The position numbers and the translations under genes are program-made. A DNA stretch of 23,793 nt. It comes from a virus. The DNA is taken from IMG/VR virus record IMGVR_UViG_3300042879_000676, positions 1-23,793 of that record, one strand, 5' to 3'. Positions 1-23,793 of this stretch are shown here, piece by piece. Numbering within the stretch: the stretch's first letter is position 1; each line of letters starts with the position of its first letter. The notes under the pieces are model-generated. The model saw only the letters and a program-made list of their open reading frames with translations, did no database searches and was not told the origin of the DNA.

Positions 1-1066
1 CATAACGCTGCTTGAAGCCACCCATCTTCTTCTTCATTGATAGAACATACTTTTCTTTCTTCTCAGTCTCAGCGCCAGTCAGCTTGCGCTCATCGACATT
101 CTCAACTTCTTCGGGCAACTTACCTTTAGGGCCAACTCCTACACCGGGTCTATACTTCAACTTCTTTACAGCTTTTCTAGAACCAAGTTTGGCATAAGTG
201 TCTTTAGTAATTTTGCCTGTAGCTTTATGTGCAGGAACATTTGGCAGTTTTGATGAACCATATACAGCTTTTTCGCCTTCGTCATCTTCAGGATCACTCA
301 TCGGATTTGACTTCCATGACTTACCTTCTGGACCCTTGCGCCACTTAGCAGCTTCACCAACCTGCTCGACTTCTTCATTCATACCCTTCTTACGCTTGTT
401 GACATAGTAATCGTGACCAGACGTACCCGGCCCACCGTAGCCGTGCCTCCAAGCCATAGACTGCAAAACCTTATCGGACAACTCCTTATAATGCGGATGA
501 TTTGCAAATTCCGCAGGGCTCATCTTTGAAATATTGGTTTTGTGTTTGATCGTAGAAGCAGACATACCAGCTTCATCGACATTCTCAACCTCTTCCTTTG
601 TAGTTTTTTGAGAGGCACGAACACCTTTCCGAAAAGTCATATCAAACCCAGCTTGACGCTTACGGAGTGTATTCTGTTCTTTATCATCTAGACCATCATA
701 ATCATCGGGACTATTCATCATCTTTTTGCCAATCTTTTTCATTTGCTTATTGGCTTTGTCAGTATAAGACTTTACCGTTGACTGCTTTAATTCAGTAACC
801 TGCTTGCCTTCCTTGAGCTTCGGCTCAATCTCGACCTTCTCCTTGCGAGTGCCGACGATCACCCCCATGCGGTCGCCGCTGTTCTCCTTCTTCAGAACAC
901 CGCGACCAACCAGCACGTCCTTGTGCGTGATCTTGTCCTTAGGGTGTGCAAGCTTTGCAAGCGCCTTCTCCTTTGGTGTCTCAGGAGTCGTGTGCTTCTT
1001 CTCCATGATGTCCTTAATAGCATTAAGCAGAGAATCCGAAGATCCCATTTTATGATTATTAAACAT
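1..1066 (-). CDS. Partial virion-type phage protein with EEVExVxE repeats (3' end outside window)
   Basis: The frame opens with ATG at 1066 behind a strong ribosome binding site (GGGAGAG, 4 nt spacing) and stays open for 355 codons to the window edge, so the C-terminus is missing. The protein is Lys/Glu-rich, low in hydrophobic residues and probably largely unfolded or helical. A short acidic motif occurs three times, EEVENVDE (158-165 and 319-326) and EEVEQVGE (231-238), separating blocks of basic sequence. A segment at about 91-115 (TELKQSTVKSYTDKANKQMK) resembles linker blocks I associate with internal or structural proteins of marine T4-like phages. The motif ends in V-x-E followed by A or R, similar to T4 prohead-protease sites (I/L-x-E, cut after E). 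It lies downstream of the 1036-residue protein, which carries the same kind of motif. No enzyme domain is recognised. Role as a processed head or virion protein is inferred. Confidence 0.8.
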   Translation of the reverse strand, partial: MFNNHKMGSSDSLLNAIKDIMEKKHTTPETPKEKALAKLAHPKDKITHKDVLVGRGVLKKENSGDRMGVIVGTRKEKVEIEPKLKEGKQVTELKQSTVKSYTDKANKQMKKIGKKMMNSPDDYDGLDDKEQNTLRKRQAGFDMTFRKGVRASQKTTKEEVENVDEAGMSASTIKHKTNISKMSPAEFANHPHYKELSDKVLQSMAWRHGYGGPGTSGHDYYVNKRKKGMNEEVEQVGEAAKWRKGPEGKSWKSNPMSDPEDDEGEKAVYGSSKLPNVPAHKATGKITKDTYAKLGSRKAVKKLKYRPGVGVGPKGKLPEEVENVDERKLTGAETEKKEKYVLSMKKKMGGFKQRY

Positions 1067-1081
1067 TTTACTCTCCCTTGG

Positions 1082-1315
1082 TTAACGTGAAATTTCTTCC
1101 CAGTCCATTGATCCGTAGACACCCTCATTATTAGTTTTAGCTGCAAGCACAAGAGAAATCTCAAACGGCGTTCCGGTCAAACTGTTTCTCTCTAGCTGAA
1201 AGCTGAATAGTGCTTCTTTGAGAATATCCACAGACACGCTGGTGCTTTGCGTCGCCGTAAAGTAACCAGAGGCAAGGATTCTACCACCTGAGGTGCCATT
1301 TACCAAGCCTTGCAA
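1082..1315 (-). CDS. Small conserved-looking phage protein, non-ATG start overlapping upstream gene
   Basis: This 77-codon frame (TTG at 1315) ends with TAA 15 nt before the next gene. Its sequence looks like real protein rather than a shadow: a Gly/Ser/Thr-rich beta-type start (NGTSGGRILASGYF), then KEALFSFQLERNSLTGTPFE, ending DWEEISR. It lies in the -1 frame relative to the upstream 1036-residue gene and overlaps its last codons. No ATG exists in this frame near the start. The frame stays open upstream to a stop about 30 nt further on, so a CTG at 1336 (AGGG 5 nt before it) is an alternative start. Expression probably depends on translational coupling with the upstream stop, or on a frameshift; no classic slippery heptamer is visible. 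Function is not recognised. Its place between two virion-type genes suggests a structural role. Confidence 0.6.
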   Translation of the reverse strand: MQGLVNGTSGGRILASGYFTATQSTSVSVDILKEALFSFQLERNSLTGTPFEISLVLAAKTNNEGVYGSMDWEEISR

Positions 1316-4300
1316 GACCAGTAGCGCGGCATCCAGCGCGGCCCTGGGTTATCGCAGTTGTGGCGCGCGCGAAAATTGCTGCGGCGACCCGGAATGTTCT
1401 TCTTGATCGTCATATTGGGGTCACCAAAGCGAACGATCACAACCTTACCAGCACCGTTTGTCGTATAGACAGCCGACTTCTTAGGGCCACCAGGTGTGCG
1501 GAATGGCTTGTTCAGAGTTACCTTGCGACCTTGATATTCAGCCTCGGTGATCTCCAGCCCCTCTTCGACATCATCGCACTGGCAGTTGCCACCGCAACCA
1601 CAACCAGCATCATCTTCCTCTTCAACTGAAGGATGATTCGCATAACCAAATTGTGCGCGAATGCCTAGCTGTTGAGCCGTTGGTGCATCCATGATCCCAG
1701 GAGTGAAATCTTCGGATAGCTCTTTCTGCTCACGAATACCAGCTAGTGCCTTGCGGACATCCTTGTACGTCTGTGGTGATTTACCTGGGTCCTTAGCTTC
1801 CTGAGTCTCCCACGGTACAGGCGCAAGATAGCGCATATCTTGTTTAGATTCATTTTGACCAGGTGTGTCCTTCTTATAGATGCTTACAACTGAGTCTGTC
1901 CCAGTCTCACGATGACGCGGGTTTGGGTCACCCTCTACGCGAACTCGCTTGTGAACCTTGCGATAGACTATGCGACCATCAGGTAGTTTCTCTTTCTTAT
2001 ACTCAAAGTCGGCTGCGCGAACAATCTGTCCGAATGCTTCATTGACAGACTCCTTGCGAACTCTAGAAGCTAGATCCTTGTCAGCGCCACCCCAGGTACC
2101 CTTACCCTTCGTGATAAACGAATTGACGCGCGCATATGCCCACTGTTGCTGATTTGCACCAGGGCGATGACCCGTCTTCCATGCAGCCATACCACGATTA
2201 TAAACCTGACGAAGAATGCCAATCGGGATACCAGACTTCTCGGCCTTCTTAGCGAGACCTTGATCGGCCGCTTCTTCGACCGAAATCTTTGGCTTAACAT
2301 GTTTAATTAGTTTACCAACTTTACGATCTTTGACTGGGTCTTTACCATTGTATTCGTGTGTTCTAGTTTCATAGTGATCCATACCATCATCATCGAGGTG
2401 ACGTACACTATGAGTTATCTTTGAACCATCAGAGGATACATGAATGGACTGCGCCCGCCCATGCTTATCTTCTAAATGCTTTTTGACATGAGCTGGGACC
2501 CTCCAGCTCGCATTTCCGTCCTTAGTTGCTTCTGCAATTCGCTCGACTTCTTCACTGCGCTGCATCATTTTCTTGCGGAGATCCTGAACCTTCATTGCTT
2601 CGCGCTCCCTATCGTGCTTTCTATCTAGAGTCTCTTTTTCTCTACGTTGTTTATCCGCCACTAGCTTTGATGGCATGTCTGCTGATTCAAGATCATAGCG
2701 TGATGTTGGTACTGCGTGACCTAATGGCTGCACAGTTGGATCCAACTGAAATGGTACTACATTCTTGAATAGATTTCTATAGCCTGCGGCCTCTGAGAAT
2801 TCTTCGAACTTCTTATTGTAAGATGCAGACAGATATGAATATCTGACAGGCAGCTCAGGTGGGTTGAACTGCACATCATTTGCATTGTAATTGTCACCAA
2901 ATTGCTTGCGATACTTCAGAGTATGCACGCTAGTCTTTGTCTTTTTGTTATCACCAGGTGCCGACTTATATGCGCTCGGGTCGCTATCAGACATCTTTGT
3001 CTGTCTGTTGAATTGTGCAGCGCGAGCAGCGGCGGTGCCTTTGCCTAACCCAGCAAAATATTTGCGGCTTTCCAATGATAGCTCCTTGTCACCAAGATCG
3101 GCGCGTGCAGACCATAGTCTCTGTAGATCGCCGCGCGCACGTAGCAGCTTATACACTATATTCTCGACGCTATATTCGCCACCCTTAGCAAGTCCTGAGC
3201 TACGCATCTGACGTAGCTCGGCCAGTAGTGACTCAATCTCTGTTGCATCATTTGATCTTACGGCCGTATCAATCTCATCTTTGTATTGACGATACTTGCT
3301 ACGAACGCTAACGTCATCCATTGACGGCTTCTCATTCGTCGGGTGCTTGACCCACTTGTCATTCATAATGCTATAGACACCAGAGCTAACCGCTGGCTCC
3401 TCAGTCGGCTCGATGTATAGCTCGACCTCAAACCCGCGAATGTGGATCTTGTGTGTCTGGTTCCATAGGCTTTTCTTTGCATCAAATAGCTGGCGCATAT
3501 ATGCGCGCATTGATGCTCCACCCTTTAGCTTCACAACAACATGCAGGTCTATGTCGCTATGCTGCGTGTAGTGATAGCTTGCATTTGAACCTGTAAAGAC
3601 GATGTCCTTGACATCAAGCGGGACACCAACAAAGCGAATGAAGCTGTCAGCAATCTTGCGTAGCTGAATGCGAACCTCAGGCATGATGCGATCATCTGCA
3701 AACAGCGACGGGTTAAGCTCATCATGGGTACCGATGGCTTCGCTTGACTTGGGTTCGTCATCACCGTCTGGGTCATCTTCACGCTGTAGAGATAGCGCAC
3801 TCTCGGGCGGTACGCGATCTGCTGGTGTGAATGCTGATGTACCGCCACCAAACATATCATATTCTTCAACATGACCCATACCAGTGCGCACCATCTTCAT
3901 CACCCTATGTGCCGATGAGCGTAGCTTTTCTGGTAGGCCTGACTTGAAGCCTTCGTGATTGTTGTTCTTTGCATGTTCGCGCATCTTGGATGCTGACATG
4001 CCTTCAGCGCCTTCAGCGTCCGGGTCACGCTCGCCCGCAGAATGAACATGAATCTTGTCAAAGTGATATTCTTTTCCGTTGTAGCGATGCAGAAGCTCAT
4101 GCATTTCTTTGTGGCGATCACCACCGACAACAACGTGAACCTCTTTGCGCCCCTGCTTGTGCAGATGCTTCATCACATCGATGATAGTCTTATGTGGCCC
4201 AGACTTGACAGAATCACCAAAGGCCTTGCGAGCAAGCCCGACCTTCTGCGCGTGGGAGAGTGGGTTCTTTTTGCGATCCTGAGTGTGAGATAGGTGCACC

Positions 4301-4410
4301 TCGGCATCTGCGCCGTGCTTCTTTGCTGTAGAGTGTAGATGATCTACTAGCTTCTGATGACCTATGGTCGGCGGGTTCATACGACCGAACGTAATAGCAA
4401 CAGGCTTCAT
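1300..4410 (-). CDS. Large multidomain virion-type protein: cytidylyltransferase-like, Pol-beta-type nucleotidyltransferase, DUF5824-like and C-terminal FRARHNC module
   Basis: 1036 residues from an ATG behind GGGAGGG. Residues 1-180 form a cytidylyltransferase-like Rossmann domain, with (T/H)xGH at 15-18 (TIGH) and an ISxxxxR-like SASKMR at 139-144, as in NMN adenylyltransferases. Residues about 235-450 hold a Pol-beta-superfamily nucleotidyltransferase: GSN at 274-276 and SDIDLH at 285-290, with D286 and D288 as metal ligands and a possible third carboxylate in FEVEL (327-331). Residues 715-787 (VYNRGMAAWKTGHRPG, WAYARVNSFITKGKGTW) resemble the DUF5824 family. A cysteine cluster CGCGGNCQC lies at 937-945. 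The last 80 residues (VRFGDPNM ... RRSNFRARHNCDNPGP ... YWSCKAW) match a C-terminal module I know from many T4-like phage virion proteins. Between domains are I/L/V/F-x-E-A strings (E540, E627, E713, E791, E956) that look like prohead-protease sites. Domain calls are firm for both transferases. Substrates and packaging are inferred. Confidence 0.85.
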   Translation of the reverse strand: MKPVAITFGRMNPPTIGHQKLVDHLHSTAKKHGADAEVHLSHTQDRKKNPLSHAQKVGLARKAFGDSVKSGPHKTIIDVMKHLHKQGRKEVHVVVGGDRHKEMHELLHRYNGKEYHFDKIHVHSAGERDPDAEGAEGMSASKMREHAKNNNHEGFKSGLPEKLRSSAHRVMKMVRTGMGHVEEYDMFGGGTSAFTPADRVPPESALSLQREDDPDGDDEPKSSEAIGTHDELNPSLFADDRIMPEVRIQLRKIADSFIRFVGVPLDVKDIVFTGSNASYHYTQHSDIDLHVVVKLKGGASMRAYMRQLFDAKKSLWNQTHKIHIRGFEVELYIEPTEEPAVSSGVYSIMNDKWVKHPTNEKPSMDDVSVRSKYRQYKDEIDTAVRSNDATEIESLLAELRQMRSSGLAKGGEYSVENIVYKLLRARGDLQRLWSARADLGDKELSLESRKYFAGLGKGTAAARAAQFNRQTKMSDSDPSAYKSAPGDNKKTKTSVHTLKYRKQFGDNYNANDVQFNPPELPVRYSYLSASYNKKFEEFSEAAGYRNLFKNVVPFQLDPTVQPLGHAVPTSRYDLESADMPSKLVADKQRREKETLDRKHDREREAMKVQDLRKKMMQRSEEVERIAEATKDGNASWRVPAHVKKHLEDKHGRAQSIHVSSDGSKITHSVRHLDDDGMDHYETRTHEYNGKDPVKDRKVGKLIKHVKPKISVEEAADQGLAKKAEKSGIPIGILRQVYNRGMAAWKTGHRPGANQQQWAYARVNSFITKGKGTWGGADKDLASRVRKESVNEAFGQIVRAADFEYKKEKLPDGRIVYRKVHKRVRVEGDPNPRHRETGTDSVVSIYKKDTPGQNESKQDMRYLAPVPWETQEAKDPGKSPQTYKDVRKALAGIREQKELSEDFTPGIMDAPTAQQLGIRAQFGYANHPSVEEEDDAGCGCGGNCQCDDVEEGLEITEAEYQGRKVTLNKPFRTPGGPKKSAVYTTNGAGKVVIVRFGDPNMTIKKNIPGRRSNFRARHNCDNPGPRWMPRYWSCKAW

Positions 4411-4456
4411 TTACCCTCCCACGCACTGGTTTTCCGTGGACTATACAGTGCTTCCC

Positions 4457-4464
4457 TATTTAGG
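4457..4464 (-). promoter_or_regulatory. T4 late promoter-like element (CCTAAATA)
   Basis: The core TAAATA of the T4 late promoter consensus TATAAATA is present about 50 nt upstream of the ATG at 4410, in the only gap of this part of the window. It sits in a small palindrome (TCCCTA-AA-TAGGGA). Six of eight positions match, so the assignment is tentative. A sigma70-like TATAGT follows at 4439-4444 but lacks a -35 hexamer at normal spacing. Confidence 0.4.
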
Positions 4465-4468
4465 GATT

Positions 4469-5641
4469 TTAGCGCCTTGTGGCTAGTAAATTAGCGCGAC
4501 TGAATTCACCGCGATCAACTAGCTTAGTCGGTGCACCATCTTTGATTGCGACAAAGCCTTCAGGCTTGGCGCGCTGGCCACCGATGGTGTGCTGAAATGG
4601 TCCTGGGTTAGATGACAGTGCACCAACCAATACATTCTTAGCATTTTGCAGATGATGATGCACCTCAAATGCACGATCAATATGATGCGAATTTGCATCA
4701 AGATGATCTAGCGCATCTTTCAATTCTTGCTGACGCACCGAGCGAGCTTTGTCTGTCTTTAGGGTGGACATCGCCTTTGCATATCTGGTAGTAACATACT
4801 TCTTCAGCCCGTCAGTTGTAGGCTTAGTGCCCTGACGCACGGTATCATTAATATACATCTTGATATGATCGCGGTGTCTCTCTACAGCTTTGTGTGATGC
4901 TGGCGTCATTTGAGACGCAGCAGCCTTAGCCTTTTTGATGTGCGATTCATATTCGCGTTCTTGCGCGGTAGTGTAACCAGTACGCTCTACTGGGTGCTCA
5001 ACCGATATCATATGCACATCATTATGTTGCTTGAATGCGTTTTCGTCGGGGTCGAATGACGCCTTCATTGTCTGTAGTGTTGAACCAGTATAACGTGTAT
5101 GAACGGCTACACCTATTTTCGATTTAGCAATCTTCTTTCCGATAGAGCTATCTTTCGGTGTAGAGTATGTGATGGTGTTAGGTTTGAAATTGAGATTACC
5201 GTCTTGCTCTTTTACATCTTCAGGTGTATGCATAATGTCACCCTGAAACACTTGACCCTTTGGCGTCACCTTTGATAGATGTGCGAGCGCAGCCTTTAGC
5301 TTGGAAACAAGCCCTGGCGCATGACCATGATTGGCTACAATATCTTCGTCGGTGTAATTCAGCTTGGGTGTAACGTTGAATGCAGATTTTGATGCGACGA
5401 AAAACTTCTTGTTCTCTGGGTGATAACCGAATACGATTGATGGTGACCCATCGTATTTCATTGTCACCTTTACTTTGCTATCTTTTCGTCTTAGCTGATC
5501 ATGTACGCCATTTAGCGTATCAACTGCGTGCTTGAAACCTACTGCACCCAGATTGATGTGATGATCCTCAGCATGTTCTAGATGCTTTAGCTTGTCATCT
5601 GACGCGACTGATTCAGCTAGAAAATTTCTAAATGCTAACAT
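4469..5641 (-). CDS. DUF6267-like protein with DNA/RNA ligase-type nucleotidyltransferase motifs
   Basis: 390 residues from ATG 5641, which overlaps the upstream stop as TAATG; a GTG at 5647 is an alternative. I associate the sequence with DUF6267, a phage family of unknown function, from memory. It shows the motif order of covalent nucleotidyltransferases (DNA/RNA ligases, capping enzymes): motif I KYDG (62-65, K62 as candidate acceptor of the nucleotidyl group), a motif III-like VFQGDIMH (131-138), a motif IIIa-like IGVAVHTRY (176-184), motif IV PEGFVAIKDG (360-369) and a motif V-like TKLVDR (372-377, K373). A long helical, His/Lys-rich stretch (about 225-345) separates IIIa from IV, an insertion unlike compact ligases. 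The N-terminus MLAFRNFLAE-S resembles the T4 capsid-targeting sequence with glutamate at position 10. Ligase-like chemistry and packaging into the head are inferences. Confidence 0.8.
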   Translation of the reverse strand: MLAFRNFLAESVASDDKLKHLEHAEDHHINLGAVGFKHAVDTLNGVHDQLRRKDSKVKVTMKYDGSPSIVFGYHPENKKFFVASKSAFNVTPKLNYTDEDIVANHGHAPGLVSKLKAALAHLSKVTPKGQVFQGDIMHTPEDVKEQDGNLNFKPNTITYSTPKDSSIGKKIAKSKIGVAVHTRYTGSTLQTMKASFDPDENAFKQHNDVHMISVEHPVERTGYTTAQEREYESHIKKAKAAASQMTPASHKAVERHRDHIKMYINDTVRQGTKPTTDGLKKYVTTRYAKAMSTLKTDKARSVRQQELKDALDHLDANSHHIDRAFEVHHHLQNAKNVLVGALSSNPGPFQHTIGGQRAKPEGFVAIKDGAPTKLVDRGEFSRANLLATRR

Positions 5642-6552
5642 TACCACGGGTCCCCCGAAAGCTTCATAGAAGACGCCATCTTTTCAGATTCAAATTTAAA
5701 ACGAATTTTCATTATTTTCTTAGCCCCAGCTCTTACACCTATAGAATCATTTCCAACCTTTTCTAAGGTTACTTTATACTTTTGTAATGCACTTAACTTT
5801 TCGTTTTCTGTTGGGTCCATAACTGATGCAGCATAAGGCGGCTTATTACCCTGACCCGTAACTTTAATGTAGGGTGGGTACATTAAATCGGCATCCATCC
5901 AATCTTTCGTCAGATATTTTATTAACTCGGGTTGTTTCATCTTTAACATTCTAGCGAGCAAAATATCTCTGAGACTTGAAAGAAGCTTAGAACCAATCTC
6001 TTCAGTTTTTTGTTTTATACCAGCGTTTGCTCTTATGTAAGTTTTTCTTTCTGATGTGCTTTCTGGTAGTTTAAATTTTTTAATTGTTGTCTCTAAAACT
6101 TTTTTATATTCTGCGGCAAGATTAAGTTTTAAACTTGTATCTACAGTACCAACGCCAGGGTTTTTAAACCCAATGTCACCTTTTGTTTTTGTTGCTTTCG
6201 CCGAAAGACCAAGAAACCCATCATTTGGGCCACTAGTGAATTTGATTAATATGTCAGTTGGGTTCTTGCTTTGATCTACGGGTCTACCTACAGCAGCTTG
6301 CATCGACCCAGGTCTAGCAGTCCACCAAACAGTTTTTACAGTACCAGAATAACCATTTTTCTTTGCCCAATCTTTAAAAGCTTTTGCCATTACTTCAGCT
6401 TTACCGATGGCGTCAGCAACCTCAGCAGCTTTGGCCTGCTTTACTCTATTGTTAAATTGTATCTTGGCTTGCTCATCATACCATTTTTTATTGGCTAAAA
6501 AGTAGCCAATTTGAATTTCATTTATGTCTGAGAGTATTGTGTTTTGTGTCAT
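5641..6552 (-). CDS. Conserved phage protein of unknown function, possibly nuclease-like
   Basis: 303 residues, ATG 5 nt after the stop of the upstream ADP-ribosyltransferase-like gene, with its own stop overlapping the next start (TAATG). An N-terminal helical region with a WYDEQ segment (24-28) leads to a central region with VKTVWWTARPG, then NPTDILIKF and, after about 12 residues, FLGLSAKATKTKGDIGFKNPG. The D ... S-x-K spacing and the flanking hydrophobic strands resemble the core of PD-(D/E)XK nucleases with serine in place of the acidic residue, which is weak evidence. A C-terminal region contains YPPYIKVTGQG and a strand-rich end (KKIMKIRFKFESEK). The base composition is more AT-rich than that of the neighbours, with long T runs on the plus strand, which may indicate different ancestry. 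I recall similar proteins in marine T4-like phages but no established function. Confidence 0.75.
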   Translation of the reverse strand: MTQNTILSDINEIQIGYFLANKKWYDEQAKIQFNNRVKQAKAAEVADAIGKAEVMAKAFKDWAKKNGYSGTVKTVWWTARPGSMQAAVGRPVDQSKNPTDILIKFTSGPNDGFLGLSAKATKTKGDIGFKNPGVGTVDTSLKLNLAAEYKKVLETTIKKFKLPESTSERKTYIRANAGIKQKTEEIGSKLLSSLRDILLARMLKMKQPELIKYLTKDWMDADLMYPPYIKVTGQGNKPPYAASVMDPTENEKLSALQKYKVTLEKVGNDSIGVRAGAKKIMKIRFKFESEKMASSMKLSGDPW

Positions 6553-6557
6553 AATAC

Positions 6558-7097
6558 TTACTCAAACTGTTTCATGTAGCCTTCGATAAACTCGGGCGGA
6601 ATAGGCTTCTTAAATCGAACCTCTGTGGCAGCATAATATTCTGAATCAAACTTATCTGGGTTCTTAGCAACCCACTTTGCATATTCGTTTCTGTCCATCA
6701 TATGCTTCTTGGCATCACCCATATTACCACGCAGTTCGGCGTCCATGTGACGCTCTGCCCAGTCTGCGGGGATTTTCAGTTTGATGACAGATCGCTGACT
6801 ATGAGGAACACCAACTGCCTTTGAACCAGCGCCTCTGAAATTTGCTTCGCCACCTGCGCCAGACATAGAAGCATATGCGTGCGCTGTTCTAGCATCGGGT
6901 GTAGTAGAATACATTCCAGTCTTAGGGTCGGGTCTATTGATACCCGACTTTAACATCGACTGAACATTGCGGTCATGGGTGCCGTGATAGAGAATGTAGT
7001 GATCACCTTCTCTCCACCACCCACGACGCTTAGTCGTTTTATCAAATGGTAGTCTCTTAGCTTCTACCTGTTCTGTTAACCATCTTTTGAACGACAT
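6558..7097 (-). CDS. Predicted ADP-ribosyltransferase (H-Y-E class) with capsid-targeting-like N-terminus
   Basis: 179 residues. ATG 7097 is chosen over the in-frame GTG at 7103 because AGAGG lies 5 nt upstream of it. The core fits the diphtheria-toxin/PARP-like ADP-ribosyltransferase fold: YHGTHDRNVQSMLKSGI (37-53, H38 as NAD-binding histidine), then MYSTTPDARTAHAYA (62-76, Y63 or Y75), and late ATEVRF (157-162, E159 as the catalytic acid). The same fold includes RNA 2'-phosphotransferases (KptA/Tpt1), a possible alternative. T4 carries ADP-ribosyltransferases (Alt, ModA, ModB) that modify host RNA polymerase and other proteins; those are R-S-E type, so this would be a different branch. The N-terminus MSFKRWLTE resembles T4 internal-protein targeting peptides. 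A late promoter-like box lies about 25 nt upstream. The fold is likely; target and packaging are inferred. Confidence 0.75.
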   Translation of the reverse strand: MSFKRWLTEQVEAKRLPFDKTTKRRGWWREGDHYILYHGTHDRNVQSMLKSGINRPDPKTGMYSTTPDARTAHAYASMSGAGGEANFRGAGSKAVGVPHSQRSVIKLKIPADWAERHMDAELRGNMGDAKKHMMDRNEYAKWVAKNPDKFDSEYYAATEVRFKKPIPPEFIEGYMKQFE

Positions 7098-7121
7098 GGC
7101 CACCTCTGTATTCTGTAGCCA

Positions 7122-7129
7122 TATTTATG
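7122..7129 (-). promoter_or_regulatory. T4 late promoter-like element (CATAAATA)
   Basis: CATAAATA matches the T4 late consensus TATAAATA at seven of eight positions. It overlaps the stop codon of the 7125-7544 gene. Transcription starting some 7 nt downstream would leave a short leader with AGAGG before ATG 7097. This is the best late promoter candidate in the window and marks the switch from early/middle genes to the virion-type block. Confidence 0.55.
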
Positions 7130-7544
7130 AAACCTTTAGCTCACCATCAACCATAGTTAGCTCAATAGGCTTACGATTGGTCCGAGTATAGTCACGCCCA
7201 CCATCGATAAATGCAGAACCATCGCTGCTGGTGCGATAATCGTGACGATAACCACTCACCACAATCTCACCGTTATCTGCGACCACACCTAAGATTGGGT
7301 CGGAGAAAGCGGACTCTGCATTGCAAATATAGACATGACCATCATGACTAACATATACACCGAAATAGTGGCTATGCGATGGGTCCTTTAGCACAGGCTG
7401 ATAGAAAACCTCAACCGGATGCAGACTCCACCCACCATCTTTGGTCTTAACAGCCCAAGCACCAATATATTTGGCGTTATACATTTGTTCTACAACATCT
7501 GTCTTGAGGCTGTCATAGAACTTTTCTGGGAGCTTGATGTTCAT
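7125..7544 (-). CDS. Conserved hypothetical phage protein
   Basis: 139 residues with no recognised domain. The sequence looks like a compact soluble beta-rich protein: HSHYFGVYVSHDGHVYICNA (58-77), GVVADNGEIVVSGYRHDYRT (86-105) and a C-terminal strand PIELTMVDGELKVS. It has no membrane segment or signal. The ATG overlaps the stop of the upstream 61-residue gene (ATGA), so the two are translationally coupled. Both belong to the transcript starting at the sigma70-type promoter near 8255. Its stop lies inside the late promoter-like box of the next gene. I have a weak memory of similar proteins in T4-like phages, without function. Confidence 0.7.
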   Translation of the reverse strand: MNIKLPEKFYDSLKTDVVEQMYNAKYIGAWAVKTKDGGWSLHPVEVFYQPVLKDPSHSHYFGVYVSHDGHVYICNAESAFSDPILGVVADNGEIVVSGYRHDYRTSSDGSAFIDGGRDYTRTNRKPIELTMVDGELKVS

Positions 7545-7726
7545 TGTTCGACCAACCTATAACAAAAGAAAGCCATTGGCCCCACAGGCAGCGAATCAAA
7601 CGCACCTGCATTACCAATTCTAGCCATCGACTCACACTGCTCCTTATTTGAGGCATACAGTGCAATTCGATTAGGCTCAGAGCCTTCAGAGAACATCACA
7701 CTTACGGCTAATAGTACCCACATCAT
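7541..7726 (-). CDS. Small protein with hydrophobic N-terminus and two cysteines
   Basis: 61 residues. The first 12 (MMWVLLAVSVMF) are hydrophobic, followed by a polar mature part with cysteines at 31 and 55, which suits an exported or membrane-anchored protein with one disulfide. The usual basic n-region of a signal peptide is missing, so export is uncertain. The start overlaps the metalloprotease stop (ATGA), and its own stop overlaps the next start in the same way, so it is the middle of a three-gene coupled unit. No family is recognised. Confidence 0.65.
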   Translation of the reverse strand: MMWVLLAVSVMFSEGSEPNRIALYASNKEQCESMARIGNAGAFDSLPVGPMAFFCYRLVEQ

Positions 7727-8217
7727 CTATTTGATCTCCACAAATATTTGTCATTACCAGTTGCTTGTGCCCACCTATTGAGAAGAGGCTTCTCCATTTC
7801 ATAGGCCTCTTTTTCCCAAGGGTGATCATCATATGATACCTGCTTACTGTCGACCCTTTGACCCTTCCATGTCACCAGATCGCAGTTTTGAATATGATCG
7901 TATAGCTCACGTCTGGCAAATTGCTTTACGTGAATTAATTCATGCGCCAAAGTCTTTAGTGTTCTCTTGCGAGATGGACCAGCATAGAGACGCACCGTAA
8001 ATTCTTTTGGGCGTCTATTGTCATCGGTCCACTCACAGTCGCCATAGATGCACTCAGACTTTAGCAGATCCTTCACCAGTTTTATTCTGATGGTTAGGGT
8101 GTCAGACAGACGATGATTCATCAGATCACATACCATCCACCTAGCCGCATCGCGGACAAGATTTCTGTAGGCCTTATTGTGGCCTCGAACGGTAATATGC
8201 GGACCTGACTTTACCAT
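7723..8217 (-). CDS. SprT-like zinc metalloprotease domain protein
   Basis: 164 residues from ATG 8217, chosen over ATG 8229 because GGGGA stands 7 nt upstream and the promoter start point (about 8234) would leave almost no leader for 8229. The zincin signature HELIH lies at 92-96 (from LKTLAHELIHVKQFARREL), with H92 and H96 as zinc ligands and E93 catalytic. A later WEKEAYEME (134-142) offers a glutamate as possible third ligand. The length and the LAHELIHVKQ context fit SprT-like peptidases; eukaryotic SPRTN, a relative, digests DNA-protein crosslinks. Position beside replication genes fits a role in DNA-bound protein removal or host takeover, which is inference. It heads a coupled unit of three genes under a sigma70-type promoter. 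Confidence 0.75.
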   Translation of the reverse strand: MVKSGPHITVRGHNKAYRNLVRDAARWMVCDLMNHRLSDTLTIRIKLVKDLLKSECIYGDCEWTDDNRRPKEFTVRLYAGPSRKRTLKTLAHELIHVKQFARRELYDHIQNCDLVTWKGQRVDSKQVSYDDHPWEKEAYEMEKPLLNRWAQATGNDKYLWRSNR

Positions 8218-8240
8218 ACATTTCCCCATCGAACAAGGTT

Positions 8241-8269
8241 ATTGTATCAGGCACCCTTCACATTGTCAA
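8241..8269 (-). promoter_or_regulatory. Sigma70-type promoter TTGACA-17-TACAAT
   Basis: On the minus strand, TTGACA (8264-8269) and TACAAT (8241-8246) are separated by exactly 17 bp: a consensus -35 and a -10 with one mismatch from TATAAT. It lies in the 56-nt gap after the 8286-8471 gene and would start RNA near 8234, just upstream of the metalloprotease ribosome binding site. Confidence 0.8.
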
Positions 8270-8285
8270 TGGCTAAACGTATATA

Positions 8286-8471
8286 TCAATGCCAACGTTT
8301 CTTTGGCTGTGAATACCATTCAGGCTCAACTGGCTCGTCAATGGCTTCTTTCTTGGCTCGACGCTCGCGGCGCTCGTCTCGCCAATCACGATTGTAATCT
8401 CTACTTTCATAAAAGCCATGATCATCGTCATCATCATAACCACTACGTTCATTCTTACGACTCTTACCCAT
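8286..8471 (-). CDS. Small highly charged protein downstream of gp41
   Basis: 61 residues, ATG one base after the gp41 stop, with AAAGGTG overlapping the end of gp41 as ribosome binding site. The composition is extreme: a basic start (MGKSRKNERS), five consecutive aspartates at 13-17, alternating Arg/Asp/Glu (RDWRDERRERRAKKEA) and an aromatic/Pro end (EPEWYSQPKKRWH). It is predicted to be disordered, with no known domain. Constant coupling to the helicase suggests a role near the replisome or in nucleic-acid binding, but nothing in the sequence proves it. It ends just before the sigma70-type promoter. Confidence 0.7.
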   Translation of the reverse strand: MGKSRKNERSGYDDDDDHGFYESRDYNRDWRDERRERRAKKEAIDEPVEPEWYSQPKKRWH

Positions 8472-8472
8472 G

Positions 8473-9891
8473 TTACACCTTTAGACCCGAGAAATCCTTT
8501 CGACCCATCTTTTTGGTCGTCCAGCCCATCTTATCTTCCTCATCACGGCGTTGACCAAACTGTGTCTTATCCATGACGGGACGATCCTCCATGATGTCTG
8601 CTTGGGCTGATTGCTCAACATCATAGAGCCGCATTTTTTCTCTATCGACACCAATGACGAACCTACGATTAGCCGCAGGGTCGCTGTATCGATTCTTAAG
8701 CTGCTTGACCATAAACTGACTAAGGTCTTGAAGTTCCTCGGTAGAAATTAGCGCGATCATGAAATCTGCTGTTGCCGGCAGACCAAATGATTCTGAGGTA
8801 TCTGTCAGTTCAACATCGGAGCTGGAGTAGCCGGTTCGTGTCGTCTGTGTCGCAGACACAATCGGTAGATTTCGCTCTACAGCCAGACCTCGAAGTTCTT
8901 CTGCTATAGACTTGATGTAGGTATAGCTATTCACATTCGAACCTGTCTTGATACGTGATGACATGCAGATATTTAGATAATCGATGTAAATAATGTCAGG
9001 TACGAATGATCGCTTAAGATTAAGCTCATTAAGCAGGTGTCGGAAGTGACCTGCATGGGCTGATGCAGTTGGGTATTCTTTGATGATCAGTTTACCAGTT
9101 GTCTTTGATCGAATACCTGCGATCTTCTTTTCATAAAGATCGCGCGGCAGAACCTGCAGGTCAGGAATTGGTACATTGAGAAGATTTGCGTCGATTCGCT
9201 CAGCAATCTTCTCCTCGGCCATCTCCATTGTGATATACAATACGTTCTTACCAAGCATTAGATTGGCCGCGGCCATGTGACACATTGCAAGTGACTTACC
9301 GACACCCGTGCCGGCAAGAATAATATTCAGAGACTTGCGAGATAGACCACCGCGAGTGATCTTATTCATTAGCTCAAGGTCGAAGGGTACCTTTTCTTCG
9401 ACGCGATGATAGAAGTCATATCGATCTGTGTAGTCATCAATAAAGTCATGACCGATATGTGCATCGAAAGATACGGCCAGCGCGTCCGTAAGAATTTGAG
9501 GGATCGAACCCTTGCCTCGATCCTTGTCCTTACCATCAAGAATAGTGATGCTGTCCATGATGGCATTATAGACAGCACGCTCTTGGCAGAACTTCTCAGT
9601 CGCATCGACAAGCCATTCCTTATCGACAGGCTCAGGTGGCGACAAAGAATTAATGGCATCAAGTACTGCTTGATGCTCCTTGTCACCGAGTGACTTTACG
9701 CTGTCAATCTCGATGGCAAGGGCTTCACGACTCGGTAGAGAATTATACTTCTCAACAAAGGTAGAGATATTAGAGTAGATCAGCTTTTCAGCTGCATCAT
9801 TGAAATACTTCTCACTTACGAAAGGCAAAACCTTGCGCGCATATTCTTCATCATGAACCAGATGCCTCAGCACCGTCGTTTCGATTCGCAT
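8473..9891 (-). CDS. 41: Replicative DNA helicase (T4 gp41, DnaB family)
   Basis: 472 residues, close to T4 gp41 (475). The N-terminal helical domain (1-110) includes TTVLRHLVHDEEYARKVLPF. The RecA-like ATPase core has Walker A GTGVGKS (194-200), YITMEMAEEKIAERIDANLL with the catalytic glutamate E223, Walker B IIYIDYL (300-306, D304), and a later SATQTTR sensor glutamine followed by ELTDTSESFGLPATADFM. The hexamer unwinds DNA 5'-3' on the lagging strand and cooperates with primase gp61, which is not in this window. The start ATG lies 41 nt inside the end of the preceding gene; it is kept because residues 3-30 already align with the T4 N-terminus from memory. It sits downstream of uvsX, as in T4. 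Confidence 0.97.
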   Translation of the reverse strand: MRIETTVLRHLVHDEEYARKVLPFVSEKYFNDAAEKLIYSNISTFVEKYNSLPSREALAIEIDSVKSLGDKEHQAVLDAINSLSPPEPVDKEWLVDATEKFCQERAVYNAIMDSITILDGKDKDRGKGSIPQILTDALAVSFDAHIGHDFIDDYTDRYDFYHRVEEKVPFDLELMNKITRGGLSRKSLNIILAGTGVGKSLAMCHMAAANLMLGKNVLYITMEMAEEKIAERIDANLLNVPIPDLQVLPRDLYEKKIAGIRSKTTGKLIIKEYPTASAHAGHFRHLLNELNLKRSFVPDIIYIDYLNICMSSRIKTGSNVNSYTYIKSIAEELRGLAVERNLPIVSATQTTRTGYSSSDVELTDTSESFGLPATADFMIALISTEELQDLSQFMVKQLKNRYSDPAANRRFVIGVDREKMRLYDVEQSAQADIMEDRPVMDKTQFGQRRDEEDKMGWTTKKMGRKDFSGLKV

Positions 9892-10186
9892 TATTCATCT
9901 CTGCGGTTGTTAGAACTACGTGATACAAAATAGAAGCTAGAACATGCTCAAAGCCCTTAAGCATGTCCGGTGTCTGTTCCCAGGTAGAAGTTAAAATCTT
10001 ATAGGTGAAGGAGAGGGTTGCATTACCCTCACCATCATCCATATCATTTACCTTGACTGTCTGAAAATAGAAATTGGTACCGGCAAACTTACCATTCGTA
10101 ATACCGAAGCATAGATGGTCCGTCATCGACGGCTCATCTATGACAGTATACTCAGCCAACGGCTGATTCGGTATCTTCCTCTTCAT
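9851..10186 (-). CDS. Conserved small protein in the position of T4 gene 40
   Basis: 111 residues from ATG 10186, chosen because GGAG stands 7 nt before it; ATG 10192 (two codons earlier) and ATG 10126 (MTDHLCFGI) are alternatives. It overlaps uvsX by 35 nt and gene 41 by 41 nt. The core TDHLCFGITNGKFAGTNFYF and MDDGEGNATLSFTYKIL looks like a small alpha/beta domain, followed by a helix (MLKGFEHVLASILYHVVL) and a polar tail. T4 has gene 40 between uvsX and 41, but this protein shows no clear membrane segment and I cannot support homology with gp40, only the position. I recall similar hypothetical proteins in T4-like phages. Function unknown. Confidence 0.75.
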   Translation of the reverse strand: MKRKIPNQPLAEYTVIDEPSMTDHLCFGITNGKFAGTNFYFQTVKVNDMDDGEGNATLSFTYKILTSTWEQTPDMLKGFEHVLASILYHVVLTTAEMNNANRNDGAEASGS

Positions 10187-11225
10187 CTTCATTCTCCGTC
10201 ATCTGACCTTGACCATACTTAAATTCCTTACCTGCTGCGGCATCAATCGCATCAAGCAAACTCTTAGTGAAGAACCGCTCCGGGTCTTCTTCGATCTGCT
10301 TACCATACCACTTACCGCCGTCTGGCATTTCAAATCGATTTGATACCTTCTTGATTATACCATGTTTCTCAGCCAAGTCAAGAAGTCCGTAGTATCTATT
10401 CAGGCCGTCATCATAAGAAAGCCTCACATCAATTGACTTGTTCTCTTTAGTAAAGCGACTCTTGGCCAGGCGACAATGAATAATGTTGCCCACAACTTCT
10501 GTGCCGTCACGATCTTTCTTCTTCGACAGGAAGAGAATTTGCGAGGCCGCATACTTCAGACCTTCGCCACCACCCATGTCCTTTGTGGGAACATATGCGC
10601 CGATCACATTGAAGATATGATTTGTCACCAGCAGTGACACATTAGCCCGGGCCAGCTTAAGAGACAGCGCACGAAATGCGCCGCGAATAAGTTGCGACCG
10701 AGTCATGTCGCGGGTGTTCTTACCCTCAGAGATATCTTCCATCTCTTTCTCAGTCGAAAGCTGACCAAGCGAGTCAAGAACCATGAGCATCTTCGGGCGC
10801 TCCTTCTCAGGCACCTTCAGATAGTTGTCAAGAATACGCATCGCATGTGTGCGAAAGCCCTGCACAGTGGCCTGCTCTGAAATGACAACGCGACGTGGGT
10901 CAATATCGCGCGCGACAAACATCTCCTTTGTCACGGCTGCTTCGGTATCATAGTAGATGACACCAGCATCAGGGTTGTCCTTAAGAAACTGTTGCACCAG
11001 ACCAAGAACGAAGAACGTCTTACCAGTTGCGCTCTCGCCAGCAAATACTGTGATCTTGTTGTTAGGTACACCACCATAGATGCTACCAGATAGTGCAGCA
11101 TTCAGCAGGTATGAACCCGTGTCCATCGTGCCCGCAAATTCTGACGAATGCAGACCATCATCTGCAATGTGTGTATCAACATCTGCGATTTGCTTTACCA
11201 TATCGCGGAAGAAATCTTTACTCAT
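10152..11225 (-). CDS. uvsX: UvsX recombinase (RecA-like)
   Basis: 357 residues, slightly shorter than T4 UvsX. Walker A GESATGKT is at 63-70, a GVIYYDTEAAVTK block at 88-100 carries the E96 region used for ATP hydrolysis, and Walker B MLMVLDSLG is at 146-154. A stretch VSLLVTNHIFNVIGAY fits the glutamine/histidine sensor region. The C-terminus is strongly acidic (NEDEEEDTESA), as in T4 UvsX and RecA, where it tempers DNA binding. It forms filaments on single-stranded DNA and drives strand exchange for recombination-dependent replication. The ATG overlaps the upstream stop (ATGA) behind AGGAGATA. Mediator UvsY is not in this window. Confidence 0.96.
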   Translation of the reverse strand: MSKDFFRDMVKQIADVDTHIADDGLHSSEFAGTMDTGSYLLNAALSGSIYGGVPNNKITVFAGESATGKTFFVLGLVQQFLKDNPDAGVIYYDTEAAVTKEMFVARDIDPRRVVISEQATVQGFRTHAMRILDNYLKVPEKERPKMLMVLDSLGQLSTEKEMEDISEGKNTRDMTRSQLIRGAFRALSLKLARANVSLLVTNHIFNVIGAYVPTKDMGGGEGLKYAASQILFLSKKKDRDGTEVVGNIIHCRLAKSRFTKENKSIDVRLSYDDGLNRYYGLLDLAEKHGIIKKVSNRFEMPDGGKWYGKQIEEDPERFFTKSLLDAIDAAAGKEFKYGQGQMTENEDEEEDTESAVG

Positions 11226-11869
11226 GTATTATCTCCTTGTGTCTTGGTTGATTTGAATTCTGTCATATAGCTGTTGTCTGTGATTTGATTACGCTTATTT
11301 TCTACGGAATATACTGTCATGTCAATCTGATACCCTGGGTTACTTCTAAGTGGTACATCAATCCACGCATCATCATGCCATATAATCCTATTGTTGGGGT
11401 ATGCATAGAAATTACCATCATCAACCTTGAACATATGCGCGCACTTATGTTCAGGCGTTTCACTAAAGTTTGTGTCTAGAATACCCTTGTTCTCCCATGA
11501 CCAATCCATAGTAAACATATATTCACCACCAATACGGCTACCGTCACAACGAATTAGTTGTGCGCGCAAGCCAGCCATACGAGTGCGAATATTAACGTCA
11601 ATATACGGGCTAAAGCAGTTCCAGTAATAGCAATCTTCAATCTTTGGAACTGGTGCGTCTGTCTTCCAGCAGAAAGCCATCAACGGGCGACGAGTCCAGT
11701 TGACGCCATTATCTAGAAAGGCTTCAAAGAGAGGCACGCGCTTCTCCATGCTTGCAACGCTATGCACATCGCATAGCGTAAATTCACCATGACCCTTCTC
11801 ATGATTATACAGATATTCATTCCGCATGTAGCAGGTGAATGTTGGTAGGTTGTGATTTAGATATGACAT
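11222..11869 (-). CDS. Conserved hypothetical protein between gene 43 and uvsX
   Basis: 215 residues; ATG overlaps the gene 43 stop (TAATG) and its stop overlaps the uvsX start (ATGA). It is rich in aromatic residues and has at least five cysteines (including CYMRNEY, CDVHSV, FCWKTD, DCYYWNC and HKCAHMF), unusual for a phage replication region. Strand-forming segments such as GEYMFTMDWSWENKGILDTNF and NRIIWHDDAWIDVPLRSNPGY suggest a beta-rich soluble fold. No catalytic motif is evident. Coupling to both polymerase and recombinase argues for early/middle expression and possibly a DNA-replication accessory role, which is inference only. Confidence 0.75.
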   Translation of the reverse strand: MSYLNHNLPTFTCYMRNEYLYNHEKGHGEFTLCDVHSVASMEKRVPLFEAFLDNGVNWTRRPLMAFCWKTDAPVPKIEDCYYWNCFSPYIDVNIRTRMAGLRAQLIRCDGSRIGGEYMFTMDWSWENKGILDTNFSETPEHKCAHMFKVDDGNFYAYPNNRIIWHDDAWIDVPLRSNPGYQIDMTVYSVENKRNQITDNSYMTEFKSTKTQGDNT

Positions 11870-14370
11870 TAGGTGAAAAACCTAGCTAGGGTTGGTCGGT
11901 CCTCATCCTGCCAACCGATCACGTCTAGGATCGAACGAAGCGGGTCAAGGAATGCTTTGTCAAACTGCATTCTGTAGTCTATGTATTGACTCACATCAAA
12001 CTCGGGCGGTAGCATAGATGGGATAGCCAAAACATTCTCACCCAACGTGTTTGGCATCTTAAGATAACAAAACTTAACCTTCTCGCCGTCTTTGATTGTT
12101 TGATATGTCTTATCAAGCCCAAGCTGCTTGAGGCGACGATTATATGCAAGGCTCGCGCGCACATGAATCGGTATGCTTTTTTCTGCGCGCGAATACTTTG
12201 TCAAACCCTGCACGCCACGAGGAAATGCAACATCTTCAAACGGAAGCTTGTTGAATTGCTCACGGAAAGATGCGACAAATTCTTGAAGGGTCGCCTCATC
12301 TTTGTTCATGATGATATCAAGCGCATCCTTAATTGCCTTACGACATGCGCCTGGCGTTGAAGACTTGACAGCTTCGATACCCATCATCTTTAGCTTTGGC
12401 TTCTCATATCGCACGCCCTCAGAGTCATGCACATTGAGAATGTATCGCTTCTTACCAGTCCAGATACCGCGATCTGCGATGACCTCGCGCTTCATCGACA
12501 TCTTCTGTGCAAATGCATTCATATGCTCTTGCAGGCTAGAATAGATGCGATCAATGATAGGTTCAAAGCCTTGCGATGCAGCCTTGTCGAGATAGTTGAC
12601 AATCTGCTCCTTCGTCGGGTCTTTATCTTTGAACATCTTCTTGATTAGATCATCAAGGGTAATGTAAAGACTGTCAGTATCAACCGCAATCACATAGTCT
12701 TTGTCGGTTGTGCCGAGCAGCTTGTTGATATGCTCATTGATCTTGACCTCAGCCCAGCGAATAGAAAGCTGACCACCAACGGTGATAGCTGTGGCCTGAT
12801 TGAGGTCATAGAATCGAAAGTAAGGGTTGCCGATTGCACCGTAAGCTGAGTTTAGCTGAACCTTCTTTGCAAGCTGCATGTTCTTGTATCGAGATACAGC
12901 CTTCTCATGCTCTCGCTTTTCTTGAGGTGTCTTGGCCGACTCAACATCTTTCTGAGCCTGAATCATCTTGCGCTTGTATTCGGAGCGACTATCATACATG
13001 CGCTCCATCATCTCAGGCAGAAAACCCTGTCGCGCATTACTGAAGTATCGACCGTTGGCTGCAAGACTGTAGCCTTCTCGCGTCGGTGGCGTGAAGTTAG
13101 AATCAAGCAATTGATCGACAGTAATATCGACACGATGCTCTCTGTCAAGCATCTCAGGCGAGATGTTATACTGCATGATAAGATGCGGGTACAGAGAGTT
13201 CAGGTCGAAAGACAGAACCCATTGATGCGCGCCCACAATAGGCTCTTTAACATATGCGCCGACATAGGCCTCGTCCTTGCTGCCGCCACCAGTCATAGGC
13301 ACACACACCTTCTTCTTCCACAGGTGATTGTGGATTAGTACATCCCACATCTTAACCTGTGTGAATACGTCGGTGTAGTTGACCTTGGCGTCATATGCGA
13401 GTGCGAGAACCATGTCGATAAGCTTCATCTTCTCATCAAGACGATCAACAAGCTCAACGTCTTTGATGTTATAGTCAATAAACTTTTGATAGTTCTCTTT
13501 GTAAAGCTTGTGCAGCGAGCCATATTCAGAATAGTCTAGCTTCTTCTCACCGAGTTCAACGTGAGCGATATGATCAAGGCGATATGACTCTTGCTGCGAA
13601 TACGTAAACTTCTTGTAGAGTTCAAGATAGTCTAGCGTAGAGACGCCGGCAATATCAACTGCCGTCTGCGTCTTACCCATGATATTGGTCGTGCGCTGCG
13701 AGATAAAGCCCCAAGGCGACAGTCGCTTTGCGGCCTTCTCATCTAGCACCTTAGAGATACGATTGACAAGATAGGGAATATCGAAGAACGTGATATTCCA
13801 TCCGGTGACAATCTCGGGGTGATACCCGCGCTCCCATTCGATCAGAAACGTCTCTAGCAGGTCGCGCTCATCACGGCAGCGAATATATCGCACAGCATGA
13901 TGCGACGGTCGATAGTCACCACAACCCATTGCAATAATTTTCTTACCGCGCTTTAGTGTGATGGCTGTGATTGGCTCTTGGGCTAGCTCTGGAGTCGGGA
14001 AGCCATTCTCAGAACCGACCTCGATATCAAGATTGGCAATCTCAATCAGGTCACGATCATATTGGATTTCACCAGGGTATTCCTCATTGAGGAATGCATA
14101 CTGAAATCGCGGCAGACCATAGATATCGAAATTGGATACATCGCTGTATTTTTCGATAAAGTCTTTGGCCTCACGGATGCGCTCAAATTGCATGGGCTCA
14201 ACTGCTTGCCCAAACATATTGCGCCAACCAGACTTAGCATGACCACCCTTGGATGGCACAAACAGAGTGGGTTGATATTTGATGCGGTCAGAAAAGCGAA
14301 TACCATTCTCGTAGCCGCGCACGTGAATGGTATCACCGATTTGAAAGGCAAAGGTATAGAATTTTGTCAT
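11869..14370 (-). CDS. 43: Family B DNA polymerase with 3'-5' exonuclease (T4 gp43)
   Basis: 833 residues (T4 gp43: 898). The exonuclease has Exo I NLDIEVGS (D115, E117), Exo II NITFFD (192-197) and Exo III YNIKD (Y300, D304). The polymerase has motif A SFDLNSLYP (D389), motif B KKVQLNSAYG (502-511) and motif C VDTDS (D564, D566). All catalytic residues are present, so it should be active and proofreading. The C-terminus ends TLARFFT, a plausible clamp-binding peptide comparable to the aromatic tail of T4 gp43. The N-terminus MTKFYTF matches the T4 start in style, supporting ATG 14370. Only weak GGTGG precedes the ATG, and a sigma70-type promoter lies so close that its transcript would be leaderless. 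Confidence 0.98.
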   Translation of the reverse strand: MTKFYTFAFQIGDTIHVRGYENGIRFSDRIKYQPTLFVPSKGGHAKSGWRNMFGQAVEPMQFERIREAKDFIEKYSDVSNFDIYGLPRFQYAFLNEEYPGEIQYDRDLIEIANLDIEVGSENGFPTPELAQEPITAITLKRGKKIIAMGCGDYRPSHHAVRYIRCRDERDLLETFLIEWERGYHPEIVTGWNITFFDIPYLVNRISKVLDEKAAKRLSPWGFISQRTTNIMGKTQTAVDIAGVSTLDYLELYKKFTYSQQESYRLDHIAHVELGEKKLDYSEYGSLHKLYKENYQKFIDYNIKDVELVDRLDEKMKLIDMVLALAYDAKVNYTDVFTQVKMWDVLIHNHLWKKKVCVPMTGGGSKDEAYVGAYVKEPIVGAHQWVLSFDLNSLYPHLIMQYNISPEMLDREHRVDITVDQLLDSNFTPPTREGYSLAANGRYFSNARQGFLPEMMERMYDSRSEYKRKMIQAQKDVESAKTPQEKREHEKAVSRYKNMQLAKKVQLNSAYGAIGNPYFRFYDLNQATAITVGGQLSIRWAEVKINEHINKLLGTTDKDYVIAVDTDSLYITLDDLIKKMFKDKDPTKEQIVNYLDKAASQGFEPIIDRIYSSLQEHMNAFAQKMSMKREVIADRGIWTGKKRYILNVHDSEGVRYEKPKLKMMGIEAVKSSTPGACRKAIKDALDIIMNKDEATLQEFVASFREQFNKLPFEDVAFPRGVQGLTKYSRAEKSIPIHVRASLAYNRRLKQLGLDKTYQTIKDGEKVKFCYLKMPNTLGENVLAIPSMLPPEFDVSQYIDYRMQFDKAFLDPLRSILDVIGWQDEDRPTLARFFT

Positions 14371-14376
14371 GCCACC

Positions 14377-14405
14377 ATTATATACGGTTATTACTTGCGT
14401 GTAAA
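14377..14405 (-). promoter_or_regulatory. Sigma70-type promoter TTTACA-17-TATAAT before gene 43
   Basis: TTTACA (14400-14405) and a perfect TATAAT (14377-14382) with a 17-bp spacer on the minus strand. The -35 lies inside the end of the upstream gene (stop at 14391). The predicted start point, 6-7 nt after the -10, falls on or next to the gene 43 ATG at 14370. Confidence 0.75.
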
Positions 14406-14714
14406 GGGTACAATGTTCTCGTTTTTAGGCAACTCTTCTGAGTCAAGTTTACCATGATAACCCATGGTCATTTCATTATCCGGATCGTATATAAAGAGAA
14501 TATTTCTCTCATAAATTTTTATAGCTTTGTTAGACGTAAATGGAATGTAATCAGTTATGCCTACTGATGGCGCGCCTGCACTATTTGTCATGCCAACTAG
14601 TAGTCCTGGATTGAAGAGAGTCCATGCTCGATCTGATTCCTCAAACCGAGCATGGGAGATAACGTCTTCACCGGTGATCAGCTTTAGGCCGATCACCGGA
14701 TACTTCTTAGGCAT
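14391..14714 (-). CDS. Small conserved hypothetical protein, possibly Sm-like
   Basis: 107 residues; ATG overlaps the endolysin stop (TAATG). The pattern, an N-terminal strand with LKLITGEDVISHARFEE, then WTLFNPGLLVG, ITDYIPFTSNKAIKIYERNILFIYDP and a helical/polar end (MTMGYHGKLDSEELPKN), is like small proteins of marine T4-like phages that begin with K-L-x-(S/T)-G-E-(D/E)-(V/L)-I and look like Sm-type beta barrels. The Sm-like assignment is from pattern memory, not a proven family. Two perfect 9-bp inverted repeats lie in its first 30 codons. Its end carries the -35 of the gene 43 promoter. Confidence 0.7.
   Translation of the reverse strand: MPKKYPVIGLKLITGEDVISHARFEESDRAWTLFNPGLLVGMTNSAGAPSVGITDYIPFTSNKAIKIYERNILFIYDPDNEMTMGYHGKLDSEELPKNENIVPFTRK
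14622..14655. repeat. Inverted repeat 1 (9-bp arms) inside the 14391-14714 gene
   Basis: CCATGCTCG (14622-14630) and CGAGCATGG (14647-14655) are perfect inverted repeats around a 16-nt loop. In the mRNA they form a hairpin over codons about 20-31. It lies 15 nt from a second, similar repeat. Confidence 0.7.
14671..14699. repeat. Inverted repeat 2 (9-bp arms) inside the 14391-14714 gene
   Basis: CCGGTGATC (14671-14679) and GATCACCGG (14691-14699) are perfect inverted repeats with an 11-nt loop, placed 15-43 nt downstream of the start codon at 14714. The hairpin would stand at the front of the coding sequence, where it could slow ribosomes or RNA decay. Confidence 0.7.
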
Positions 14715-15364
14715 TAGTGATCGCCTAGCACACCCAGAATTTCATGGTAGTGATGCTCACGATCTGCGAGACCAAGATCACCACCGTTGACAAGCTTTGT
14801 CATCTTACGAACATCACCAGTGTCAGCCACTTCATTCAGACCACGAGACTTCCAGAACCAAGCAGCCGAACGAGCAGCACCCTCAGGCGTCTCAAGATAT
14901 GACGGATCTGTTGTCAGATCCTTATTAAGACCCTTACCACAATTCGTGTAATTGCTACGACCAGTTAGCTGAATAAGACCACGCCCGCGAAATCTCCAGC
15001 CGTCACCCTCATTCACGTTACCGAGATTCTTTGCACCCCATGCACCACCATAGATGATGTTTGCAATGCCTTCCTGATTTGCAGGCTTCTTAGTCGCATC
15101 GTCACGACCAACCTCAGCAGCCTGAGCAGCGGTAATGCGAGAACCAAAAAGAGCAGTTAGGGCCGAAGCCTTATAGTTCAGATTTTCCTTGATGGCTGAA
15201 AACTGTGCGGACTCATGCGCTGTCTGCGACAGAAACCCGGCGAGGCGCTTGGGTGTGTTAATCTCAAATTCCTCGCAAGCTGCGATAAGCGCATCTGCAT
15301 ACGCATTGAGATTATTCGGGTTAGCCTTGGGAAAGCACTTGCGTAGGGTTTCTGCTGTCAGCAT
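14714..15364 (-). CDS. Endolysin, glycoside hydrolase family 19 (chitinase-like lysozyme)
   Basis: 216 residues forming a single GH19 catalytic domain without signal peptide, membrane segment or separate wall-binding domain. Catalytic glutamates are E51 in FLSQTAHES and E60 in IKENLNY; YGGAWGAKNLGN and WRFRGRGLIQLTGRSNY (about 122-140) are family hallmarks of the substrate cleft. In phages these enzymes cut the glycan strands of peptidoglycan at the end of infection. Without a signal it needs a holin to reach the wall, and none is visible nearby. The start has AAGGAG 7 nt upstream, and that site overlaps the stop of the 53-residue gene, so the two are coupled. T4 uses a different lysozyme (gpe), so this is a non-orthologous replacement. 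Confidence 0.93.
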   Translation of the reverse strand: MLTAETLRKCFPKANPNNLNAYADALIAACEEFEINTPKRLAGFLSQTAHESAQFSAIKENLNYKASALTALFGSRITAAQAAEVGRDDATKKPANQEGIANIIYGGAWGAKNLGNVNEGDGWRFRGRGLIQLTGRSNYTNCGKGLNKDLTTDPSYLETPEGAARSAAWFWKSRGLNEVADTGDVRKMTKLVNGGDLGLADREHHYHEILGVLGDH

Positions 15365-15374
15365 TGGTTTCTCC

Positions 15375-15536
15375 TTAGTGACGAGAGTTTAATTCATCAA
15401 GACGGGCCTGAAGCAGTTGACGCTGCTCTTTGGCAATTCTATGGTCGGCGAGAGCGTATGCTACCTCACGGCTCATCCTCCACTCTGTATATATCGCAGA
15501 AAATCTATCTGCGACAGTTTTAATCTTCTCTAACAT
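15375..15536 (-). CDS. 53-residue helical protein directly upstream of the endolysin
   Basis: ATG 15536 has GGAGAAAG immediately upstream and the frame runs 53 codons to TAA at 15375, ten bases before the endolysin ATG. The sequence (MLEKIKTVADRFSAIYTEWR ... EVAYALADHRIAKEQRQLL ... LDELNSRH) is amphipathic, Lys/Arg/Glu-rich and almost entirely helical, with no hydrophobic stretch long enough for a membrane span. It is therefore not a classical holin. It could be an endolysin regulator, a small virion protein or an unrelated passenger. It begins just downstream of the hsp20 terminator, so its expression requires readthrough or an unseen promoter. The good ribosome binding site and the coding-like content support a real gene. 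Confidence 0.7.
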   Translation of the reverse strand: MLEKIKTVADRFSAIYTEWRMSREVAYALADHRIAKEQRQLLQARLDELNSRH

Positions 15537-15544
15537 CTCTTTCT

Positions 15545-15579
15545 CCAATAAGAAAGGGGAGAGGCTGAACCTCTCCCCT
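15545..15579 (-). terminator. Rho-independent terminator after hsp20
   Basis: On the minus strand AGGGGAGAGG and CCTCTCCCCT (15555-15579) form a perfect 10-bp, GC-rich stem with a 5-nt loop (TTCAG), followed by TTCTTATT. The U tract is short and interrupted, so termination may be partial, leaving readthrough into the 53-residue gene and endolysin. Confidence 0.75.
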
Positions 15580-15585
15580 GAGTTG

Positions 15586-15602
15586 GGCTGATTTAATCAG
15601 CC
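15586..15602 (-). promoter_or_regulatory. Hairpin overlapping the hsp20 stop codon
   Basis: GGCTGAT-TAA-ATCAGCC is a perfect 7-bp stem with a 3-nt loop that contains the TGA stop of hsp20. It stands 6 nt upstream of the terminator stem, giving two consecutive hairpins at the 3' end of the hsp20 message. It may protect the end from exonucleases. Confidence 0.55.
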
Positions 15603-16055
15603 GTTTAGTTGTTGGTTTTCTGTTGATGGATCTGTGATATCCACCTTGCGAGGCTTCTTATTATCGGGGATAATATTCTCCAGCCACACCTTCAAGAGAC
15701 CGTTAACCATCTCAGCATTTTTTATCTCGATGGTATCAGCCAGATGGAATTCACGGCGGAAGGCGCGATCTGCGATTCCCTTGTGGAGGAAGGTCGGACC
15801 ATTCTCATCGTTCTTAGCGTGGCCGCGGATCAGAAGCTTGTTGTCATGAATTTCAAGCTCAAGGTCTGAGCGACCGAAACCAGCAACGGCAACTTCGATC
15901 ACATACTTGTTATCATCAACCTTGACGATATTGTAGGGCGGCCAACCTGGGACAGCCTTAGCTAGGCTCTCAGAAGCCTCAAATAAACGCTTTTGAATGT
16001 CGTTGAAACCGATTGCATACGTGTCCAGCTTGGACAGATCGGGAAAATAAACCAT
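15597..16055 (-). CDS. Small heat shock protein (Hsp20/IbpA-like)
   Basis: 152 residues. The alpha-crystallin domain spans about 40-135: PYNIVKVDDNKYVIEVAVAGF, LELEIHDNKLLIRGHAKND, FRREFHLADTIEIKNAEM, then the hallmark NGLLKVWLEN. A C-terminal KVDI supplies the I/V-x-I motif used for oligomer assembly. Such proteins hold unfolding proteins without ATP; copies are common in T4-like phages of cyanobacteria and other aquatic hosts, where a role in capsid assembly or infection stress is supposed. The ATG follows AAGGAG at 7 nt. The gene is flanked by its own late-like promoter and a terminator, so it can be an independent transcription unit. Confidence 0.93.
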   Translation of the reverse strand: MVYFPDLSKLDTYAIGFNDIQKRLFEASESLAKAVPGWPPYNIVKVDDNKYVIEVAVAGFGRSDLELEIHDNKLLIRGHAKNDENGPTFLHKGIADRAFRREFHLADTIEIKNAEMVNGLLKVWLENIIPDNKKPRKVDITDPSTENQQLNG

Positions 16056-16085
16056 TTTGTGTCTCCTTGAATAAGCGAGATTGAT

Positions 16086-16120
16086 ATAGATAGCATCCCC
16101 AAGTGGGCAATGCTGTCTAT
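16086..16120 (-). promoter_or_regulatory. Imperfect stem-loop in the hsp20 leader
   Basis: On the minus strand ATAGACAGCAT...CCC pairs with GGG...ATGCTATCTAT around a short loop, with one mismatch and a small bulge. It starts at the likely transcription start of the late-like promoter, so it would cap the 5' end of the hsp20 message, leaving the ribosome binding site free. No U tract follows, so it is not an intrinsic terminator for the MazG-like gene. Confidence 0.5.
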
Positions 16121-16127
16121 ATTTAGC
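16120..16127 (-). promoter_or_regulatory. T4 late promoter-like element (GCTAAATA)
   Basis: The TAAATA core of the T4 late consensus (TATAAATA) lies in the 78-nt gap between the MazG-like stop and hsp20, about 65 nt before the hsp20 ATG. Six of eight positions match. It resembles the elements at 4457 and 7122, also found only in gaps before virion or late genes. Confidence 0.45.
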
Positions 16128-16133
16128 AACTAA

Positions 16134-16532
16134 TTACCCTTCTGTCAAGGGTAACTCATTCATTTCCGGAAGAAGAAATGAGAGATCGGGCGGCGAATAT
16201 GTCTTAGGCTTTAGCACCTTACCATTTGCATCCTTGATGATCTTACCATCAACGAACTTGCTCATGTTTGAACGATGCACTTCAGCAAAGCAGCGATCCA
16301 GATCAATACCGTATGCATGACCCGCACCATAGATCACATAGAGTAGATCAGTTAGTGCATCGGCCACTTCTATAATATCTTCATTCATCATAGCTTCATG
16401 AAGCTCACCAAGTTCTTCATCGATCAATCTAAATCGTAGAAGTCGAGTATCTTCATTTGGCCACACCGGAGTCTCATTGACCTGCTGCTCACCAGAGCGC
16501 ATGAAGTCAGCAACCATAGTAAAATTTGACAT
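16134..16532 (-). CDS. MazG-like nucleotide pyrophosphohydrolase
   Basis: 132 residues from ATG 16532 (AAAGGAG 5 nt upstream; a GTG at 16538 is also in frame but lies inside this ribosome binding site). An all-alpha NTP pyrophosphatase core is visible: RLIDEELGELHEA (35-47, E39/E40/E43 as metal ligands) and EVADALTDLLYVIYG (55-69, E55/D58 giving the ExxD motif). VHRSNMSKF (about 87-95) carries the asparagine-containing segment typical of the family. It resembles the phosphoribosyl-ATP pyrophosphohydrolase-like subgroup in phages more than full-length MazG. The enzyme would hydrolyse an NTP or dNTP to NMP and pyrophosphate, as house-cleaning or to alter host nucleotide signalling. Coupled to dps with a 2-nt gap. 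Confidence 0.87.
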   Translation of the reverse strand: MSNFTMVADFMRSGEQQVNETPVWPNEDTRLLRFRLIDEELGELHEAMMNEDIIEVADALTDLLYVIYGAGHAYGIDLDRCFAEVHRSNMSKFVDGKIIKDANGKVLKPKTYSPPDLSFLLPEMNELPLTEG

Positions 16533-16534
16533 AA

Positions 16535-16984
16535 TCACTCCTTTACATTATTACCAATAGTAGATTGCAAGAACCAACCATGCTTCTTATGCGAAGCTAA
16601 CCGACCCGCAAGAAAGTCGGAAACATCATATGCACCAGCATTCTCAGCTGCTTCATATGCAGTCTTAATCGTCATGATAACCTTTTCATTATCAAGCGAT
16701 AGATTCATAAGCATCGTTCTAGCATCAGGTACTGTGTCTAGTTCAATCAGCGTAGTTAGCTGTCTAAAGCGATTCAGACTACCCGGCGCATATGCGCCTG
16801 ATGATCGAATGAATTCTGCAAGTGGGTCAATTGCACCACTCACGTCACCATAGATCAGACCAAATAGCTCATGATACTCTTTGAAGTTCGGACCCTGCAC
16901 GTTCCAATGATAGAACTGAGTCTTTACGCCAAATACAAACGTATCCGCCAGAGCGACCTTAAGCGGTTCGATAAAATCAGCCAT
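16535..16984 (-). CDS. dps: Dps/ferritin-like DNA-protection protein
   Basis: 149 residues, close to Dps length (about 150-170). The signature FYHWNVQGPNFKEYHELF (24-41) and DPLAEFIR (53-60) give the inter-subunit ferroxidase ligands: H26, H38, D53 and E57 line up with E. coli H51, H63, D78 and E82. The residue at the E. coli D67 position is glycine (G42), so one ligand is missing. The basic N-terminal tail used for DNA binding by E. coli Dps is absent. It would form a dodecamer that oxidises iron with peroxide and may protect phage DNA. Start overlaps the regA stop (TGATG) behind AAGGGG. Confidence 0.92.
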   Translation of the reverse strand: MADFIEPLKVALADTFVFGVKTQFYHWNVQGPNFKEYHELFGLIYGDVSGAIDPLAEFIRSSGAYAPGSLNRFRQLTTLIELDTVPDARTMLMNLSLDNEKVIMTIKTAYEAAENAGAYDVSDFLAGRLASHKKHGWFLQSTIGNNVKE

Positions 16985-17385
16985 CAGCTACCCCTTTTCT
17001 TTCCGATGGTATACTTTGCTTCTAGAACCCAGTCAGACTTTTCCTTGTGAGAAAGCACCTTGATCTGTGAGATAGGCGCGATCTTTTCTTTCGTCATGTC
17101 TGGGTTCACAACCTCAACCAGACCCCATTCCTCTAGAAGATTGACGATGGTGTTTCGACGCATCTCATCTTCTTCTGCAAAGTTGGTTGGCTTACCGTCG
17201 AGAGCAAATAGCTCCTTGAAGTGTACGATAAAATACCTACGCTGCTTATGAAGAATGTGGCATGACTGATAAAGAGTCTGGTCCTTGCGAGAAGCAACAC
17301 CAATGCGAGTGAGAGTTTCCTTAATCTTTAGGAAATCCTCAGGGTTCTTCAGTCTTACTTCTACCATTTCTGCTATATCTATCAT
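16984..17385 (-). CDS. regA: RegA translational repressor
   Basis: 133 residues from ATG 17385 (AAGGG 8 nt upstream); ATG 17367 (MVEVRLKNPEDF) would match the T4 length of 122 even better. The block LKNPEDFLKIKETLTRIGVA, then LYQSCHILHKQRRYFIVHFKELFALDG and the C-terminal LEAKYTIG are nearly the same as T4 RegA as I remember it. RegA binds the initiation regions of many early phage mRNAs, including its own and clamp/clamp-loader messages, and blocks translation. The start lies inside the gp62 frame (47-nt overlap), so regA is translationally linked to gp62, as in the T4 order 62-regA. Confidence 0.95.
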   Translation of the reverse strand: MIDIAEMVEVRLKNPEDFLKIKETLTRIGVASRKDQTLYQSCHILHKQRRYFIVHFKELFALDGKPTNFAEEDEMRRNTIVNLLEEWGLVEVVNPDMTKEKIAPISQIKVLSHKEKSDWVLEAKYTIGKKRGS

Positions 17386-17788
17386 CAGCTCCACCCTTCT
17401 TAGTCCTATCATGGATTACGGCGAGCTGGTTGGCAGTTAGGACAGTAAGATAGTCCTTAGCTCGATTGTAATTGCACTCATAGTATTCCATGACGGCTTT
17501 AATATCGTTGTCATCAGAAGGCTTTGGCCACTTGCTTGATTTGCGGCGTCTAGACCTCACTGTATTTATGAGATAGTCATGTTGTAACAGGTTATCTAGA
17601 TGCCCACGCTGGTTCATCTCGTTAGCATAGAGTACCGTATCGATATGAAAGGACAAAGCCTTGTTCACCAGAAAGGGAACATAGGTCTTGTCCGCTACAT
17701 CATTAGTCTCGCCTCTGAAGTAATCGTGCTTGGACTCAGCAACGGCTTTGACGATATCAAAGACGCCGAGCTTTGCATCTTCGCTCAT
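17339..17788 (-). CDS. 62: Clamp loader small subunit (gp62)
   Basis: 149 residues from ATG 17788, which overlaps the gp44 stop (ATGA); GTG 17794 is a less likely alternative. It lacks a nucleotide-binding motif, as expected for gp62. Recognisable blocks are ADKTYVPFLVNKALSFHIDTVLYANEMN, HLDNLLQHDYLINTVR and SKWPKPSDDNDIKAVMEYYECNYNRAKDYL, shared with gp62 of cyanophage-type T4 relatives. It is shorter than T4 gp62 (187). With four gp44 subunits it loads the gp45 clamp. The last 15 or so residues (DRYSRNGRSKTEEP) overlap regA in another frame and are probably not conserved. Confidence 0.92.
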   Translation of the reverse strand: MSEDAKLGVFDIVKAVAESKHDYFRGETNDVADKTYVPFLVNKALSFHIDTVLYANEMNQRGHLDNLLQHDYLINTVRSRRRKSSKWPKPSDDNDIKAVMEYYECNYNRAKDYLTVLTANQLAVIHDRTKKGGADDRYSRNGRSKTEEP

Positions 17789-18729
17789 TTCCACTCACAA
17801 TCCATCATGATCTGCGTCAGGCAGGCTGCAAGATTGATTTCAGGATTCACAACAAAGGCAGACTTGTATTGGTAATCAGCTAGAATCAAAACCAGATTAG
17901 GAATGCTGCCCGGCTTCATGTAGTCATACGCACTATCATAAAGCTGACGATAGACAGTATTCTGATCAAGCGTAGCGTTCTGCCCAACCCACTGACGCAT
18001 CGAAGTGAAGTCCTTTTCTCGCAGCATCTTCACCAGAGCCTGAAGGTCGGTATCGGTGATGTTAGCGAGAACACCAGCGTCAATCGTACCCTTAGTAGAG
18101 TACCGCTGAAGCTCGTTAAGAACCCTGCGCCAGTCAGGGAAATACTTCTTGATAACCTCTGCAACGATCTTCTTATCGAATTCGATATTCTCTGTCGTCA
18201 GAATGTTGCAAGCGCGCGACATAAACTGCGCGGCGATAGCAGGCTTATCCTTACCGCTAATCTTGAAATCGATAATTGAGCATCTAGAATGCAGAGGCGC
18301 AATGATCTTATTCTTGAAATTGCAGGTGAGAATAAAACCGCAGTTGTGTGAATACTGCTCCATGAAATTTCGGAGAGCAGGCTGAGTATGATGCGACAGA
18401 TAATCGGCCTCATCAAGGATAACATACTTGCGACCACCCCACAGCGAGACAGTCGATGCATACCCAAGGATGCGAGTCCGAAGGGTATCAATGTTACCAT
18501 CCATCGAGCCGTTGATAATGATATAGTCGGCGCCGATTTCTTGGAACATTGCTTTGGCTACGGTAGTCTTACCGATGCCTGCCGGACCAGAGAGAAGAAG
18601 GTTCGGCACAGTCTTGTCGTCTACAAACTTCTGAAATGTAGCCTTCAATTCATCAGGAAGGATACACTCAGAAATAGTCTGAGGTCGGTACTTCTCGACC
18701 CAGAGAAATTCACTGTCGGTCATCTCCAT
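17785..18729 (-). CDS. 44: Clamp loader ATPase large subunit (gp44)
   Basis: 314 residues from ATG 18729 (GAGG 6 nt upstream), near the 319 of T4 gp44; upstream ATGs at 18747 and 18744 add only Met-rich residues. It opens with FLWVEKYRPQTISECILP, the classic start of RFC-type loaders. Walker A GPAGIGKTT is at 48-56, Walker B ILDEADY at 104-110 (DEAD 106-109) and the arginine-finger SRC at 148-150 (PLHSRCSIIDF). With gp62 it opens and loads the gp45 clamp on primer-template DNA. It overlaps the preceding small gene by 20 nt and gp62 by 4 nt, so the four genes are coupled. Confidence 0.97.
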   Translation of the reverse strand: MEMTDSEFLWVEKYRPQTISECILPDELKATFQKFVDDKTVPNLLLSGPAGIGKTTVAKAMFQEIGADYIIINGSMDGNIDTLRTRILGYASTVSLWGGRKYVILDEADYLSHHTQPALRNFMEQYSHNCGFILTCNFKNKIIAPLHSRCSIIDFKISGKDKPAIAAQFMSRACNILTTENIEFDKKIVAEVIKKYFPDWRRVLNELQRYSTKGTIDAGVLANITDTDLQALVKMLREKDFTSMRQWVGQNATLDQNTVYRQLYDSAYDYMKPGSIPNLVLILADYQYKSAFVVNPEINLAACLTQIMMDCEWK

Positions 18730-18946
18730 GTTCATCCTCATCATCATTTAATGTATCGGTTGCCAGACTGTCAGCGATGTTATAAAATATCATCGCCGCT
18801 TGATCAGTACCTAAACTTTTCACATAACCCTTGGTAACCACTGCTGCCAGGGCCGCAAGTACTTCAAGCTCGTGACCTTGATTATGGGCTGACTCCACTA
18901 GTTTGTGGAGCCAGATCATAAGAGTGGTTGTAGAAACCTCGTTCAC
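18710..18946 (-). CDS. Small acidic-tailed protein between gp45 and gp44
   Basis: 78 residues from GTG 18946, preferred because it overlaps the gp45 stop as GTGA; GTG 18964, six codons earlier, is possible. The body is helical (TTTLMIWLHKLVESAHNQG, LEVLAALAAVVTKGYV, AAMIFYNIADSLA) and the end is acidic (DTLNDDEDEHGDD). The helices contain alternating hydrophobic faces rather than a membrane span. T4 has no gene between 45 and 44, so this is an insertion in a very conserved pair. A role as a clamp or loader accessory is guessed from position only. Confidence 0.7.
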   Translation of the reverse strand: MNEVSTTTLMIWLHKLVESAHNQGHELEVLAALAAVVTKGYVKSLGTDQAAMIFYNIADSLATDTLNDDEDEHGDDRQ

Positions 18947-19596
18947 TTCTTCGGAGTCGAACACGCGACCCAGTATTCAATGTCACCAGACTTGGACTTG
19001 AAGTGAGCCATACCATTAGTCACACTCACATCATAGTCGCGCGGCAGAAGCTTGAGGTTTTCAATTGCAAACACTGCCTTGTAGTCATTCGAAGCATCAC
19101 CGACCTCATATTCAGTATTGTCGGAGATGTCCTCGAGGACATTGGTGCCAGAGAGATACGACTTACCGTTCTTGCCATAGAGAAGAACGTTCGGCAGCCC
19201 AAGCCCGGCAGTCAGCTTTAGCACCCAATTGAGAGCTTCATTGCTGATGGTGAACGTGGCATCAACACTCGGAAGCTTCGGGTCCTTTACAGGCGGGTGC
19301 GTGACAGTTGCGATACCGCCGTGAAGGACCCGCGTGGCTGCACGCGAATTGCTTACGACAGTATGCTTATCCGTAAATTCAAGATTCGGACTGTCATAGG
19401 CCGTAAGCACCATGATAAACTTTGTCAGGTCATTGATCGCACATTCGATCGGGAATGTCTCTTTGACGTTAGCCGAAGCCAAGATGGTGCTCTTGGAATG
19501 GATCGTTCGAAGATTATTACCCGGGCGAATGAGAAGCGATGGGTTGATGGCTGCAAAGTTCTTCAGGATTTCGATAGTTTCATTTGAAAGTTGCAT
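18943..19596 (-). CDS. 45: Sliding clamp, DNA polymerase processivity factor (gp45)
   Basis: 217 residues from ATG 19596 (GTGGAG 6 nt upstream); T4 gp45 has 228. The start MQLSNETIEILKNFAAINPSL parallels T4 MKLSKDTTALLKNFATIN. The repeat structure of two PCNA-like domains fits (ECAINDLTKFIMVLTAYDSPNLEF; FTISNEALNWVLKLTAGLGLPN; a KLLPRDYDVSV strand near the end). The trimer encircles DNA, tethers gp43, and in T4 also activates late transcription with gp33 and gp55. That function makes it relevant to the late promoter-like boxes in this window. A sigma70-type promoter directly precedes the gene. Confidence 0.95.
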   Translation of the reverse strand: MQLSNETIEILKNFAAINPSLLIRPGNNLRTIHSKSTILASANVKETFPIECAINDLTKFIMVLTAYDSPNLEFTDKHTVVSNSRAATRVLHGGIATVTHPPVKDPKLPSVDATFTISNEALNWVLKLTAGLGLPNVLLYGKNGKSYLSGTNVLEDISDNTEYEVGDASNDYKAVFAIENLKLLPRDYDVSVTNGMAHFKSKSGDIEYWVACSTPKK

Positions 19597-19624
19597 GATA
19601 TACTCCACTGTTTAGAACATGACG

Positions 19625-19653
19625 ATTATACACTAATGCTTTGAAGGTATCAA
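19625..19653 (-). promoter_or_regulatory. Sigma70-type promoter TTGATA-17-TATAAT before gene 45
   Basis: TTGATA (19648-19653) and a perfect TATAAT (19625-19630) with a 17-bp spacer. The -35 overlaps the TGA of the glycosyltransferase gene. RNA would start near 19618, about 20 nt before the gp45 ATG, leaving room for the GGAG site. Confidence 0.82.
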
Positions 19654-20522
19654 CCCTTAAAAGCATTAGCGAGCTTCTTAGCCTTACCAAGAGCTTCAAC
19701 ATCGGCAGTGGCAGATGCACCGATCTGTGCAAGATCGATAAGGCTACCACCGAACGTGTAGGTGCCAGTGTGATTCAGACGCATCCACGGGCAGAGCCAA
19801 GTCTTCAGTCCAGCACGTGCTGCATACTGACAGAACATGTAGTCCTCAGAGAGATACCGCTTGGTAGCGGGGTCGATCACCGTATCAAAGAACGCCATAA
19901 TCTCGCGGCTGCCGTCAAAGTGTTCGGTGCGAACATGATCGGGGCGATACATCAGTTCCGGGTAAGCAGCCTGATACTTGACAAGCGTCTCTCTCGGAAT
20001 CATCATGAAGCCAGTGCCACCCTCAAGAACTTCCACAGGCTCATCTAGACGGATCGAAGTCGTTTGCTGCGTCGGGTTGAACACATAGTCGCCAACATAG
20101 GCTTCAAGCATGTTCGCGTCCTTATCAGCGAACCCCTTATCAACGGCACGCTTGATCTTCTCCCATGAGATACACTTCTTGGGGTATGGTGCGCAAACGA
20201 TATCTTTACCAGGTTGATTGGCGATCACTGACAGTGCGATTACATCACTCGCATCAAATCCAATGTCGGAGTCAATGAACATAAGATGCGAATAACCGCT
20301 ACGCAGAAAGTCATCGACAAGATAGTTACGCGCGCGAGTAATCAGGCTTTCATTGAAAAGATAGTAAAACTCAATGTTCATTCCGTACTCAGCACCGAGG
20401 CGCGCAAGATCGGACGTACCCTTTGCAAACTGCCCAGTGCATTGTCCACCATACATTGGCGTGGCAACAAAAATCTTATTCTTACGCAGGTCTTCAATGG
20501 AGACATTAATTTCGATAGCCAT
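19650..20522 (-). CDS. GT-A type glycosyltransferase
   Basis: 290 residues. KNKIFVATPMYGGQCTG starts a Rossmann-like GT-A nucleotide-sugar domain, followed by LFNESLITRARNYLVDDFL and the metal-binding DSD (84-86, in LMFIDSDIGF). A later VLEGGTGFMMIPRETL and LSEDYMFCQYAARAGLKTWL (with an ED acid pair) are typical of family 2-like acceptor regions. Similar proteins are common in T4-like phages of aquatic bacteria. The acceptor could be a modified DNA base, as for T4 glucosyltransferases, or a surface or virion glycan; the sequence does not decide. ATG 20522 follows AGGGG at 4 nt. The gene is separated from the upstream winged-helix gene by a terminator, but no clear own promoter was found in the 98-nt gap. 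Confidence 0.8.
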   Translation of the reverse strand: MAIEINVSIEDLRKNKIFVATPMYGGQCTGQFAKGTSDLARLGAEYGMNIEFYYLFNESLITRARNYLVDDFLRSGYSHLMFIDSDIGFDASDVIALSVIANQPGKDIVCAPYPKKCISWEKIKRAVDKGFADKDANMLEAYVGDYVFNPTQQTTSIRLDEPVEVLEGGTGFMMIPRETLVKYQAAYPELMYRPDHVRTEHFDGSREIMAFFDTVIDPATKRYLSEDYMFCQYAARAGLKTWLCPWMRLNHTGTYTFGGSLIDLAQIGASATADVEALGKAKKLANAFKG

Positions 20523-20563
20523 GGTACCCCTTTCATACCAAACATATAGAAATATGTAGGGCG

Positions 20564-20603
20564 TAAAAATACAAATAGGGCCGAAGCCGGAGCTTCGACC
20601 CTA
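20564..20603 (-). terminator. Rho-independent terminator after the winged-helix gene
   Basis: On the minus strand AGGGTCGAAGC-TCCG-GCTTCGGCCCT (20577-20602) is an 11-bp stem with one G-U pair and a 4-nt loop, followed by ATTTGTATTTTT. The G-U pair is C-A in plus-strand RNA, and the U-rich tract is on this side, so it acts in the minus direction. It ends the cobT/cobS/winged-helix unit. Confidence 0.85.
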
Positions 20604-20620
20604 CGTAGCCACTAAAGTTA

Positions 20621-20875
20621 TTAGACCGAAGCAAGGGCCCGATAGCCTGCAGCGATAACCTCGCGCCGCGGCGCACCGAGGCGATACATCGTCACCTCGT
20701 GGTTGTTACCCAGCGTCTTGCGGTTAGCATAGACGGCGTAACCCTTGAAGCGCAGGTCAGACGCCGTGGCGCTCAGGTTCTGAATACCGAAGCGGCTACG
20801 AGCCTGACCCTCGGTGATGTCACGACCGGACATCAGGTAGTTAAGCAGTCGTTCAGTCTTGGTAGTCTTAGCCAT
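20621..20875 (-). CDS. Winged-helix DNA-binding protein
   Basis: 84 residues from ATG 20875 (MAKTTKTERLLNYL). An upstream in-frame ATG at 20893 lacks a ribosome binding site and adds six residues; for 20875, AAAGG lies 10 nt upstream. The layout is a helix (TERLLNYLMSGRDIT), the recognition helix-turn-helix (EGQARSRFGIQNLSATASDLRFKGY) and a wing (AVYANRK ... HEVTMYRLG), as in small winged-helix repressors. Closely similar proteins are known in T4-like cyanophages from memory. It probably binds DNA as a dimer; whether it regulates phage or host genes is unknown. It follows cobS and is closed by a strong terminator. Confidence 0.82.
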   Translation of the reverse strand: MAKTTKTERLLNYLMSGRDITEGQARSRFGIQNLSATASDLRFKGYAVYANRKTLGNNHEVTMYRLGAPRREVIAAGYRALASV

Positions 20876-20920
20876 TGTATATAAACCTTTCATGTTGGTT
20901 GTGTTGTATAAAATGTCCCA

Positions 20921-22075
20921 TTAGAACGGGATTTCATCACCCATCGGTTCGGCAGGGGCCTCTGGAGCAGTCGGCTCCGGAGTCTTGGGCAGGGTCGGGT
21001 CGACCTTGCGATACAGATCGAGGAAGGACTTCTTAGTCTCCTCGTCAAAGCGATTGATGCACATTTCGATAGCCTTGGTGCGATCTTCAAAGAGCTTGTA
21101 GGCCTTGATAATGTGCGTCAGACGGCGCGTGGAGATAACTTCATCGGCAGCACCCTCAGCAAAGGTGCGACGAATAACGTCAGCCCAGGCCACAAGATGT
21201 TCGATAAAACCATCATGCTCAGCCGTGCGATTCTCAAACTGAGCCTGAAGAATCTTAGTCTCAATCTTGGTATTCGGGTATTCTTGTTCGATGGTCACCG
21301 GGAAACGCTCAAGGAGCGCATCGTCAAGCATCGATGCTGCGACATAGCGACCGTCGTCAGAGCCACGACCCTTCGTGTTAGCAGTCACAAAGATGTTGAA
21401 GCCTTCAGCCGGGTAAATGACCTCGCCGGTCTTCTTGACAAAGTAAGGCTTACCTTCAAGAATACCCTGAAGGCACATAACCTTGGTCGGGTCAGCGCGG
21501 TCAGCCTCGTCAAGCAGCATGATCGCACCCATCTCCATTGCGCGAAGCACAGGACCCTTGAGGAACTTGGTCTCACCCTCAATCAGACGGAAGCCACCGA
21601 TCAGGTCATCTTCATCAGTCTCGCGCGACATCTGAATGCGGATCATCTGACGCTTCTGGCGCGCGCAAGCCTGCTCGACCATGAACGTCTTGCCGTTACC
21701 AGACAGACCCGAGATAAACACCGGAAAGAAAGTGCGGCTAGAAATAATCTTCTCAACGCTCTTGAAGTCGCCAAACGGGACGTAGGTCTTGTCCTTCTCG
21801 GGGATCATCACGTAGTCATGTTCGGACATTGCGTTCGGGTCGAACTTCTTGTCCTTACGTTGAGTCATCGGAATAACCTGTGCTGCGTGGGCGATGGACG
21901 GGAGCTGATACTTGCCATGGGCAATTGAAGTAAGAGACGAGAAAAAGCTGTGGCGCGGCTTCGCAATACCAAGCTCGTTAGCCAGCTCGATTAGAACCTT
22001 CTTAGCCACAACAGCTTGCTCGCCAAAGCGAGTCGCAGCAGTTTGCAGCAGCAGATTACGATTGTCGATGTTCAT
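20921..22075 (-). CDS. cobS: CobS-like MoxR-type AAA+ ATPase with SSB-like C-terminal tail
   Basis: 384 residues from ATG 22075 (GGAG 6 nt upstream), rather than the longer frame, since the promoter start point is near 22094. Walker A GLSGNGKT is at 123-130, Walker B LLDEAD at 187-192, then FVTANTKGRGSDDG (sensor 1) and DALLERFPV (arginine finger region). This matches CobS, the ATPase of aerobic cobaltochelatase, and related MoxR proteins that work with a VWA partner; such a partner (22122-23793) is directly upstream. CobS is well known in T4-like cyanophages, yet no large CobN-type chelatase is nearby, so a remodelling role other than cobalamin synthesis is likely. A Pro/Ala/Glu-rich linker leads to the last residues GDEIPF, identical in style to bacterial SSB tails. 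Confidence 0.9.
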   Translation of the reverse strand: MNIDNRNLLLQTAATRFGEQAVVAKKVLIELANELGIAKPRHSFFSSLTSIAHGKYQLPSIAHAAQVIPMTQRKDKKFDPNAMSEHDYVMIPEKDKTYVPFGDFKSVEKIISSRTFFPVFISGLSGNGKTFMVEQACARQKRQMIRIQMSRETDEDDLIGGFRLIEGETKFLKGPVLRAMEMGAIMLLDEADRADPTKVMCLQGILEGKPYFVKKTGEVIYPAEGFNIFVTANTKGRGSDDGRYVAASMLDDALLERFPVTIEQEYPNTKIETKILQAQFENRTAEHDGFIEHLVAWADVIRRTFAEGAADEVISTRRLTHIIKAYKLFEDRTKAIEMCINRFDEETKKSFLDLYRKVDPTLPKTPEPTAPEAPAEPMGDEIPF

Positions 22076-22100
22076 CACGTTCTCCATTGTGTATGTGTGC

Positions 22101-22129
22101 ATTATATAAGGTAACTGGGTATCAGTCAA
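22101..22129 (-). promoter_or_regulatory. Sigma70-type promoter TTGACT-17-TATAAT before cobS
   Basis: TTGACT (22124-22129) and a perfect TATAAT (22101-22106) with a 17-bp spacer on the minus strand. The -35 overlaps the stop of the VWA gene (22122-22124). RNA would start near 22094, giving a leader of about 19 nt before ATG 22075. Confidence 0.85.
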
Positions 22130-23793
22130 TGGCAACTTTGGTCGCCTTGCCGGCAATCATATCGATGAAGCGAACCAGCATGGACCGACTCATGGTCCGT
22201 CGGTTGCTTGCCTTAATGAAAGCCTTGGCAAGTCGATTGGCAGTCACATTACCGTCAATATCGTCCAGGTTCATGTCCTCAACGTCCAGATGCTTGCCGC
22301 CCATGATGGCGAAGAATTCTTTCGCGCCAAGAACCTCGGAAAGAACAAGATGCTTCTCCTTACGAAGGCGAACAAGATCATCGGGTCGAAGATTGGTGAT
22401 TTGATTGATATCGGATGCACTATGAATTAGACGAAACACAGCCACGTTAATATTCTGCTCGGCGCGAAGATTCCGAAGCAGGAATGCCGTTTGCTCATGG
22501 TGCTGGTCGATATAAGATTGCCTCATCGTCCGCTTGTCGCGGAGAATCCTGGCACCATGCATACTACCTCGCCCATTCACATTAATACCATCAGACTCAC
22601 CATCAGTCAGAAAGATAGAATGAACGACATCAAGCTTGCTGTCCTTTCGAAAATCACGAATGATGGCGTGCGAAAGAATGATGGTATCATTCAGAGGCGT
22701 CGAACCAAGCGAGAAAAAATTATGAAAGATATCGGTGTAGGAATAGTCACGATCCCAGCTGCTACGGCGAACACCAGTCGTATGACCGTATTCATGCATC
22801 AGCTTGGCCATATCGGCATATTCTCTACGCGACATATTGCTGGTAAACAATTCAAGCAGACGAAAATTGCTGCCATGAATTTGAATGGTATTTTCTTCAT
22901 TACCGATATGAATCTTATTACCTGCGCGCATCCACTCCTTGCAGACACCAGTGGTGAATGCATAGACCTTGTGCGCGATGCCAGTCTTTCGGCAGAATTC
23001 AACCAGCGAAAGAAGCTGCTGAATCGTACCATTCATATGGCCTTGCATCGAGCCAGAGAAGTCGATGAACATTACCATACCGTGGTTCTTACCGTTCGGG
23101 AGAACCGTAAGCCGCCGAAAGATATCCTCAGAATACTTGTAAGAATGTACCTTGCTCGGGTTGATGATGCCAGTCTTAGCATCTTTGGCGCGAGCATAAG
23201 AGTCGGCAGCCTTCTTCATTTCGAATTCCTTGACCATGTAAGACACGACCTTAGAATTGCGCGAAATGAATTCGCGGTACCGTTCAGTCGCACCAGACTG
23301 GGTCGACGGCGATGCGGCATTCATCGCACCCACAAGCGATTCAAGAATTTGCTTGTACGGCACGATAAAGCCCTGATATTCATCACGAACCTCAGGCACA
23401 TTGACATAGCGCACGTCCTTGAGGAGGCGAGAGTCAATATGCTTCTTGGTCAGATTACTATTCATGGTATCTTGGGTCTTGGAATCAAGATCGGTGGTAT
23501 TCAGCCCAGACTCACCCTTACCACCCTTGGTCTTGCTGTTACCATCACCATCTTCATAATCACCATCAAGGTCGATGTCCATATAATCACCATCACCGTC
23601 GCCTTCAACAAGATCAAAGGCGCCGATATCGCCTTCCATTGATGCATGTTCGTCGCGGCGTTCTTTGGCAAACTGAAGAATTTCACGCGCCAGAGCAACC
23701 ACATCTTCAAAGGTAGAAGTGGTTTCCATCTTCAGGATAAACTTGCGCTCATCATCAGCGAACGGGACATCGATGACCTGCCCAGCCTTGAAG
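22122..23793 (-). CDS. VWA-domain protein, CobT-like partner of CobS (5' end outside window)
   Basis: The frame is open to the window edge, 21 codons beyond the Met at 23729 (VIDVPFADDERKF precedes it), so the true start lies outside. Numbering from that Met, a strongly acidic stretch (43-63, Asp/Gly-rich) separates a helical N-terminal part from the rest, as in CobT. The C-terminal von Willebrand A domain has the MIDAS motif DFSGS (223-227), a downstream threonine region GSTPLNDT and an aspartate in FLTDGESDG. These bind a metal ion and a partner protein. CobT/CobS and RavA-ViaA-like pairs act as VWA-AAA+ remodelling machines; the adjacent cobS-like gene makes the pairing convincing. The target is unknown. 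A different annotation seen for such phage proteins is peptidase, for which I see no motif. Confidence 0.87.
   Translation of the reverse strand, partial: FKAGQVIDVPFADDERKFILKMETTSTFEDVVALAREILQFAKERRDEHASMEGDIGAFDLVEGDGDGDYMDIDLDGDYEDGDGNSKTKGGKGESGLNTTDLDSKTQDTMNSNLTKKHIDSRLLKDVRYVNVPEVRDEYQGFIVPYKQILESLVGAMNAASPSTQSGATERYREFISRNSKVVSYMVKEFEMKKAADSYARAKDAKTGIINPSKVHSYKYSEDIFRRLTVLPNGKNHGMVMFIDFSGSMQGHMNGTIQQLLSLVEFCRKTGIAHKVYAFTTGVCKEWMRAGNKIHIGNEENTIQIHGSNFRLLELFTSNMSRREYADMAKLMHEYGHTTGVRRSSWDRDYSYTDIFHNFFSLGSTPLNDTIILSHAIIRDFRKDSKLDVVHSIFLTDGESDGINVNGRGSMHGARILRDKRTMRQSYIDQHHEQTAFLLRNLRAEQNINVAVFRLIHSASDINQITNLRPDDLVRLRKEKHLVLSEVLGAKEFFAIMGGKHLDVEDMNLDDIDGNVTANRLAKAFIKASNRRTMSRSMLVRFIDMIAGKATKVAID

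What the first reader, a model, noticed from the sequence alone, without database searches (positions are those of the whole stretch)
4469..7097. Two enzymes with T4-like capsid-targeting N-termini: candidate injected ADP-ribosyltransferase and ligase-like protein
The protein from 5641 begins MLAFRNFLAE-S and the one from 7097 begins MSFKRWLTE-Q. T4 internal proteins such as IPIII begin with a ten-residue capsid-targeting sequence (MKTYQEFIAE) cleaved after the glutamate by the gp21 prohead protease. The first candidate matches in length (E10), aromatic/hydrophobic spacing and the L-x-E cut site; the second is one residue shorter. T4 packages its ADP-ribosyltransferase Alt with the DNA. Here a different class of ADP-ribosyltransferase and a nucleotidyltransferase-like enzyme may be co-packaged and injected, with the 303-residue gene between them. 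Sequence match seen; T4 biology known; packaging inferred.
Basis: partly seen in the sequence, partly recalled or inferred. Interest (0 to 1): 0.8.

Follow-up and report, generated by a model that had tools for sequence, protein, structure and literature searches.

The report
Head-packaging tags on two phage enzymes
Two enzymes of this uncultured virus of bacteria carry the same short tag that phage T4 uses to load proteins into its head and inject them with its DNA; the tag is conserved in distant relatives, and other enzymes with it have been found in purified virus particles, so the set of injected proteins can now be read from genome sequence.

Summary
DUF6267 (5641-4469, MLAFRNFLAE|S) and the ADP-ribosyltransferase-like protein (7097-6558, MSFKRWLTE|Q) begin with a T4-type capsid-targeting sequence (CTS). 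Across 50 DUF6267 homologs the conserved leader columns are F4 (45/47), F/Y7 (45/47), L/I8 (46/48) and E10 (46/49). These are the four positions mapped genetically in T4 IPIII (4 and 7 targeting, 8 and 10 processing; PMC9026906). ART homologs down to 36% identity keep the tag. A pattern of this kind in T4 recovers ipII, ipIII, alt and gp24. In cyanophage S-CREM2, 5 of 7 tagged genes are in the published virion proteome (Fisher p = 0.013; 0.002 without structural genes). The ART fold and an H-Y-E triad are supported; DUF6267 has KxDG-type nucleotidyltransferase motifs. The 303-residue protein between them lacks the tag, but lies in a hypervariable slot where unrelated proteins in relatives often carry it. 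New here: the tag marks many enzymes (kinases, HAD, cytidylyltransferase), and the downstream 1036-residue protein looks like a modular polyprotein with internal [IV]xE|A sites. Not shown: presence in this phage's virion, cleavage, injection, substrate.

The parts
7122..7129 (-). T4-type late-promoter-like CATAAATA, about 25 nt upstream of the ART start codon; one of only two NATAAATA sites on the - strand of the window and none on the +
   Evidence: NATAAATA lies within 80 nt of 58/196 tagged genes against 135/925 other genes, p = 1.4e-6
6558..7097 (-). 179-residue ADP-ribosyltransferase-superfamily protein (H38-Y75-E159), tagged
   Evidence: AF2 pLDDT 79.5; Foldseek best KptA/Tpt1 E 7.6e-5, prob 1.0, also DarT; conserved triad; profile vs PDB best hit Tpt1 E 0.0015
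7071..7097 (-). capsid-targeting leader MSFKRWLTE; predicted prohead-protease cut after E9
5641..6552 (-). 303-residue protein, no tag; occupies a hypervariable slot upstream of DUF6267
   Evidence: no family hit; unrelated proteins, several tagged, at the same place in relatives
4469..5641 (-). 390-residue DUF6267 protein, predicted covalent nucleotidyltransferase/ligase-like (K62xDG, QGD, EGxV, K373), tagged
   Evidence: PF19782 E 1.6e-96; invariant motifs; AF2 pLDDT 91.8 with residues 1-14 below 50
5612..5641 (-). capsid-targeting leader MLAFRNFLAE; predicted cut after E10
1300..4410 (-). 1036-residue modular protein: cytidylyltransferase, NTP_transf_2-like, C, D, DUF5824, F, G, phrog_7595 modules; no N-terminal tag; candidate cargo polyprotein
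   Evidence: first two modules are separate virion proteins gp154 and gp156 in S-CREM2
2530..2532 (-). E627 of candidate internal site EEVERIAE|ATKDG, left edge of optional module D
   Evidence: module absent in L001, present in L002
2272..2274 (-). E713 of candidate internal site KISVEE|AADQG, right edge of optional module D
2038..2040 (-). E791 of candidate internal site KESVNE|AFGQ, after DUF5824
1543..1545 (-). E956 of candidate internal site LEITE|AEYQG before the phrog_7595 module; the same junction is an N-terminal tag in L071 (MFTFKQYILE|AEHQG) and an internal tag-like sequence in L019 (KKFSEFINE|AEYQG)
2..1066 (-). 355-residue protein (runs off the window) with repeated EEVE(N/Q)V(D/G)E linkers before A or R; same style as head-core repeat proteins of relatives

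Best explanation
The ART-like protein and the DUF6267 nucleotidyltransferase are head cargo of a T4-related phage. Their first 9-10 residues are a capsid-targeting sequence: the two aromatic residues dock on the scaffold core during prohead assembly, and the L-x-E end is cut by the gp21-type (S77) protease. The mature enzymes (from Q10 and S11) stay in the head and enter the cell with the DNA, where they act at once, before phage genes are expressed. The first transfers ADP-ribose from NAD+ to a host target; the second probably uses a lysine-nucleotide intermediate on a nucleic acid or protein. Shown: sequence, conservation of the four functional positions, late-type promoter, S77 protease and an L-x-E|A-like capsid-protein junction in a relative, fold and catalytic motifs, tagged enzymes in published virions of related phages. 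Inferred: presence in this phage's virion, cleavage, injection, substrates.
For: Leader columns conserved in 50 DUF6267 homologs are positions 4, 7, 8 and 10, those mapped in T4 IPIII as targeting (4, 7) and processing (8, 10) (PMC9026906). 76/92 distinct DUF6267 N-termini match; divergent ART homologs match. T4 control: a pattern of this kind finds ipII, ipIII, alt and gp24. S-CREM2: 5 of 7 strictly tagged genes are in virions by MS (gp6 SAM hydrolase, gp13, gp14 kinase, gp136, gp154 cytidylyltransferase), p = 0.013, or 0.002 without structural genes. S-SZBM1 cytidylyltransferase MRFRQFIIE|A is in virions. The S-CRM01 kinase gene annotated as PKN8 begins MISFDQFLSE|K, and PMC10665884 says serine/threonine kinases are in S-CRM01 virions. 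S77 protease E 1.2e-39 in a contig whose DUF6267 is 80% identical, with the capsid protein reading ..GLLGE|AAPANAMG. Leader disordered in the model. Late-type promoter. Unrelated proteins share only the leader, as T4 Ips do.
Against: No virion data for this phage; the window (23.8 kb, the whole held record) does not include the protease. 15 of 92 DUF6267 N-termini lack the motif, as in several cyanophages (S-SZBM1, P-HM2, S-PM2), and the untagged S-SZBM1_141 was not listed in virions, so packaging is not universal in the family. Vibrio-phage ART homologs lack the tag. Two strictly tagged S-CREM2 genes (gp30, gp175) were not in virions. The S-CREM2 authors note that non-structural proteins in virion preparations could be carry-over. 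No published peptide with a mature N-terminus was found.
Confidence: 0.84

Rival explanations
1. The proteins are packaged and cut but act in head assembly or DNA condensation (as core proteins) and are not injected effectors.
For: T4 IPIII also affects head assembly; cytidylyltransferase is in the cyanophage core set.
Against: Conserved catalytic motifs; absence of the tag or gene in relatives; hypervariable upstream slot typical of arms-race cargo.
Confidence: 0.11
2. The N-termini are a tether or localisation motif for something other than the prohead core (for example the replisome or the membrane).
For: The genes lie near replication genes (gp43, UvsX, gp41), not in the head cluster; short amphipathic helices are common.
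Against: The conserved positions include the protease-specific L/I8 and E10, followed by a hypervariable linker; tagged genes are enriched in virions.
Confidence: 0.04
3. Chance resemblance.
For: The pattern is short and degenerate; it gives some false hits in T4 and S-CREM2.
Against: Conservation over 35-97% identity in two unrelated families.
Confidence: 0.01

Closest known systems
T4 internal proteins IPI-III with capsid-targeting sequence (MKTYQEFIAE in ipII/ipIII)
   Same: Same leader length, same functional positions 4, 7, 8, 10; unrelated mature parts share only the leader
   Different: T4 IPs are small proteins that inhibit type IV restriction enzymes; here the cargo are enzymes, in aquatic T4-related phages
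T4 Alt (head-packaged ADP-ribosyltransferase, MELITELFDE)
   Same: Packaged ART with a short N-terminal leader
   Different: Different ART class (H-Y-E triad, KptA/Tpt1-like fold match, 179 residues); R-S-E for Alt is from general knowledge
Virion-associated cytidylyltransferase/NMNAT, kinase and SAM hydrolase of cyanophages (S-CREM2, S-SZBM1, S-SCSM1, S-SM1)
   Same: Non-structural enzymes in virions; the S-CREM2 and S-SZBM1 examples checked here carry the same tag; cytidylyltransferase gene is next to DUF6267
   Different: The tag was not reported in the papers read; carry-over was left open by the S-CREM2 authors; DUF6267 of some cyanophages has no tag
SPN3US / phiKZ-type ejection proteins with propeptides cut at A-x-E or S-x-E
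   Same: Prohead protease removes leaders, sometimes at several sites
   Different: Their propeptides are mostly >100 residues; here 9-10
Polyvalent proteins (large multidomain virion-embedded effectors, cited in PMC9503650)
   Same: Many enzymatic domains in one injected chain
   Different: Here the modules are separated by [IV]xE|A sites and exist elsewhere as separate, sometimes tagged proteins

Membership tests
T4-type capsid-targeting sequence | Hydrophobic/aromatic residues at positions 4 and 7 (targeting) | tested here: met
   F4 45/47, F/Y7 45/47 in DUF6267; F3 and W6 at the same spacing in the ART
T4-type capsid-targeting sequence | L/I-x-E cut site ending about residue 10 | tested here: met
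   L/I8 46/48 and E10 46/49; LTE9 in the ART
T4-type capsid-targeting sequence | Leader separable from the folded domain | tested here: met
   DUF6267: residues 1-14 pLDDT < 50, then 90+, length-variable linker. In the ART model the contrast is weaker (first block 64)
T4-type capsid-targeting sequence | The phage encodes a gp21-type protease | tested here: inconclusive
   Not in the 23.8-kb record; present in two relatives, E 1.2e-39 and 1.3e-36
T4-type capsid-targeting sequence | Protein in virion with leader removed | not testable with these tools
   Needs virion mass spectrometry; tagged proteins of S-CREM2 and S-SZBM1 are in virions, state of N-terminus not reported in the text read
ADP-ribosyltransferase superfamily | ART fold | tested here: met
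   Foldseek E 7.6e-5 to KptA, then DarT and other ARTs; TM-scores low (0.3-0.4), model confidence moderate
ADP-ribosyltransferase superfamily | Catalytic triad (H-Y-E class) | tested here: met
   H38 and E159 invariant, Y75 at least 90% in 21 sequences
T4 Alt family | Sequence relationship or R-S-E triad | tested here: not met
   YHGT...E pattern instead; no Alt family hit in Pfam or PHROGs
Covalent nucleotidyltransferase / ligase superfamily | Motif I KxDG and motifs EGxV and K | tested here: met
   K62, D64, G65, E361, G362, V364, K373 invariant in 50 sequences
Covalent nucleotidyltransferase / ligase superfamily | Fold | tested here: inconclusive
   Best hits include RNA-editing ligase, Rnl, NAD+-dependent DNA ligase and capping enzyme, but E >= 0.2
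PF19782 (DUF6267) | Profile above cut-off | tested here: met
   324 bits against cut-off 27

The most novel reading that the evidence does not exclude
The genes downstream (1036 and 355 residues) are cargo polyproteins: enzyme modules joined by [IV]xE|A linkers that the prohead protease cuts inside the head, releasing a set of injected enzymes from one chain. Modules move between tagged single genes and linked chains with the cut site kept at the junction.
Probability: 0.5. Interest if true: 0.82.

Novelty: new variant of a known kind. Interest (0 to 1): 0.72.

Why it matters
If right, a ten-residue tag read from sequence gives the list of injected proteins for a large group of aquatic phages (cyanophage, pelagiphage, methylophage and uncultured relatives), most of them of unknown function. 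It explains why enzymes such as cytidylyltransferase, kinases and SAM hydrolase keep turning up in virion proteomes, and it names a new ART and a ligase-like enzyme as first-minute effectors that can be tested one by one. The full-text searches made here found no paper that reports the tag in these phages; subscription journals and preprints are not covered.

Tried and rejected
Chance match: rejected by conservation. Longer chains from the upstream GTG codons: possible, do not change the motif. Packaging of the 303-residue gene by its own tag: not supported; no common family for the slot, only a loose D...(E/S)xK signature in some members, left as a lead for a PD-(D/E)XK-like nuclease. A structured element or pseudoknot before the 1036-residue gene: predicted fold is not better than shuffles (z -1.04). 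S77 search in the window's own record: nothing, as expected for a fragment. Profile search of DUF6267 against PDB sequences: only coiled-coil-like chance hits. Enrichment of [LIVFYM]xEA in the 1036-residue protein alone is modest (5 against 1.4 expected, p about 0.01); the module-boundary evidence is stronger.

Full report
Observation. The two genes lie on the - strand, 7097-6558 (179 residues) and 5641-4469 (390 residues), with a 303-residue gene between (6552-5641). Start and stop codons of the 303-residue gene and DUF6267 overlap, and a T4-type late-promoter sequence, CATAAATA, lies about 25 nt before the first gene. It is one of two such sites on that strand of the window. The N-termini are MSFKRWLTE-Q and MLAFRNFLAE-S, as reported.

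Is it more than chance? The pattern occurs at 2/29 called genes of the window, 2/201 and 3/205 in two relatives of about 155 kb (all in the same families or cluster), against 0.04-0.19% of internal positions. In 80 near relatives of DUF6267 essentially every N-terminus has it, and in a wider set 76 of 92 distinct N-termini do. In 50 aligned homologs at 35-82% identity the conserved leader columns are F4, F/Y7, L/I8 and E10; the residues between are free, and a linker of variable length follows before the conserved domain. T4 genetics put targeting mainly at residues 4 and 7 and processing at 8 and 10 of IPIII (PMC9026906). The match is therefore to the functional positions, not only to a look. 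The ART homologs repeat this independently: MLTFKQFLLE, MLSFSRFITE, MMKSFSQFLAE, MITFKQYLRE, MISFIEYLSE. Its spacing is the same as in T4; only the offset from Met differs.

Controls. In T4 a slightly looser form of the pattern finds ipII, ipIII, alt and gp24, plus gene 61.1 and a few likely false hits; ipI has a longer variant and is missed. In S-CREM2, 7 of 155 annotated genes examined match the strict form and 5 of these are in the published virion proteome (PMC10665884): gp6 SAM hydrolase MKDFDSFLEE, gp13 MKDLHSFLTE, gp14 kinase MKRFDAFLTE, gp136 MQTFSMFFSE and gp154 cytidylyltransferase MKNFSSFLTE. Fisher p is 0.013, or 0.002 without structural genes. About a quarter of that genome was not examined. 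In S-SZBM1 the cytidylyltransferase MRFRQFIIE|A is in the virion (PMC9146016), while its untagged DUF6267 neighbour is not listed; this is one case only. The cytidylyltransferase T4-GC190 is also in S-SM1 virions (PMC3037559). The S-CRM01 kinase gene starts MISFDQFLSE|K, and kinases are reported in S-CRM01 virions (cited in PMC10665884).

Protease. The window is only a fragment. Two relatives encode an S77 prohead protease (E 1.2e-39, 1.3e-36). Their major capsid proteins show a junction of the right kind..GLLGE|AAPANAMG and ..QSLFE|ANNPTNAMG; the cut is inferred by position, not measured.

Enzymes. The ART model (pLDDT 79.5) matches KptA/Tpt1 (E 7.6e-5, probability 1.0), then DarT and other ARTs; TM-scores are low, about 0.3-0.4. 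H38 and E159 are invariant and Y75 nearly so, which fits an H-Y-E ART. DUF6267 (PF19782, E 1.6e-96) has invariant K62-x-D-G, E361-G-x-V and K373. Its model (pLDDT 91.8) has no significant PDB match, but the weak top hits include RNA-editing ligase, Rnl, NAD+-dependent DNA ligase and capping enzyme. 'Ligase-like' is a motif-level inference.

Neighbourhood. The gene just upstream of DUF6267 is a hypervariable slot. The window's 303-residue protein, G001's 309-residue one (52% identical to one in Stenotrophomonas phage DLP6), and several other families share no similarity, but many begin with the tag (MKSFKSYIKE, MISFSNFLTE, MIKFKSFLKE, MKSFDKFLRE, MQGFKTFLSE). Between some unrelated ones the only alignment is the first 14-22 residues. 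The same has been said of T4 Ip1-3 (PMC12373910). The window's own 303-residue protein has no tag. Tagged proteins in the fetched loci include an adenylate kinase, a zeta-toxin-like kinase, HAD-type and polymerase-beta-type nucleotidyltransferase proteins.

Polyprotein idea. The downstream 1036-residue protein joins a cytidylyltransferase, an NTP_transf_2-like domain, DUF5824, phrog_7595 and other modules. The first two are separate virion proteins in S-CREM2 (gp154, gp156). Module D is present in L002 and absent in L001, and its edges are ..RIAE|ATKDG and ..SVEE|AAAQG, whereas L001 reads ..KSVDE|AAAEG. The phrog_7595 module is preceded by LEITE|AEYQG here, by a tag-like sequence inside a fusion in L019 (KKFSEFINE|AEYQG) and by an N-terminal tag when alone (L071 MFTFKQYILE|AEHQG). 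This is what protease sites between cargo modules would look like. Sequence alone cannot show cutting, the 1036-residue protein itself lacks an N-terminal tag, and how it would be targeted is open.

What is known and what is new. The CTS, its use in T-even phages, packaged ARTs and virion cytidylyltransferases/kinases are known. Not found in the papers searched: the tag in these aquatic phages, the tagged DUF6267 and H-Y-E ART, and the module/cut-site arrangement. The library holds open-licence papers only.

Noticed in passing
T4 NC_000866, 18966-19130 (-), gene 61.1: Hypothetical 54-residue T4 protein begins MKTFKEFIKE|D, a good capsid-targeting sequence; may be an unrecognised internal protein.
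   Followed up: no
S-CREM2 gp12 (OR473000 10313-7704) and S-CRM01 L111:12406-12957: Virion-detected gp12 (annotated Cas9-like) has the tag-like stretch LRFASFMAE|A after a short N-terminal extension; the S-CRM01 protein has LSLDSFIKE|A after a similar start.
   Followed up: no
window 4411-4468: Gap between DUF6267 and the 1036-residue gene has GCACTG..CCACG..CAGTGC..CGTGG, which could pair as an H-type pseudoknot; ordinary fold not better than shuffles (z -1.04).
   Followed up: partly
G002:C1:114513-115331 (in L096), between portal and protease: A protein with an EEINE|ISKSTLGSYVKKA repeat sits at the T4 gp67/68 position; similar repeats are in the window's 355-residue protein and its G001 homolog, suggesting a shared head-core origin.
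   Followed up: partly
L234, L240, L247, L249, L233: DUF6267 N-termini such as MFSFKGFITK|D and MFSFKGFQTQ|D look like tags that have lost the cut-site glutamate; natural variants for testing targeting without cleavage.
   Followed up: no
L104:5719 and L105:5482 (Vibrio phages K469, Kuja): The gene before the untagged ART homolog begins MASFKQLVES / MGLFKNLVTE, another possible leader variant.
   Followed up: no
window 16984-16535 (-) and 15364-14714 (-): By eye, a Dps/ferritin-like protein and a GH19 chitinase-like endolysin; the G002 Dps-like gene lies right after the tagged cluster. Not tested with a family search.
   Followed up: no

What the first reader, a model, noticed from the sequence alone, without database searches (positions are those of the whole stretch)
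4469..5641. DUF6267-like protein carries an ordered set of covalent nucleotidyltransferase motifs
KYDG (62-65), QGD (133-135), a IIIa-like strand, PEGFVAIKDG (360-369) and TKLV (372-375) occur in the order of ligase/capping-enzyme motifs I, III, IIIa, IV and V. If right, a phage family of unknown function would be an RNA/DNA ligase or protein-modifying nucleotidyltransferase with a long helical insertion between IIIa and IV.
Basis: partly seen in the sequence, partly recalled or inferred. Interest (0 to 1): 0.72.

Follow-up and report, generated by a model that had tools for sequence, protein, structure and literature searches.

The report
Phage ligase-fold enzyme, possibly head-packaged
A phage protein family of unknown function found in hundreds of T4-like phages is predicted to have the fold and the fully conserved active-site residues of RNA/DNA ligases, and in this lineage it starts with what looks like the T4 'pack me into the head' signal, so it may be an end-joining enzyme injected together with the phage DNA.

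Summary
Observation confirmed, with one correction: the gene is on the minus strand (ATG at 5641, stop at 4469). K62, D64, G65, K85, Q133 and D135 are identical in 61 of 61 diverse DUF6267 homologs; E361, G362, V364, K373 and R377 in 60 of 60 with that region. AlphaFold models of the window protein (pLDDT 93.8) and of a short cyanophage homolog (90.3) were aligned to PDB chains. All 50 best entries in each case are ligase-type covalent nucleotidyltransferases, led by Naegleria RNA ligase (Z 9.6 and 8.8). Plain Foldseek and profile-profile scores are not significant alone. DUF6267 is most likely a minimal ligase-type nucleotidyltransferase with a helical insertion and no C-terminal domain. RNA or DNA end sealing is inferred, not shown. 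New here: its N-terminus (MLAFRNFLAE) matches the T4 IPIII capsid-targeting peptide in register. That tag is on 63/114 DUF6267 genes and 41/185 of the neighbouring HIGH-nucleotidyltransferase cluster, but on 15/866 other genes; in phage S-CREM2 it predicts detection in virions. DUF6267 proteins of three phages with published virion proteomes are untagged. Six of nine DUF6267 phages checked lack any Pfam-recognised ligase.

The parts
4469..5641 (-). DUF6267 gene, 390 aa, predicted ligase-type covalent nucleotidyltransferase
   Evidence: Pfam PF19782 E 1.6e-96, phrog_455; model pLDDT 93.8; structural matches
5612..5641 (-). N-terminal tag MLAFRNFLAE (aa 1-10), T4 IPIII-like capsid-targeting propeptide with a predicted prohead-protease cut after E10
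   Evidence: same register as T4 IPII/IPIII MKTYQEFIAE; pLDDT under 50 for aa 1-13; enrichment
5447..5458 (-). motif I K62-Y-D-G65 (predicted nucleotidyl-lysine)
   Evidence: K, D and G 61/61
5387..5389 (-). K85 in the strand after motif I (FVASKSAF; compare the KSKxSI of the T4 Rnl1 alignment A3)
   Evidence: 61/61; A3 consensus
5237..5245 (-). motif III-like Q133-G-D135
   Evidence: Q and D 61/61
5087..5116 (-). motif IIIa-like strand, aa 176-185
   Evidence: strand in the model; order only
4616..4969 (-). helical insertion, aa 225-342
   Evidence: model; shorter in the cyanophage branch
4535..4564 (-). motif IV P360-E361-G-F-V-A-I-K-D-G369
   Evidence: E, G and V 60/60
4517..4528 (-). motif V T372-K373-L-V375
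   Evidence: K 60/60; position 375 is V/N/I, not a second lysine
1300..4410 (-). downstream 1036-aa protein: HIGH-type nucleotidyltransferase domain, weak pol-beta nucleotidyltransferase match, DUF5824, C-terminal phrog_7595 domain
   Evidence: HIGH domain present in 98/114 DUF6267 loci, mostly at +1, fused in 10
5641..6552 (-). upstream 303-aa ORF overlapping the DUF6267 start by one base; conserved neighbour in 16/114 loci
   Evidence: no family match
6558..7103 (-). ART-like ORF with the same kind of tag, (MA)MSFKRWLTE

Best explanation
DUF6267 is a covalent nucleotidyltransferase of the polynucleotide ligase / capping superfamily, closest in fold to RNA ligases. Shown (by computation): the predicted fold, the motif order and the invariance of the predicted catalytic residues. 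Inferred: K62 attacks the alpha-phosphate of ATP (or NAD+) to form an enzyme-lysyl-AMP; D64, D135 and E361 bind metal or ribose; K85, K373 and R377 handle phosphates; the AMP is passed to a 5'-phosphate end so that a break can be sealed, probably in RNA. Its conserved partner, the HIGH-type nucleotidyltransferase encoded next to it or fused to it, works in the same pathway. In the lineage of this window the enzyme carries a T4-type capsid-targeting propeptide. It is therefore probably packed into the prohead, trimmed by the gp21-type protease and delivered with the DNA, so it could act before any phage gene is expressed.
For: Invariant motif residues in an alignment with 41% mean column identity. 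Two separate high-confidence models (pLDDT 93.8 and 90.3), one without most of the insertion; in both, all 50 top-ranked PDB entries are ligase-type nucleotidyltransferases, Naegleria RNA ligase first (Z 9.6, 184 residues, rmsd 3.5; Z 8.8, 173 residues, 3.7). For the short model the eight best Foldseek hits are also all ligases. T4 IPII/IPIII tag MKTYQEFIAE read from the database record; residues 4 and 7 target, 8 and 10 direct processing (PMC9026906); the window tag has F4, F7, L8, E10. Tag on 63/114 DUF6267 genes against 15/866 other genes (p 8e-53). Gp21-type protease PF03420 in all three near-complete relatives scanned. In S-CREM2, 5 of 7 tagged non-structural genes are in the virion against 11 of 125 untagged (p 3e-4; virion list from PMC10665884). 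HIGH nucleotidyltransferase in 98/114 loci and a P-loop kinase of the Zeta/AAA_33 type in 30/114. Six of nine DUF6267 phages scanned have no Pfam RNA or DNA ligase.
Against: No biochemistry. Foldseek E-values are above 0.05 and profile comparison with Rnl1/Rnl2 is not significant. Motif III has D instead of E, and the second lysine of motif V is missing. There is no OB-fold or other C-terminal domain. The tag is absent from the short cyanophage branch, and in S-CREM2 the untagged DUF6267 protein is not in the virion list. p-values count related sequences as independent.
Confidence: 0.6

Rival explanations
1. It is a DNA nick-sealing ligase that stands in for the T4 gp30-type ligase that many of these phages lack.
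For: Six of nine DUF6267 phages scanned (HTVC008M, S-RIM8, S-SCSM1, S-CREM2 and two contigs) have no match to DNA_ligase_A_M, DNA_ligase_aden, RNA_ligase or RNA_lig_T4_1; T4 has gp30 and no DUF6267 match. The gene often lies next to the replication genes 43, uvsX and 41.
Against: No OB or DNA-binding domain; closest folds are RNA ligases; two phages (S-CRM01, relative G001) carry both a DNA ligase match and DUF6267; the host ligase may suffice.
Confidence: 0.2
2. It uses the ligase fold to transfer a nucleotide to a protein or to a 5' RNA end (modification or capping), together with the HIGH-type enzyme and the ART, as part of host takeover.
For: Minimal catalytic domain without a nucleic-acid-binding module; cargo-type neighbours (ART-like gene, kinase, HIGH nucleotidyltransferase) carrying the same tag; T4 Alt is a packaged ART acting on RNA polymerase (annotation).
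Against: All close structural matches are nucleic-acid ligases; no target is suggested by the sequence.
Confidence: 0.2
3. The ligase-like fold is right but the protein is a non-catalytic binding or scaffold protein.
For: The motif III E is D and the second motif V lysine is missing.
Against: The nucleophile lysine, D64, G65, K85, D135, E361, K373 and R377 are invariant, which a dead enzyme would hardly keep.
Confidence: 0.05

Closest known systems
Naegleria gruberi nick-sealing RNA ligase
   Same: Best structural match for both models; order of motifs; spacing motif IV Glu to motif V Lys (12 here; 14 for E312 and K326 named in the entry titles)
   Different: 10-12% identity; long helical insertion between IIIa and IV here; no extra N-terminal domain here
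T4 RNA ligase 1 (Rnl1)
   Same: Motif I KxDGS, SK strand after it, EGxVxV and the following K; structural Z 7.5 and 8.2
   Different: No Pfam RNA_lig_T4_1 match, no Rnl1 C-terminal domain, E159 equivalent is D, K242 equivalent is V; profile comparison not significant
T4 RNA ligase 2 / trypanosome RNA editing ligase 1
   Same: Fold (Z 7.8 and 8.2)
   Different: Motif I is KIHG in Rnl2; full-length Rnl2 has a C-terminal domain, missing here
T4 internal head proteins IPI-III and Alt
   Same: N-terminal 10-residue tag with aromatic 4 and 7, L/I 8, E10 (IPII, IPIII); a neighbour is ART-like as Alt is
   Different: Cargo is a predicted ligase-type enzyme; no packaging data for DUF6267 itself
Cyanophage virion NMNAT / cytidylyltransferase proteins
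   Same: Related HIGH-type genes are the conserved DUF6267 partner; tagged and found in virions (S-CREM2 ORF154, S-SCSM1 ORF91)
   Different: HIGH-type nucleotidyltransferase, an unrelated fold

Membership tests
Covalent nucleotidyltransferase superfamily (ligases and capping enzymes) | Motif I KxDG with invariant lysine | tested here: met
   K62, D64, G65 in 61/61
Covalent nucleotidyltransferase superfamily (ligases and capping enzymes) | Acidic residue of motif III on a core strand | tested here: met
   D135 61/61, D instead of the usual E; strand 131-138
Covalent nucleotidyltransferase superfamily (ligases and capping enzymes) | Motif IV E-G and motif V lysine | tested here: met
   E361, G362, K373 60/60; second lysine of motif V absent
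Covalent nucleotidyltransferase superfamily (ligases and capping enzymes) | Motif IIIa strand with its aromatic/hydrophobic residue | tested here: inconclusive
   Strand 176-185 in the right place; no residue-level superposition available
Covalent nucleotidyltransferase superfamily (ligases and capping enzymes) | Nucleotidyltransferase fold | tested here: met
   All top 50 entries for two models are members; Foldseek alone not significant
Covalent nucleotidyltransferase superfamily (ligases and capping enzymes) | Lysyl-NMP intermediate | not testable with these tools
   Needs purified protein
DNA ligase / mRNA capping enzyme | C-terminal OB-fold domain with motif VI | tested here: not met
   Protein ends 17 residues after K373, in one helix
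Rnl1 (PF09511) | Match to the family profile and Rnl1 C-terminal domain | tested here: not met
   No Pfam match at E up to 1; no C-terminal domain; hhalign not significant
Rnl2 / RNA_ligase (PF09414) | Match to the family profile | tested here: not met
   No match; hhalign not significant
DUF6267 (PF19782) / phrog_455 | Full-length profile match | tested here: met
   E 1.6e-96 over 19-387; E 7.4e-93
T4-type capsid-targeting (IPIII) propeptide | N-terminal 10 residues with aromatic 4 and 7, L/I 8, E10 | tested here: met
   MLAFRNFLAE against MKTYQEFIAE
T4-type capsid-targeting (IPIII) propeptide | Gp21-type prohead protease in the same phage | tested here: inconclusive
   Found in relatives G001-G003 and G011; the window itself is a 23.8-kb fragment that does not reach the head genes
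T4-type capsid-targeting (IPIII) propeptide | Protein found in the virion, cut after E10 | not testable with these tools
   No proteome of a phage with tagged DUF6267 was found; S-CREM2, whose DUF6267 is untagged, does not list it

The most novel reading that the evidence does not exclude
T4-like phages pack a ligase-type nucleotidyltransferase into the capsid with an IPIII-like tag, as one item of a cargo operon (HIGH nucleotidyltransferase, ART, kinase, others), and inject it to repair RNA or DNA breaks made by host defence, or to modify host molecules, before any phage gene is expressed.
Probability: 0.4. Interest if true: 0.82.

Novelty: new variant of a known kind. Interest (0 to 1): 0.7.

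Why it matters
DUF6267 is present in at least 453 sequenced phage records, mostly phages of marine cyanobacteria, and has no known function. A testable enzymatic role would annotate a widespread gene of some of the most abundant phages and may account for a ligase function in phages without a recognised ligase. The tag gives a simple sequence rule for finding injected cargo proteins in T4-like phages of aquatic bacteria, and S-CREM2 virion data support it.

Tried and rejected
Sequence search against the PDB (single sequence and profile) found only chance matches, mainly in the helical insertion. Profile-profile comparison with phage Rnl1 and Rnl2 alignments, whole and with the insertion cut out, was not significant, and reversed-profile controls scored about as well for Rnl2. 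Plain Foldseek against the PDB gave no E below 0.05. A LigA-like NAD+ ligase coupled to NMN recycling by the HIGH enzyme was considered, but there are only about 46 ordered residues before motif I; no specific support, left open. I looked for DUF6267 itself in published cyanophage virion lists: the phages with DUF6267 that I could check (S-CREM2, S-SCSM1, S-CREM1) have untagged versions. S-CREM2's published table does not list it; for the other two only record annotation and main text were readable, and neither marks it. No paper in the library names DUF6267.

Full report
What was checked. That ATG overlaps the stop of the upstream gene (TAATG). The product matches Pfam DUF6267 (E 1.6e-96) and phrog_455, both without known function. 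Relatives were found in 453 phage records, nearly all T4-like phages of Synechococcus and Prochlorococcus plus Pelagibacter, Methylophilales and a few others, in hundreds of viral contigs, and in 13 contigs of metagenome-assembled genome bins, probably phage sequence binned with hosts.

Motifs. In 61 diverse homologs K62, D64, G65, K85, Q133 and D135 are invariant, and E361, G362, V364, K373 and R377 are invariant wherever the region is present. The short cyanophage branch keeps the same residues (38/38). Motif I is KxDG(S/A)P, motif III has D rather than E, and motif V has one lysine.

Fold. AlphaFold2 on alignment A2 gave pLDDT 93.8, pTM 0.90. The strand order is that of ligases: motif I at the end of strand 58-62, motif III on 131-138, IIIa on 176-185, then a helical insertion 225-342, motif IV at 361 with strand 362-367, and motif V on 370-374. 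VIA-align ranked Naegleria RNA ligase first (Z 9.6, 184 residues, 3.5 A), then trypanosome RNA editing ligase (8.2), T4 Rnl2 (7.8), T4 Rnl1 and fungal Trl1 (7.5), archaeal RNA ligases and DNA ligases; all 50 rows are of this superfamily. The S-RIM8 homolog, with a much smaller insertion, was modelled separately (pLDDT 90.3) with the same outcome (Naegleria RNA ligase 8.8, T4 Rnl1 8.2), and its eight best Foldseek hits were all ligases. Against this, Foldseek E-values were weak and hhalign against Rnl1 and Rnl2 was not significant. I take the superfamily assignment as about 90% likely and membership of a named ligase family as not met: the protein ends 17 residues after the motif V lysine, so there is no OB or Rnl C-terminal domain.

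N-terminal tag. Residues 1-13 are of low confidence in the model. MLAFRNFLAE matches the T4 IPII/IPIII start MKTYQEFIAE at the four positions shown by mutation to matter in IPIII: 4 and 7 for targeting, 8 and 10 for cutting by gp21, which cuts after L/I-x-E (PMC9026906). In 114 non-redundant loci the strict tag is on 63 DUF6267 genes, 41 of 185 genes of the linked HIGH-nucleotidyltransferase cluster and 8 of 16 of one upstream cluster, but on 15 of 866 other genes, several of which are themselves likely cargo (ART-like gene, S-CRM01 kinase). In the 155-kb relative G001 only two of 194 ORFs carry it: DUF6267 and the ART-like neighbour (0.2 expected). Near-complete relatives encode the gp21-type protease. 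A test outside this family: in S-CREM2 virions (PMC10665884) 5 of 7 tagged non-structural genes were detected against 11 of 125 untagged (on the parts of the genome fetched). The virion-detected NMNAT of S-SCSM1 is also tagged. The DUF6267 proteins of S-CREM2, S-SCSM1 and S-CREM1 are untagged; S-CREM2's is not in its virion table. So packaging is predicted for tagged lineages, including the window, not for the whole family. Counts treat related sequences as independent.

Context. The HIGH-type nucleotidyltransferase is in 98 of 114 loci, most often the next gene and fused to DUF6267 in 10 (also phrog_455 and metaG-MbCM1). A P-loop kinase (Zeta_toxin/AAA_33) is in 30 loci, mostly within three genes downstream, and HTVC008M also has an NT5C-type phosphatase nearby. 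Kinase, phosphatase and ligase together would suit end repair, but this is only suggestive. Of nine DUF6267 phages scanned, six have no match to four ligase families; S-CRM01 and G001 have a DNA ligase match, S-CREM1 an RNA ligase. Published surveys of phage RNA repair place ATP-dependent phage RNA ligases mostly in the Rnl1 and Rnl2 families with rare divergent versions (PMC7824862); DUF6267 would be another divergent group.

Mechanism. Most likely: lysyl-AMP at K62, transfer to a 5'-phosphate, strand sealing, probably of RNA since the nearest folds are RNA ligases; early action through virion delivery in tagged lineages. Shown: fold prediction, invariance, tag statistics. Inferred: donor, substrate, delivery. 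Rivals are DNA nick sealing and nucleotide transfer to protein or RNA 5' ends.

Noticed in passing
window 6558-7103 (-): Small ORF with an HGT...G...STT pattern and weak ART-PolyVal, PARP and KptA matches, carrying the same tag (MSFKRWLTE); a possible packaged ADP-ribosyltransferase comparable to T4 Alt. Relatives in 45 Vibrio phages.
   Followed up: partly
window 1300-4410 (-): 1036-aa protein joining a HIGH nucleotidyltransferase, a weak pol-beta nucleotidyltransferase match, DUF5824 and a C-terminal domain preceded by an ITE|A site; in relative G002 that C-terminal domain appears as a separate gene with its own tag (MFTFKQYILEAE), so the big protein may be cut by the prohead protease.
   Followed up: partly
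L437 3837-13331 (S-CREM2): Virion-detected SAM hydrolase, Cas9-annotated protein and APH-like kinase of S-CREM2 carry the FxxFLxE-type tag; the S-CRM01 kinase (L082 7685-10150) does too.
   Followed up: yes
L163 3992-6178 (metaG-MbCM1): Annotated 'NrdB ribonucleotide reductase A subunit' but is a DUF6267-HIGH nucleotidyltransferase fusion; the public name looks wrong.
   Followed up: partly
window 5641-6552 (-): 303-aa ORF just upstream of DUF6267, no family match, conserved in 16 of 114 loci; the pattern NPTD...GLSAK looks nuclease-like by eye only.
   Followed up: no

Follow-up and report, generated by a model that had tools for sequence, protein, structure and literature searches.

A bacterial SSB-like C-terminal tip recurs on CobS-like MoxR ATPases of T4-type phages and may serve docking on host SSB-interacting proteins

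The C-terminal tail of bacterial SSB recruits repair and replication enzymes, and the locus described here raises the question of why a phage ATPase should carry a tail of the same kind and what such a tail would bind. Phage cobS genes are often annotated as vitamin B12 or auxiliary metabolic genes. The window, i.e. the whole stretch of DNA analysed, is a 23.8 kb virus record of a T4-type phage whose DNA polymerase shares ~51% identity with Synechococcus myovirus polymerases, and its gene order of CobT-like, CobS-like, gp45, gp44, gp62 and regA, with small genes interspersed, is that of cyanophage S-RIM12. This genomic place, a replication operon, is at odds with the vitamin B12 or auxiliary metabolic annotation. 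The surroundings of the CobS-like gene are as follows.

18943–19608, minus strand: gp45 sliding clamp (Pfam and PHROG), replication-operon context
20621–20893, minus strand: winged-helix protein (HTH_39, Pfam), directly downstream of the CobS-like gene, context
22122–23792, minus strand: CobT-like VWA partner, truncated at its N-terminus where the window ends (PHROG_459 'peptidase', 1.1e-98; MIDAS DFSGS at ~23049–23063), adjoining the CobS-like gene on its upstream side

The ATPase itself comprises the following elements.

20921–22075, minus strand: CobS-like MoxR AAA+ ATPase, 384 aa (translation; Pfam AAA_5, 7.8e-20; PHROG_249, 8.1e-104; AlphaFold and Foldseek to CbbQ/NorQ)
21686–21709, minus strand: Walker A (GLSGNGKT, residues 123–130), conserved in alignments
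21506–21523, minus strand: Walker B region (residues 185–190, ending DE), with D189 and E190 invariant in alignments
20945–20998, minus strand: Pro/Ala/Glu-rich linker, residues 360–377, mostly predicted disordered (AlphaFold pLDDT), hypervariable in homologues
20924–20944, minus strand: SSB-Ct-like C-terminal tip MGDEIPF (stop codon 20921–20923; translation), recurrent in homologues

With both Walker motifs, an AAA_5 core, a MoxR fold and an adjacent VWA gene, the protein has the features of a MoxR AAA+ ATPase. PHROG_249 carries the label 'porphyrin biosynthesis'; a role as true cobaltochelatase CobS in cobalamin biosynthesis is rejected on the TIGR01650 equivalog score of 61.6 bits, far below the cut-off of 558.55. 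No OB-family match was found in Pfam or PHROG, only AAA+, so the protein is not a bacterial SSB. Midasin, CobS and NorQ are its best solved-structure matches by sequence, and the AlphaFold model (mean pLDDT 82.5) has a MoxR-like core for which Foldseek returned 6l1q (CbbQ) and 9qh6 (NorQ with the NorD VWA domain) as top PDB matches. The phage pair thus shares the AAA_5 core and the adjacent VWA gene with NorQ-NorD, CbbQ-CbbO and CobS-CobT, but differs in the N-terminal metallopeptidase-like motif of the VWA partner (HEVGH, HEIGH, HEVSH or HEVAH in the listed full-length relatives), in the SSB-Ct-like tail of the ATPase and in its location in a T4-type replication operon. The MoxR-vWA-metallopeptidase pair of group 2.2 jumbo phages has the same architecture; passages of PMC7824862 on that pair propose a role in virion assembly and mention no SSB tip.

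By translation, the ATPase ends in ...VDPTLPKTPEPTAPEAPAEPMGDEIPF before the stop, also given as ...KVDPTLPKTPEPTAPEAPAEPMGDEIPF, with positions 20921–20962 encoding the final 13 codons and the stop. Acidic residues followed by (I/V/L)-P-F stand at the free C-terminus (GDEIPF) behind a flexible linker, as in an SSB-Ct-type tip; pLDDT falls below 50 at residues 366–372 and 376–384, and for most of the last 19 residues. Translation and predicted disorder bear out the first-pass annotation, which had reported MGDEIPF after a Pro/Ala/Glu-rich linker. The tip is retained in seven near-identical IMG/VR relatives whose C-terminus is intact, and changes are confined to the linker (KTPEPT versus KAPEQT).

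Across a set of 204 homologues with complete C-termini, representing 156 distinct tails, P[FW] ends 68 tails, compared to 2 of 636 neighbouring ORFs (Fisher 1e-51), and the stricter [ILVM]P[FW] ends 32 of 156 compared to none of 636. Because a tip-bearing clade (L010) was the seed of one homologue scan, the resulting 44% is not an unbiased prevalence; thinning at 90% identity leaves the tip in 32 of 91. When the last 25 residues of each tail were shuffled, a mean of 0.45 and a maximum of 3 tails ended in P[FW], so that the observed excess is ~150-fold. Chance or composition as the source of the tip is ruled out by the neighbour-ORF comparison and the shuffled tails. The tips mostly stand behind at least two acids (DDIPF, EEIPF, DEDIPF, DEVPF, EEMPF, DDIPW, DLTPF, DLRPF), and the genome-assembly homologues add the ends NIPF, QVPF, PPPF, ETPF, ECPF, KCPF and ACPF. 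The residue at -3 is most often I (18), V (13) or T (11), followed by R, S and Q (5 each), and in 36 of the 68 tips the proline is preceded by neither an aliphatic residue nor Met. The last three residues are encoded by 45 different codon combinations. The core is alignable as far as a conserved LYxxxD, after which an acidic linker begins; linker and tip together span 14–36 residues, the linker being hypervariable and unalignable, yet the tip is always at the very end. Two ~150 kb relatives have 183 gene calls each, and in both of them only CobS ends in P[FWY].

FastTree and IQ-TREE trees of ~90 non-redundant CobS cores require 14–15 changes of the P[FW] state, at least 10 of them forced by supported branches, against ~26 when the states are shuffled. 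On these trees the tip follows descent in clusters, yet is reconstructed as gained or lost many times, at least 10; the nearest tree neighbour of the window protein (L021) is without it. By sequence, the tip is a short linear motif of SSB-Ct grammar that recurs and is maintained by selection.

The SSB ends read from 17 genomes and Dehalococcoidia (DDDIPF, DEEIPF, DEIPF, DDDVPF, DDDLPF, DDLPF, EDLPW, DEEPF) follow a grammar of acids, a mostly aliphatic residue, proline and an aromatic. Bacterial SSB-Ct (PF00436) and the CobS tip have in common a disordered linker, acids, a terminal (I/V)-P-F and a free carboxylate; the CobS tip differs in sitting on an AAA+ ATPase without an OB fold and in a freer -3 position, where T, R, S, Q and C also occur. 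LPF, common among the bacterial SSBs read, is absent from the CobS tips. The resemblance to the bacterial SSB tip noted in the first-pass annotation holds up, both in this shared grammar and in its recurrence in diverged homologues. SSB-Ct pockets bury the terminal Phe, with a basic lip holding its alpha-carboxyl and a basic ridge contacting the upstream acids (PMC10164576). The SSB of phage HK620 functions with an NDYPPF end, i.e. -3 tolerates change (PMC5928155), and the looseness of CobS at this position is therefore compatible with SSB-Ct-type binding. The rare terminal Trp is common to bacterial SSB (EDLPW) and CobS tips (DDIPW). It was seen in the SSB of a Chloroflexi MAG (EDLPW; L253/G035 and L274) and in three CobS tips (DDIPW/EEIPW; L179, L183, L186), raising the question of whether Trp-ended CobS tips might track Trp-ended host SSBs.

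The phages' own ssDNA-binding proteins are ruled out as the model for the tip. The gp32 proteins end in acidic-[LMF][SA]YFxxLA in 8 of 8 relatives, whether the CobS tip is present or not, in agreement with the first-pass statement that gp32 is without this tip, and none of 24 contigs has an OB-fold SSB (PF00436) over the family cut-off. A motif scan for viral ORFs of at least 60 residues ending in three acids and IPF yielded at least 78 proteins. Among the matches listed, 16 match the SSB profile built here and 4 are CobS, while others are DUF669/SSB-like proteins, a Sak4-like protein (L377) and an SF2 helicase (L368), next to several families without assignment. The same tip hence stands on phage DNA-metabolism proteins, OB-fold SSBs and others, which suggests a portable motif used on several kinds of phage proteins; the other identified carriers are mostly ssDNA-binding or recombination proteins, whereas CobS is a MoxR chaperone-type ATPase. 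The non-SSB carriers (within L324–L403) also include a 77-aa PHROG_1811 family (L333, L353, L363, L384) and Pam3 gp34-like proteins (L371, L340, L362). A search of the literature, mostly of papers open without subscription, returned nothing on point for mimicry of SSB-Ct among phage proteins other than SSBs.

The tip is lineage-specific, since none of the 13 CobS proteins checked from isolated cyanophages carries it (ETI, ESN, FEV, TNF, NDQ/NLLNDQ and others). Together with distant homologues in Klebsiella, Rhizobium, Vibrio and Listeria phages, which also lack it, these isolates rule out the tip as a universal feature of phage CobS; about half to two-thirds of the homologues are without it. 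The terminal IPF, whose conservation the first-pass annotation proposed as a check, recurs in the form of a P[FW] end and is missing from many homologues. Unrelated C-termini, which that annotation would have counted against its proposal, occur in many homologues including the 13 isolates, and by this criterion the proposal lacks support as a general rule. A motif-less host does not explain the absence in cyanophages, since a Synechococcus MAG and a Prochlorococcus single cell encode SSBs ending in DEEIPF and DEIPF, respectively. psbA, sought as a cyanophage-host marker for the tip-bearing phages, was found in none of 28 contigs. Some tip-less CobS tails (L049, L054, L046, L069, L031, L048, L246) share a second recurrent motif, approximately [IL]D.[IA]L[DS].A[LI] (IDNILDNAI, DEILDEALDNA, LDGALDTALN, DDILSDALKND), by eye unrelated to the gp32 tails. 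A further CobS, from a 188 kb Nonlabens xiamenensis sequence (L248), has a tail, QVETLFNS, identical to that of Prochlorococcus phage P-TIM40 and is probably a cyanophage contaminant in the assembly.

Based on these comparisons, we propose that the phage MoxR/VWA machine displays SSB-Ct-like peptides and docks on host SSB-interacting proteins, which is the best-supported reading and one that we consider somewhat probable. The repeated retention or re-evolution of the tail among related phages suggests docking onto host enzymes. The MoxR-family ATPase would work with the adjacent metallopeptidase/VWA (CobT-like) protein, and its disordered acidic tail would end in a peptide that has converged on the C-terminus of bacterial SSB, several tips being exposed at once by a ring of about six subunits. 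Given the known SSB-Ct biology, SSB-Ct pockets would be the natural receptors, into which the terminal Phe and carboxylate of the tips may insert; PriA, RecO, RecQ, RecG, DnaG, ExoI and Pol III chi are examples of candidate targets. The tips may in this manner bring host SSB-interacting proteins to the machine. Most speculatively, the captured proteins might be remodelled or sequestered during phage replication, given that DNA coated by the phage's gp32 would not recruit them. A harsher variant, in which CobS and CobT form a machine for targeted unfolding or proteolysis and the tip is a bait for host replication-restart and repair enzymes that are stripped or degraded, while the phage gp32 replisome is spared through its different tail, we regard as improbable.

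Alternatively, the tip may be an internal docking element for another phage protein, namely gp45 or, through its VWA/MIDAS, the CobT-like protein, with the SSB-Ct likeness arising by convergence without host targets. The CobT-like gene is adjacent and its MIDAS could take an acidic ligand, but CobT-like partners are found both with and without the CobS tip, and CobT alignment columns have no excess association with the tip over controls, so that co-variation with CobT is rejected. For the clamp, the CobS gene sits by the clamp genes, and gp45 columns have a mild excess association with tip presence over CobT, the CobS core and gp44, which remains as a lead that is uncorrected for shared ancestry. 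Yet the gp43 tails of these phages take an LxxFF form (TLARFFT, SLESFFA, NLLGFF) unlike DEIPF, and we reject the tip as a clamp-binding peptide of this form. Taken together, internal docking is possible, if rather unlikely.

It is quite unlikely that the tip blocks rather than recruits, i.e. that it is a soluble competitor titrating SSB-interacting proteins off host SSB without the ATPase acting on them. Multivalent SSB-Ct-like ends would compete with SSB, and E. coli cannot do without SSB-Ct interactions (PMC10164576); a simple decoy, on the other hand, would have no need of an AAA+ ring and its metallopeptidase/VWA partner, and high abundance would be required of it. It is very improbable that the end is a generic acidic-aromatic tail lacking any specific ligand: the tails that lack P[FW] come close to those with it in acidity (40% versus 43% D+E) and some end in other aromatics, but terminal P[FW] far exceeds the tails' own composition and recurs across supported branches.

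Docking on host SSB-interacting proteins would join two known parts, a MoxR/VWA machine and an SSB-Ct-type tip. The host SSB-type tip on many phage CobS proteins provides a concrete clue to the targets of the phage machine, and could represent a general way for gp32-using phages to reach host SSB-interacting proteins.

Elsewhere in the window, all on the minus strand, a 1036-aa ORF (1300–4410) resembles a multi-domain fusion, with a cytidylyltransferase-like start (TFGRMNPPTIGHQKL) and, after it, a nucleotidyltransferase-like stretch (FTGSNASYHYTQHSDIDLHV). A small protein at 6558–7103 with YHGTHDRNVQSMLKSGI...YSTTPDARTAHAYA recalls, as an impression only, the ADP-ribosyltransferase fold. The replication region also encodes a ferritin/Dps-like protein (16535–16984; Pfam Ferritin) and, by eye, an Hsp20-like ORF (15597–16055).
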